Below are positions 1 through 64,000 of a stretch of DNA of 64,000 nucleotides, piece after piece. A program made the position numbers and the translations under genes. Numbering within the stretch: position 1 is the stretch's first letter; each line of letters opens with the position of its first letter. The notes under the pieces are model-generated. The model was not told the origin of the DNA. It saw nothing but the letters and a program-made list of their open reading frames with translations, and searched no databases. The DNA is from Agaricus subrufescens (lineage: Eukaryota > Basidiomycota > Agaricomycetes > Agaricales > Agaricaceae): positions 3,534,001-3,598,000 of the forward strand of contig CM057059.1 of the NCBI GenBank assembly GCA_029945375.1. The letters are read 5' to 3'.

Positions 1-207
1 TATGCTCAAGGCCCCTCTCGTCAAGCCTGGTATGTTTTCCTTGTACGATAGTAAAATCTGATCTTTAACGATGCTTTTTCTCCCTTCACAGGTACTGACG
101 TCGTTAACAGCCTCAACAGGCAGCGCAATGCTTTGGACAGTTTCTTGAAGGCTTGTATCGGGCTGGAGGGTAACAGTGACCTCTTGCTCGAGACTAGGCT
201 TTGGTAA
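1..207 (+). CDS. INO1: Inositol-3-phosphate synthase, C-terminal end (partial)
   Basis: This is the last part of a gene that begins before the window. Two coding pieces (to 29, then 92-207) flank a 62-base GT-AG intron. The joined tail reads APLVKPGTDVVNSLNRQR, then KACIGLEGN and a short end LLETRLW before TAA. This matches the conserved C-terminus of myo-inositol-1-phosphate synthase, where a 'PGTPVVNAL.KQR' stretch is followed by a 'CIGL' motif. The enzyme converts glucose-6-phosphate to inositol-3-phosphate using NAD in the cytosol, the first step of inositol and phosphatidylinositol synthesis. Only about 47 residues are visible, so the name rests on the tail alone; the gene end and intron are clear. 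Confidence 0.7.
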
Positions 208-850
208 ATGAAGTGTTTTTTGTGACTTCGCCTGAAACGACAGGCAAAATGAAGTCTTTTTTTACTCGATTTTCTGTACTATAAATGTCTGATGGCTCGT
301 GGCTCGTAACTCTTTTGTGTCCGCATCGCTGTTCAACACAGCGTTCGAGGAGATTGATACGTACATTTTATACATAAGCTTTTTTGCGCGATATCGATTG
401 GCACTTCATATTCAAGAGGAGCATGATAATCTGGATCTGCCACTTTCTTTGAGCTGCTAGGGGAAAGGACTGGCAAATATAAGCCATTCCGAATGTGAGG
501 ACAAAAATAGTCGCAAACAAAGCAAGCATGGCCCGAACACATTCTTTCTTATGTGGCTGATGCAACGGTGAAGCCAAATCTTCCCTCCTGGTATTGTTGA
601 AGCAGCACAAATGATTCGCGCTATTCCACTGGATCTCGACGTCGTACAAACCAATGGCCCGGTCTGCGCGGAGGCCTGAAGTAACCAATACAGGTATTTT
701 AAGCTTGTTACAATAAGCGCTGTGACTCGGAACTAATAATCTCTCAATGATGGTTCTGAGAAGAACACTTGTCAACGCCTCATTCCCTTCCCCCTCCCTT
801 GCGTTCTTTCTTCTGTCTCCCTTTTGCACTCCGCCGCTATTTCGACCCAG
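208..850. other. Intergenic: 3' end of the upstream gene and promoter of NACHT A1
   Basis: No supported gene. A long open frame on the minus strand overlaps the start of the next gene and has no recognisable protein features. The first part should hold the 3' UTR of the inositol-phosphate synthase gene and the last part the promoter of the NACHT gene. Confidence 0.5.
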
Positions 851-3229
851 ATGTCCCTCCATGGCAGATCTATTGGCGCTCGCACAAAGGACTGGTTCAA
901 GCTCTGGAAACGACGACCGCGCCCCTCGTTGATCAGCCCTAATGAGCAAGGAGGTAGAGGTACTTAGAAGTGTTGCCCCTATCGACGATGTGCTAATGGG
1001 ATATCGTAGGTGCATTCTCCAATGCGCGGGACATCACTGTCAGCGGTGGACAGTTCATCGATGCAGATGAGATGAAATTGTACTATGTAAACAACGTCAT
1101 CTCATCCAAAGAAGTGGGTGCGTAATCTTTCTTATTAGCATAGGGAGTCTTCGCGCTGATTCTCGACCTAACAGTCTTCGAACTATTGGAACCGTATACG
1201 TGCCTCGATGCGACAAAAGACTCCAGTGCACGACATCCTCCTCCAAAATGTCATCCTGAAACCCGGCTGAAGATCAGGAAGAGGCTGGAACGGTGGCTCA
1301 TGAATGAGCCTGACGGATGGAAAATGCTCTGGGTCCGTGGTTCTGCCGGGACTGGCAAGTCTGCTGTTGCCCAATCGTTTGGTGACTCGTGTGGAAAGGA
1401 AAGGAGACATGGAGCGTCCTACTTCTTTTCCCGTCCCACTGGCAGAGACAAGATCGAAACTGTGGTACCCACCATCGTTTACCAGCTCGCTGCGATCATC
1501 CCCGAATACCGATCTCTCATAGGCCACCAGCTTGCCAGCAATCCCCTCTTACTACGCAAATCGGCACCCGTTCAGTTCCGGGAGCTCATTGTTGAACCAT
1601 TTGCCATCCTTCAACGTGATTGCCCTCATGACCCAATCGTCATCATCCTCGACGGCCTCGATGAATGTGAAGGAGAAATTGCTCAGCGAGAGATCCTTCA
1701 GATGATCACCGATGCCATTCGTACGAACCCAGATCTCCCGCTTCGGTGGCTGATTTTCAGCCGTCCTGAGGCACACCTCAAGAATGCATTCTCTCGAAAT
1801 GTTTTATGTGGCCGTGATGAGCTCATCATTGACGACGAGTGCCGGGAGAATGTGGGACGATATGTCGTGGATAGACTTGTGGAAATCAAGGCCGCATATA
1901 ATGATGTGACACCCGAAGTTTGGCCACCAGCAGATCAGCTCGAGGAACTGCTTAACGCTATTTCTGGTCTTTTCGTATTTGCGTCGACGTGTATAAACTT
2001 CATCGATGATCCAGAGGCCGGGGATCCACGTTCTCAACTGCATTCTTTGTTACTGTTTATTCGACGTTCGGAGGATGTCGTATCCAGGAACCCTCTTGCG
2101 GGACTTGATCTTCTCTACTCCCGAGTACTTGAGGGCATACCGTCTTCTGTGCTTGAAACTACAAGGCGGATTTTGGGGTACATGTCGCATCAAACTATAT
2201 TTTCCAGGACCCTCGGCTCCGCACAGGCGCTCGGTAACTTCTTGAGGCTCGACCAACATGATTTTCACAAAGCCGTGCGCGGACTTCATTCAGTCATGAG
2301 TATACCAGATAAAGAAGATGTCGCTGAGTCTCAACTACAATTTCATCATACCTCATTCCGGGACTTTCTCCTCAATCCTAACCGTTCTGGCAAGTTTGCT
2401 ATCAGCGAGAAACAGATGCTCGAAGACATTCTTCCTTTTGTTCTCTATTGGTGTGAGGTTGATATAGCGCTTTTTCACGCCAACGAGGGTGAGTAAGATT
2501 CGGGTGGAATTTGATGCGGAGAGTTTTTTCTGATAATTTTCAGGGTGGAGCTTTGATCTCGATCATGAACATGGTAGCCTACCTGGGTTGACATGGGCGT
2601 CGGAAGACAATGAACACCAGCTGACTAAATCAATTGTGTTGTTCCTGGAACAAGGCTTATTTACCCAGGTACACGATACACGATTGGATGGTACCAATAA
2701 AAATATTATCTCTCAACTCTCCAACGTTGATTTCCGGCACTGGTATCCTCTGAACGTTTTCATCCTTGCTCGCCTCTATGGACTGGTGAGTTTATCTTCC
2801 CACTCACCCTCGCTCTAATAGTGACCTTATTCAGGACCCCGCAACTGGGCTTGTGCGAACAGAACCATCGAACTTGACTGACCATCAGTTACTCAAATAT
2901 TTCAATCTCGTGATAGGAAACGGAATTGCCAAGCCGGCCGTGTTTCCTTTCATAAAGGTAGGCAATTATACTTGCCACCTTATCGCACACTAAACTACTC
3001 TCAGGCAACACCCGACTCTGGCTGGGCCCGAGAGTATTTTATTATTGGGCATGGAGTCAAGTCGATCATTGCCTGGACGACATTATCATCACCACATGAC
3101 ATCGATCATAGTGGATGCTTTTCGCTTCGGTGTGATGTAGAACCTTCTGAGGCGCAAATATCCAGCTACAAGGATCATCTGAAAGAGATCCAGTGGGATG
3201 AAGCGATAGCGGCCATGGAGATGAAATAA
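851..3229 (+). CDS. NACHT (STAND NTPase) protein, subfamily A, copy A1
   Basis: A six-exon model (851-953, 1010-1117, 1175-2488, 2544-2785, 2835-2957, 3005-3229) gives 704 residues with every junction in phase. Residues about 35-55 carry the GAFSNARDITVSGGQF motif typical of agaricomycete NACHT proteins. Next come the linker RHPPPKCHPETR, the Walker A loop GSAGTGKS (about 126-133) and the Walker B strand VIILDGLDEC (about 227-236). The C-terminal 200 or so residues show no WD40, ankyrin or TPR repeats; they are shared with copies A2 and A3 and I do not recognise them. Such proteins are nucleotide-switched signalling ATPases, several with roles in fungal non-self recognition or programmed cell death; a role here is inference. 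The start was chosen because A2 has the matching first exon (MSLH, RTK.WF.LWKRRPR). Confidence 0.85.
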
Positions 3230-3610
3230 GTTTTGGCTATGCAACTGGCGGTGTCGGGTGCTTTCCTTGGGACAATTTCCTGACTTAATGCTCTTGTTCA
3301 AGACTTTATTTTAGTGAACTGTATGTTGTCGGTCCCTTCATGCAACAGCTTGACCAGATTTCCAGCTCAGCCCATCGCCAAGTTGTGAATGTGGATGCTA
3401 CTTGGAGATTCGCATTAGCTCTTCGAGTATAACTCTTGTTGCGTCCACTTCAAAAAGGTTTTCACTAAATTGAGATTATCGTTACATGTACACGTGCGAT
3501 GGGCGGTGCACTGAGGGGTGCACTGATAAGCGCTGAATGCTGTCATTTAAAAACTAGACCTCTCACGCCAGTGCTTTTGTCTTCCATTCCCTATCCCCTT
3601 GCTTGCTACT
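3230..3610. other. Intergenic: promoter of NACHT B1
   Basis: No gene. The stretch from about 3360 to 3610 resembles the sequence upstream of the B2 pseudogene (about 8130-8349), including a 'GTCGTGAATGT'-like segment and a 'GCTGAATGCT' segment. The duplication that made the B copies therefore included the promoter. Confidence 0.5.
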
Positions 3611-6367
3611 ATGCCTCCGCGCAACAAAAAGGTGAAATCCAAGAAAAAGAAGATTCATACCCCTCCCTCAGCGGTCGTTAGTCGAGGAAGTGAACATATC
3701 GGTCAACTTGCTGGTAAAGCATCCTTCAGTTTCTAATAAATAGCTCACTCACATATAGTTAAGATACCTCAAGTGGAAAAGGGTCCGTTGTCCCGCCGAG
3801 CATTGCCATTAACGGTGAGTCATGAAAATTCGGCATCGGCGTCAGTATGCTAATACACTACACCACTAGCAACCGAAATCGGCCAGAATACAAGAGATAG
3901 TGGACGACATGCCTCGAATGCCGGTAAGAGGCTCCACCAAGTGCAAGCGAGAACGTTTGCTCACGTTGATTAGGTACCCCAAACGCTACAACCAACACGC
4001 GTCGCAGCAACACTCCCAATATTGGTGGGGGTGATAATGAAGGTTAGATGATGTTGTAGACTATGAATCAACTAGTGATCACTCTGCCAACTAGCTGTTG
4101 ATAGCAATACGATGGCGTTGAGCGGTTCTTTCAACCATGCGCACCATTTTGTACTCATAAATCCTACAATGGTGGACAATTCCACAAATATGATTAATCA
4201 TGTAGCAGGAGATCGGGAAGTCAAAGGTATTCATGCCTGATAAATCAAGATAGTAGTTACTTACAAAAAGGCGTTCAGCGAAAAAGCTCCTTTCGAAGCA
4301 CATGATTCAGGGTGCTGCCCACGACTCATCTGCCCGCGACCCTCCCCCTCGATGCCATCCAGGCACCAGAATCAGTATCAACGAGCGGATAATGGTCTGG
4401 TTCTACAACGAAAAAAAGCAGGAGTTAATCTTGTGGATTTACGGGCCTGCCGGGGTTGGTAAATCGGCCATTGTTCAGACCCTTGCCGACACTCTTGCCG
4501 CTGCCAAATGTCTAGGTGCTTCCGTCTTTTTTTCACGCCCAAACGGCCGCAACAATTCTCGCTCCGTCTTCATCACCATTGCTTATCAGCTCGCCATTCA
4601 CATCCCGGCTTACTGCGCCTTCATCAGTGAAAGGCTCGCTTCCGATCCCGAATTGGTGAACAAGGGCATGCAGGAACAGTTCAAGACATTCATTATCGAA
4701 CCCTTTGTGGAAAAGAGAATAAGAGCTGATGGGAAAACGTGGGGTATTTTATTGGATGGGCTTGATGAGCTTGATGAAAAGCGTTGGCAGCGTGAGATCA
4801 TCCGACTGGTCACGGCCTTTGCTCTCAAACATCCCAATGTTCCTCTCATCTGGGTCATTGCCAGTCGTCCAGAACCACATATCCTTGACACTTTCAAGGC
4901 GAAGAAAATAGCGTCCAGCTATCGGGAAGAGTATATTCCTGTGGACTCACCAGAAGCCTGCCGGGACGTTGAACGATATCTAAGGAGCAGCTTCGAGACA
5001 ATTCGTGAAGAATTTCCTCGTATTACCTCGGAGGATTGGCCCAAGGAGATAAAATTGACACAGCTTGCTCATGCTGCATCTGGACATTTCGCATTTGCCG
5101 ACGTTGCAGTCCGCTTCATTAGGGATGCCAGACACGCTGACCCAGTCACACGCCTGGATGATGTTCTGGCTGTTATTGAGCGTTCCAGAGTCCGTTCTGG
5201 TGAGGAGCAGCCTTTTGCGCATCTGGATGCATTGTATATGTGCATCCTTGCTTCTATCCCACGCAAGACATGGCCGCTAACCCAACAGATCCTCGTTGCC
5301 ATCAGCGAAATACCGGGCACTGTACTACATTGTACAAAGGTGCTTTCAATAATTCTTGGCGTCGAGTTGGGCAGGATTTACACCGCAATCAATGATTTAT
5401 ATTCAATACTCGACATATCTCCTGACGATGTCTATTCTCGATTGCGCTTTCACCATGCTTCGTTTGTCGATTTTCTACGGGACCCTAGTCGGTCGAGAGA
5501 ATTTTATACGCCCTTTGACAATATTGGGTTGCACGTATGGGATTGTGTCACTAGAATTTGGTTAGACTTCCAGAAGGAATCACCTCGAGGACCAAGTGAG
5601 TTGTTACATCTGCCTTCAATCCAAGCATTCACGATTTCGGTCTCAGAGTACGACGACAGGTGGCACAAATATATCTTACAACTTGACTTCGACGTGAACG
5701 TGTTTAACCAAGAATCAACTTCTTCACTGTTCTTTTGGATTCATGTTGCACTATCTGGGACGCTGAACAGCAAGTGGGGTCTCGTCCTAAAGAAACGATC
5801 ACCAGAACACTGGAACCAACTTGTCGAGATCCTGTGTCAGGTGGAAAATGATACTTTCTCTATGTCATGGCCAGATAGCTATGATGTTGCCTCTGCTTGG
5901 TTTGACGTTTGGAAAGTAAGCTCGGAATTTCACAATCTTAACTATGCTTTCGACATCTACTTTTCTAGATACGTCATACAGATCTCTCTGACAGGGGAGT
6001 TGTTCATCAGATCCGATTGGAACATCTCCAACTGAATCACCTGTGGTGGCCAGAGGAAGATCGAAAACATAGTGTAATGATTTTAGATCGGTACTCTAGT
6101 GAGGGACTTAGAGGGTCGAACACCTCTTGGGGTATAAATCAACTCGACGAATATATTTCAGGCCTCAAGTATTTCCAACAGCACTATCCGACACTTCCAG
6201 TATTAATTTGTGGAAATCGAGGGAATCGGTTTGCTGTATTTATATACGAGTACACTGAAGATGATTCCACAGAGCGGCCGCTTCATGTTGGTGTAAAGGA
6301 GGAACTAGATTTTGAAGAATATCGGTATCAGGGCGGCTACTGTATTCCATATTCCGATGATGTGTAA
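3611..6367 (+). CDS. NACHT (STAND NTPase) protein, subfamily B, copy B1, with a probable one-base frameshift
   Basis: Exons 3611-3713, 3764-3814, 3870-3923, 3974-4042, 4095-4226, 4271-5915 and 5969-6367 fit GT-AG sites. The N-terminus is lysine-rich (KKVKSKKKKIHTPP). A later exon has GSFNHAHHFVLINPTMVDNS, the usual motif before the NACHT domain. The large exon has RDPPPRCHPGTR, Walker A GPAGVGKS and Walker B GILLDGLDELDE. The exon from 4271 enters the NACHT frame only if one A is missing from the A-run at 4281-4285 (five present, six needed); otherwise translation could start at ATG 4302, which lies before the whole NACHT domain. With the frame joined the product would be about 817 residues. 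The C-terminal third has no recognised repeats and differs from subfamily A. The frameshift may be real decay or an assembly error. Confidence 0.7.
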
Positions 6368-6445
6368 TGTAGCTCCATTGACGTTGGCGTAATATGATGT
6401 ACACCTACATGAATTAGTGTGCTACATGCTGCTCCTCTTAGAGTT

Positions 6446-7692
6446 TCAGAGCGCCTCATAAGCCTCCCAAACCAACGTTCCAGCAACTTGACCACCGTAT
6501 GAGCTATCGTTATTTTCTGTGGTATCGTCGTCGTCAGTTACAGGGATGTCGAGCTTGATGGTAGCACAGTTGGCATTTAGTGCGCCTGGTTTGAGGAGTT
6601 CTGTTCTGGAGGTGGGTTCGGCTGAGAGAGCTTTGAAGGGAGTGGGCAGGAAGAGGGCATGCAACACAGATTGGATGGATGCTGTGGGGGATTCGGTATA
6701 GCAGTGGTGAGAGGAGCATATATCTAGGTAAAGATTAGTATTTTGTTATGAAAATGAGAATCGCCATACAATAAGACGCCAAACCAAGACAAGGTCATTC
6801 CAGACAAGCTCCAGTCGGCATTCAGCAGCCGCGAGACAATGTCCAGACAACTGATACCAGGGGACACGCTGACAGCCGCAATGTTGCTCTTCTGCATCCT
6901 GGAGCTGGCGATGGGGACCGCACTTGATCCATCTTCTGGTTTCGGAACCTGAGACTTTGGAAGTGCGTCCAGGATGCGCTGGAGGTGGCATGTGAGGACT
7001 ATGGTGTGGAGAGAATGGAGGCCTTCTGAGGGGACCATGGATCCATTTTTGGTGCCAAAGGCGAGGGTGAAGCGCTTGACCGCGGCGGCGTAAAAGGGGT
7101 TGATGACATTGACAATGCGTATGCCACGCTCGGCAGGGGCAACAAGGAAGGCGGGGAGGAGGAGTGTGGTGATCAGAAATGCGACGAAGGACTTGGAGTC
7201 GCGCTCACCAGCGCCAGCGATGTGCGGGCACTCGTGGGCAAAGACAAGGTCGTCCAGCTGGGTGTCGTCCTGGGAGAGGAACTAGGTGCAGGACCCTGAG
7301 GATATCGGGGGGTCAGCGAGGTTGCACTGTTCAGCATAGATGTGCTCGTTGCGGCAGGTTGTGCAGAGCAGGTTGACAAGGATGGGGTCAGGGGCAGGGT
7401 CGAGGGTGATGATGGTGACACCTCTGAGGTCGAGGGGAAAGAAGGCGCTGATGAAGAGGACGGTGTGTTTGTGAGTTATGCTGCAGATGATGGCGGTAAT
7501 GACGAGGACAGCGCAGACGACGAGCGGGCCAAGCCAGGTTGTGGAGATGAGACAGGGCACAACAGCCAGCAGCTTGTCTCTCTCTCTCTTCGATGGGCCT
7601 GAGCCGGCTGCTATATGATCTGACGCTGAACGTTGCCTGTTTTCCCAATCTGCGCTACATCCACACCCTGCATCTCGTGAGTCCCACTGCAA
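6446..7692 (-). pseudogene. Short-chain dehydrogenase/reductase-like pseudogene
   Basis: Read from 7692 downward, the frame has a hydrophobic segment (WLGPLVVCAVLVITAIIC) that could be a membrane anchor. It is followed by LDLRGVTIITLDPAP and CRNEHIYAEQCNLADP, then after a stop by LDDLVFAHE, RIVNVINPF and VSVSPGIS, the order of a diverged Rossmann-fold reductase of basidiomycetes. Three defects are visible. An in-frame TAG sits at 7282-7284 where the context (CT-stop-FL) suggests an arginine codon. The probable intron after 6770 joins the wrong frame. The C-terminal part (VLHALFLPTPFKALS to YGGQVAGTLVWEAYEAL) is open only in the other frame, so a short deletion must lie near 6690-6710. The gene sits antisense between two NACHT copies. 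The substrate is unknown. Confidence 0.7.
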
Positions 7693-8349
7693 TTTGCCAG
7701 GGTCTTCCGCTCACACCATGCAACCATTGTACTAAGGATGGTTTAAAGACTTGAGGAAGACGGAGCGGGGCTTGGGTCTACTTGGACAAATGCTTAGATT
7801 GATGTAGACGACGGTGGAAGGTAGGTGAGGGCGACGTCCAGGGCAGGAGAAAACAACAGAGCTCGTGGGCATCCATGGTGAGGAGGCTGACCGAGACGAG
7901 TTTATAGAGTCCAAACAAATAAACACACGTTCACAATCTTATCTTATCTCTCCCTCTGCTTCCTGTCCTTTCCCAAGTTTTTGCTCAGATCCACTCGGCG
8001 CACGAAATACAACTCACCAACTGCTTGGCTACTCGCTATCCTGACACCCAATCAGCCCGTTCATATATAAATGACCCAAGATGTCAGCAGTCAGATCCGC
8101 TCTCGCAATGACCGTATTCCCCAGCTTAGTGTCCTGCAAGGTCGTGAATGTAGATGCTGTTTGAAGGAGTTTCACACCACCTCATCCTGCATTTGAAATA
8201 ACCTCACTAAACTAAAATAGCCATTGCATCTACATTGCATCTACATAGCAACTATGGCGATGCACAGACAAATGCTGAATGCTATGGTTTAAAAACAAAC
8301 CTCCACGCTACACATCTTTCTTCCCTTACCCATCTCCTCACTTGCTGCA
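7693..8349. other. Intergenic: upstream of pseudogene B2
   Basis: No supported gene. The last 220 bases are a diverged copy of the promoter of NACHT B1. Confidence 0.45.
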
Positions 8350-9490
8350 ATGCTTCCGCTCTCTAAAATGAAGTTAAAATCCAAGGGAAAGAAGATTCAT
8401 ACCTCTCTATCTGCATTGTTTAGTCAAGGACAGGAACGTAGTATGGAACTACCTGGTAAATTCTCTTCGAGTTTCTGACAGAATGACCAACTCATGCAGG
8501 GTCAAGTTCAGCCAGGCAAAGCAGTGATGAATGTTCCGGTCAGTATTAGCATCGAGGGCGAATCTTCTGAAGGTCAGCATCGTCGCCGGCGTGCGGGAAC
8601 ATCATGCTGATACATAGGTAGCACCTTGGACCAGCCATAACACAAACAATGACGAACAAAATGTCCTGAATGCTGGTAGGAGCGTACAAGTTGTAATATT
8701 GAACATCCGCTAAGGTCAAACAGATACCCGAAGTACTATAGCCAGTACGCATCACAGCAACATTCCCAATATTGCTGGGGAAATTTATGAAGGTTAGCTG
8801 ATATGACATTCGGCCGTATATCCTGCTTTAATGAGTCGACCTGTTAATTAAGTCTTGATATCAATATGACCAGCTCAACCGGGCTTTTCCCCAATGCTCA
8901 AAATTTTGAGCATTGGAAAACAGGAGTTGATCCTTTGGATCTACAGGCCTGCAGGGGTTGGTAAATCGGCCATCGTTCAGACCATTGCCGACACTCTTGC
9001 CGCTGCCAAATGTCTCGATGCTTCCGTCTTTTTTTCGCACCCCAACGGCCGCAACAATTCTCGCTTCTATCAACTGGCTATCCACATCCCGGCTTACTGT
9101 ACCTTCATCAGTGAAAGGCTAGCTTCTGATCCTGAATTGGTGAACAAGAGCATGAAGGAGCAGTTCAACATGTTCATTGTTGAACCCTTTGCAGACAGGA
9201 AGATAGGGGTAGATGGCAAACCATGGGATATACTATTGGATGAGCTTGATGAACTCGATGAAAAGCCGTGGCAGCGTGAGATCATCCGCTTGGTCACAAT
9301 CTTTGCTCGCGAACATCCCAATGTCCCACTCGTCTGGGTCATTGCCAGTCGTCCAGAACCACATACTATTGACATTTTCAAGTTGATGCAAATAGCGTCC
9401 AGCTATCGGGAAGAGTACAGTAACCAACATTTGTATTGCACCACCCTTTATGTGCCAATAGCGAGTGATTGCAAAACCCGGGAGCTCTGA
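8350..9490 (+). pseudogene. Deleted NACHT subfamily B copy (B2)
   Basis: The first exons parallel B1: a lysine-rich start (MKLKSKGKKIHT), a short exon ending VLNAG, and an exon with SNIPNIAG. After about 8800 the exon carrying the pre-NACHT motif is missing. Sequence resumes at about 8918 inside the NACHT domain (ELILWIYRPAGVGKSAIVQT). A short deletion removes a few residues near 9065. The Walker B region is degraded to DELDELDE, so the glycine-leucine of B1's LDGLDELDE is lost. Similarity stops after SSYREEYS at about 9419, so the C-terminal half of the family is absent. A perfect 26-base palindrome occupies the internal deletion junction. The copy cannot make a working NTPase, although the 198-residue fragment from 8894 is open. 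Confidence 0.8.
8891..8916. repeat. Perfect 26-base palindrome at a deletion junction
   Basis: The left arm CCAATGCTCAAAA is followed at once by its exact reverse complement TTTTGAGCATTGG. Outside it, TTTTCC and GGAAAA also pair if two extra C bases on the left are looped out. It lies exactly where pseudogene B2 jumps from its N-terminal exons into the NACHT exon. Confidence 0.9.
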
Positions 9491-10325
9491 GAAAATTCCT
9501 AAAAATACTAGACCTTCCCACCTTGAGAACGCTATAAAGAAAGCACTGTTTTAAGCCAGTAGGGATTAGTAATTTAAAAAGTGGCAAGGAGGGCATTTTC
9601 AATCTACCAAATAGAGTTGCTCAAACAATCTGAAAATATTTGAGCACATAGTCCTCAGTTCCAGTACAAACGTCCAAGTTTCTGATTGAAAATCTATAGG
9701 AAGGATCCTGAGTTAGATGGCTTCAAAGATGACCATATTTCATCAATTTGATGCCGTAATATCAATAAAATTAGCCATCTTCACAGATGGACATTGTCAA
9801 TATTTGTACATATTTGATATAGTCGACACAAGTCAACCAATGATCTGTCCACCACCCGGGATTTCTCCGACGAGTTTGCCCTCATTCAAACTATCCACGG
9901 CAGTTGGTCTTTCATGAGCCCGTGTCCGGCCACGAACACCATTGTTTTTCCAAACAATCTAGAATTGGTGTCGTCGTTTTGGTGCACTTTGCCGAGACAG
10001 CGCGTCCGTATGCGCGGGGTTACGAGCCCAGAAAGTGCAAGACTACATGTGTAGGAGTATGCCGGATCGCGATGGTCGGTGTATGCACCTGTGGGGGCTG
10101 GAATGTGGATGGAGAATTTGGGAGAGGGAAAGAAAGTTAATGGGAACAGGTACGAGCAGAAAATAAAGGGCGCGATCTGTGCTCTTATTTTGATCATACC
10201 TCCAGGTACTATAAAGTTGTTACATTAGGCGCCGTGACTGCGGAATAACAGCTTGTGAGATACCCACGTCTCATTCTATCCCTCCCTCCCTCTCTACCCC
10301 CACCACTGCCGGTGCTTCACTCCAG
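9491..10325. other. Intergenic: promoter of NACHT A2
   Basis: No supported gene. On the minus strand near 9840-9905 a short frame (LNEGKLVGEIPGGGQIIG) faintly recalls the tail of a medium-chain reductase, but nothing around it supports a gene. Confidence 0.45.
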
Positions 10326-12715
10326 ATGTCTCTGCATCCCCCATCCATCGTTGATCGCACAAAGAATTGGTTCAGGCTCTGGAAACGACGACCGCGCTCC
10401 TCGATTCAAACCGATGAGAAAACAGGTGGAGATACAAGTTCTATCATTATCGACCATGCGCTCATGTGATACCGCAGGTGCTTTTTCCAATGCACGGGAT
10501 TTCAGTGTCAACGGTGCTCAATTCGTTGATGCGAGCTATGTGAACGAATTGAAAATCGACTACATAAACAATGTCGTCTCGAAGGGGGAAGTTGGTGCGT
10601 ACTCTTTGTGCCATCAACCAGCAGATGTATGTGCTGATCTTTGATCTGATAGTATTCGAGCTATTGGAGCCGTATACCTGCCTCGATGCGACGAAAGACT
10701 CCAGCGCACGATATCCTCCACCAAAATGTCATCCTGAAACCCGGCTGCAGATCAGGAAAAGGCTGGAACGATGGCTCATGAATGAACCTGATGGATGGAA
10801 AATGCTCTGGGTCCGTGGCTCTGCCGGAACTGGCAAGTCGGCTGTTGCCCAATCGTTTGGTGATTCTTGTGGGAAAGAAAAAAGACATGGAGCATCCTAT
10901 TTCTTTTCCCGCCCTGCTGGCCGAGACAAGCTCGCGAGTGTTGTACCCACTGTTGTCTACCAACTCGCAGCAACTATTCCTGAATACCGGTCTCTCATAA
11001 GCCACCAGCTTGCTAATAATCCCCTCTTACTACGCAAATCTCCGCCCGTTCAATTTCGCGAACTCATTGTTGAACCATTCGCCACCCTCCAGCGCCGGCG
11101 CCCTCGTGACTTATTTGTCGTCATCCTAGATGGCCTTGATGAGTGTGAAGGGGAGAATGCTCAGCGAGAAATCCTTCAAATGATCACCGATGCCATTCGT
11201 ACGAACCCGGATCTCCCGCTTCGATGGCTAATCTTCAGCCGTCCTGAGGCACACCTCAAGAATGCATTCTCCCGGAATGTATTATGCGGCCGTGATGAGC
11301 TCATCATCGACGATGAGTGCCGGGAGAATGTAGAACGATATGTCAAAGATAGACTTGTGGAAATCAAGGCAGCATATAACGATGTGACACCCGAAGTTTG
11401 GCCACCGGAGGATCAGCTAGAGGAGCTACTTGGTGCGATCTCCGGCCTTTTCGTGTTTGCGTCGACGTGTCTAAGTTTCATCGATGATCCCGTGGCGGCC
11501 AATCCGCGTTCGCAGTTGCGATCTCTGCTACTTTTCATTCGCCGTTCGGAGGGGGTTGTGTCCAGGAACCCTCTTGCCGCACTCGACCTTCTCTATTCAC
11601 GGATACTCGAGAATATACCAACCACGGAGTTTACAACAACTAGGCGAATTCTGGCGTATCTGTCTCATGAAAGTAAATTCGATTGGCGTTTCAAGTTCAA
11701 CTCAACCCAGGCACTCTGTAACTTTCTCCGACTCGACCAGCACGATTTTTACCTAGCCGCACGAGGACTTCACTCCGTGATGATTATACCAGATAAAGAT
11801 GATGCCACTCAAATTCAACTACGATTCCATCATACCTCGTTCCAAGACTTTCTCCTTAACCGCAACCGTTCTGGCAAGTTTTTTATCAGCGAGAAAATGA
11901 TGCTTGAAGGCATTCTCCCCTTCGTTCTCTATTGGTATGATGTTGACGTGACGCTCTTCCATAAGGCGGATGGTAAATAAGTCTCAGAATGCGTATTTTG
12001 TTATAATATTTCTGACAACTTTTAGCTTGGGATTTTGATTTCAATCACTCCACGCATACTACCGGTCTACCCGGCTTGACCTGGGCATCGGAAGGCAGTC
12101 GACTGCCGTTGTCTCATTCAATCATGGAGTTCCTTGAATATGGTGTTTTTAACACAAACTTCACCATACATTTGGACGGTCCCACTGAAGACATTCTCTT
12201 CCACTTCTCCAACATCGATTTCCGCTATTGGAATCCTTGGAATGCTTTTAACCTCATCCACCTTTGTGGTCTGGTGAGCTTATTCCCTTTCCTATGCTGG
12301 TCTGTGTCTTTACGCGCAATCAGGATCCCTCGAGTCAAGTCGTTCGCATAGAACCATCCAGTCCTACGGATGACCAGCTGCTTAAATATCTCAACCTCGT
12401 GATAGGAAATGAGGTTGCGAAACCAGCTGTGTTCCCTGTCGGAATGGTAAGCATCTCCACCTCCTTTTTGTCTCCTCTCTGAACTGCTACTAGGAGTCGC
12501 CCGACAATGATCGGATCCTGCAGTATGTTTTCATTGGGTGTGGGATCAAATCGATCATTGCATGGAGGGTATCGTCCCCAAGTTCGGGTGGAACATACAG
12601 TTTTTTCTCGCTTCGCTGTGATGTAGAACCGTCTGAGGAACGGATATCCAAATACAACAAATGCCTTCGAACAATCGGGTGGGACGGAACTGCAACCGTG
12701 TTGGAAAGGAATTAA
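10326..12715 (+). CDS. NACHT (STAND NTPase) protein, subfamily A, copy A2
   Basis: Six exons (10326-10425, 10478-10594, 10653-11972, 12026-12273, 12324-12446, 12494-12715) give 709 residues, with the same intron positions and phases as A1. The N-terminus is MSLHPPSIVDRTKNWFRLWK, followed by GAFSNARDFSVNGAQFVDAS. The NACHT domain has Walker A GSAGTGKS and Walker B VVILDGLDEC. The C-terminal exons carry the same unrecognised region as A1, with conserved pieces LPGLTWASE, FRYWNPWNAF, DQLLKYLNLVIGN and FFSLRCDVEPSE. No stop or frameshift is seen, so this copy looks functional. Protein similarity to A1 is high throughout, consistent with a fairly recent duplication; several stretches differ mainly at third codon positions, which suggests purifying selection. 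Confidence 0.87.
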
Positions 12716-13987
12716 ATATCATCTGAGGAAACTGGGGTGTGCTCGTTGAACGCTTCGCCTGTTATATCTATTCTTAGTGGTTAATGCATTATATGTAGGT
12801 CCGGATCCTGATGTACTTGTATAATGATTGGCCCATTTTGTATGATCCCATGCGCGCGTAGTCATCCCCATTGCAATGAATGCCACTGGTCTTTTGTGCT
12901 AGCTAGGGTAACGGTGGTATATAATATAGGATCATAGGGAACGTCGAATCTGTATTTTGAGATGAAATTGGAGATGATGTTGCATTAGGGTTAACATGTA
13001 ATACAGCGCGCAGTATCAAAGAGCCGGGTAAGGTGAAACTTTGAGATTAGACCTCAACAGTGCTTAGCAGTCAAATGATGTTGGACGGCAGTGACGTCAC
13101 CCAGGCTAATTAAATTCAGCATCCTAAACATGGTGCGATAAAGGAAATCAGACTGAACTTCATTCAAGTAATAAAATGCGTACTCAACTCGTCGGCGGCA
13201 GAATGTGATGAAGTATGTTAGGTCCCCTTTAGCTTGGAACCACAAGGGTAGCCTGCATACAGGAATCATTGATAGCCACAGGTCTAATCGTGACAACGGT
13301 GTTGATCGCGTCGCTGTTCTGGACTACCAGCACTAGCGTTACAGGACAATTATATCCGAGTCCAATCTTAGACGCACTGTTTGACAACTCCTGGGATGTT
13401 ATCGAGGTCTCTGACACTAGAGTTTCTACTTTTACTGTCACCTTGCTCACCGTCATTGTTACTACCCCATCAGTATTCCTCGTGTTGGCATAGCAGTGAT
13501 GGATCTATATCCCAGTGCCACAATCCACGACTCTTTTTTGGAATGATTGATCTCATTTTTTACTTAACATCACAATATCAGCCGGCACAGAACATTTTTG
13601 GTACTCCGTTGTCTCCGCGAGGGCTAGGGCGCTGAGTTGGAGGATGTTATTGGTATATTTTTCCCCTCCCTTTTGACACTTCCCCTCTAACCTCGCCTAA
13701 TACGTCAGACAGAGAAACAGTACCTGTCCTCTTGTTTGACATCACATATGTTTCATGACGTGTGTTATATCTCGATCATTGTTCAACGCCACGTTCAAAA
13801 GAAATCATGGGCATTTGAAACACATTCTAAATATTGTTATAAATTCCATGTCGACCATAACTACCAGTAATGTCCGACACTACATCTGAGAGAACATTTG
13901 ATAAAATAGTTCCTATCATACTGTTATAGCTTTCCTTCTCACTAGGCGCCATCTCATTTCTCAGGAAAGAAGTTGTCCATGAATAAT
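12716..13987. other. Intergenic, no supported gene
   Basis: Short open frames at 13229-13493 on both strands have no start context, splice support or family features. I see no RNA gene. Confidence 0.5.
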
Positions 13988-14786
13988 CTAACAGAATGTG
14001 ATGATGAGGCCAGCCTAAACAAAATCATTTCAGTTATTTTTTATATTTTACCAAGGCGCAAGGCTTACGTCGTTCTCTTGGCAAGCGACTTGGACGTGAG
14101 TATCGTCTGGCTTGCGGAAAGCGTTGGGGCAGTTGGCATCGGGGCCTAGTTTGTCGTTAATATACACAAATCGAGTCTGTGAGTAGTGATGAAAGGACTT
14201 ACAACTTGCGCCGGCTCCGTTACATTTATCATACCTATGATAGGTCAATGACATCGTTTAACCAAAGCAAGTGAATGTCTTACTTGAATGCGGCTGCTTT
14301 GTTGAATTTGTGGCTAAAAAACGGATTGTCAGAAGTTGTACCTCATAGTGACGCTTATGAAAGAGACATACTCAGGAATCAAAGAAATGTCAGCGCTTGA
14401 TCCGCTTCCAGGGGTAGTGGGGTTTTTAAGAGTGAGCTCGACGAGAGTACATCCATTACCATCGAAGCTACACCCTCCGGTTTGCAAGTAACTGAAGGAG
14501 GCGGCCATTAGCAGAATGACTTAGTGACTAAAGTACTTGTGACTGACGCAATGGCGGATATGAGGGGCCCATTGCTAGTGTAGTCTTGTCCTTTAGAGAG
14601 GACATTAGGACCTTGAATAAGCATAGGCTGATGGCGTTGATATTAGCGACGAGTTCTGAGTATGGCCCAGGAAGCCAATCTCACCGTCCCGGTACCACAT
14701 CTATTTACAAAGTGAACCTTGTGGGATTCCGCTAGAGCACCAACGATTGTGGTAGAAAGAATAGCGAAGACAGTGGAGAATTTCAT
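13988..14786 (-). CDS. Small secreted cysteine-rich protein, copy 1
   Basis: Seven exons read downward from ATG 14786 (14685-14786, 14548-14627, 14372-14491, 14284-14313, 14203-14234, 14069-14145, 13988-14014) give 155 residues. The first 20 (MKFSTVFAILSTTIVGALAE) are a clear signal peptide. The mature protein has HKVHFVNRCGTGT, YLQTGGCSFDGNGC, a KYDKCNGAGASC segment and the end AGLIITFC. The spaced cysteines suggest disulphide bonds and an extracellular site. The pattern matches a family of agaricomycete secreted proteins often labelled only as 'glycopeptide'; its function is not known to me. Tiny exons of 27-32 bases are typical of such genes. A paralogue lies 2.5 kb away on the same strand. 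Confidence 0.85.
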
Positions 14787-16504
14787 CTTGTGCGTTTGTA
14801 AGCGTGTGTGAAGGGTGTTTCTCTTCCGAGTCTCTGATGAACTTGGTAGATGATGTTTTGTGCTTAGTCGGTGGCCCTTTATACTGCGACAGAAACTCAT
14901 GCCGAGCGTGCACTGACACCGGCGAGTTCGTGTTTGAACTAGAACCCCATCGTCCGTCAGGTAATCTCCACTCGAGTAGCCACCCTCTAGTCTCGTACGA
15001 GCATAATATGCCACATTTCACCACTCCGATCATCACTGCAGCTTGTGGATTGTTATTTTTGATTTCGGCAGTAAGGGCGTTCCGATATTAGAATTGCGCT
15101 CTTCTCTTTTAGTCAAATCAAGCAGGATAGGAACTTCAGACGATACCTCCCGCAACTGGTAACCGGTAACCCCCCGGCCCGGATTTAGGTACAGAAGTGA
15201 ACATTCACCAATTGTTTAAATTTTGTTTCATGATATACAGACACTGGTAACCGGCCAAACCAATACTGTTTAACAAATGATATCGCCGGAGGTTTGCCGT
15301 CATTCCAAGATGGTGCGCGGGGATGTAACATTATATCAGAAGATTTCGTGAGCGCTGTTTCATCATCATGATTCGAACATTTACATAGTTGATGGCATGA
15401 ACAATAACTGATTATTTAGCGTGAGTGGTGACCTAGAGTCGAATCGGTAAATACTGGCAAATCAAATTTCATCGGCACCCAGCTTTTAGCCACTAAATGG
15501 CCACTAGTATCTATATGCCCATTAGAACAAGATATTTTCGGCTGCTTACATCAGAAATTGTTGCCCCGCTTCAAGTTGTGCTAAAGTCATTATCCGAGTG
15601 ACCTGCATATACACTTGTGGCAGTTCAACAGTTTCAGGCCCTGTCCTTTGAATCGGGTGCCACGGTTTGTAATATTATATACGCTCACTCGTGGACGACG
15701 GCCAATGCAGGCTTGGATCAGAACCCCGGGGCTCCTGTGGTGTTCGATCATGATTCCATGCTTCAAAAAGCGTTTCAGAACCGAGGAAAGTATTTCTGGG
15801 TTCAATTTTAAGCACCATAAAGAAACATCGACGTGGTCAAGGTGTACTGACCCGTGAATTAGCAGAATCAGTAGTAGCATACTTTGATCGGCTGGGCTTT
15901 GAATCAGCGGAGTTTACAGCGGGGGTTAAATAGCCACTGATCCGCCGTCGTGCCAATGCCATCAGCCGCCGCGATCACGCGTTTCCCGTACTATAGTTCC
16001 AAACATACTGCTTAAGTTGTAATAAAAATCCACCACACACTGTGAGGAAAGTTAGCTCTGGCCGTGAGTCCCACAGTGTTTAGTGGAGTCTTGTTTCGGG
16101 TTTTGAAGAAGGTACGAGATACAATCATATCGCGCTTCTCAAAGTTATATCTGAAGCACTCAAATCCCATCCTGGAGGTATTACTACAGGCGTTTGTCAG
16201 CTTATCGTGCACCCGCCCATCCGGTTGCTGATCTCGATTAGCGCTCGGTATGAACCGAATATTATTGAAATATCATGTGTGCAAAAGCAGTTCTAGGAAG
16301 TAATGAGTGGCAGGTCTTATAGTTAACTAACTACGTGACGTATCAAAACCAGATAAGCAGTGCAACGCTCTACTGGCGTCCCAATCAACATTACATCAGG
16401 CTCAAACACGTTTATTCAAGAATGGAAAACCTAGTAAATAGGACAAAAAGACTGGAAAGAGGGGAGCCCCTACATAGTGTGAGTGAAAATTGTGCATGAG
16501 TGAT

Positions 16505-17293
16505 TCAACAGAATGTGATGATAACGCCAGCCTAAACAAAGGCATTTTAAGTTCCTCTTGTTTCAACAAGTTGTGGTGCAGATGACTTACATCGTCTCCT
16601 TGGCATTGTCGAATTTGAGGATTGCCTGGATGAGTAAAAGCATCGCAACGGGGATCTGAGCCTACATATTTCATTAGCATATATAGATAGGGTTTGAGAG
16701 TGATCATTAAATGGCTCACAAGTTGCACCAGCCGTGCATTTATCAAACCTACCAGAAGTCAATATCATTCTCAGTCTAGAGCACAAGAATATATCTTACT
16801 TGAATGAGATCGCCTTGTTGAACTCGTGGCTGGATCAGAAAAGATTATCAGGATTCTTACTATTAAGCATGACACCAATATGAAAGAAATTTACCCATTA
16901 ACCAAGGAAATGTCAGCAAATGATGTGGGATTACTTAGTGCGAGCTCTGCAACAGCACATCCATTACCGTTGAGAGCACAATTTCCAGTTTGCAAGTAAC
17001 TGAAGAGTACACCCATTAGTTGGTGAATGGCTTAATGACTAGATGACCTGAAACTGACGCGACGGCGCCTAAGAGAGGTCCATTACTAGTATAGTCTCCT
17101 TTAGCAAGGACTTTGCCATTTTGAACGACCATGGGCTAATGATGATTCGTTACTATCTGCCAGAATTTTGCTCAGGAAGCCAATCTCTCACCGTTCCAGT
17201 ATCACACCTGTTGTTGAAGTGGACTTTGTGAGATTCTGCCAAAGCACCAACGATCGTGGCAGAAAGGATAGCGAAGACAGTAAAGACTTTCAT
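16505..17293 (-). CDS. Small secreted cysteine-rich protein, copy 2
   Basis: Exons 17192-17293, 17059-17135, 16895-16999, 16800-16829, 16720-16748, 16591-16661 and 16505-16531 give 146 residues, with the same seven-exon structure and phases as copy 1. The signal peptide is MKVFTVFAILSATIVGALAE. Compared with copy 1 it lacks several residues in the third exon (SNPTSFADIS against NPTTPGSGSSADIS). The segment next to the end has also diverged strongly (DPRCDAFTHPGN), while the ending AGVIITFC and most cysteines are kept. The stronger divergence of the mature part than of the signal peptide fits relaxed or diversifying selection on a secreted product. Confidence 0.85.
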
Positions 17294-18578
17294 GTTCAAT
17301 TTGCGTTTGTATGAAAGAGAAGCTGTTCAGCGGATTTGATGATCTGATGATGCTGGTGATGTTGAATGCTACGCCATCGGTGGCCTCTTATACCACGACA
17401 AAACTCTCACTGAATTCCAGCTCATCGAAATTGGTGACTTGCCTCCGTGCTTGGAATACAACGCCATCGTTTCGTCTGGCCTGAGACACCTCCATTTGGT
17501 TCGGTACCCATTTGCTGCGTGCGGGCAAAATTCAACTTCACCCCCGCCATCATCAGTGTAGATATTTTATTTTGATTTCGGCTGTAAGCACATTCCAAAA
17601 TGAGAATACACCCCAATGCTAGTCATACTTAGTAAACCAAAAGTTCGGATGATACTTTGCAATTAGTAGTCTTCTGGGTCGGATATGGAGACAAAAAACA
17701 TGTTCATCATTGATTAGCTATGTTTCATGATGGGTAGCCGCTAGTGACTTGCTAAAGAAATGAATTAATCCTATTTTACGATATCACCGGAGGGGGTTTG
17801 CCATCATCTGAAGACAACGCTCCAGGAGACGACGTCAACGTTAGCAAGTGATGTTTTATCATCGTCACCATTACAGCATTTTATAGGTCACTATTAACCA
17901 TGTCTAATCATGTCATTGGGTGAAGATTGAAAACAATGACGATTCAAAGCCTGACGCATGTAGTTTAGGCCAGGCCGAACTAAACGGCTACTAGTGTATG
18001 CACGGCGCCTCCACCTCCCATGTGTCACTGTTGAGATATTTCCGGCTCCTTGCATCGGGTATGCCTTACCTGCCTGATTGTTGAAAAATTATTATTCAAT
18101 GGGTCTGGATAGACACACCTACCGCAATAGACAGTTTTAAGCATCGACCACAGCTATTTATTATCAAGCCAGTGCGTGGACGACGGCCCTTGTCTTTACC
18201 TAGGGCAGAACCATATTTGAGACGCCGTAGTGCTCTTTTGAGGTTCTAGACTCTAGAAATGATCGGAGACTAGGAAATACGCATAACAGGGAGATATCAT
18301 TCTCGGAGATTTAGAACCGTCGAAGTGCAGCATGCATGAAAAGCGTCGTATGACTATAATAGAGTCATCAAACTTATCAGTCAGGGTGTACACTTATAAG
18401 CGAAGAAGCCATCACTGACTGTGTGCAGAGGATGCACTCACTTTCTCGGTTCTGAGAAGCGTATATGTAGTACTTTGTCTGACTCCAAGCATGACGCGCG
18501 ACGTATCCGGTGCCGTCACCCATCAAAGTCGGCATCTGTTGATGACACTCAATGGTCCACAAAGGTTCTCGGTGTACG

Positions 18579-18680
18579 GCAGCAGATCAGCAGCATGCTG
18601 TGATCTGCTGAGCTTGCTGCTGATCTGCTGACTTCAGTTTGCTGACTTTGCTGACTTCAGTCTGCTGACTTTGCTGAGCT
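18579..18680. repeat. Palindrome followed by short tandem repeats
   Basis: CAGCAGATCA and its reverse complement TGATCTGCTG enclose a second palindrome, CAGCATGCTG, with one extra G. After it come repeats of TGCTGACTT and CTTCAG units up to 18680. Confidence 0.75.
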
Positions 18681-19771
18681 TCGCACTTTCCCACACAGCC
18701 ACTCGCGATTATCCACTTCTCTGAGCTCCCAGATTGCACCCCTCAAGTAGAGTGCGAAAGCGCGTTACCTGTTTTGTCACAACTTGTCTTTTTATAGCTT
18801 TTAAGTGTGCTGCTTAGCTTGAAATGAACCGTCTGCTCCACACGGCGGGAGAATCTACAAGATGAATATTGGGTGAAATACTGTTGGGGTTAAGGAGGTA
18901 TAAAAACTGATGATGGTGCCCATCTCGAAGTCGTATATAAAGACTGTATTCTCTCATCCCGAAAGTAATTATTTCCACGAGGTTTGGTCGCCAATTTTTG
19001 TCCCCTATATTTAATCAGGATCGGTTTGTATTAACCTACGATACACGCTAAGACAGGTCATGGAAGTAATCTACCTGACTGAACACGCTTAGTAGCGGCG
19101 GAAGCGCCGGACGGGTTCGAAATCAGAAGCAGAACAGCACTACATATTACCCGTTCCCACGCTCAATCAGCGTAAATCGAGTCTTACTCAAGATAGCTTA
19201 ATAGAAACAGAAGCAAGCCATCAAACAAGACAGAAACCGATGAAAAGAGGATCCCCGGACCCAAAAAGCCTAAGGCGCTTAAATCCCCCGATGTTATCAT
19301 GGTGGCATGAAGAATAGAACGAACACGAGGTCGTAAAGTAGTCACTGATATCAAACTTTACTTTGCCTTGGCAATGCTTATCTGTCATCATGATAACAAT
19401 AATGTATGAGCCACGGCGAATGTATAGAGAATACTCGCGTAAAGTAGCGTAAAGTTGGTAGGGTGTACCTGATTGTTACGAGTGTGGAACGGCCAACATA
19501 AAAATAAGCACAAAATGCTAGGATCATACCAACGTAAAAAGGTAACAAACATAGCGTACAAGGACCAGAACCATCCCAATATGTTCCAAAAGGACTAACC
19601 AGCGTTTAGACACAGCTTCAGGCGGTGCCAAGGCAGCTAATATTGATCAAATACAAACTCTTTTAAGTTTAATATAATTCAACAAAGGGCACGAGGCGAG
19701 AGACTAAAATATAATTGTCATTACATCGAGCAAAATGTCAACACCCAAAACAAAGACCGCTCATTATCGTA
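18681..19771. other. Intergenic, no supported gene
   Basis: A GGGTTCGAAATC near 19110 looks like a tRNA B box, but no cloverleaf can be drawn around it. Nothing else is supported. Confidence 0.5.
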
Positions 19772-21775
19772 TCAAACTCCATAGAAAGCGGAAAACAACC
19801 CAACAGACAGAGCCGAGATCATAACCATTGTCATCGTTCCAGGTGCAAAGGAAGAAGCACCGTTGTTGTCTGTCATGCGAAAAAAAGATGATGGTCAACA
19901 TCAAGTATCTAGGGAACAATGATTAAAGTAACGTACCATTATTATTTGATGAACCACCTGATGAGCCTGTATTGGTTGGGTTAGCAGGTGATGTGATAGG
20001 GAGGTTAGAAAATGTGAGTGAGAAGGAAGGTGTTGATGGGATGGAATTCGTAAGCGTAGTTCCCGGGGCTGAGGACGGAGGTGAACTTGTACCTGATCCT
20101 CCGGCTGCTGTTGATAGCTGTGCGAATCCTATAGAGGGTGGGTCTGCGCGGAATACCGAATAGACATTTTTCTAAAAGTATCAACCAATGGGGGAAAAGG
20201 GTTCATATGTGTCAGTCAAAAAATAGAAAGCAGTCACGATAGAACGCACGAGGAAGACATCGCCTACTACCCAGCTCGGGTTACCATCCCCAGCCTCAAT
20301 ATTACTTCCAGCATTGAGATCGAAGATCCCCCCGAGACAGAAGTGACCTGCGTTATCGGCAGCCCCAAGGTTCATATCGTCCGTGCTGATATCCCATGAC
20401 TTTCCCCCGAACGAGAACGACACTCGAACATCCGTGTTACACGCTAAATTTGCCATGGGTAAACTTGTCACAAGTTCCCTGGGAGAACCACTTACGGAAA
20501 ACATAGAAACCGGGTGCCTGCAGCCCGACTTCTAAAGCACCAGGAACCGCATTCCAGACTGCAGCTACGTCATCACTGGGGCCGCCAATGAGTGACGTCC
20601 CCGTGTCGAGAGCAGCAAGTGGATTAGATGTAGTCATAGAAATTTGTTTACCCTGAACGGTGATCTCTAAGGCCATCTGAGCAATTTGCATCCTAATGCA
20701 CCTATGACCTCAGTCACTTACGTTTCATGTCCAGTGCCCAGAAAGCTGGTTGTCCAACTAGGTCAAGAAACTCGATATCCCCGGTGAACAAGCTAGAATT
20801 GGTTCCCCCAAGGGTGAAAACTCCTCCAAAACTAGTGCTGCCCTCAGCCGTTGGTTCAGCACCGGATCTAGTCAGCCAGAAAGACATTTCCTTGCTGGCG
20901 AGTTGACCTCCGTCAGAAAGCGTCTGCCAGAAAGGTTTAGTCGAAGTGCTGGATAGCGCATCAAATGCGAGACCCATAATCCCCGACGATTGCTTGTTGA
21001 CGAGATTCTCTGTTACCCGATCACCTTGCACTAGAATTTCATTAGTAAGAAACCCAGAAATCAGCTCGAGAGGTACTCACAAAAAGTCTGATTTTTCATG
21101 GTAAAACCTCCCATCGATACTGTCTCCTGGGAGATTGAACCAGAAACCTGGCCCTTGCCATACAAGATTGTTGTCTGCCTCCCAGATGGCGAGTGCGTTG
21201 AAGATTTAGAGGCATCATAAAGGGTTGCATCGGGGTCACAGCCAGTACAAGAGGTACTACCAACCCACAAGTCGGAAGATCCAGTATCTAGGACGACATC
21301 GAAATTCTGAGGTCTGGGTTACGGAATCAGACAAGTTCCGTACAGAGGGCCAAAGCTTTGAAAGAAGATGAAGAGAAGCCAGGGCAGACAACTTGGATGC
21401 AGACGCGAACAAGAAATAAAATTTACAAAACAATACAGGCAGGAAACTCACGGGGTGCCTACACTGATACTTCCGAGATAGATAGCGTCGGCGTTCTACA
21501 GGAGGATCAGACAAAATGGGGTCTGAGAAACCGACAGAGCATACCTGGTTGATGATAGGAATGGCAGCAGTAGTAGCACGCCCGATGATGCCTCGTCTAG
21601 CGAGGTCAGCGGCGGTGGGGCGACCATATTTAGTACGGATGCCCTCTGCGAGTCCGTTGAAATAAGCCACATCATGCTTTGCCGGGGACCTTTTCGCGAG
21701 GTTTACATGGAGTGGCTCGGCCTGGACGGAGGGGTAGGGGAGAAGGAGGAGAAGAGGGGCAAGTGAGAGAATCAT
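19772..21775 (-). CDS. Secreted aspartic protease (pepsin family A1), possibly GPI-anchored
   Basis: Eight exons (21545-21775, 21452-21495, 21081-21313, 20722-21030, 20496-20666, 20250-20443, 19937-20171, 19772-19869) give 504 residues. MILSLAPLLLLLPYPSVQA is a signal peptide, and a propeptide of roughly 60-70 residues follows. Both catalytic motifs are present: VVLDTGSSDLWVG and AALDTGTSLIGG. Conserved pieces GTPPQNFDV, SSGIMGLAF and VVGDVFLKNVYSVF support a complete fold. The acceptor at 20667 was chosen because it alone keeps frame, giving LDMKQITVQGK. The C-terminus is a serine/threonine/proline-rich linker, then asparagine-rich sequence and a hydrophobic end (TMVMISALSVGLFSAFYGV), as expected for a GPI-anchor signal. 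Proteins of this type cleave extracellular protein for nutrition or act at the cell wall. Confidence 0.88.
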
Positions 21776-23557
21776 GGACGGGACGGAACACCAATGGGAC
21801 GGCAGCCGAGTTAAAAGGGAGAATGTCTCCCAGCGTCCCTGCCCAGAATTCACGCAGCCAGTTGCTGCCAAGTCCGAAAACATGCACAGCTTCAGTTGAC
21901 AGATGATGGCCCGCCTGTGCCTTCTCACCAGCCAGACAAAGCCTCTCTACCAGCGCCGGGTAATGCTTGGCAGTCCTATTCATCCGCCGGGCCACACGTT
22001 CTTGGGCTCCGATCTATGCTCCGACACGGATCAACGCATCAGCGATCATCGTGCACCGCGGCTGAGAACATGTTATCAATGATGCAGTTCATGGCCCTAA
22101 CTGCCGCCTTCGGCCTCACGGGGCCATGGTCATTGCTGATACGAAGAGAAGGCCCGCAATCGATGCTCTATTGTTTCCTTGTTTGTGATGACAAGATCCT
22201 GTGATACACGCCAAGCGCCGTCGCGTGTGCACATTGATGAGTGCGGTCCCCATGGGGCTCCTCACGTAAGTGGAGGCCAACGACTCATGAAGCCTGCTCT
22301 AACCATAAATCATCATTTGCACGGAAAGGGTCAAACTGCTGGCATTGTAATGCGATCCTTAACATCGCAATTTAACTCATGTAACCTCTAATGAGTCGTC
22401 GCCCCACTGATAATAGGCTTCGACTTCTAAGTTTTCTGATGACCAACAATATCCATAACCGAACTGACTTTTATATTGATCTGGATATGAAAATCGAATG
22501 CCTCGCCGGTCGTCCATGCCTTTAATGAATCTAAAAGAACACGAGGTTTCAAACCCGATTCATTGATACTGGGTTAATGTCCTACCATGAATGGTTCTGT
22601 TTGCTGTCCATCAGGGACAGCCCGCGAATAACATCCAAGAATAGTTTAGGGTACAGCATCCAAATGTACAACTCTCCGAGCCCAGAAAATGGCGATCTGC
22701 ACGGCTGAAGCAATCCATTGTAGTTTAGATCGTAGGAATACGTGTATTGAGACAAGATCAGATCCAGCGACCCTACTTGGCAAAGATACTCGCGATGTCG
22801 CAAATTTAGCTCGGATCACATACACGAAATCTTGGACGGATAACGAGCTAGAATACGCGTGACAGGTTTCAGGGAGAATTCTCAGAAGGTGCAAACTGGA
22901 TCACGAGACTAACTCAGGTGATGATGCAGATTGTCGCGTAAGCTGGGAGATATATCTGTCAAGCAAAATGTGCGGACGAACTCAGCCCGCTCGCTCATAA
23001 ACGTGTCGGGAGTTTAAGTTTTTATATTGGTGATAGTGAACCGAAGCTGTCATAGTGTCGGCGGCGATGCGGTAGACCTTTGAGTAAAATGGAGGACGGG
23101 AAGCGCTCAAAAAGTACCAGTGACGGTCGCTGAACAGCTTTGACTCCGACCCAATCTCCGACACGGCTGACTAGATCGCCCTTTTAACTATTGTTAGCTC
23201 ACACCGCAGGGGACCAATTGCAAGCTTGGGACTGCATCCCTCATTCACAGTACCTCATTGCCGCTCCATGAGATTTCTAATTGACATCTATAGAACTCAT
23301 TTTTTGTGACAGTGAGAACACGGTTCGGGCTACACGAGATTCTCAAACCTTCGAAATCACTGTAAACAGCTATCGAATCCAGAAAGAACAGTGAAACCAT
23401 ATGGCTAAGTTGGTTGTTTACTTATGCCGAGTCTAAACAAAGTGTCGCCACTCGGCACTTTGACTGGGGAATAGGAGTCCGTTGTACTAGGAACACCTGC
23501 CAATGGCCCATTCCAACCATCTTCCCTCCTGGCACTAAATCACCGCCAGCGCTCCAG
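21776..23557. other. Intergenic, no supported gene
   Basis: Several open frames of 60-110 codons on both strands lack start context and family features. The first few hundred bases should hold the protease promoter. Confidence 0.5.
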
Positions 23558-24750
23558 ATGTCGCTACCTCCCCTGTCTATTCTTGATCGCACAAAGAATT
23601 TATTCAGGCACCGGAAGCGGCGACTACGGCCTCCGTCAACCCTCCCCGATGAGGAAACTAGTAAATGTACAAGTTTGCTGTTATCGACGATGTGCTCATG
23701 TATACTGTGAGATCTGTCTCTATGACGGATCTTCGGGTTGCTTTTGATATGACAGTGTTCGAACTATTGGAGCCATATACATGCCTAGATGCAATAAAAT
23801 ACTCTAGCGCCAGATATCCTCCACCAAAATGACATCCTCAAACGCGGCTGAAGATTAGGAAGAGACTCAAGCGGCGGCTTATGAACGAGCCTGGTGGATG
23901 GAAGATGCTGTGGGTCCGTGGCTCTGCTGGGACCGGAAAATCTGTGGTTGCACACTCCTTTGGTGATTCCTGTGGGAAAGAAAGGAGGCATGGGGCACCC
24001 TATTTCCTTTCCCGTACCGTTGGCAGAGACAAGCTCCCAACTGTAGTGCCCACCATCGTCCTCAGAGTGCAATCTCCATGTCTGTCATCAGCATGATAGT
24101 TTACCTGGCCTGACCTGGGTGCCGGAAACCATCGAACGGGTGCTGTGGCATTCAATTGTGGGATACCTTGAGCGGGGCTTATTTGATCCCGATTGTGGTC
24201 TGCAATCAGATGGTGTCAACAAGAATATTCTCTTCCAGTTCTCTGACATTGATTTTCGATATTAGCACCCATGGAATATTATTATTCTTATCCACCTCTG
24301 TGGGCTGGTGAATGCCTGCCTCGTTTCTCGCGTTAGCTTGAGTGCTGATGCATCTGTAGGAACTTGCCACTGGAATTGCGCGCACGGAACCGTCCAGCCC
24401 CTCTGATAATCAATTACTCAAGTATTTCGACTTCGTGATAGGAGGTGAGATTGCCCGACCAGTCGTGTTCCGGGTAAAAATGGTAAGCTCTACACCTTCG
24501 TTTTGGTTATACACTGGGCTGCTGCCAGGAACCACCCAACGATGAATGGATTCGGGAGTACTTTTTTATTGGGAATGGTACTAGGTCGATCATTGCTTGG
24601 AGGGTGTCCTTGCCAACTTTAGATGGAAATGCTGAATTTTTTTCGCTTCGCTGTGATGAGGAGCAGCCCGAAACATAGATATTTCTTCATAGCAGCTACC
24701 TTAACGGAACCGGATGGGATGAAGCAAGAGCTGTATTGGAAATGAGTTAA
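23558..24750 (+). pseudogene. Broken NACHT subfamily A copy (A3)
   Basis: The first exon is recognisable (MSLPPLSILDRTKNLFRHRK). Exon 2 with the AFSNARDF motif is missing. The NACHT exon begins VFELLEPYTCLDAIKYSSA but has TGA in place of the cysteine codon of 'PPPKCHP' (near 23830). It keeps Walker A GSAGTGKS, then stops after VVPTIV: about 1 kb covering Walker B and the rest of the domain is deleted. Sequence resumes at about 24095 in the C-terminal region (LPGLTWVPE) with another stop inside FRY-HPW. The last exons run to TAA at 24748-24750. It is a dead copy. Confidence 0.88.
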
Positions 24751-24908
24751 ATTTATTTTCATGAAACATTTCCACAAGAATTTGGTGTCGGTAGACACAG
24801 GAACAGGTAAGTGTTGGGCCAAACTATTACTTCATAGTAATCAAAAAGTCATAGGACTACATAGTCGACCTACTATACACTCTTCTGAACGACTTCTATT
24901 TCCTTAAT

Positions 24909-26492
24909 CTAACTACATCCGGCACACAATTTCTTGTCATTCCATGTGACCTTTAGGCGACGGTCACCTACAATTGACCTCAACTCTTTTCGCAACTCAA
25001 GAGACCATTCTTCATCCACTACCTGAGCTGTGTTCACCTTGATATGGAAATACGACTTCTCACCAATTCGCCATCTTGTAAGCAAATCCAGGATACAGTG
25101 AGGCTCGATCCGAGAGTCGCAGCCCAAGATTAGGAACGTAAGAAGGGGCCAGTATTGGGGACCAAGGTGGCCGTATCCATCATCGTTCGGTGCTAGTGCT
25201 CGAATGGCGTTCAAAAAAGGTTGAACTTTAGCAGAGTTGATACCCAGATTCTCAAGCCTAGGCAATGATAACCCGAAAAGTTGGCGTAGATCGTCGTATC
25301 GCCATGTCGTGGAAAAGGTATGTATGATAAGAGTTGTAAGCGTCGCGGACACATTACCGAAGAGCAATCTGACCCCGTCGAGCTTTCCCTGTTGGTAATG
25401 CTGGATGTGAAGAAAAGAAAGTGAAGCAAGTTGAAGGTTCTGTGCGGACTGGGTTGTATCCAGCCCACGGTTGACCGCCCACGTCATCCGTTGGAGATGA
25501 TTCAAAGCGAGGGGACTGTGAAATGGTGCTGGAGTTGCGATATCAGTATATATGTCCTGGTCGTTGTGGGCAAGGCACTCGATTAGGTTGGGACATTGGT
25601 AGACGAGCGAGAGTTGTACAACTTCCGACACGTTGTACAGGTGTAAAACCTGCACGGATGGAGGGAGAGCAGTTGGAAGTGCCAGATATGTCCCCGTAAC
25701 GACAACTCGTGTTAAGGTGTTAAGTGCACTCAAATCGAAACAAAGGCACCCTTCATCGTCTGCTCCTTTGAATGCAGGCGTGTCGTGTTTGATAGAAAAA
25801 GCATCGAGCATGGGGGAGGATGATTGGAGTTTCTTTATCCAAGCGTTAGCGGTGTCCTCAAAGTGATTCAGCTCGAACGCTCTGATTTTACGTGAGATAT
25901 CAGAGCTGAGGAGGGTTTCAACGACCGAGGGTATCTCTGCTTCGTGAAGCGCTTCCCAAACAGAGACGCCGACATAAGGTGAAAGGGTAGTACAATGCCG
26001 AAGTAAAGACACGAATTTGTCAATGTTATTCATTTTGAAGATTTTTAATGGTATTCTCTTCCACAATTCTGGCGTATCCAGAGCAACTTGGCGAAATTGA
26101 GTCGAAACAGAGCTCAACGTCAATGCTCTGCGAAGGCATATGGTATACGTCTTGAAATCTGCAAGGAGACCGTCCGTTCCTGGGTCAATAGTGAACTGGA
26201 ATATGTACGACAGAACCTCCACAGGTAGGGTATAGGCTGGCGAGCGCGCATTGCGCAGCTGGCATGACCGACGATGGAGCGTACGCCGTAACTTGATTAA
26301 TTGTAATATGTGGCTATCAAGCGAGGTGATCTGTTCATTGATGTGTACAAGCTTTGCCGACTCGCTTTCGTCAGTAGTGACGTGTGATTGAAGATAGTCG
26401 CAATGATGAGAGTTTCCCCTAGGGTCCATTTGTATTGTGAACGTTGATTGAATACTGTGGAATGATGACATCATTTTTATTATCATTGACAA
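24909..26492 (-). CDS. F-box protein
   Basis: A single-exon frame of 527 residues. Residues 89-99 (LPVEVLSYIFQ) match the start of an F-box-like domain, preceded by a helical stretch (HINEQITSLDSHILQLIKLR) common in agaricomycete F-box proteins. The rest reads as leucine-rich-type repeats and ends LRSIVGDRRLKVTW, shared with the other F-box genes here. F-box proteins bind Skp1 and bring substrates to an SCF ubiquitin ligase; the substrate is unknown. By alignment with the paralogue at 46976, the internal ATG at 26429 (MDPRGNSHHCDYL) may be the true start. No intron or defect is seen. Confidence 0.85.
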   Translation of the reverse strand: MSMIIKMMSSFHSIQSTFTIQMDPRGNSHHCDYLQSHVTTDESESAKLVHINEQITSLDSHILQLIKLRRTLHRRSCQLRNARSPAYTLPVEVLSYIFQFTIDPGTDGLLADFKTYTICLRRALTLSSVSTQFRQVALDTPELWKRIPLKIFKMNNIDKFVSLLRHCTTLSPYVGVSVWEALHEAEIPSVVETLLSSDISRKIRAFELNHFEDTANAWIKKLQSSSPMLDAFSIKHDTPAFKGADDEGCLCFDLSALNTLTRVVVTGTYLALPTALPPSVQVLHLYNVSEVVQLSLVYQCPNLIECLAHNDQDIYTDIATPAPFHSPLALNHLQRMTWAVNRGLDTTQSAQNLQLASLSFLHIQHYQQGKLDGVRLLFGNVSATLTTLIIHTFSTTWRYDDLRQLFGLSLPRLENLGINSAKVQPFLNAIRALAPNDDGYGHLGPQYWPLLTFLILGCDSRIEPHCILDLLTRWRIGEKSYFHIKVNTAQVVDEEWSLELRKELRSIVGDRRLKVTWNDKKLCAGCS

Positions 26493-26923
26493 AGCGACAG
26501 CAAAACTATCTCACAGGCGAGTATTTCCTCCGTTCAGTTGTGGATGATAGGTTCGATCTGGAGCAAACTGAGTAAACAAAGCCAAATACTTGTTAGTTAT
26601 GGATAGCAATCTCGTGATTGTCCATGCAGACAGGAATGGCTTAGGCTGTTCAAAAAGAACAGAGATGTGCATCCGAATAAGGACACAACGTCGTCTCGCT
26701 CGCTCACGACAAAGATGTAGATGCGTGAGCAAAGGGTGGTACTAGCCTCCAGCAGTTAGAATTTATTGAGATGTCAAATTGATGTATCATGGTGAACTAT
26801 CGTCAACGACGAACACCAGCTGTGTGCTGAGCTAGGTCAAATATATAAGTAATTTAGCTGTTTAAAAGATCCTGCTGACACTCATGCAGCGCTCCTACCC
26901 ATCCATACTACTATGGCACTCTC

Positions 26924-28369
26924 CTACAGTTGTTGTGTATCCCATACCACCTCTAGCTGACGGTCCCCGACAATCAACCTAAACTCGTCGCGCTGCTCGG
27001 CTGACCAATCTTCATCTCCGGTGCGGTATAACAGTTGCCCGGAGTATTTCATTTCTAAATAGAAATGGGATGTCCCACCCACTTTCCATTTCTTCAGCAA
27101 ATCCAGAAGAAAGCGAGCCCCCACCCGATGATTGGTACCAACAATTAAAGACTTAAGAGAGGGTAGATTCCGACTATGTTCGTCGTCTATGGGCGTGAGC
27201 GCTTGGAGAACATTCTGCGGCGAGTCTTCATAATATTCGGTGCGAATGTCCAGATTTTGGAGGTTAGGAAATGATATGCTACAAAGTTGACGCATATTCT
27301 GGTATTCCAGTTCAGTGGAACTTATATATATACTGAAGGTCGTAAGTGTCGCTGATACGTTGGAGCAAAGTAATTTAATGGATTCGAATTCTTGTTCATC
27401 CGGGCCCATTTCCTGGTCCTCGTCATAGAATAGATCAAGGATCTGCAAAGCAGGTAATTGGAGGTTCTGTACGGAAGATATGGTCTCCAGACCACGATCC
27501 GTCCCCCAATTTAAGCGTTTAAGATTCTTGAGGGTAAGGGGATTGGTGAATCCGGTAGAATCTGGGTAGCTATCAGCATACCACGAGAAACACTCGGTAA
27601 GATTAGGGCATTGGTGAAGTATGGAAATCTGGACCTCTTGCGGTACTTCGTTCAGACTTAAAACTTGCACAGAGGAAGGGATTCCAACTGGGAGCTCCAG
27701 TTGTGGCACCTTCAGGATAAGTTTTGTGACTGAATTAAGTGCCCCTAAATCAACAGTAGACATTTCTCGGCACGTTCCATAATCTCCAGTAGCTATAACT
27801 AGGCAATCGAGTATCGGAAAGGGGGTCGCTTGGAGCTTGTCTAGCCAAAGCGATGGATTGATCGAGCACCGCAAATCAAGAGCCTTCACTTTTTGCGCCA
27901 TCTCTGGGGTAAGAAGGGTTTCAATGACGGAAAAGGCAGCCTCTCCATCCAGTCCTTCCTCTCGTATGGAGGCCTTGATATAGGGGGCGAGGATCGTACA
28001 ATGTTGAATTGCGGCCGAAACCTTGTCGATTTCCCCTCCTGCATTTATTGGCACCCTCTTCCACAGATCTGGTGTACAGTACGCAACGTGGCGGAAATGG
28101 GACGACACGGCACTTAAGGTCAAAGCCTGAGAGAGGCATGAGGAATATGTGTTAAATGTAGGGTTGAGGAAAGGGGAGTCGAAGTTTGGATCAGTGGCCG
28201 GATCCATGACTTGCTGGAATATGCCCGACAAAACCTCATCAGGAAGTGCATCTATAGGCGCTGACCTGTGGCTTAACGGATGCGAGTGGGCATTATCATC
28301 AAGCGACCCAGCTCGCTCATCGAATTGAACATACCCTGTTGCGTCAATAGAAGTTGGAGATTGTGGCAT
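26924..28369 (-). CDS. F-box protein
   Basis: A single-exon frame of 481 residues. LPDEVLSGIF at residues 42-51 is the F-box-like start. The helical stretch of its neighbour is replaced by a short acidic, histidine-containing N-terminus. The downstream order is the family pattern: LTLSAVSSHFRHVA, TPDLWKRVPI, IPSSVQVLSL, QCPNLTECF, NVSATLTTFSI and the ending LIVGDRQLEVVWD. It lies 430 bases from the previous F-box gene on the same strand, so the pair probably arose by tandem duplication. The likely role is SCF ubiquitin-ligase substrate choice, with unknown substrate. Confidence 0.85.
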   Translation of the reverse strand: MPQSPTSIDATGYVQFDERAGSLDDNAHSHPLSHRSAPIDALPDEVLSGIFQQVMDPATDPNFDSPFLNPTFNTYSSCLSQALTLSAVSSHFRHVAYCTPDLWKRVPINAGGEIDKVSAAIQHCTILAPYIKASIREEGLDGEAAFSVIETLLTPEMAQKVKALDLRCSINPSLWLDKLQATPFPILDCLVIATGDYGTCREMSTVDLGALNSVTKLILKVPQLELPVGIPSSVQVLSLNEVPQEVQISILHQCPNLTECFSWYADSYPDSTGFTNPLTLKNLKRLNWGTDRGLETISSVQNLQLPALQILDLFYDEDQEMGPDEQEFESIKLLCSNVSATLTTFSIYISSTELEYQNMRQLCSISFPNLQNLDIRTEYYEDSPQNVLQALTPIDDEHSRNLPSLKSLIVGTNHRVGARFLLDLLKKWKVGGTSHFYLEMKYSGQLLYRTGDEDWSAEQRDEFRLIVGDRQLEVVWDTQQL

Positions 28370-29679
28370 AGTAGAGGAAAAGACGGCGGACGCGCGACAA
28401 CGGCGACGTGGGGGTCTGAGTAAAAAAAAAAAGTGTCAGGAACTCAGCGGAATCTACAATTCAAATATCATGTGGATTCATTTTGATGAATAAAATAGAT
28501 TATATGACTCATCAGATCAAAGGCCAAGGGTTTACCCTGGTTTCAACGTTCAAACAAACAATTCGATGTCAAATGATGGTTTTGCATTCACCTGCAATAA
28601 TTCTGGTGGCTGGTACACGCAGAACTTGTGTGTGAGTAGCAAGATGTTATTTAAAAGGTTAGTAATTACGGGGAAGGGCGCTGACAGGTTGACTATGTCA
28701 CGCGTTCTACTATAAGAGTGGCAAGTACCAAAGGCGGGACGCGACATTGATTAATTTTGCATGTTCAGGAAGTGCCCAGAGGGCAATCGCTCCTGATCTT
28801 TTCTGATACGAAAGTTTATTTTATAAATTGCGATTATGGGTAGGAATCTTGCTATGAATATAACTCACCAATCAATTACCTGTAAAACCGCCCCTCAGAA
28901 GGTTTTCCCCGTCGCGCCTGACGCATCCTAGTGTTTTGCTCGCTCTATTGTAATCTCGGCCTTTCAGATAACTAACTGAAACCATTCCTCGGAGATTCGG
29001 GGAGCAGGTCATCAGATTGATCACAAGCCGCCATGAGGTCCACCTTTCAGAAATGACGGACATGAAATCGGCATCCTTGTGGCGCAAAGAGCTCTCAAAT
29101 ACCAAACATAGCAGCATTACTATCAGCAACAATCGACGGTCAACAATTTTCCGGCTAAATTCCTCGTATAACACCAGACAAAAACCTAAGCCGTACAACG
29201 AAGGGAGATTATCAACACAATGGAAAAAAAGGGAAATTTAAATCACGAGGACAATACATAAGATACGGTGGAAAAACACAAACACAACACTAGGGCTACA
29301 AATACAAGCCATACTTGGAAACAAAACAGAAAAAAAATGAAAAGAAAAAGGTGGATCGCAAGCAACTAATACACAAACGTGCAGAACAAAAAAAACACTG
29401 CGACGACCGTGATAACAAAAAAGCCCGATAGTGAAGAGGTGTTCTGGCCTAGGTCTGATTCGACAGCAACATGAGGAAGGGCAGAGGGTATGAAGAGAAC
29501 GTGTTAAAGGACGAGAAAAGGTTGAGATTCAAGAGGCGTGCCATGGATGAAAATAGATCTAACATAAAATCACAAGCAAGGAAAGAAGGGAGATGGGGAA
29601 ACAAATTGCCAATGATAATCAACAAATATGGGATGTAACCAAAGCCTCAATGGACGGCTAAGTGTTTGGGACCCATTGG
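28370..29679. other. Intergenic, no supported gene
   Basis: The left part should hold the F-box promoter. The right part (29200-29670), A-rich on the plus strand, is probably the 3' UTR of the 998-residue gene. Confidence 0.45.
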
Positions 29680-32600
29680 TCATGCCCCTCGATCACATTC
29701 ACTCGTGAATCTCGCCGTACTACCATCGTCATTGTCGTGGCCCTCTCCTTCACTCCCGGATCCAATAGTTATACTCGTCGTAATCATCGCGCGAAGTTTC
29801 GCAGCTTTATACCAAGCAACGTAATCGTCACTTTCTATCTCCTTTTCTTCCTCTTCCCTACCATCTCCAATTTCACTCGTCATATCACCATCGTCATCTT
29901 CAGGGGGTGAACGATGACGACAGCGACGGCGATGATTACTTTTACGTAGCCGTGAATCCGGCGGAGATAGTGACCTTGATCTTGATATAGATTCCGACGA
30001 TGAAGTCAGATTTTCTAACCCTCCTGACCGCGATGATCTCCAATTAGCTTTTGATAATGATCCCACGCGAACCTCCTGCTCCCCTTCATCGTCATTCGTC
30101 CTCGCTCTCTTCGTTTTCTTCGTCATCACGCCACCATACCTTCTTCGTCCTTCTACCAAATCCTGACTGTCTTCATCATCCTCCAATTCCTCACTACTCC
30201 TTTTCCTTTGGATCGGTGGTTCTACCAGTGCAGGTGTTGTGATCTTGTTCACCCCCTTCGATTTCTCTTTCCTTTGCCTTTTCGTAGGCGAACCTGAACG
30301 CCCTCTTTCTTCTCTATCCTCAATTTCATCAACCGATCTTTTCCTTCTAGTCGCGAGAATCGATGGTGGGATCCTCACAATCATCTTCTCACTCTCCTCT
30401 TCATCTTCTTCAACGTCCCTTCCTCCATCTCTTTGCTCTTGTTCTTCTACGTCAACCACATCAGCCTCTTCGTCCTCATCAAACTCATACTCTTCCTCGC
30501 CGGAATATTCTAGTTCAGAGACTTCCTGCAATTGTATTTGTAGTGGGGATTGTTCAGAATACCGCCGTAATCGCTGCTGTTCTTGAAGTTGTTGTTTTTG
30601 AGTGGTGGTAGGTGATAACGGCTGACCTTCCTGCTGCGAATCGTTGAGATACTAGCATTAAGGATTGGTATGGGATAGCGCTTACATTACTCAAAGCATT
30701 GGCTGCAGCCACAGCCCGTTCACATATCCGGCACCGACAATGATACAAGGGCGCACAAGCTTCCCTCCAAATCTATTATAAGAAAATCAACCTAATTTCG
30801 TGATTGACAAAAAAGGGAAAGAGACATACATTTTTAAATGCCTCAATGCTATACTGAGGTAAATGGGAGATAGACCGCGGGATATACGGAATAGACCTCA
30901 AGATCCGTGGGGGATTCAAAACCGGGTCCACCGGTATGATAACCTTCTCCGACACATTAAGTATATCCCAATCCGTCATCGAGGTTTGTTCCTTGTGACT
31001 GGACTGTTGTTCCGTCAATAATGGAGTCTTTTTGTCATCCATATCGCCGGGAGGGGGCGGTGAAGGCGTGGTCTGCAAAGTCGTCGTTGACAGCACAGGG
31101 CTTGTGGTTGTGGAACCTACGCTTTCACTTCCACCGCTATTTGTGCTACTTGTCGTACTCGTCGTACTTCTCATACTTCTCGCATCATCTTCTCGATTGG
31201 TTGCACTGCTCCGGCTTGATCGTTGTGCCTCTTCATCATTTTTTCTTCGTTCAACCCAGTCGTACCCATCAAACCAGACCCCTTCCTCCTCCCTCAGTAC
31301 TCTCGCTACATCTTCCAATGACAGTCTGGACGCCTTGAGCGTAGGCTCATCCTTCCCGTCAGCCATTGCGCACTCGATAGCGATGCGCCGGACAATATTC
31401 CTCATGGGGGGTAACAAGATAAGTCGGAGCTGCTGACCAAAAGCGAAGCAGGCTTGATGGCAAAGTTCCCATGATGGGGGCACCTCAGCCTTGACAACGG
31501 CAGGAGAAGGATGTGGAGCACTTGTACGATCTTCTACTGTCCAGGGACAAGGGTGATCGGCGGGCATGTCAAAGGCCTTCCCAGGAACGATATTTCTGAA
31601 CCAGGTGTCCGCCGGACTAATCCAGTAGCCATCTAAGATTCTTGTCCGAGCCCAGTCGCCAAGGGCAAGATCTTTCACACCACGTTCTTCCAACTGCATC
31701 AACTCTGCATCTTCCTCTTCCTCTTCCTCTTCCTCGGCCAGCGATTCATCCCAATTCCCGTATTCTGCGTCTTCACGCACGCTTGAGCTACGGGAGGGAT
31801 AAGAGTTGAATTTGGCAGCGGCGAGTGCTTGTTGCATCATGTCATCCAGCCGAGTAAACTTGCGTAACCAATATTTCTCGCGAGCTAAATTGATGACAGT
31901 ACTGATGGTTCCTTCGGCCATCTCGACAAAACCCTCGACAGTTTGTCGTGTTTCCCAGTCATCACTTGACAATTCAATGCCCCCGATGGCTTCTTGATCT
32001 CTCGAATTTAGACTTGCCTTCTTCCACAGCCACTCATGGCGACAATTACGACACGTCGCATCCACGCCGGGCCACATCTCTTTGTCATCGTTTTTAGCAA
32101 CGCCCACTTGTAGATCGTTCGAGGTATAGAGGTTCGCTGGAGTCAGTTCATACGTTGGCGATTCGCGCAGACACAGGCCGCAGAAAGCGAGTCTACGGTG
32201 GTCGTGATCTCTGCAGATGGGGACATATCCGAGGATATAAGTACCAGCGTTCCGCTTAGCGCAAGCGAGACCACGGGTTGTGGTGGGGTAATTTATGCGG
32301 CACACGAGACAGCTCAGGCTGATTATGTGACGAAAATGGCGGTACGGGGTTATACGGTACGGTCGAAGGGGGACTGGAGAAACTCTGGCGAGATCAGGGT
32401 GTGGTGTGATTACAGCGAATTGACCGAGAAAATCTGTAGGGTCGACGAGGGTGACAGCCTGCTGCCAAAAGAGATGCGTTTCGACTGGAGCAAGGAGATG
32501 TCACTGATGATCGCTGACGTGAAGAGCAGACGTACGGGCAAGGTCCCACTCGGGACAGACGGCCATGAGATTCCTCTCGAGGTCAAAGGCGTCGCGTATG

Positions 32601-32891
32601 ACGGTGAACACCATCCGGTGGTGCCAGAGTTCGCGCACATCCCAGGTCGATGGCGTGTACGTCGTAGCCGCCCTGTCCCATAGATAAAAGGTCGCAACGT
32701 GTCTGGCGCTGCGGGGTCAGCACAGGAGCGCAACGCGCGTGTGGCGCATATAGGCTGTGGGGCGGGAGTTGTGCTGCTCACCGGACGAGTTCTTCTGGCA
32801 GATGCGGCCAGGAACTAGATGTGTGCTTTCCCTTGCACGTGGGGGGCGGCGAGCTGGGCGTCGTGGACGACGTGGTGGACGATGAGCTCAT
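29680..32891 (-). CDS. Conserved acidic protein of unknown function, 998 residues
   Basis: Five exons read downward (32782-32891, 32536-32708, 30830-32484, 30686-30772, 29680-30651) join in phase. The N-terminus is serine/proline-rich, then WPHLPEELVR, an F-box-like helix, and TWDVRELWHHRMVFTVIRD. The middle has paired cysteines (SCLVCRINYP, FCGLCLRE, CRNCRHEWLW) that may bind zinc, and ALGDWARTRILDGYWISPAD. A second cysteine cluster (CAPLYHCRCRICERA) precedes a long acidic C-terminus with basic clusters such as KRQRKEKSK. It resembles a single-copy agaricomycete protein with no assigned role; a nuclear site is inferred from the acidic and basic tracts. The last acceptor could instead be at 30633, shortening the protein by six residues. 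Confidence 0.82.
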
Positions 32892-33023
32892 TGCTGGGGT
32901 CGGTCCGCGGTGGTCAGTGCGCTGATTTTCGGTGGACACTGGAGTGACGGGTGACGCTGTCACTCGCCGTCACTCCTGAGCTGGATCATAGATGTATATT
33001 CCCACGCACAGACCAGTCTATTC

Positions 33024-35488
33024 TTAGATTCTACGCTTAATCTGCCGCTGCACCCGCTCGACGTAGGCGTCCAGGCCAGCGTCCCACCGCTTCAGCTGCC
33101 CCTGCCTAGTGATAGTATACAGCACAGATCCTTCGTCCTTGTCGTCGTCCCTGTCGTCGTCCTCGCGGTCGCCCTCGATGACCTGCTTCAGGAACCAGAT
33201 GTCGTGGCTGACTACCACCAGCGCCCCCTCGAAGCCGCACAACGCCTCGACCAGCGACTCCACGGTGCCCATGTCGAGATGGTTTGTAATCTCATCGAGC
33301 AGTAGCACATGGGGCCGGTGGAATGTGATGAGCGCCAAGGCAACTCGGTTGCGCTGTCCACCGCTCAATGTCCTGATCGGCCGAGTGACTGCCTCTCCAC
33401 CTATCCCATAGGACCCGAAATGAGACCTTGCTTCGTTCTCGCTCATAACCACGTCGGCATACGTCTTTGCCAATTGCTGAAGCGGTGTTAGCGACAACTC
33501 GAGTTGGTCCACCGTGTGCTGAGAAAAGTACCCGATACGAAGTCGGTGGTGTTTCTTCACCTCGCCCGAAGTGGGCTTCAATTCTCCAGCGAGAAGATTC
33601 ATGAGTGTGGATTTTCCGCAACCGTTAGGCCCTAGGAGCCCGATGCGCATCTCGGGGCCTACGTCGAGGGATACTTTGTTCATCACAATCGGTGATACCG
33701 GAGTTTTTCCATACCTGAATGAAACCTCGGATAATTGAAGGAACGTTTTCCCCGGGAAATTAAAAGGCTCCGGCGGGGGAAGCAGAATGGGGACTGTCTT
33801 GAACCCTTGCTCTATGATAATCTCTTCCCGGTAATACCCGTGTTTACTCATCTGGAATCGTTTTCCGTCTTCCAGTCTCTCCATTCCCATCCGGTCCAGT
33901 TTCTGTTGACACAGGTGTCATCGTTACTGCTTAGAATGATGACCATCACTCACCTTCTTTCGCGAAGCAACCATGCCTAGACGTTTGTCATCCCCTGTGG
34001 ACTTGGCGCGGGAAACATTCTTCTGAATACTGGTTATGATCTGTTTCTTCCGTTTCATCTCGAGCTACCATATTGTTGTCACCATGCGCCAGGAGGTAGA
34101 AGCTGAAGCACACACCTCTTTCAATCTTGTCTTCCTCCGTCGTTGCTCCTCGGTATTCGTCTCCCAATCATCATAATTTCCCGCATGGTATCTCAACTGT
34201 TTGTCCTTGAATATAATGGTCTCATCCGTCACGGCATCCAAGAAACTCCTATCATGGGAAACGACTACAATCGTCTTCCCATCCGTTCCATTAACTAGAT
34301 AATCCTGTAACCATAAGATCGCAGGTAAATCCAAGTGATTCGCTATCGCAATTCAGCCATTCCATCCACTGAAACACCGTTGTCCCACTCACTAGGTTCA
34401 TCCAGCAACAAAACATCAAGATTCACAAACAATGCTTTTCCAAGCATAACTCTCATCCTCCACCCTCCACTTAACCCGCCAATCAAACCGATATCCTTCC
34501 CCTCCTTCCCCAAATCCTCGTCCTTAAATCCCAACCCCTTCAAAATCCCCTTGGCTCTCCCTTCATCGCCGTCCAAATCCAAAGCTTCATAAGCCCCAAA
34601 AATCTCACTCATCACATCGTTCACCATTTGAGCCGTTATATACGTTTGAGGATTCTGATTCTTAAGATCGGTCAGCTCGGAAGAGAGGGCAAGAGCTTTT
34701 TGACGAGATGTGTGACCTCGTTGGCCGGATTGTTTGATAGCTTGTTTTTGTGCTGATGTGAGAGAGGATTGTAAACGAGAGATGAGTATATTGTGGATCG
34801 TAACATTCATGGAGGCATCGGAAGACGTTTTAGAAGCGCTCTGTAAAGCTAAAGTAATGTTAATCCCGAGTCGTTCAGAAGGGTATATATACCTTCGGCT
34901 TCACGAATAACCCTCACCCTCTCTGTATCAGCACCCAGCAATTCCTCCAATATGGTCCTACCAGGAACAAACTCCTCCAATTGCGCGATATGCAGAATCC
35001 GCACATTTTGCGGTAACCCGATAAGGATATTATTCCCCAATACATGCATCAAAACTGTCCGGAATGTTTAAAAAACACACAGTGCTAGAATAAGTGTCAC
35101 ACATACTGGATTTCCCAACTCCATTCTGCCCAACCATCCCATACCTCACACCTTCCTTCAACCTCAAATGTGCATCACATAAAATCTCTCTATCACCAAT
35201 CCCGATATTAACCCCTTTAATATCAATATCCGTATTGTTAGCATCAAACGTTTCTCGGTGAAAGCGACTTTGCTGAGAGTAAGCGGTTAGTTCAACTTTA
35301 TCCTCGCCAAGGTATTCGACGTATTCGTTTTCGCTGATATCTTTCTTCTTGAGTTTACCAGTCTTCGATTTCTATACGTACAAAGTTAGGGAAAAACAGT
35401 CCGCGGCACAAAACTGGAAACGTACCTTCGCCGAAGATGGTTCCGTAATCTTGAGATTTTCAAGTTGAGTATCAAGATTTGACGACAT
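33024..35488 (-). CDS. ABCF-type twin ATPase
   Basis: Seven exons (35426-35488, 35107-35371, 34893-35054, 34393-34848, 34116-34342, 33954-34064, 33024-33902) give 720 residues. Two ABC cassettes without membrane segments are present. The first has GQNGVGKS, signature LSGGWRMRV and LLLDEPTNHLDLPA. The second has [21 protein letters not shown] and [14 protein letters not shown] lysine-rich linker ([15 protein letters not shown]) joins them, as in ABCF proteins that act on ribosomes in translation or biogenesis (Gcn20/Arb1 group). The second Walker B reads DEITNHLD where DEPTNHLD is usual; the catalytic glutamate remains. An acidic insert ([14 protein letters not shown]) lies near the C-terminus. 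I cannot say which yeast member is its orthologue. Confidence 0.9.
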
Positions 35489-36265
35489 CGATATATGGCC
35501 CAGTCGATAAGTAGTATGATCCAAATTTCGTCTTGTGGTAAAAACAGTATGAGCTTAACCAGACACTGAAGGAAGAGAGAGAAAAGGATCAGCTCTTCCG
35601 GTGAAGAGGCAAGTCGGAATTTGTAATTGAAGCCAAAGCAGGTCAGGGAGTCAGACGTTGATCGGAGCCGAACGCAGACGGGCCCTTCTTGATGACTTGT
35701 GCACGGTATTGTGTCTTCACGGTTCCGTAAGTCTCCACAGATCAGTGAGAGGAGGAGATCCGGCCTAAGCCAGGGCCCAACCGAAGTGTTCCAGGAATTC
35801 TTGGGTTGTGCAGTCGATGGTGCGAGATGTCACAACTACACTGTGACTCTTCAATATCGGGATCGTCATTGACAGGTGTTATATATATATGCATCCGAGC
35901 CAGGCGGATGCTGTCTTTGAATTCAACTTAAGAACAATGAACCAAGAACCAAGCCAGAAATAGTGAAGAGAGACCGTACTATGTAATATTGTATCTGTTG
36001 ACCTATCGGCGCTAGTTGGCCGCGCATGAACTGAGCCCTCCGAGTCCATTTGATCCAGCCAAATCAGTCATTTGGTTACGGAAATGGATAGTACTTGGCA
36101 ATGCATAATGGAGCTTGTTGGTACATAACGAGAGCTCCAAGTGACGTTGTGACTACTGGTTAACGTTAACATTGAGGATGTCCATTATTTTCAATAACAG
36201 ACCTCCACCTCCACGTCGGAACTCATACTTCAGTACTCAACGCCCACCACACCATCACCGATCCC
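35489..36265. other. Intergenic between divergent genes
   Basis: Promoter region of the ABCF gene on the left and of the F-box pseudogene on the right. A TATATATAT run occurs near 35881. No gene is supported. Confidence 0.5.
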
Positions 36266-38069
36266 ATGACATCCTTCGCAAGCGTCCATCAATGCGACTA
36301 TCTCCGCCTACACTCACTTCCACCTGCTTTTGCCAGCGAGCGCGCCGAGCTCATCCACATCAATGAGCAGGTTGCCTCACATCAGGAAAACGTCAAAATA
36401 CTTTTTTCTACTTTTTACTACTTTTTGCTACTTTTCGGCCTCAAAAGTAGGAAAAGTAATATAAGTAATTCTGTCTACTTAAAAAAATACTTTTTGATGC
36501 CATCAAAAAGTAAATGCCTTATGCTACGATAATACGAAGGAATAAGTGGAATAAGTATGCATTAAGAAGCCATAAGTAGTGGTATAAGTGCTTAAAAGGA
36601 CAAGAAGTACTCAGTCAGTACGCAATTTTACTTTTCACAAGTACCTCTCCTTTTGAAAAAAATATGCTTTTCGTACTTGTGACAAGTAATATAAGTAGGA
36701 AAAGTACCAAAAAGTATTTTGACGTTTTCCTGATGCACTCGATGTGCACATATCCAAGCTAAACGCGTTACGCGCAGACCTACATCGTCGCTCGTGCCAA
36801 CTACGCAACTCATTGTCACCAATTGGTGTCTTTCCCGTCGAAGTCTTGTCGTATATATTCCAACAGCTCATCAGCTCCGAAGACTCCTTTGGCGAAAATT
36901 TCCATTGCTATCAAGAACGTCTCGCTCAGTGTCATCCCATTTCCGACGGGTTGCCTTAGGGACACCCATGTTATGGAAATATATTCCATTACACATACTC
37001 AACAAAGAGGCGATTGACAGGACCTCGTCCTTGCTACAACATTGTACTTCTCTTGCATCCTGCGTCAGCATTTCTGTAATGGACGAAATTGAAGGAGAGG
37101 TACTTGACTCACCTTTTGACCTTCTCCTCACTCCTGATGTGACTCGGAAAGTCAAAGACTTCGAGTTGTATACATTCGGACATGCACCCGTGTGGGGAAA
37201 GAAACTCGGGGAGTCTTCCTTTCCATTGCTTGATGCCCTGGGCATCGAGTCGTTTCATGAAGAAAATCCGCTTTACGATTTTGGGTCGCTCAAAACATTA
37301 ACGCGGCTCTACATATCCAATCATCTCCTCAGCCATCCAATTATTGTACCTCCATCCGTTCAACACCTGGACATTGAAGTTGTAACGCCACAAGTGTTCC
37401 TTTCCGTCGTTCACCAATGACTGCAGGGTTGATTTTGATGCAGATGACAATGCCCCGTTCGCTGGGCCTGTGACACTTAGCCATCTCAAGCAGCTACATA
37501 TTCGTGTGCGCAAGGACACTCAAACGAACGCATTGGTAGAAAGGATGATGCTGCCGTCACTCGAGACTCTCGAAATAGAATACCGCTCAGGCAACACGTT
37601 CATTCGGTTTTTCCCGCTATGCCAAGGCTACTCAGCCACCATTACCACGATCGTCATAAAGTCGTCTAACAAAACCATAGGCTTCGATGATCTGTATCAA
37701 TTGTGCAGATTGCCACTCCCTAAACTCGAAGAACTGCATTTTTGCTTTGGCGGGTTTCAATCCTTCGTAAACGCCATTCGGGCGCTGGCACTGCTCGATA
37801 ATGAACTCAGCGAATCTGATACGGACCATTTGCCTGCTCTATGTCTTGTACTCTTGCGTTGTTCCGGCGACATAAAGCCCACTTCTCTTGTGGGATTGTT
37901 GAAAAAATGGAGAATTGGCGTGGCACTCCATTTTCTCATGTGGGTCCAACCTAATGGGAGAAACAATTACAGCTGGTCCCCGTACTTACGAGAGGAGTTG
38001 GGAGCAATTATCGGCTGGCGTCGAGTTAGTATTACATGGGGCGAGAGTCAGATATGGGAGATGACTTGA
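36266..38069 (+). pseudogene. F-box gene interrupted by a short inverted-repeat element and further frameshifts
   Basis: The start MTSFASVHQCDYLRLHSLPP matches the intact paralogue at 46976. After HINEQVA the coding sequence is split by a 356-bp element (36380-36735), then resumes exactly with LDVHISKLNALR and FPVEVLSYIFQQ. Two more breaks follow: a frame change near 36930-36940, where the residues between LAQ and SVSSHFRRVA are lost, and a stop at 37418-37420 inside the 'VVHQC.N' motif followed by a frame change before MTLSHLKQL. The last part (to TAA) is open and ends with the family's IIGWRRVSITW. The gene was probably lost recently, since long pieces remain well conserved. Confidence 0.87.
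36380..36735. mobile_element. 356-bp miniature inverted-repeat element (MITE)
   Basis: The ends are perfect 27-base terminal inverted repeats (36380-36406 and 36709-36735), beginning CATCAGGAAAACGTC. The interior is A/T-rich with repeated TACTTTT and AAAAGTA motifs in opposite orientation, so the whole element can fold on itself. It has no open frame of note. CA on both sides (36378-36379 and 36736-36737) is the apparent target duplication, because removing the element plus one CA rebuilds the F-box codons VASLDVH. Superfamily not assigned. Confidence 0.92.
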
Positions 38070-38503
38070 ATTATTCGAGCGATATGCAAGAGTGTCGATA
38101 TACAATCATATCATATAATCTCGCCCAGCTGTCATTGGTATGATCACTGTTGGTCGCTGGACTTGTCCGTGGGCATCGACTATCCGTGATTTCGGGTGTG
38201 TCTCTCAAATGGTCGCAGACCTGGCTACCATATAGCGTTTTCCAAGGTTAGCGGAGGAAGAAGTAAGCCCTCCCGTGTTCCTTCTTACTAAGGTCACATG
38301 CTATGGGAATGAGAAGTCGAAGCCATAGGAGGGAATCACCATAACGCCGCTTGCCGGAGACTCTCATCTGAGCGCCCCCAACGAGGACCCGCAAGCGTAC
38401 ACACTTTTTGAAGTTGGCCCTACCCCAACACTTCAGAAATACTGTACACAAGCAGGTCCCCTAACTTGGCTAACACTGACCTGACTAATTCCTTGACAGT
38501 TAG
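38070..38503. other. Intergenic: promoter and 5' UTR
   Basis: Probably contains a 5' UTR intron (about 38454-38499, GTCCCC to CAG) just before the start codon of the next gene. No other gene is seen. Confidence 0.4.
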
Positions 38504-39095
38504 ATGGAACCACTAGAAGCCTTCTTCCGCAGCTATATCTGGTTCACGTATTTGGCTGCGCAACCAGCCACTGCCCAGTTTCAAAGGCTTTGCTATGAAG
38601 CGGGTTGGGTCAGGAACGATGAGGAAAATGAGAGAGCTTGGATGTCATATCGAACTGCCTTGGTTAGGCAATTCAATACGGCATACTCAGCTGACGAGAA
38701 CGACCTTGCCGCATGGCACGCTCTTCTCCGTCATATCGGTATTGACAATCCTCCCCCAACGGTTGCGCGATGTAAACGGGTAAGCTATTGACCAGGAATT
38801 CTCGAAACAACGCATTCGTTTGACGCTACTTTACTAGCTTATCAACGGGAAATTCATCAACTTGATCGACCTCATTGACGCGAGACATGATCCTAGCGTC
38901 TACATCGAACATTTTACCACTGAAGAAGAGCTGAGTAAATATACTCTGAGAACCAGGAAGATTTTCCCTCGCAATCACGAGGAGTCGGGTACATTGTTGC
39001 GTTACCTCCTTCGAAACATCATGAGCCCGAATCCAGCACGCCGTGACCCAACGCAAGCTCAAAAAGGGCAGAGGAAGAACCGTTACGGCAAGTGA
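38504..39095 (+). CDS. Small conserved fungal protein of unknown function, copy 1
   Basis: Two exons (38504-38779, 38838-39095) give 177 residues. The N-terminal exon begins MEPLEAFFRSY and has AALVRQFN-type helices (TALVRQFNTAYSADENDLAAW). The second has FINLIDLIDARHD, EEELSKYTLRTRKIFPRNH and LLRYLLRNI. This is the layout of a widespread fungal family with no known function: a short helical protein ending '.ELSEYT...GKFFP...GG.L..LLR.I'. The paralogue at 45838 has an exon 1 of exactly the same length (276 bases) and the same intron position. The C-terminus is basic (RRDPTQAQKGQRKNRYGK) and is not shared with the paralogue. Confidence 0.82.
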
Positions 39096-40240
39096 TATAG
39101 GTGTTGGGAATGCCTCACAAAATCGTGGGCCTTCTTCTTCACATGCAGTTTCTGTTGCAGTTTCTGTAACAGTATGGCAATATTTGTAAAACGACTTACA
39201 CTTTTCTTCTTTGATAAACTTTGATCAAATCATTTGATACTGGTTATTGAGTTTCCGTTTGTCGTCTCTACGAAAAATTCAATTTGTCATTATTTCTTTG
39301 TGAATTTTATCGCATGTGTATTCACCGTTTCTATGAAATGCTATATCATTAAGCCCCCAAATACTGTTGAAGAGCAGGAAAGTTGGAGAGACCCACCGGA
39401 TCTACGAGAGTAATTGAAGTTAATTGTTGATAGACGCTGAGTGGAGGCCATTTGCGATGACATGATGATATTGCTCATGGTACGGAAGTGACGTAGGTAT
39501 GTTCATTGAAGATGTTTGAATTAGACATATTGAGGAAACTGAAAAAACTAAACGCTATTGCGGCCACACTACACCTTGATTCGTTCTCTCGACTTCATTG
39601 AACAGTGTCCTCATCGTCGTCCAAATCATCGCCTTACTGGTATAAGCTCCCGTTCAGGAAATGCCGGAACATATAGCGTCATTCTACCACGAGCTCAGCG
39701 CCGTGTTTGGAATTCTCCTAGTCTGCCCTAGTGTGTAAAGATAGAAACCGGAGTGGGATATTGGCTAAATCGATTGCAAATGAGATAAGGGATCGGACCG
39801 TGAGATCCGATGACAGGTACCGTTAATCGGTGTCCTACAGTCAGCTCCGCACTACTGGCAACACACATTAGAAAGCAATCATAAGAGTTATCTAATTGCG
39901 ACACGGAGAGTTCATACACAAGAGCTACAGCAGTTCTTGAAACTTGCTGCGGAAAAGGATGCTCAGCCCATGGGGTTGGGAAAGAGCGATCGGATTTATG
40001 ATGGGATCAATCCGCCAGGGCTAAAATTATTATCATCATGACAAACATGATCTGAAGGTTGAACTAAAACACCAATCTACGTATACTGGTATGACACGGA
40101 TGGCGAACGGAGTGATGCTACGGATTGCGCAGTATATGGATGACGAACCAGGCCGATGTTACCAAATGATGACAACTTACTGCTCTATACTACAACCCCG
40201 CAACATGCAGCAGACATTGAGAGAAGGGTCGCTTATAGAG
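39096..40240. other. Intergenic, no supported gene
   Basis: Short open frames only. The right end is the promoter of the first DJ-1 gene. Confidence 0.5.
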
Positions 40241-40250
40241 GTATATATAG
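40241..40250 (+). promoter_or_regulatory. TATA box of DJ-1 copy a
   Basis: GTATATATAG lies 54 bases before the ATG, flanked by GAG and TGG. The same element with the same flanks occurs before copy d. Confidence 0.6.
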
Positions 40251-40303
40251 TGGCACGATTTTGTCTTCTCAGTATCACACCAAGTACTTCCACACCTCAT
40301 AAG

Positions 40304-41023
40304 ATGTCCACCTACGAATCCCTGGCCGGAAAGACAGTCCACATCGGAGTTGTCCTTCTTCCTTCATACCAACTCCTTGACGCAGCAGCCCCCGTTGACT
40401 ACCTCAACACCCATTCCAAAGCCCAGTTCATTGAAGCGGGTGTCTCTACCCACTTGATCGCTCGAGCGGCCGAGATGCACTGGTACTACATCGCTGAATC
40501 AGCTGATGAACCCGTTCAAGCATCGTCTGGGCCTGCCCAGATCCCCACTCACTCTTACAAGAATCCTCCACCTCATCTTGACTATCTCATCATTCCCGGA
40601 GCAAACCCGGCAGTCCCCCTCACCCCTGATTGCACCGAATTTATCAGGACATACGTTCCGAAAGTTCGAGCTTTGTTAACCGTCTGCACTGGCTCCCTTT
40701 GCATTGCACCAACGGGCGTGCTGGATGGTTATAGTGTCTGTTCAAACAAGTTCATTTTACGCCGCCTCGCTCTAGCAAATGAATTGCCGAAGGGAATCAA
40801 TTGGGTCGGTGATAGGAGGTGGATTGTAGACGGAAAGATGTGGACTGCTGGAGGTATTACAGCAGGACTTGATTTGGCAGCGGAATTTGCGAGGAGGCAC
40901 TTCGACCACGATGTTGTTGAACTGGCTAAAGAGCTTGCTGAGGAGACGCCGAAGCCTGATGTACCTGATGAGTGGGCGAAGATTACGGAGGGGCTTGGAT
41001 TGACTGCCGATAAAGCCACCTGA
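40304..41023 (+). CDS. DJ-1/PfpI family protein, copy a
   Basis: A single exon of 239 residues. The start MSTYESLAGK was chosen over an upstream in-frame ATG at 40091 because all four copies here begin with it and a TATA box lies between the two. The fold is the DJ-1/PfpI (class I glutamine amidotransferase-like) type: HIGVVLLPSYQLLDAAAPVDYL at the N-terminus, LDYLIIPGA, and the nucleophile elbow LLTVCTGSLCIAPTG with Cys128. The end shows WTAGGITAGLDLAAEF. Related enzymes include isonitrile hydratases and ThiJ-like proteins; the reaction here is unknown. Confidence 0.88.
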   Translation: MSTYESLAGKTVHIGVVLLPSYQLLDAAAPVDYLNTHSKAQFIEAGVSTHLIARAAEMHWYYIAESADEPVQASSGPAQIPTHSYKNPPPHLDYLIIPGANPAVPLTPDCTEFIRTYVPKVRALLTVCTGSLCIAPTGVLDGYSVCSNKFILRRLALANELPKGINWVGDRRWIVDGKMWTAGGITAGLDLAAEFARRHFDHDVVELAKELAEETPKPDVPDEWAKITEGLGLTADKAT

Positions 41024-41710
41024 GGATATGTGACATAGATGTTAGTTTGTTTTTGAATAGAAATTTTTGACTTACAGTTACCTGGACGCGCAATACCTAT
41101 CAATAGCCACTCAGGAAGTCCTTTATCGGCGTCAAGGCTATCAATTGATAGACTGCTACTGTAACCTCTAATGAACGATAGTCCTTTGAATTCTTACAGG
41201 TAATAAGACGGTAGGGCAAATCATACTCACGTTATGGGGCGATGAAAGGCTGGTATGATTTGCCAGTCACCTGAGTCGCGGACGACGAACTGCTCTTAGA
41301 GGTATCAGGCACGAAGCGAGAATCTATTATGATGACACCTTCAAATCAGTGGCCAAAACTTACAATCTAGTCGCAGAATGCATAGTCCTCAGTTAGGGAA
41401 CTACAGAGGACTCGTATAAAAAGTCGGATTGAGCTTCCCACAATTTCGGTCCGGCCTTATCGACATGAATAGTCAAATGATTATGGAAGAGAAGATTCAA
41501 TGCGCTTACAAAAGTTGCCCAGATTTCATAGTAACTGGGTCGCAGGGCACCACGATCTACTGCGCGTCTCTGGCTTGGTGCAAACTATTAAGTAGAACCA
41601 GGAGAGTAGTCTTGGTTGTTGTTGTATGTCGGTAACTGAGTGTGGGTCTAGGGTGGATCCCGTGGCGAGGATTGGGGAGTGAGTGGTCAAAGAGAGGCCG
41701 GGAGGTGACG
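41024..41710. other. Intergenic, no supported gene
   Basis: 3' UTR of DJ-1 copy a, then unassigned sequence. Confidence 0.45.
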
Positions 41711-42055
41711 TCAGGGTAAGGGAAAGGCATTGGGTCTGCCCGGACGCGCTCTTGTCCTCACACGGGTGTAGCTGTCCTCGTAGCTGTTCTTGATCTTTGC
41801 GGACCAAATTTGCAGAATGGCTCCGCGGGCCAGAAGCGGGATGATTCTGGAAAGAATGGTGGAAAAATCTGTACTGTGTCAGCGAAGGGCCGAGCCAATA
41901 CCTAACATCATGTCCTGAAGGGATACTAGTACGATAGACGTGACAACCTGCTGCTTGTTCTGGGCATGATGAACACAATGAGGGCTGGAATCGAACGAGC
42001 GGAGTTCATGACTTGACCATAGGAAAACCGCCTGAGGCTCGACTCCTTTCACCAT
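41711..42055 (-). CDS. Small protein of unknown function with a hydrophobic segment
   Basis: Two exons (41907-42055 and 41711-41846) around a 60-base GT-AG intron give 94 residues. The frame is natural-looking across the junction: VVTSIVLVSLQDM continues into IIIPLLARGAILQIW, a possible membrane helix. Then come a charged segment (SAKIKNSYEDSYTRVRTR) and the end PGRPNAFPLP. No longer open frame explains the stretch. The N-terminus (MVKGVEPQAVFLWSSHELR) may be preceded by exons I cannot see, so this could also be a gene fragment. It is divergent to DJ-1 copy b, 239 bases away. I do not recognise a family. Confidence 0.45.
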
Positions 42056-42294
42056 CTGTTCGTAGTAATTTCATTCCCTGCGAATGCTCCCGGTCATGAG
42101 TGCCATGTATAAAGAGGTGGGTCACGATATTTTGCTGGTTGATGATCAAAGGTCTGCTCTGTGTAGGATCCAGGGGTGAGGTATTTCGAGAGAATGTTGA
42201 GCGTCAAAATCTATGTATTCGCGCTAACCAAATACAAACACACAATTAGCCGAGTTCCCATGAACGTGCAACAAGCAGTTTCATCTCTGATAAG

Positions 42295-43014
42295 ATGTCC
42301 ACCTACGAGTCCTTGGCCGGGAAGACAATCCACATCGGAGTCATCCTTCTCCCGTCATACCAACTCCTCGATGCAGCGGCTCCCGTTGACTATCTCAACT
42401 CTCATTGCGCGGCCATGCTCACCGCCGTCGGTGCATCTACCGACTTGATAGCACGAGCGACAAACATACACTGGTACTACATTGCTGAATCAGTCGAGGA
42501 ACCCGTCCACGCATCGTCCGGGCCCGCTCAAATCCCTACTCATTCTTACAAAAATCCTCCGCCTCATCTTGACTACATTATCGTTCCTGGAGGTGACCCT
42601 GCAGCTCCCCTTTCCCCTGATTGCACTCACTTCTTCAAAACATATGTCCCGAAGCTCCGGGCATTGATGACCGTCTGCACCGGTTCTCTTTGCATTGCAC
42701 CAACGGGCGTTTTGGACGGCCATCGTGCTTGTTCCAATAAATTCGTCCTACGCACCCTCGCTCTAGCGAATCAGCTACCGAAAGGGATCAGTTGGGTTGG
42801 TGACAGGAGATGGATCATAGATGGAAACATTTGGAGTGCTGGAGGCATTACAGCAGGGCTTGATTTAGCGGCCGAGTTCGCTAGGAGACACTTTGACCAT
42901 GATATCGTCGAGCTTGTTAAGGAGCTTGCCGAGGAGACACCGAAGCCCGATGTTCCGGATGAATGGGCGAAGATAACGGAAGGACTTGGATTGACCTCCG
43001 ATCGGACTGTTTGA
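42295..43014 (+). CDS. DJ-1/PfpI family protein, copy b
   Basis: A single exon of 239 residues, aligned without gaps to copy a. The nucleophile elbow is LMTVCTGSLCIAPTG and the N-terminal strand HIGVILLPSYQLLDAAAPVDYL. Changes are concentrated at 38-60 and the C-terminal end (LTSDRTV). No defects are seen. It keeps the conserved acid (LLD) near the start that sits by the active site in this family. It is a tandem paralogue, same strand, about 1.3 kb after copy a, so probably an independent transcription unit. Confidence 0.88.
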   Translation: MSTYESLAGKTIHIGVILLPSYQLLDAAAPVDYLNSHCAAMLTAVGASTDLIARATNIHWYYIAESVEEPVHASSGPAQIPTHSYKNPPPHLDYIIVPGGDPAAPLSPDCTHFFKTYVPKLRALMTVCTGSLCIAPTGVLDGHRACSNKFVLRTLALANQLPKGISWVGDRRWIIDGNIWSAGGITAGLDLAAEFARRHFDHDIVELVKELAEETPKPDVPDEWAKITEGLGLTSDRTV

Positions 43015-44235
43015 AAAACTCATTGCACCGTGTGCGTCTTTGACTCTCATGTTCCACTCGGCGATATACTGAATCGAAACTGAAGGTTGCTCTGTTGCTA
43101 TCGTCAATTGCTATCCAATGTAAAAATTTCATATACCGAGGCAATCACCGACTTATTTCAACATCTTTTACTCTTACCGGATCTGAAGCTGATGTGAAGA
43201 AAGGGTAATGCGTGTCACCTGTTGATTAAATATGCAATGGAAATATGATATGCCATGACCCCGGACCAACGTGCCCTTGATGAAGCACATTTAGTGATCT
43301 GTGGATTCCCATTGAATTGAATGAGATAGAGTTGATGCGGATTAGTAGGTAGTCAGTGATGAGATCATACCCGCTTTAATGGTGGACTGAAGATGAATGA
43401 AAGAAAGTTTTACGCTACAGAACTATTTCAAACGAGGAGTCAGTAGTAATAATATTGTAACTGCCACATACTGGAACAGCTGATCGTGTGAACCCAGCTT
43501 AGTAAATCTCGTGCTTAACCGCCATCGGTTTAGATCCTACCCTCCTTCAAACCTATCGCCTATTGTGCCCGCAGATATCTATAAGCAGGCTGTCTGTGAG
43601 ATGTTACTGCACTTCAGTCCTCTTGCCTTTTGTATAGTATCCACTTCTTGCTGATAGTATCTGCGCACGCATGATATATTGACTCGGAAGGGAAGCCCGT
43701 ATGTATCCTTCCTAAATGCAAGACTCCTCTCTTAGAACTGATGAACCCGAACTCGATTGTTTATCAAGGCTCCTGAGGGTGTAGGATCAATGATCTGATG
43801 GTCAGTGATTCCAGCGGCTTCAAATTCAATTAAACCGATGCCTTTGATCAAATTAAGGAAATACCATTGTACTAATCCATTGTTAACAGCGCCGACTAAG
43901 AAACACTGATTTATCCAAGAAGATTAATTAACGGATATATCACGACTCCGACTACTACTGCGTGCCCTGCCTTTTAACCTTTGCGTTCTGAATAACTTAT
44001 GGGTCTCATCCTACCTACCAAATACTTTCAGGTGCGGGCGGCCTTCTCGGCAAATATATATTGATCAATATTCGATTAACTTTTTCGTACGCCGCAGGAG
44101 ATGTTGGGGAGTAGGTTTTCTGATATGCATCCGCAGCCTTCGGCGTCCATTCTGGACAGTATAAGAGGAGGTCGTGTTCAGACTCTCGATTACAACGGTA
44201 GAGTCTTTGACTTGTCTTCTACTTAAGCCTCCACT
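43015..44235. other. Intergenic, no supported gene
   Basis: A TATAAGAGG at about 44160, 76 bases before the next ATG, is a likely TATA box. Nothing else is supported. Confidence 0.5.
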
Positions 44236-44958
44236 ATGTCTACTTACGAGTCTCTCTCAGGCCAGACGATTCACATCGGGCTCGTTTTACTCCCCAATTA
44301 TCAACTCCTCGATGCAAGCGCACCCGTAGACTATATCAACAATCACTCGCAAGCTATTCTCACCTATTTTGGTGCCCCTGCTGACCTCGTATCGAGGGGT
44401 GCGGTGATGCACTGGTACCACATCGGTGAATCTGTTGCAGAACCCGTCCTTGCGACGTCTGGACCAGCGCAGATTCCCACTCACTCTTTCAAAAACCCTC
44501 CACCCCACCTCGACTACATTATTGTCCCTGGTGCTGACACTAGGGTTCCACTTTCCCCCGACTGTGCTCACTTTTTGAAGACCTACTTTCCAAGGGTCAG
44601 AGCTTTGTTGACAGTCTGTACTGGATCCCTTTGTATTGCACCAACCGGACTGTTGGACGGACACTGCGTCTGTTCAAACAAGACTGTCCTTCGTCGCCGA
44701 GCGTTGGCTCACGAACTTCGTAAAGAAGTAAGTTGGGTGGGTGATAGAAGGTGGATAGTCGATGGCAAGTTGTGGACCGGAGCGGGAATTACCGCTGGTC
44801 TTGACCTTGCGGCAGAGTTCTGCAGGAGACATTTTGATCACGACATTGTGGAGTTTGTCAAATCTGTTAGTGAAGAGACACCGCGGCCGGATGTGCCAGA
44901 TATTTGGGCGAAGTTGACGGAAGGCCTTGGATTGACTTGCTGCAAAGATAAGGTTTGA
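44236..44958 (+). CDS. DJ-1/PfpI family protein, copy c
   Basis: A single exon of 240 residues and the most diverged of the four copies. It reads MSTYESLSGQTIHIGLVLLP, then LDYIIVPGADTRVPLSPDC and the elbow LLTVCTGSLCIAPTG with the cysteine kept. It differs from the others at VDYINNHSQAILTYF, at ELRKEVSWVGDRRW and in the last residues LTCCKDKV, which add two cysteines. The promoter differs too, with no TATATATAG. It is probably an older duplicate with its own regulation. Confidence 0.88.
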   Translation: MSTYESLSGQTIHIGLVLLPNYQLLDASAPVDYINNHSQAILTYFGAPADLVSRGAVMHWYHIGESVAEPVLATSGPAQIPTHSFKNPPPHLDYIIVPGADTRVPLSPDCAHFLKTYFPRVRALLTVCTGSLCIAPTGLLDGHCVCSNKTVLRRRALAHELRKEVSWVGDRRWIVDGKLWTGAGITAGLDLAAEFCRRHFDHDIVEFVKSVSEETPRPDVPDIWAKLTEGLGLTCCKDKV

Positions 44959-45837
44959 AAGGGTGTTTCAATATGTATATTGTGTACGTTGTGTCTTACG
45001 TAGAGAAAGAGAGAATGTAAGTTAAACGTCGGATAGCGTGACTTGTGTAATGATACGTGTGTTAATGGTTTTGCGCCACAAAGGTATTTCTTGAAGGGCC
45101 TGAAATGAACTCACGATCATCAAATCGCCTTTTGAATGGCATAGCCTGGCATTTTTGTACTGTTCCGGCAATGCTTGTATTAAAGAGAGCGGACGATTGA
45201 GCTGTGCCGGTTGTGCCGATGATCGGCAATCACTACGACTTGTCGCATCAATTACTTGCCCGTGCACTCGCCACCAAAGCACGGTCCAGGAGCCAGCCAC
45301 ACACAGACTGGATGATGACGCGTCCAGTGTCCATGCCGTATCCACTTACATGAAAGGCCGATTCGCAGACTCAGCAGCATGCGTAGAATTGTCTCCCTCG
45401 CCCTTTGCATTGCCATTCTCGATCGGTAGTGCTTGCCACACGGTACTTGAATTGCCTGACTGCATATATCTACTCCTCTCTAAGCGGTCCTGTCGCAACC
45501 CACGTACTCGCCACACTCGTCCCCAAGGATTCTGCTCTCGTCCTTCCCTTCCCATCACCTGGCTTCTATTCCGTTTAGACGCTCTCCAATCCTCTTAAAC
45601 CCTTCACCAGCCACCTCTCAAGCTGACCCCAGAACCCCAGAACAAACATCTCTTGCTGACAGTCCGAGCACCGTGATTAAAGACTCGGGTGTCCAAAAAT
45701 AGCATTAATAGAGGTTGTTGGTCACGCACGTGTCGACCTTCTCGTCTTCTCGCCATATTTTTCAGGGGAACTCGCCACAAGGTGAGTCCTGGTATCCCAA
45801 TACAACACTTCACTGATTATGTGCCAGTAGAATATCA
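44959..45837. other. Intergenic: includes a likely 5' UTR intron
   Basis: A GTGAGT donor at 45781 and a CAG acceptor ending at 45828 sit just before the next start codon and probably bound a 5' UTR intron. Open frames elsewhere (45155-45598) look accidental. Confidence 0.45.
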
Positions 45838-46388
45838 ATGGAACCTTTGGCTGCATTTTTTGCTCAATACCAAGAATTCGATTACAACTCATCAGCCTCG
45901 GCGACCCAGGAGTTTGAGCGATTCGTCCTGTTCAAGGGATGGGGGAAGAGATCGAAACGCAGGAAGAGTGCCAAAGCCGCCTTCAGGGATGGGCTCGTCG
46001 AGCAGTTCAATACATCATACGGAACCGACACCAACGATATTGTTAATTGGCATGCTATCATGACGCGCCTGGGTGTAGATCCACTCCCAGATACTGTATC
46101 CGGATGCAAAAAGGTGCATCTCACTGTTTCTGTCAAGGCGGAGCGGTAAAATAGGGTACTGATGCTCTTGGCCAGATTATGAAAAGCCTCTTTGTCAATC
46201 TCGTGGATCTGGTAGATGCGAGGGGCGACCCATCTCAGGTTATCAAACAATTTAATTCCGAACGTGAATTAAGCGAATACACTAGAAACGAAGGCAAATT
46301 CTTTCCACGGGAAACGGCCAAGGCCGGAGGGGTCCTTAAATTCCTTCTTCGTAAAATCAATAGCCCGACCAACCGACGAAGGGGGTAG
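45838..46388 (+). CDS. Small conserved fungal protein of unknown function, copy 2
   Basis: Two exons (45838-46113, 46176-46388) give 162 residues. It starts MEPLAAFFAQYQEFDYNSSA, with ATQEFERFVLFKGWGKRSKR and GLVEQFNTSYGTDTNDIVNW. The second exon gives LFVNLVDLVDARGDPS, RELSEYTRNEGKFFPRE and GGVLKFLLRKI, closer to the general family than copy 1. The intron position is identical to copy 1, and both seem to have a 5' UTR intron immediately before ATG. It has no catalytic motif or signal peptide; the function is unknown. Confidence 0.84.
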
Positions 46389-46940
46389 ATTTGAGGAGAA
46401 ATAGTCTTGTAGCCATTAAGTGTTTTCTCCACCAGCTGTATTCTACTTGTTGCAATATTAATGGGAATTGATTCACCTCGAGTGCCGCACTCTTACCATC
46501 CGCCATTTAGAATATCAGAACATGCGCATATACAAGCTTTAGAAGCAGAAGCCGGACCCGGACTCTCAGATACTCGATCCTCCCTCCGCTACTCGCTATT
46601 GACTCTTGATGCTGACAGTGACTCTATAATAAGGGCCGCCTAGCATATTTGCATGCGCGTCGCCCGTTCACTTTATCAGTTCAAGCACATTTCTACGATC
46701 CTTTCATTCACAAACACAAGCACTTGAAGCTTTTGTTTGAGTGTGCGAGTCAAGAATAAACCAACTTGTGCGTACCGTGATTCTCAGATCTTTGACCGTT
46801 GACAGTCAGCATCGCGCCCTGCTAATTGGGCAAAAGATGCACAGAGATTGGATATTACATGACTGAGTATGGGAATCCATTTCCTTTGGTGATGTTACGT
46901 GAATATGACTCATCAATAGACCACGGTCAACGTGGAATTG
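46389..46940. other. Intergenic: F-box promoter
   Basis: No gene. The short inverted repeat CCACG-GTCAA-CGTGG at 46921-46935 lies directly before the TATA box and could be a regulator site. Confidence 0.45.
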
Positions 46941-46950
46941 ATATATATAA
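46941..46950 (+). promoter_or_regulatory. TATA box of the F-box gene
   Basis: ATATATATAA lies 26 bases before the ATG at 46976. It sits inside the longer open frame that starts at 46826, which argues that the shorter start is the real one. Confidence 0.55.
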
Positions 46951-46975
46951 GCTACACCGGACCATCATCAACTCT

Positions 46976-48487
46976 ATGACGCCCTATACCGATGCTCACC
47001 AGTGCGACTACCTGCTCCCACACTCACTTCCACCTATCTCTACAGGTGAGCTGGCGAACCTCGTCCATATCAACCACCGAATCGCTTTGCTTGATACCCA
47101 TATATCTCAGTTGAACGCTTTGCGCGAATCCTTACGCTATCGTTCGCGCCAGCTGCACAATCTGCTGTCTCCAATTCACTCACTTCCGTTTGACGTCTTG
47201 TCATATATATTCCAACAACTCGTCGATCCAGATCAGCACCATGGTTCAAAGATTTCTTTGTACCAGCCATGCCTGGCTCAAGCTTTGATCCTGGGCTCTG
47301 TCTCGTCTCATTTCCGACGGGTCGCATTTGACATCCCGAAGTTATGGGTGAACATTCCCTTACGTATTCGCCACGAGGAGTCAGTCCGCCACGCCGCATC
47401 TGTACTTCGGCGTTGCATCACCCTCACATCTTATGTCAAGATTTATCTATATGACACACTCGATGTGGAAGAAGTTCGCTCAGCTATTGACATTCTCTTC
47501 ACTCCGGATGTGACCCAGAAAGTTCAAAGCTTCGAGTTGTTTCACTCGAGTAATGCATCCCTTTGGGTGGAAAAACTCAACGGCAACTCCTTTCCAATAC
47601 TTCAAACCCTGCACATAGCATGCGAAGTAGACGACTTGAATTGCAATTTCGAGACAATCAACACATTGACCCGCTTCAGCATAGTCGACCGGTACCTAGA
47701 CCATCAGGTTATCCTACCTCCATCTGTGCAATATCTAGACATCTCTCACGTATCACTACATCAGTTCTTTTCCCTCATTCACCAGTGTTCAAACCTTGTC
47801 GAATGCTGCGTCACATTCAACTACTCCACCAATCCAGAATTTCTTGATCCTGTAACCCTCAACTCCCTCAAACGACTGTCTTTTCCCGTACCCCATGATA
47901 CCACAATGAACTTGTTGGTGGAGAGGATCAGACTGCCTTCACTCGAGTCTCTCCAAATGCAACACCACGGGAGTAATTCATTGTCCGGGGCTCGTCTGCT
48001 CTGCCACAATGTCTCGGCTACGCTCACGACACTCGAGATAACCACGGCTTCCAACGTCTTGGCTTATGATAATCTACTTCGACTGTGGAGCTTATCAATG
48101 CCTAAACTCAGGGAACTAAAATTTTGGTCTTACCATGTAGGACCTTTTCGGAACACTATAGACGTTCTAGTACCGCTGGGCGGTGAACACAGTCAGCAGG
48201 GTAGCTTAGGCACGAGTCATTTACCTGCTCTAAGATTTGTACACTTGTGTTGTGGTGGGGAGATGAAGCCTCTTTCTCTTCTAAACTTGTTGAAGAAACG
48301 GAGGATCAGTACCACATTCCAGTTATGCCTTATGTTTAGCCTTTTCAGGCTCTCTCCTCAGGATTGGTCGCCGGAATTGCGAGATCAGTTGGAGTCAATC
48401 GTCGGAGGGTATCCAGTAGAAATTGTATGGGGCGGAGTACAGTTGCGTGCGCAGGACGTCTCATCAAAAAGCAAAGACGTTGTATAG
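46976..48487 (+). CDS. F-box protein
   Basis: A single exon of 503 residues from ATG 46976; the frame is open from 46826 but the TATA box and paralogue alignment favour the later start. The protein begins MTPYTDAHQCDYLLPHSLPP, then the helix VHINHRIALLDTHISQLNAL and the F-box-like start LPFDVLSYIFQQL at 70-82. Family blocks follow: SVSSHFRRVAFDIP, LPPSVQYLDISH, HQCSNLVECC, NVSATLTTLEI and LESIVGGYPVEIVW. It is the intact sister of the interrupted gene at 36266. It probably selects substrates for an SCF ubiquitin ligase. Confidence 0.86.
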   Translation: MTPYTDAHQCDYLLPHSLPPISTGELANLVHINHRIALLDTHISQLNALRESLRYRSRQLHNLLSPIHSLPFDVLSYIFQQLVDPDQHHGSKISLYQPCLAQALILGSVSSHFRRVAFDIPKLWVNIPLRIRHEESVRHAASVLRRCITLTSYVKIYLYDTLDVEEVRSAIDILFTPDVTQKVQSFELFHSSNASLWVEKLNGNSFPILQTLHIACEVDDLNCNFETINTLTRFSIVDRYLDHQVILPPSVQYLDISHVSLHQFFSLIHQCSNLVECCVTFNYSTNPEFLDPVTLNSLKRLSFPVPHDTTMNLLVERIRLPSLESLQMQHHGSNSLSGARLLCHNVSATLTTLEITTASNVLAYDNLLRLWSLSMPKLRELKFWSYHVGPFRNTIDVLVPLGGEHSQQGSLGTSHLPALRFVHLCCGGEMKPLSLLNLLKKRRISTTFQLCLMFSLFRLSPQDWSPELRDQLESIVGGYPVEIVWGGVQLRAQDVSSKSKDVV

Positions 48488-48873
48488 AACTGTACTGCTT
48501 ATGTTACTAGTCTAGATACGATTTGTACAATTATGTAGGTTTGCTTACTTCGGCAGTGTAGGGTGTCCCAGTGTTCTACTAGGGGCCAAGCGTAGTGCAC
48601 TGTGAGACCCGGGGTTAGGGAGATCACCGAGCTTATGTACGTGTGAATGTAGGGTATAGACTTGACTAGGACTTGACTAATCCAGAGTTTTGATCTGTGC
48701 TTACCCTATCTTGTAAGCGAGATATTTCCAAGACTAACTTTCACTTCCCTGACTTATATAATTGGGGAATTCCTTACTTAATATGTGAAATAGTCAAAAT
48801 TAAACCGGGTTTAAGTTAGGAGAATAATAAAAGAATAATCCTATGAAATTTCGGTAAAGGCCCCAACAAAAAG
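48488..48873. other. Intergenic between convergent genes
   Basis: 3' UTRs of two convergent genes. No gene is seen. Confidence 0.5.
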
Positions 48874-49749
48874 CTAGCATTTCTTTGGTTTTTTCCCCTT
48901 CCCTACATCTTTGCCATTATCCTCATCTTGATACCTTCGTTTCAGCCCCTTATGTGTTTCCTTTCGAGCCTCTTCATCCACACCATCTTCATCGTCCATC
49001 TCGTCACTCGATTGAGCCCCACTCTCAGAACCCTCCTCATCTCCCAAGTCACTGTCAGACCCCTCCTCATCTCCCGGGTCACTCTCATTCTCGGACCCCT
49101 CCTCATCTCCTGGGTCACTCTCATTCTCGGACCCCTTCTCATCTCCTGGGTCATTCTTCTTCATCGAGGCAGACTTCGTCAAGGCAGACTTCTTCGTCGA
49201 GGCGGACTTCTTCGTCGATACAGACTTCCTCGTCGAGGCAGACTTCTTCGTCAAGGTGGAATTCGTGGTCTTTGAAGCCTATTTGTCGGTAGTCATTAAA
49301 ATAAAATAAGAAAATATGTAACTGAATATACCTCTTCGATAGATAGCTCTTCCTCAGCGGTAGGCTCCATTAACTCAGCAGCTGTATCAACTTCCATTGG
49401 CGTCGAGGGCTCATCCTCTACATGAATAGACTCGTCGCTACGTGTGGTTTTCCTCAAAGGGGGTCAGAAGACGTTTATGGCGAGATATGAAAGCCAACCT
49501 TTTCCTCGAACTCCTCTTCGTTGGGGCTAGGGATGAGACACCATTCTCGTCGACATTCGGAGGGCAAGATTTTTGTGCTTCTTTCCTGGAGCGGCATCAG
49601 AGGCGGATGATTAGTATACATTGATTAAGAACCAGGTACCTCTTTGAGCCTTTGGCTTTTGCAGCCTTTGGCGGCACAGTCGGACCACTGGGATTGGATG
49701 ATAGCGTTGAGGCGTTTGTAGCGCTTCTAGTTTTTCGTTGAGTCGCCAT
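48874..49749 (-). CDS. Repeat-rich nuclear-type protein, 240 residues
   Basis: Four exons (49640-49749, 49499-49585, 49332-49452, 48874-49278) join in phase. The N-terminus is basic and serine/threonine-rich (MATQRKTRSATNASTLSSNP, APTKRSSRKRKTTRSDES) and is followed by an acidic stretch. The last exon starts with five-residue lysine/serine repeats of the type STKKSA, then 12-residue acidic repeats (DPGDEEGSENES), and ends in a basic tail (KDVGKGKKPKKC). Alternating basic and acidic tracts suggest a nuclear or chromatin-bound protein. No folded domain is visible and I recognise no family. The repeat numbers probably vary between strains. Confidence 0.7.
49060..49255. repeat. Coding minisatellites (36-base and 15-base units)
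   Basis: The 36-base unit encoding DPGDEEGSENES is repeated between 49060 and 49155 with one diverged flanking unit. Next to it, 15-base units built on CTTCGTCGAGGCAGA run to about 49255. Both units are multiples of three, so changes in copy number keep the frame. Confidence 0.8.
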
Positions 49750-50907
49750 TGGCAGAGAGTTGCTCTAAGTACTCACATTAATCGACTACATGAGCCTTTA
49801 AATATGTGAAGCGGTTGACGATCTGAATCGGTAGCCAAGAAAGAATTAGGAACGAATCTGGTAATCAGCTCATTCTCCTGGAGGGCGATTGAAACATTAC
49901 GCACCATCCAACTGAAGCCGTTCACCGCCATGCCGAAACACCAGATTCAATCGTGATCGGAATATTATACAGCTTTTCAACACGCAATCTGAAGATTAAA
50001 ACATTAATAAATAAATTCAACGTTGATGCTCCATTTTGAATGGCTCTGGAAGGGAGACTGACCTATAAAACGAACTTGGGGGAGGAGGGAAGGGCAAGGC
50101 GCTTTAAACATCAATCCAACTCGTATAGAAAATGCAACGGCGCTTGTAGCGGAACCTTGTAACAATTGCGAACCTATGATATTGGATAACAAAAGACAGT
50201 AACCCAATGACCGACGACCGACGACCAGTAACCAACGACCGATGACCGACGACCAGTAACCGACGACCGACGACCTAAGCTCCGACGACTTCATGAGGAA
50301 TAATTGATCATGTCCGGTCCGAATAGAGATCGGGCAAGGACAAAACAAATGTTTGGAAACCGCATAGGTTTGTGATTACACTAGAGATAGTGAATGTCCT
50401 ACTTTGGATGGTTCGAGAAAAGAGGACCGACCTACTATGTACAAATTGGAAGAAGTAGGAGTGCGGCCTGTTGAACGATTTCTCTGACTAGTATAAAAGA
50501 ATTAATGTAGTAGCATTTGCAGCGACGAATCTGAACTCCGACGACCGATAATCCAAGTTCCGGATCCAAAAGTGAGGAATGAACCGAACAAAGGCCGGGA
50601 GATGACGAGACAGATGTTTGCAAAGGTCCGCCGATACAAGAGAAGCGAAGAGTTGTTCATGACAACCATCAATACGCAAGGCCTAAGTGCTGGTACCGAT
50701 ACGGGTCTTGTCCATCGGAAACGACTCCAGATGGATAGGCGGGGATGCCTGGAATTCCGTACCCAGTGGCAATGGTCATTGATGGGCAAAGAGATGAAGT
50801 AATTGCGAGAAAGCCTTACGAGTATCGCCGAGGGACCACATATAAAGGTTGAAGACTATGATCGAAAAGCCATCATCTCCTATCCTTCGCTACAACGAGC
50901 ATCGACT
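49750..50907. other. Intergenic with degenerate repeats
   Basis: No supported gene. Besides the CCGACGACC array, segments near 50280-50360 and 50530-50625 resemble each other (CTCCGACGAC, then CCGAA and ACAAATGTTTG / ACAGATGTTTG), suggesting an old tandem duplication of about 250 bases. Confidence 0.5.
50208..50275. repeat. CCGACGACC short tandem array
   Basis: Units of ACCGACGACC and ACCAGTAACC alternate, forming two larger repeats of about 32 bases. Confidence 0.8.
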
Positions 50908-51557
50908 ATGAGCTCTCAATTTCCCGCTTCTGGAAGTGGTTTTGATTGTTTCACTGAGCCAGATTCTTCGTCAATTCATTACTTTGATTATTCTGGTGCT
51001 ACTCCGCCGTTCCAGAGCCAGCTGGACGAGGAAGCCTGGAAGGAAGAGCGCGCAGCCTGGAGGAAAGAACGCGCACTCCGAGAAGCGAAAGATGCAAAAA
51101 AAAGAGAAAGTAGGTCAAAATTCATTCATTCTGCAATATGATTAGACTAATCATGTTTCCAGTAATTGTTATTAGCAGTTCACCTCCAGGCTCCCCTTCA
51201 GTCACGGTTGAAAAAGATAAACCTTCCGGTTCGAGAGGAATCTATAGTCGGGAGATGATGGCGCGTATCAGGAGACGTAAAGAGCGCAAAGGCAAAGCCA
51301 AGGAGGTCCAGCCAGAGATCGCTGTACCTAAAAGGAAAAGGGACATAGGTACGGATCCCATTGAAAATGGGGTAAAGGAAACGAGTGCCGGTGGTGACAT
51401 ACCTCACAAGAAACAGAGAGTGAGTTGTGCACTGACCATAGATTTCTGTATAATCTAACATGTCAACCAGACGCTCAAACATCTCGCAGTAGATATACCA
51501 ACCGATGCTTGTTCCGTGAAGGTGGTTATAAAGTTTGCTGGGGACAATGTTGAGTGA
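50908..51557 (+). CDS. Small basic nuclear-type protein, 181 residues
   Basis: Three exons (50908-51109, 51163-51419, 51471-51557) are all in phase. The N-terminus is hydrophilic (MSSQFPASGSGFDCFTEPDS) and followed by a charged helix (EEAWKEERAAWRKERALREA). Exon 2 begins IIVISSSPPGSPS, which looks like a SUMO-interacting motif, followed by basic runs (RIRRRKERKGKAKE, PKRKRD) that could be nuclear-localisation signals. The last exon gives a short end (LKHLAVDIPTDACS). I do not recognise the family. It lies directly before a transposase relic on the same strand and may belong to a transposon, but nothing in it proves that. Confidence 0.65.
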
Positions 51558-52234
51558 GGCACGAAGACAAGGCGGTTATTTTGCCTTGTTTGTTCTACGC
51601 GTATCTGATGTATAGTCGTTTCGAACTTAATGCATTTGGGGGAGTCTTATTTGACTCTGTTTGTCCACGATCACCTCACAACGCTGACTTGATGCAGTCC
51701 TTCCCCTCTGCGACTCGTGGTACTTGCCTCTGGCGGCGATCTATCTCTACCTGGATTCTGCTTTGAATCCCCCTCAACTATATTCTCTCTATCTTTCACA
51801 ACCCTAGCACCTGTGCCTTCTGTTGAGATTGAACATCGTTGTCTCAATCTCAAATTTTACCTTGTAGGATGCGCTCACCCTCCGTACATGTAGTGGCGTT
51901 TGATCCTGATTGTCTCCACTTGTTGGTCGCTGGCTATTTTCACCCTTCGATTTGGCCCTCAAATGTGTACTTCACTTTGGTGAGTTTTATCGTTAGAATC
52001 GCATGTGAGCACCTAGGCTGAGATTTATCTCTTCTGAATGTTCAGCATACCGATTTTCTCGCCTTTCGATGGTTTACCTGCTCCTAATGCCACGTCGTGG
52101 TCTCCCCCAACCACCCTACTTCTCAATAATCCACGCACTGCCATTGTGCACGTGTGTGAACACGCTACCTATGCATTGGGACCGTCTGTCATCATTTTGT
52201 TCCCTTGACTGTCTACCTCCTGTTAGCCCTTCCT
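51558..52234. other. Intergenic, no supported gene
   Basis: GGCACGAAGACAAGGCGG just after the preceding gene recurs in altered form (GGTACGAAGACGAGGCGAG) near 54000, on the far side of the transposase relic. This could mark the flanks of an insertion. Confidence 0.4.
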
Positions 52235-53841
52235 ATGGATTCCAGCCGACTCGGAGTACAAAACAAGTCAGCCTGCATATGTACTTGCGGCTGCAACAAG
52301 TACGTTTCCTATCCCACGAGGCGAGCGCACTTAGCGGCAAAAAGGGCTGTGGCTACGACCGCGGAGTCCCCGGATGACTGTCCGCCCCTTCAAAATGATA
52401 GCCTCGTTGCGGGGAAGAAGCATCAGCGCTCAAACTCCCCTGAAGACCGCAGTGAAGATTGGGAGGATAGGCGGGACGATGCCCCTAGTCCCGGCCCGCT
52501 TCAAATTGAAAACATAGATTCTCCACCACAATCACATTCTAGTAACCCATCGAAGCCCCTTCCCAATATCGCTTTGCAACAATCTCAGATGACGGCAGAA
52601 ATGTATTCGAACTGGACCCTTTTCGTTGCGCCTATTCTGTTGAATGAAAGGTTTCGGCAAAAAAAATACTATCAACATTTCCTGAAGCTCGTCGAGCTGC
52701 TCAAAATTTGTTTGGAGCTTGAGATTGATGACGAGATGTTGGATATAATAGACACTGGCTTTCGCACTTGGGTAGAGGACTATGAAAAGTGAGTTTCCGT
52801 ATACATACCTAATCTCGTGTATTTCTAATTTCACGTCACCTCGACTCATTTCAGGTTTTACTATTTATATCAGCCCCGTCGTCTCTCAGCCTGCCCCCTA
52901 ACAGTTCATGCTCTTCTTCATATTGCATGGGGTATTCGGGTTGCGGGTCCAGTCTGGACTTACTGGGCTTTCCCGATGGAACGGCACTGCAATACCTCCT
53001 ACCCTCCATCAGAAGTCGACGACACCCTTATTCAGCCATCGCCGCCTTCGTCAATGCAATGGCCCAGCTTGATCAAGTGCGGTTGAAGTATAACCTTTAT
53101 TCGGAACTAAGCTTCACAGCCCCTAAAGCAGAACTATCGGTGAACGATCTGATATCCAACTCATGTACGTTGTCATGTTCCTTAATGTGTAGACTCCAAA
53201 CCACGTCGTATCAGATTCGTCCTACAAGCTCTCTCCACCACGACGACGCGAATCTGTGCCTATGTATCTCCGAGACAAAATTTTTGCGGCTTTGGCAACA
53301 CGATTTGAAAAACCAAAACTAACTGTCAAAACGCTCATCAGCCTCGATGGGCCCGTTCTTCACTACGCCAGGATCCATATTCTATTTGGGGGAGATACGA
53401 TTGTAGGTTGTGACTTGGTACGAAGAGGTGAGGACTCGCGCGACGCTTCCTTCATTAAAGTGAGTGCTTTGTAGTCTTTCGTGAGATTCCCATATTGAAC
53501 CAACCAAATAGTATGTTCAGATGGTTGACAAGTGCACACACCAACGAAACCGCCAACCGGTCTACGTGAAGCGGTCGTTCTTTGGACAACTGAAGCGGGT
53601 GCTCGTGATTGACTTACCTAGTATACCCCCATTAGGTCTCAATTCATCAACGACCGTCATATATGCCGTGGTGCAAACTGTCAAAATCACTCAAAAGAAC
53701 GACTTCTATACATATCAAAAAACTGGAACCGTACAAGTAGTAGATTTGAACACGGTGCAATGTGTAGTCGGACGAGTCCACGATAGAGGCCGGTGGAGTA
53801 TTGTTGATAGGACAGGTATTTCGAGAGGAGATGACGATTAG
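52235..53841 (+). pseudogene. Plavaka-type (CACTA-like) transposase, internally deleted and frameshifted
   Basis: Four exons (52235-52788, 52855-53164, 53215-53459, 53512-53841). The N-terminus has a cysteine cluster (SACICTCGCNKYVSYPTRR), as at the start of agaricomycete Plavaka transposases. The order then jumps to the C-terminal part: LPNIALQQSQMTAEMYSNW, WVEDYEKFYYLYQPRRLSAC, PLTVHALLHIAWGIR, GPVWTYWAFPMERHCN, IRSRRHPYSAI, and the end FFGQLKRVLVIDLP to VQCVVGRVHDRGRWSIVD. The central transposase core of several hundred residues is missing. A one-base loss near 52990 shifts the frame after MERHCN; exon phases confirm it, since exon 2 is one base short. The product cannot transpose on its own. 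Confidence 0.85.
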
Positions 53842-54277
53842 GTATGCACCCCGTGCCCTCCTCTCGATTGTGCACACTAACAGTTCAGATAGTTTTTTTT
53901 GACTGACTTTTTTTTATTTATTTCATTTGATAATAATGGATCCACACTTCACCGTTATGATCATTCAGAAAACCAGGCTTTAATATGCTAATAGTGAAGG
54001 TACGAAGACGAGGCGAGATCAAAGGACAGCAATCTCAAGAATTATATCAAATGTGAGTGCGCGCGAGCCTTAATATTGTACAATATACTTCAAAAAAATT
54101 TACAGATCAAATTCAAGACAAATACGACACTCAAAGCAAGAAAACACAACAACAAGAAAAAAAGATTTGCTTACAGCATTGGTAAACCTTTTGCATACTC
54201 GAACTCACCATGCCCGCGCCCGGAACTCAGAGCGACTGCGACCGCGGCGGGACCATCTCCCCCCGTTCAAAAACAAT
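53842..54277. other. Intergenic leading into the hairpin region
   Basis: A/T-rich with oligo-A runs. No gene is supported. Confidence 0.45.
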
Positions 54278-54632
54278 CGGGAACCGATGTTCCCGTCGTA
54301 GACATGCAGAGTAACCTCTGCATGTCCCCCGAAAAACCCCCTTATAGTCCAGTGTGCAGGTTCTCCCCCTGCACACCTGGACTTGTGGTATCGTCCCCTA
54401 ATCAAAGGTAAGTGCTCAATCATGTTTAAAAAACATAAAATACTCACATCAGCATCCATTCAACTCTCCTCCCTCGCAGAATCCGCATGAGGAGCCCCCT
54501 GTGGCTCCTCAATGCTCCCTTCAAAGCTTCAAGAGCATCCCTCCTCTCAAACCACCCAGGGACAAAATTAGGGGCTCTATGATGTTCTTGAATGCCCCTG
54601 GGTGCGAAATAATACGAAAAGCGCGACATCTT

Positions 54633-54688
54633 GGGAAGGGGACACCGGTTGGGAGAGGGGGGGGAGGTGATGGGAGGTGATGGGAGGG
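54633..54688 (+). other. G-rich tract with G-quadruplex potential
   Basis: Runs GGG, GGGG, GGG, a run of eight G, then GGG, GGG and GGG are separated by short spacers, more than the four runs needed for a quadruplex. It lies in the middle of the hairpin region. Confidence 0.7.
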
Positions 54689-54747
54689 CCAAACGAGCGC
54701 GGGATCTCGCGCGACGTCGGTCACGCTGAGCACCCGCGCTCACGTCG

Positions 54748-54821
54748 ATGGTCGACGTTCGCGTCGACCATTGAAGTCGTTTGCGAACGACTCCAACGAA
54801 ACGCGACCACTTTGTGGTCGC
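54748..54821. other. Three-hairpin cassette, copy A
   Basis: Three consecutive hairpins: one with core GTCGACGTTCGCGTCGAC, one GTCGTT-TGCG-AACGAC and one GCGACCAC-TTT-GTGGTCGC. Same order and similar spacing as copy B. Confidence 0.85.
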
Positions 54822-54838
54822 ATTTGAGTCTTCTTATC

Positions 54839-54871
54839 ATCCGGCTCTTGAGGGAGAGCCGGATTTTTTTT
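54839..54871 (+). terminator. Hairpin followed by eight T, terminator-like
   Basis: A perfect 10-bp stem (ATCCGGCTCT with AGAGCCGGAT) with a 6-base loop is followed directly by eight T (54864-54871). In bacteria this would be an intrinsic terminator; in a fungus a T-run of this kind could end an RNA polymerase III transcript. Function is inference. Confidence 0.4.
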
Positions 54872-54894
54872 GTCCGTTTTTTTTCTTCAGATTC

Positions 54895-54978
54895 TGGCAG
54901 TCGACGTTCGCGTCGACTGTCAGGGTCGTCTAGCGACCACCCGGACGAAACGCGACCACTCGATGGTCGCGTTTCGTC
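54895..54978. other. Three-hairpin cassette, copy B
   Basis: The first hairpin shares the 18-base core of copy A, but its outer pairs are exchanged: A has T-A and G-C, B has C-G and A-T. The second is GGTCG-TCTAG-CGACC. The third begins with the same ACGAAACGCGACCA arm as copy A and extends to a perfect 15-bp stem. Confidence 0.85.
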
Positions 54979-55158
54979 GTTTGTCTCTTTAGTTTATTAA
55001 AATAAAAAAAGTATGATTTTCTCAAGTTTAAGTCCGGTAAAACTACCCGGACATACATGTATATTTAAGCCTTAACATATGTACGCCTTTTCCTGACATT
55101 TTTTGTCAGGAAAAAACGTGCTTAAGACGTTTCTAAAAAATGTGTATTATGTATGGCC

Positions 55159-55253
55159 CGAACAAATTTAGGAGATTACGCTAACCCCGATCTAGGGCTA
55201 GGATTTTCCCTAGCCCCGGGGCTCACAGTGGTGGTTAGCATTCACAATGTTCG
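55159..55253. other. Nested three-layer inverted repeat
   Basis: CGAACA (55159-55164) pairs with TGTTCG near 55248, GCTAACC near 55180 pairs with GGTTAGC near 55232, and GGGCTAGG (55195-55202) pairs with CCTAGCCC (55209-55216), all in nested order. Confidence 0.75.
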
Positions 55254-55870
55254 TGTAAGCTAGATCGCTTCGATGCTGACCAGGTACTGACACAGACACT
55301 TGAACCAGATATCGGTCGAATGGCCCACTTTTAGAAATGAAATGGTAGCGTAAAGGAGTGGGCCGAATGTTCCGATGTCACGTTCATTGGTTCCGCATGC
55401 CAACTTGACCAAATGACAGCCGATCCGGCAGTACTTGTTAGTTTTGTTATCGGATATATAATCCGCAGCTCAGGATTGAGATTTCAGCAGTTGTGAAACG
55501 TGCTGCGGTGAAAGCCCTTTATCATTAACCCCGCGAATGATATCAAGTTTGATCAGATTAGCTTGTTGATCCGCACTGATCGACATCATGATGACAGGGA
55601 AAAGATGTCAGGAGGAAATCAGAATTTCAGTCGATTCGTGGGCCAACGCATACCATTGGATCGTTCATGGGTGAATGGTGAAACAGAACTTGAACTTGAG
55701 GGTGAAAAGGGTGGTATTACAAAGTCCGCAGCAGCAATGAGGGAGGATGACGAATCAGACCGGTGATAACTGACGACACGACATAGTGCCCTGTACCTTG
55801 CCTGTACCAAGCACCAGGAGCCGCCGACAGAACAAGACATCAGAGAACTGAGGAGGTCCCGCGGTTGGAG
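55254..55870. other. Intergenic: upstream of DJ-1 copy d
   Basis: No gene supported. Confidence 0.5.
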
Positions 55871-55879
55871 TATATATAG
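55871..55879 (+). promoter_or_regulatory. TATA box of DJ-1 copy d
   Basis: TATATATAG followed by TGGTACGA, matching the element and flank before copy a (TGGCACGA), 54 bases before the start codon. Confidence 0.6.
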
Positions 55880-55933
55880 TGGTACGACTTTCCCTTCTCC
55901 AGTATCCCAACAAATAGTTCTGCACCTCATAAG

Positions 55934-56653
55934 ATGTCCACCTACGAATCCCTGGCCGGAAAGACAATCCACATCGGAGTTGTCCTCCTTCCCTCATACC
56001 AACTCTTCGATGCAGCAGCCCCCGTCGACTATCTCAACTCTCATTCCAAAGCCTTGCTCACCGAATTTGGTGCCCCCGCACACTTGATCGCTCGAGCGGC
56101 TGAGATGCACTGGTACTACATCGCTGAATCAGCTGAGGAACCAGTTCAAGCATCGTCTGGGCCTGCCCAGATCCCCACTCACTCTTACAAGAATCCTCCA
56201 CCTCATCTTGACTATCTCATTGTTCCTGGAGCAAACCCGGCAGTTCCCCTTTCCCTTGATTGCACCAACTTCCTCAGAATATACGTTCCGAAAGTTCGAG
56301 CGTTGTTAACCGTCTGCACTGGCTCTCTTTGCATTGCGCCAACGGGCGTGCTGGATGGTTATAGTGTCTGTTCAAACAAGTTCATTTTACGCCGCCTCGC
56401 TCTAGCAAATGAATTACCGAAGGGAATCAATTGGGTCGGTGATAGGAGGTGGATTGTAGATGGAAAGATGTGGACTGCTGGAGGTATCACAGCAGGACTT
56501 GATTTGGCGGGAGAATTTGCGAGGAGACACTTCGACCACGATGTCATTGAGTTGGTCAAAGAGATTGCCGAAGAGACGCCGAAGCCTGATGTACCTGATG
56601 AGTGGGCGAAGATTACAGAAGGGCTTGGACTGACTGCCAATAAAGATATCTGA
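55934..56653 (+). CDS. DJ-1/PfpI family protein, copy d
   Basis: A single exon of 239 residues, very close to copy a in both protein and DNA although it lies about 15.6 kb away. The elbow LLTVCTGSLCIAPTG and the strand HIGVVLLPSYQLFDAAAPVDYL are present; here the leucine before the conserved acid is phenylalanine (QLFDA). The 5' UTR and TATA region also match copy a, including CACCTCATAAG directly before ATG. Copies b and c, which lie nearer to copy a, are more diverged. No defect is seen. Confidence 0.88.
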   Translation: MSTYESLAGKTIHIGVVLLPSYQLFDAAAPVDYLNSHSKALLTEFGAPAHLIARAAEMHWYYIAESAEEPVQASSGPAQIPTHSYKNPPPHLDYLIVPGANPAVPLSLDCTNFLRIYVPKVRALLTVCTGSLCIAPTGVLDGYSVCSNKFILRRLALANELPKGINWVGDRRWIVDGKMWTAGGITAGLDLAGEFARRHFDHDVIELVKEIAEETPKPDVPDEWAKITEGLGLTANKDI

Positions 56654-56846
56654 GGGTATGTAATATTGATGGTGGCTCGCTTTTGAATAGAGTTTCTTTT
56701 TTAGTACAGTGTCACACATTCATCTTCTCATCTAGGCTTTCTCATTTGGGTCACAGTGTTTATATTCGCAATACTAATTCTTACACTGGACCATTCTGTA
56801 GAACCAATCAGTCATCTGGGGGCTTCCTCTGTTGCTTGCTAAATCC

Positions 56847-57406
56847 TTAAGATCCACCATGGACATCGTGGCCGCATTGCCCGTGGTTAACATCAACTGT
56901 GAAGGTATAGTCATCAGGTGCAGACTGTCCATATCCTCCCTAGATTCGTTTTTAGTGACATTTCTGTGGCGGTGTAGGTACATAGATTTTACCAGAGTGC
57001 ATTTACTGATAATATTGGTCAACACGTTCCTGCAATTATTTCCTATGGGTGATGCACCAAGAGTGCCTGTGTTCCACGCAATAAAATCGCCTATATTACA
57101 TGGGCAATGGGTCGGTTGATACAGCGAATGAATTCTTGATACTCACAAACATTGTTGTTCGGTAAGTTGTAGCAGCGGCCAATGGAGTCGTTAATGCGCG
57201 CCTAGTGGAACGTCGTAAGTTGCTATTCAGAATCACGGTAAACACTAATCTACTGAGATATAGACTGAGGAGACGCAAAAGTCCTCGACGAAACGGTTGC
57301 AGTCGGTGGCGGGACCAGCAGCGGTGGGCCCACCTTGGTAGCAAGTAGGAGCAGGCAGTTGTGCCATAGCAGTGGCGGCGAAAGCACATGCGACAAGACA
57401 CTGCAT
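56847..57406 (-). CDS. Small secreted cysteine-rich protein, 132 residues
   Basis: Four exons (57254-57406, 57147-57201, 56993-57090, 56847-56939) are in phase. MQCLVACAFAATAMAQ is a signal peptide. The mature part reads LPAPTCYQGGPTAAG, CNRFVEDFC, IGRCYNLPNNNVCDFIAWNT, NNCRNVLTNIISKCTLGGYG, and ends FTVDVNHGQCGHDVHGGS. Eight cysteines remain after the signal peptide. The layout fits a common agaricomycete family of small secreted proteins of unknown role. The first intron could start at 57265 instead of 57253; both keep frame. It is convergent with DJ-1 copy d. Confidence 0.8.
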
Positions 57407-58549
57407 ACTCCAATAGTTAGCTGGTCACAGTTTCGGGGACATTATACAACACACAGTTTTGGGAAACATTGAGGAGGTTGACTTGGAGAAGCTTTTGCGA
57501 TCTCTGTGCTGTCTGGGTCTACCAAAAGCAACTACTTATATACTCATGGTTTTTGTTTGCCATCAACTTGAGAGCCTATGCGGCGTAGCCAAGCTATCTC
57601 TCAGCGCTCCAAGTCCGCTGGCTTTGTAATAACAGATTTAGTGGTAGTGCGACAAGACTTCCAATATGATGGACTAGTTGAACAATTCAGTTTTATTCAC
57701 GTTACTTATTGTGTCATATTAGTTCTAATCTTTCAGACCAGAACCACGTCACATACCAAGGAGACGATATTCTCGGTTGTCATCAAGTAGCTTAACGGAG
57801 AGGATTAGTTGCGTCTATGTGTAAAAGTACGAACAATGGGCAACTCCAGTCTTTGGACAAATACTAGGCGAATTATCTCTAGCTGAACGAGATAACAAAG
57901 GAAAAATCAAAACCAAAAATCAGACTACTTCAAGTCCTAATATCAGAATGTATGTACCTCATTCGGATTTCCAGAAGCGAGAGAATTGTCTCCGAACAAC
58001 AGCCGAGAAATGGAAACTATTGACCCATAAAAACAAGAAGTAGACTAATGCAGAGACTAAATAACCGCTTCAAACTAGTATACAAAATGATCCCCGTAAA
58101 TTCAACTGGATAAAATTAAAGGAAGATCTCGTAGGAAAAAACATGGAAAGGAAAACTCATGTAATAGAGAGGATTACGGACCGGAGAATTAGTTACACCT
58201 GCCTCAGGTTTTAGTCGGTAGCTTAATTTCTCGGATTTCCACACCTCTTGCGCAAAAGCATATTTCCGGGGGTAGGTTTACACGTGTGCCCAACATCCAA
58301 ACCAGTCACCAGTTGTCAAGAGCCTCAATGCTCCACCAAAGGCAAATAAAATAAAATGAATAGTACAGTCAGCTGTTTATCTCATGTTCACTAAGAGACG
58401 ACATTATATATGAGCATGATTATGCTGACTATTAGTGGTAGATCGCGATTTGCGACTGGCCTGTGCGCCCGATGCCCTATCGAACAAAGAGCTCTAGCAT
58501 ATATACATATCGTTTGAAGCTGCACTTCGTCATTCGGTAGACCTATAAC
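57407..58549. other. Intergenic, no supported gene
   Basis: The first part is the promoter of the secreted-protein gene. The rest is A/T-rich without structure I can assign. Confidence 0.45.
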
Positions 58550-58760
58550 CAGGGATGGCAAAAGCGAGGATTATCCTCGACGGAAGCCGTCGCGAATCGC
58601 GATTAAGGACCAATAATCGTGATTATCGCGATTATTAGTCGCCCTCGCGAAGAGTAGTAGGATAATCACGATTATAGGGCGCAAAATCGCGATTATAAGT
58701 CATGTATAATCATGCTTATCGAATTAGACATAGCCGCAAAAGATCGCGAATCGCGATTAC
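58550..58760. repeat. Palindrome-rich insert with repeated ATCGCGAT
   Basis: The self-complementary ATCGCGAT occurs four times, mostly as AATCGCGATT, together with variants ATAATCGTGATTAT and ATAATCACGATTAT. Small perfect hairpins CGAGGAT-T-ATCCTCG (58565-58579) and ACGG-AAG-CCGT follow the left end. The left end CAGGGATGGCAA resembles hAT-type inverted-repeat ends, but I find no matching right end. Confidence 0.7.
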
Positions 58761-58859
58761 AATTTTTTTTTGTGTATAGAAGGCTTCTACACTATACTAC
58801 ATGTATTTAGTCTATGATCAATAAGTATATGTTGAGCATGGATGAAAAATTGTACGCAC

Positions 58860-59280
58860 CTAAGTCAACAATGAATCCCAATCTCAACGACGCGATTTGG
58901 CCATTCGGCCAGACACTGCCGGCCAGAGACTCCAGTTTGAAGTTGTTGATCTCAGTATATATAGTGACGACGCCGAATTTGACATCGTTGGCGTCGAAAA
59001 GGCCGATTTTTACTTGAGGAAGCCCCAGCTGGGCTTGGTGAATGCTAGTCCTAGAAGAAGGAAGTCAGTAATGAAAGGACAGACATAAAACAACGACGTA
59101 CCCTATGAGCCCTCGTACTGGGCCTGGTATGCCGTTGTCCGTGATGTGATTTGCGATTCGCGGCCATAGCGATTGGATCGCGGGGCCGACCACGAACGCG
59201 ACCCCGTCCATTTCAAGATTCTTGCGCTTTAAAGTTTCGTTGTACATGTGTACGGGCAAGTGTTGGTGGGGGACAGACAT
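58860..59280 (-). CDS. Protein of unknown function, probably truncated
   Basis: Two exons (59102-59280 and 58860-59050) around a 51-base intron give about 123 residues. It reads MSVPHQHLPVHMYNETLKRK, then DGVAFVVGPAIQSLWPRIAN and IHQAQLGLPQVKIGLFDAND. The second exon continues VKFGVVTIYTEINNFKLES and ASLRLGFIVDL, then a GTGCGT donor follows. No downstream exon is seen: the sequence beyond becomes A/T-rich and reaches the palindrome-rich insert within 100 bases. The natural sequence and clean splice support a real gene whose 3' end was probably lost. I recognise no family. Confidence 0.5.
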
Positions 59281-59458
59281 TTTGTAGCGAGGGAGGAGGC
59301 GGCGGTGAAGGCAAAGGCAAGAGCGACGATCGTTTGATCTTGAAATTATTTAATCTTCTCGCACTCATTTACTCCTCTAAATTACATCACCCTTAGCGTT
59401 CGTGAGTGGGGGCGAACGACCACAACGTCCTGGTAACTCTAGAAAGAATATTAGTGTT

Positions 59459-62400
59459 TTAAAAATAGGATGTGAATGACTGCACGGGATTGGCATATTT
59501 TGCGAGTACTTCCTCTATGAGACTACCAGTTCTATTAATTGACCTTTGAATACATGTATCTGTGGACATATCATCTAGATTTTCAGACCTATTAGTTAAG
59601 CTATTGTAGACAGAATAGTAATAACTTACGATTTCCATTGTGACCGACATTCCGCTGCATAGTTTGAGTACATTTCTACCTTCCGCCAGGCATATGCGGA
59701 ATAACCGCTTGATCCCTTATTCAAGACGGCTAAATCCTTCCAAACTTCGGCCATTCGCACAAACGACTTGTAAGTTCGATTAAATTCTTCTTCGAGTATT
59801 TCTAACTCTTCTCTCAGCCTCTCTACGCCTGCCTTTTCTCGATACCATCGTACACGTTCCACTGACAATCTTTTTCAATACCAGCGCGACCGAGATAGAA
59901 CATTAACTTACCTTCGATGGAACAATCGCTAGACGATATACCCTCTGGTCGTCCTACCGACCAGAACCAGGGATTCTGTCGGCTTGAATCACCCATAGTA
60001 TGGGGAATAAAAATGTTCTTCCCCCATAACTGATCCAACTCTAGCGGTTGAAATCCTTCAGTAGCTTTAGGACCAAGAGCATTTAGTATCTGATAAGTAC
60101 GACAATATTCTTCTTTGAGATCGAGCATCCGAGAACGAATCTCAGAGATGATACTTTGTGCGCGTGTAGCGATACTTTGACTACTGGAATTGCTTCGTCT
60201 CTCTGTCAAAGTATGATTGAATTCGTGTATCGTGTCCCTCAAATCGGAGAGGACGTCGAAAGCATGATCACGCCGTAGAGCGGCCTCTATTTCGATGGCT
60301 TTACCAAGATCGTATAGTTTGCGCTCACCAAAAGGGAAAGATGATGGTAGCAACAGGTTCGCGGTATGAGGTGATTGGTCACTGACATATGGATGATGCT
60401 TGAGGAAGGGGAAAAGCCTGCTCTGCTCAGCTCTCCATAATTTGAGGATATCTGTGAGGTGATTGTAATCGACATCATTACTCGACTCCGCTGCTTGACG
60501 ATGAGTTAATCTGTAGTAATTAATTAAGACGGACTGTATCTGAAAATAGGAAGACCTACTGCAAATCTTCTATTTCTAGACCTCGCCGAATGAACTCTAT
60601 CAACCCGGCGGGTATAGTACCGGTCTCTTGGGATGCCGGTACTGTTTGTTGCTGTTTTGGCTCTGTAATATATGGCGTGAGGAAGATTGAAGAATAGCAA
60701 ATGGATCGCATACTTTCGCCTTGTGCCAGGTATAAATCAGACTTTGACGATCGAGTTTCGTTCGTCCGCCATATTGAAATCAGTTCATCAGAGATCGCGG
60801 ATGTCTGTGCATCAAAGGCGCTTTGCTTTGCTACATACAACTTTTTAGTCCGAAGACGGCGCCGTGACAGCTCGGAGGCTGGAAGTGATCTTATCAGTAT
60901 GATAACAAGTGATGACGTGGCACCTCACAAAGTTGGCGAAGCTTGCAAAAATTGTGGTAGCCATTGAAGCAGTCCAGTGTTTCTTGTCTATGGCCTGGAT
61001 TTTGCTCCTTAGTGAAGGAGGCAGCGTGATTCTGTTCAGACCACGCGCTCTCTATTGCCTCACCGTGAGTCATGCCAGAGTGAGGTTCATAGACGAAAGA
61101 GTGATTGATCTGGCAGTCAACATTGTGGCCGTTGATATGCATCTTGGGTACGGATCCACGGATATGTTTGAGTAGGGGTACAAAATTGGGGAGGTTAGCC
61201 GTAACACGCCTGGAGAGATTTATATGATACTGGCACCATATGTCATAGCTGAGAGATATCCATCGTTGCTTGAACCCCTCCGGTCCAAGAGCGTGCATTA
61301 ATACGTAGTCGGTCCTAGTATAACTTTGGGGCGTTAAGTTGATATCGCAGATAATACACGGACGACTTACGCTTCCCCTTTATCAAGATCAGCCATACCT
61401 TGAGGTAAATAGAATCCATGACGGGCGCACTGTATCGCAATGACGCCTGACACTTCAGTGTCTCTGAATTTTGACCGATCTTGTTGCCTGACCGCCTTTA
61501 GCTTCGCACACAGAGAAGCCTAAAGACGCAGTTTTGTTAGTGTCCCGTGGATAGTCAACAACACGCACGTCTACTTCATTCCTCAATGACCCTATATGAT
61601 GCCGGTACTCGCTTTCCTCCACAAAATAGCCATTGCCAGCATTGAGAGGCTTGTCTAAACGATCATGAGTTTTCTTTTTTCTCTGAAGACGGAAATTTCC
61701 GTCTGCTGAGAGGAAAAGTGTATATTTATGCCTGTGAGTGTATATTATATTCAGCAAAGATATTTGGAGTGTGAAATTGCGCTTACAAATCGTCATCACG
61801 AGCCAAAGCAATTGTCCCTTCATCGATATTAAACCCAACTTCAGGACACGCAGGGCATCTTAAAGCAAGACACCCTGCTCGCCTATGGGACAGTATATTA
61901 TCGATACTGAAGTCTTGCCCGGAACGACGACGGAGCATCAGGTAGCGCCAAAGGCGCATTACTATTTTGAACTCCTTATAGCGATGCTATGACACGTTAA
62001 CTAACCAATATTTGATATATAGCAGTATGCACGTACGGTTGTTTTCCCGGGAAAGGCAGCATCCGTATAATTGTTCAAGGTTTTGCAATAGTCATAATTC
62101 GAAGATTTCGCATTCAGAGAATGACGATCGAAATCGTCAAGAACTGCAAAAGTGAATGCAGTTGCTGGAAGGTCGAGGGTTGGAGGGAAAAGTTGGTGAC
62201 GGACAAGTTGAAGGGCCTTATCTTGCCGACGATAGAGAGGTTGACAGTGACAGTAGAGGATTTTGCATTCGTGAGTTCCATTTGTGTGTACCACAATGAA
62301 ATTGTTGGGACCGTTGATGTTTCTTGGACAACGATCGCCTTGATGACCCAAACATAAGACATACCCTAAATCACATAATGCTATGTTCTTGAAGAAACGT

Positions 62401-62898
62401 CCTGTCCATCTTTGAATACGATGAAAGGGTTGGTCACGGTGGCATTTTACTATGCAATCAGAGCAGAGGGCCGTGTGGGTGAAACATTCGAGACATCGGT
62501 AGATAGCATTCGGCTTGCCACTAGCAATATCGCCTTTCACCTGACTAAGACATGCGACGCAGTGCTTCTCTATCGCGTTGTCGGTTTCGAGAGACAAAAT
62601 CTCGTCCTGGATTTCTTTCAATACTTCAGGCGTGAAAGGTTGCATTTTGGTTGACGCTCCCTAGAAGAGCAATCAGGTAACGCACAAAGGACAGACTGCT
62701 ACTTACTTGTGGTTCAGGACCATGTGCAGCTTTGGTATTTTGCAGGTCAATTTCTGGCGCGGGCTCAATATTGTCGGTGTTGGTCGTGTATTCAAGTTCC
62801 TCAAGGAAGGTCTTTAGAAATTTTGCCGATGGTAGAGGTTCTAAAACCTTGAGAGGGACAATCCCCGATTGCAGTCGTTTGCGCTTTTGGCCTGGCAT
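59459..62898 (-). CDS. KDZ-family transposase, apparently full length
   Basis: Ten exons read downward (62707-62898, 62037-62660, 61787-61986, 61569-61731, 61371-61519, 60929-61314, 60560-60878, 59912-60510, 59630-59861, 59459-59588) join in phase to 997 residues with no stop or frameshift. The start is MPGQKRKRLQSG, a basic N-terminus. Exon 2 holds the cysteine cluster of KDZ transposases (HCVACL, RCLECF, CSDCIVKCHRD, then LGYVLCLGH). The catalytic part shows LRCPACPEVGFN, YDIWCQYHINL, KMHINGHNVDCQ and GEAIESAWSEQN, the characteristic KDZ motifs. The C-terminus is long and helical (AQSIISEIRSRMLDLKEEY, ERLREELEILEEEFNRTY). KDZ enzymes move DNA transposons by a DDE mechanism. I could not find the terminal inverted repeats. 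Confidence 0.88.
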
Positions 62899-63602
62899 AA
62901 TGTCGAGAGGTATCAGAGTATGGGACGACACAATGGGTTTGAAACAAAATTGATTGAACAAAAAAAAATGCTTTCAACGACTTACAAAATCCATCAAGAT
63001 GCTAAGGCTAATTCAACAGTTGAGACCGATCGTGTCACCTTTCCCTTGTTCCAACCCTGGTAAGTGGTAACGCTGCACTCAGTATTCCCAGACGATACAG
63101 CGGGAACCGAAATGCCGATCTTCGGATAGTCAGAAAACGTAACCATAAACTTGCGTGGATAGGCGGGCAATGCATAGAGATAAGGCACTAAGATCATGCC
63201 TTTCCCCGGAAATTAGACCGGGACATTTGCGCCATCAAGGCCTTTATAAGTTCCGATTTGATTGTCCCATTTGCCGTCATCAAATTATCCACCACTTCGG
63301 ACCGTTATTCGGAGGCCACCAAATGAATCCCTATGTTCTAACCTTACCAACCAGAAGTCAGGTGCTACGCAAGACATTAATAATTCATTAAGAGCACGAG
63401 AAGGTGGCGCCACTTACGAATGGCTGGTGGAGCGACCTCGGGCGAGATTAGGGGCCAAAGTCCGAGAGCATCGGGTACTCCAGCCTCATTGTCAGGCGGC
63501 GGTGCCAGAGATCGTCGATTGACATGCGCCTCTCTGAGTATCAAGCAGTCATGTGGAATGCCATCGACGCGATGCAGGGATGTGTCGTTTTTGTCCTTCA
63601 TC
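62899..63602. other. Between two minus-strand genes: KDZ promoter and gene relics
   Basis: Open minus-strand pieces (63377-63602 with RRSLAPPPDNEAGVPDA; 62994-63197) look like exons or relics of the KOW gene to the right, but I could not join them in frame. Confidence 0.4.
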
Positions 63603-64000
63603 TCAAACCGAAATGATATTAGGATTGGGAGGCGGGGACGCCAGCTGGAAATGGTCAGCAAGTTCGACATTAATATAAGATATTGTCAAATGCTAGAGAT
63701 GATTATGAGAGTATGATGGTCATATATGAAACAATAGCATACTGTAGCACTAGAATTACAAATGACCATCTGATCTAATAGATCATCAAGCTTCGCGATG
63801 TAGCCTGTGGATCCAGCCGATTCACCAAACTTGACCCGAACATTATCGCCAATCTTGAAGTGGCGATGAACGAAATGGCTGGGAACCTGTATTGATTTCG
63901 GGTAGACTTGGACCCGAGCGGTCACTGAGGTGTAGATAGATGTGAGTATCAAGAACAGCTTTGACCTCACCAACTTGACCGGCATGTTCTGATACAACAA
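63603..64000 (-). CDS. KOW-domain (Spt5-like) protein, partial at the window edge
   Basis: Three pieces read downward: 63972-64000 (EHAGQV), 63743-63924 and 63603-63692. The middle exon gives VTARVQVYPKSIQVPSHF, then FKIGDNVRVKFGESAGSTG and YIAKLDDLLDQMVICNSS, the form of a KOW motif as in Spt5-like proteins. The last piece, HLTISYINVELADHFQLA, then SPPPNPNIISV, fits what follows a KOW repeat in agaricomycete Spt5-like proteins but ends at a stop much earlier than expected, so this may be a pseudogene. KOW domains bind RNA or the transcription machinery. Spt5-like genes of this kind are multi-copy in agaricomycetes and often lie among transposons. Confidence 0.45.

Follow-up and report, generated by a model that had tools for sequence, protein, structure and literature searches.

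A dense array of perfect hairpins at the right end of a CACTA/EnSpm element in Agaricus subrufescens

The element and its copies

The window, a stretch of 64,000 nucleotides of the A. subrufescens genome, holds a non-autonomous CACTA/EnSpm element of 6,633 bp at 48598-55230, oriented on the plus strand by its transposase gene tnp2. The element begins with a 5' terminal inverted repeat (48598-48620, plus strand, CACTGTGAGACCCGGGGTTAGGG) and finishes with a 3' terminal inverted repeat (55208-55230) that reads CACTGTGAGCCCCGGGGCTAGGG on the minus strand. It is bordered by the target-site duplication GTG at 48595-48597 on the left and 55231-55233 on the right. The left end carries a minus-strand open reading frame for a lysine/acidic-rich protein without a Pfam match (48874-49278). 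The remains of tnp2, with N-terminal and C-terminal parts, lie on the plus strand at approximately 52235-53841, and they are followed by a small gene on the minus strand, convergent to tnp2 and here called gene 2 (54205-54629), and by a run of perfect hairpins that starts within gene 2 at 54278 and ends with the element at 55230.

A DNA search of the genome with the array stretch, as proposed in the preliminary description of this locus, recovered eight near-identical copies, and the similarity runs over 48598-55230 and ends there, the ends being common to the window copy and seven other sites. All eight copies start with CACTGTGAGACCCGGGGTTAGGG and finish with CCCTAGCCCCGGGGCTCACAGTG, and all eight have the terminal inverted repeats CACTGTGAG...CTCACAGTG, with CAC at the start and GTG at the finish. 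Their fifth base is G, which makes CACTG and not CACTA the literal core, and the ends read CACTG...CAGTG. A perfect 3-bp target duplication borders each of the eight copies (GTG, CCC, ACT, AAG, CTT, GAA, ACA, and AGG).

Four copies are of a long form of 9,500 bp, mutually identical and with a Tnp2 transposase; Transposase_21 (PF02992) is matched with an E value of 2e-26 in one of them (L023) and is also matched at the other three. A DUF4218-like piece follows this domain (E 1.3e-5) with a score of 25.5 bits, which is below the 27-bit cut-off, and of the motifs typical of CACTA/EnSpm transposases, a catalytic DDE with C(2)C and H(3-4)H, a CRVC stretch is visible in the transposase ORF. The genome has 94 PF02992 matches. 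Among the best 120 of 1201 transposase relatives, those with an organism name come from Agaricus bisporus, Amanita muscaria, and Hypsizygus marmoreus, and a search of viral contigs for tnp2 relatives gave three pattern matches, none of which was confirmed.

The other four copies are shortened. The window copy is identical to two others of 6,633 bp (L027 and L028), and the fourth measures 6,669 bp. All four have the same two internal deletions, one near the left end (junction at 49154-49157), where 1.09 kb of the 9.5-kb copies is absent, and one within tnp2 (junction at 52552), which removes 1.74 kb including the Transposase_21 domain. PF02992 had no match in the tnp2 pieces of the window copy, and their DUF4218-like piece also scored below its cut-off. 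The four shortened copies probably go back to one deletion event; both deletions lie outside the array, and its retention in all four lends weak support to a function.

The element thus belongs to the CACTA/EnSpm superfamily and was recently active, and the window copy is a non-autonomous deletion derivative. At the level of the superfamily, this overturns the earlier statement that no named fungal nuclear element resembles the stretch. Helitrons make no target duplication and have a CTRR 3' end; this class, initially suggested by the hairpin at the 3' end, was ruled out by the target duplications and the CAGTG end. KDZ transposons, which make an 8-bp target-site duplication, were ruled out by the 3-bp duplication found at all eight copies.

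The hairpin array is no free-standing structure but occupies the right subterminal region of this 6,633-bp element. The proposal that it is a structure of a mobile element was therefore right in outline, the array being the subterminal end of a DNA transposon, but its replication, packaging, or extrachromosomal form found no support: the element that bears the array is chromosomal and has both terminal repeats and target duplications, and nothing indicates an extrachromosomal or packaging structure.

The transposon is directly followed on its right by a DJ-1/PfpI gene (PF01965, E 2.2e-10) at 55934-56650. Three further stretches of the window, between about 40241 and 44950, resemble its DNA with 90%, 81%, and 71% identity, so that a small local gene family is probable.

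The hairpin array and gene 2

The 976 bases of 54278-55253 were scanned for stems with perfect Watson-Crick pairing and loops of 3-8 bases. Thirteen non-overlapping stems of at least 6 bp were found, of which 12 have at least 7 bp. The preliminary description had counted at least sixteen perfect hairpins; the dense run is there, but a count of exactly sixteen would need 5-bp or interrupted stems. Its judgement that random sequence would not give so many is borne out, since stems of 7 bp or longer averaged 0.35 per sequence, with a maximum of 2, over 200 dinucleotide shuffles; with the limit set at 8 bp, the array has 10 stems and the shuffles average 0.12. Beyond the array, no kilobase bin of the 64-kb window has more than two such perfect stems. 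Folding agrees with the stem counts: for 54278-55230 the minimum free energy z-scores are -17.8 (RNA parameters, plus strand), -17.2 (DNA, plus strand), and -16.3 (RNA, minus strand), and in each case 0 of 20 shuffles folded as low, in the comparison with shuffled sequences that had been proposed earlier. A control stretch within the window gave a z-score of -1.6. The run of perfect hairpins in 54278-55230 is real and far above chance. Its boundary is the terminal repeat that ends at 55230, so that the extent first given for it, 54278-55253, holds as far as this repeat, and the last 23 positions (55231-55253) are flanking DNA. The stems are clustered at the end downstream of tnp2 only and not at the other end of the element.

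Three lettered hairpins lie in exon 2 of gene 2, namely P0 (54278-54295, 7-bp stem), P1 (54301-54326, 11-bp stem), and P2 (54346-54383, a compound 15-bp stem with a bulge). They are followed by a 6-bp stem in the intron (54422-54436) and a 9-bp stem in exon 1 (54488-54511). Between gene 2 and the terminus stand B1 (54748-54771, 10 bp), C1 (54775-54792, 7 bp), D1 (54803-54821, 8 bp), E (54839-54864, 10 bp), B2 (54898-54919, 9 bp), D2 (54944-54978, a perfect 15-bp stem), G (55088-55114, 11 bp), and H (55195-55216, 8 bp), the last of which overlaps the 3' terminal repeat. The two TTCG loops reported earlier are present in B1 and B2, the hairpins that start at 54748 and 54898. Hairpins B, C, and D form a 75-nt unit that occurs twice on the plus strand (54751-54825 and 54900-54974), the second copy being 75% identical to the first. 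A GTCG core occurs 22 times in the array, compared with a mean of 8.6 and a maximum of 16 in 200 shuffles; by eye, it is common to the B, C, and D hairpins only, and most stems have no one motif in common. Exon 1 of gene 2 also contains two interleaved long stems at 54528-54604 (54528-54539 with 54581-54592, and 54553-54564 with 54593-54604), which would give a pseudoknot-like fold.

The stretch had been described as holding no gene, which proved incorrect, for a spliced gene that has relatives occupies 54205-54629 on the minus strand. Gene 2 has two exons and a 50-bp intron (54398-54447) and encodes a product of 124 amino acids. In a diverged relative of the element on C9, its start, intron position, and frame end are kept, but stops are present, and the two exons are 48% and 63% identical to those of the window. 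Its protein is also 34-39% identical to that of a more distant CACTA element at C5:1059612, with the intron at the same place, a position thus common to the window, C9, and C5 homologues; a second distant match lies at C9:2455578. By these sequence comparisons, gene 2 is a conserved passenger, convergent to tnp2 in three CACTA lineages of the genome. It has no match in Pfam, and the 16 candidate homologues from the protein collection included none at E <= 0.01. A structure prediction for exon 2 (63 residues, from three sequences) was too poor to use, with a mean pLDDT of 62.1 and a pTM of 0.45.

Gene 2 accounts for 352 of the 953 bases of the array (54278-54629), coding or intronic, and the remaining 601 bases are non-coding. 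When the codons of gene 2 were shuffled synonymously with the intron kept, 0 of 100 shuffles folded as low on either strand (z-scores of -4.8 on the gene strand and -6.1 on the other). Four stems of the gene reach 7 bp and sum to 36 bp, compared with a mean of 2.5 bp in 300 codon shuffles and a maximum of 22 bp in another 300. The non-coding part alone (54630-55230, between the start of gene 2 and the 3' terminus) gave a z-score of -11.2. The palindromes thus extend through gene 2 and the non-coding part alike, and the demands of the protein sequence do not explain them.

Relatives of the array

The right end of the C9 element also folds far below expectation (last 450 bases, z-score -12.6). 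In a comparison that is biased, because the hairpins were chosen as recognisable in both elements and the registers were set by eye, 7 of 8 hairpins are still paired. The 76 pair cells compared comprise 58 that are the same, 5 with a one-sided change to G-T, 7 with double changes that still pair, 2 mismatched in the window and paired in C9, and 4 that are broken, of which 3 are in P0 (3 of its 7 pairs) and 1 in B1. Hairpin G alone has three double changes in seven pairs. On this reading, the C9 element has a paired equivalent for 7 of the 12 stems of the window that reach 7 bp; it has a broken one for P0, and none that is clear for the exon-1 stem, B2, D2, and H. C9 also bears stems without a counterpart in the window. 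Within the window, the two 75-nt units give a similar picture, with 3 double changes, 1 one-sided change, 1 mismatch that is paired in the other unit, and 0 broken pairs among 26 cells. In the C9 relative (L033, near 5290), the loop of hairpin E contains CTCACAGTG, nine bases identical to the 3' end of the element, which may be chance.

A decayed copy on C13 (L030:7813-8376) covers the last 564 bases with 77% identity. Nothing in it matched positions 1938-8936 of the long form, and its left terminus was not found, so that it may be no more than a fragment. All 53 CpG sites of the active copies are lost in it, and its CpG observed/expected ratio is 0.05, compared with 1.12 in the window array. 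Such a total loss is as expected of methylated DNA, and the sequence suggests methylation-driven or RIP-like decay in the host fungus. The right end of this copy folds with a z-score of only -3.9, and the 78 pairs of eight stems comprise 51 that are unchanged, 6 with double changes that still pair, 8 G-T, 11 A-C, and 2 others.

Two of the loops are inverted between the window and C13. The loop of hairpin E is TGAGGG in the window and CTCTCA in C13, and that of hairpin G is TTTTT in the window and AAAAA in C13; over both loops, 10 of 11 sites match when inverted and 0 of 11 directly. Transversions separate the two copies at 9 of these 11 sites and at 21 of 549 aligned sites elsewhere. The flipped hairpins have arms of 10 bp (E) and 11 bp (G) and loops of 6 and 5 bases. 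Among six further loops, five favour the direct orientation and C1 is tied; B1 (10 bp) and D2 (15 bp), with stems as long or longer, have unflipped loops in C13.

Hairpin density was compared at a few CACTA ends of the genome. In the C5 lineage with gene 2 (L040), three stems of 7-8 bp lie within or near this gene, one of them a counterpart of P1 in a 7-bp version with one double change, but the stretch from gene 2 to the terminus bears no stem that reaches 6 bp, and no segment of 500 bases folds with a z-score under -2.2. The element end L038 has no stem of at least 7 bp and a z-score of -2.7. These ends indicate that the array is unnecessary for CACTA mobility in general. L037 (C7:410700-412260) has one stem of 7 bp and a z-score of -2.9; by eye it is two-ended, about 300 bp long, with CACTG-type ends, and is perhaps a miniature CACTA element, which at this size would have no room for an array and is evidence neither way. 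L039 (C1) and L036 (C5) had no convincing 3' terminus in the stretch examined and were left out of the counts.

Outside the family and its C13 and C9 relatives, a genome search with the whole array found only its last 77 bp, at two other element ends. These ends, L034 (C5:3250963) and L035 (C2:4025829), belong to a different element that has only this stretch in common with the present one (94%). Beyond the 77 bp they show by eye a TAATCATGATTA-like repeated motif and a dispersed long palindrome with a perfect 47-bp stem, and 72 of 78 genome matches fall in the palindrome stretch, many of them on both strands. Their last 900 bases have a z-score of -11.8, which is lowered by the dispersed palindrome, and they were not counted as bearing the same array.

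Origin and possible role of the hairpins

In plant CACTA elements, the subterminal regions contain arrays of a short repeated motif that is bound by a TNPA-like helper protein. In the available part of the soybean work, the CACTA element Tgmt* has 12 stem-loops in 732 bp at its right border and 2 at its left, and the 14 stems are built from one 17-bp motif with the core TTGGCAG (PMC2613891). The fungal element resembles the soybean elements Tgmt* and Tgm1, as described there, in its CACTA termini, 3-bp target duplication, and strongly asymmetric subterminal region (PMC2613891). It differs from Tgm in that its stems vary in sequence, the array extends through a small convergent gene, and the host is a fungus. 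The fungal EnSpm/CACTA elements of two reports share with it Transposase_21 (PMC1636069) as well as CAC..GTG ends and 3-bp target duplications (PMC12730594), as far as the available parts of these reports go; the word "hairpin" is absent from both main texts, and no hairpin array in a fungal CACTA element was found in the open-access literature. The superfamily is known, and so, from soybean, are asymmetric end arrays; what sets the present array apart is its varied stems, their course through coding sequence, and the fungal host.

The position, size, asymmetry, and number of the hairpins, which are like those of the soybean array, make a cis-acting role at the DNA level our first choice, and it is by this analogy that we infer a function in the transposon end. 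The roughly 600 non-coding bases and the adjoining end of gene 2 would form a cis element, a cluster of two-fold symmetric sites for a putative element-encoded DNA-binding protein that would help Tnp2 to assemble on the right end, as proposed for plant CACTA stem-loop arrays. Polymerase template switching from one arm to the other, while the region is single-stranded (for example during replication or gap repair after excision), would give rise to the palindromes, preserve their perfection, and now and then flip them; it would explain why pairing stays perfect while the arm sequence changes. To this combined reading we assign a probability of about 0.5. The variety of the stems speaks against the binding sites, since stems without one common motif, unlike those of soybean Tgm, are poorly suited to one binding protein.

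In yeast, spacer inversions were reported, in the available part of the study, only where the arms exceeded 9 bp, the spacers being 2-5 bp long (PMC8604942), and template switching is described as both creating and repairing stems in the part of a second report at hand (PMC8794818). The array shares with the mutations of these reports its perfect short-loop palindromes, spacer inversion, and multi-base compensatory changes (PMC8604942, PMC8794818). The cases given there, so far as the two texts were available, lie in yeast genes and RNA genes and not in a dense array at a transposon end (PMC8604942, PMC8794818). Loop flips and multi-base double changes are expected products of template switching; they point to pairing at the level of DNA and would mean that the arms do pair in living cells. 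From one diverged relative (C9) and one decayed relative (C13), we think that this is so and that template switching accounts for the perfection of the arms.

The same process could also act without any benefit to the element, palindromes simply accumulating through template switching or quasi-palindrome correction in a stretch that is often single-stranded. We hold this possible, if somewhat doubtful. It would account for the inverted loops of E and G, for arms that stay perfect in C9 though their sequence changed, for palindromes that enter the coding sequence of gene 2, where no codon shuffle folds as well on either strand, and for the C5 lineage that has the same gene without the array; but the other end of the element was not filled by the same process, and the number, position, and asymmetry of the hairpins resemble those of the soybean arrays. 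An RNA-level structure, acting toward the 3' end of the tnp2 transcript or toward the 5' end of that of gene 2, with an effect on stability, translation, or silencing (as trigger or suppressor), seems improbable to us. The very low folding energy on both strands fits such a structure, and so does the place of the array, downstream of tnp2 and across gene 2 and its upstream region. The non-Watson-Crick pairs beside the stems nevertheless show no strand preference (G-T to A-C ratios of 2:3 in the window and 0:1 in C9), and the stem pairs of C13 include 8 G-T and 11 A-C; the counts are small, and C13 looks dead, so that this is mild evidence against a role as RNA. Nor does any Rfam family fit: in 48500-55400 none reached its gathering score, the only weak match being Guanidine-III with 22.5 bits against 36, and the earlier suggestion of a folded non-coding RNA has no counterpart among the known families.

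A nest of independent palindromic mini-elements, inserted one after the other, is very improbable. Most hairpins do have a sequence of their own, and the genome does contain a dispersed long palindrome, inside the C5 and C2 elements described above, but exact patterns of the two hairpins that were searched singly, D2 and E out of 13, occur only in copies of the element or in the C9 relative, and the whole-array search elsewhere returned only the last 77 bp at two other element ends. These searches already largely refute the nest. Nor is the array a GC-rich palindrome that spreads by itself, as palindromes of the REP or double-hairpin type do when they lie singly dispersed outside any larger element: D2 and E were found only inside the eight copies and, for D, in the C9 relative. 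An artefact of assembly or contamination by mitochondrial, plasmid, or vector DNA can be practically dismissed, since the element sits at eight sites, each with its own flanks and a clean target duplication, and the array is linked to a tnp2 whose named relatives are from agaricomycetes.

Beside the preferred reading of a cis-acting end with binding sites, we consider a bolder one, though an unlikely one, in which a class of fungal CACTA elements would have its right end recognised by shape and not by a sequence motif, as a set of DNA hairpins or cruciforms extruded from the subterminal region that template switching keeps perfect, though their sequences drift, and that extend even into the coding sequence of gene 2. 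In that case gene 2 may encode a structure-binding helper.

How perfect palindromes come about, and what preserves them, is among the open questions of genome evolution. Here one genome offers a dense set of them in eight near-identical copies, a relative with compensated arms, and a decayed copy with two flipped loops, so that the notion that template switching builds and maintains hairpins becomes testable at a mobile element. The array also raises the question whether CACTA ends can be recognised by structure, and it has brought to light gene 2, a small conserved gene linked to CACTA elements.
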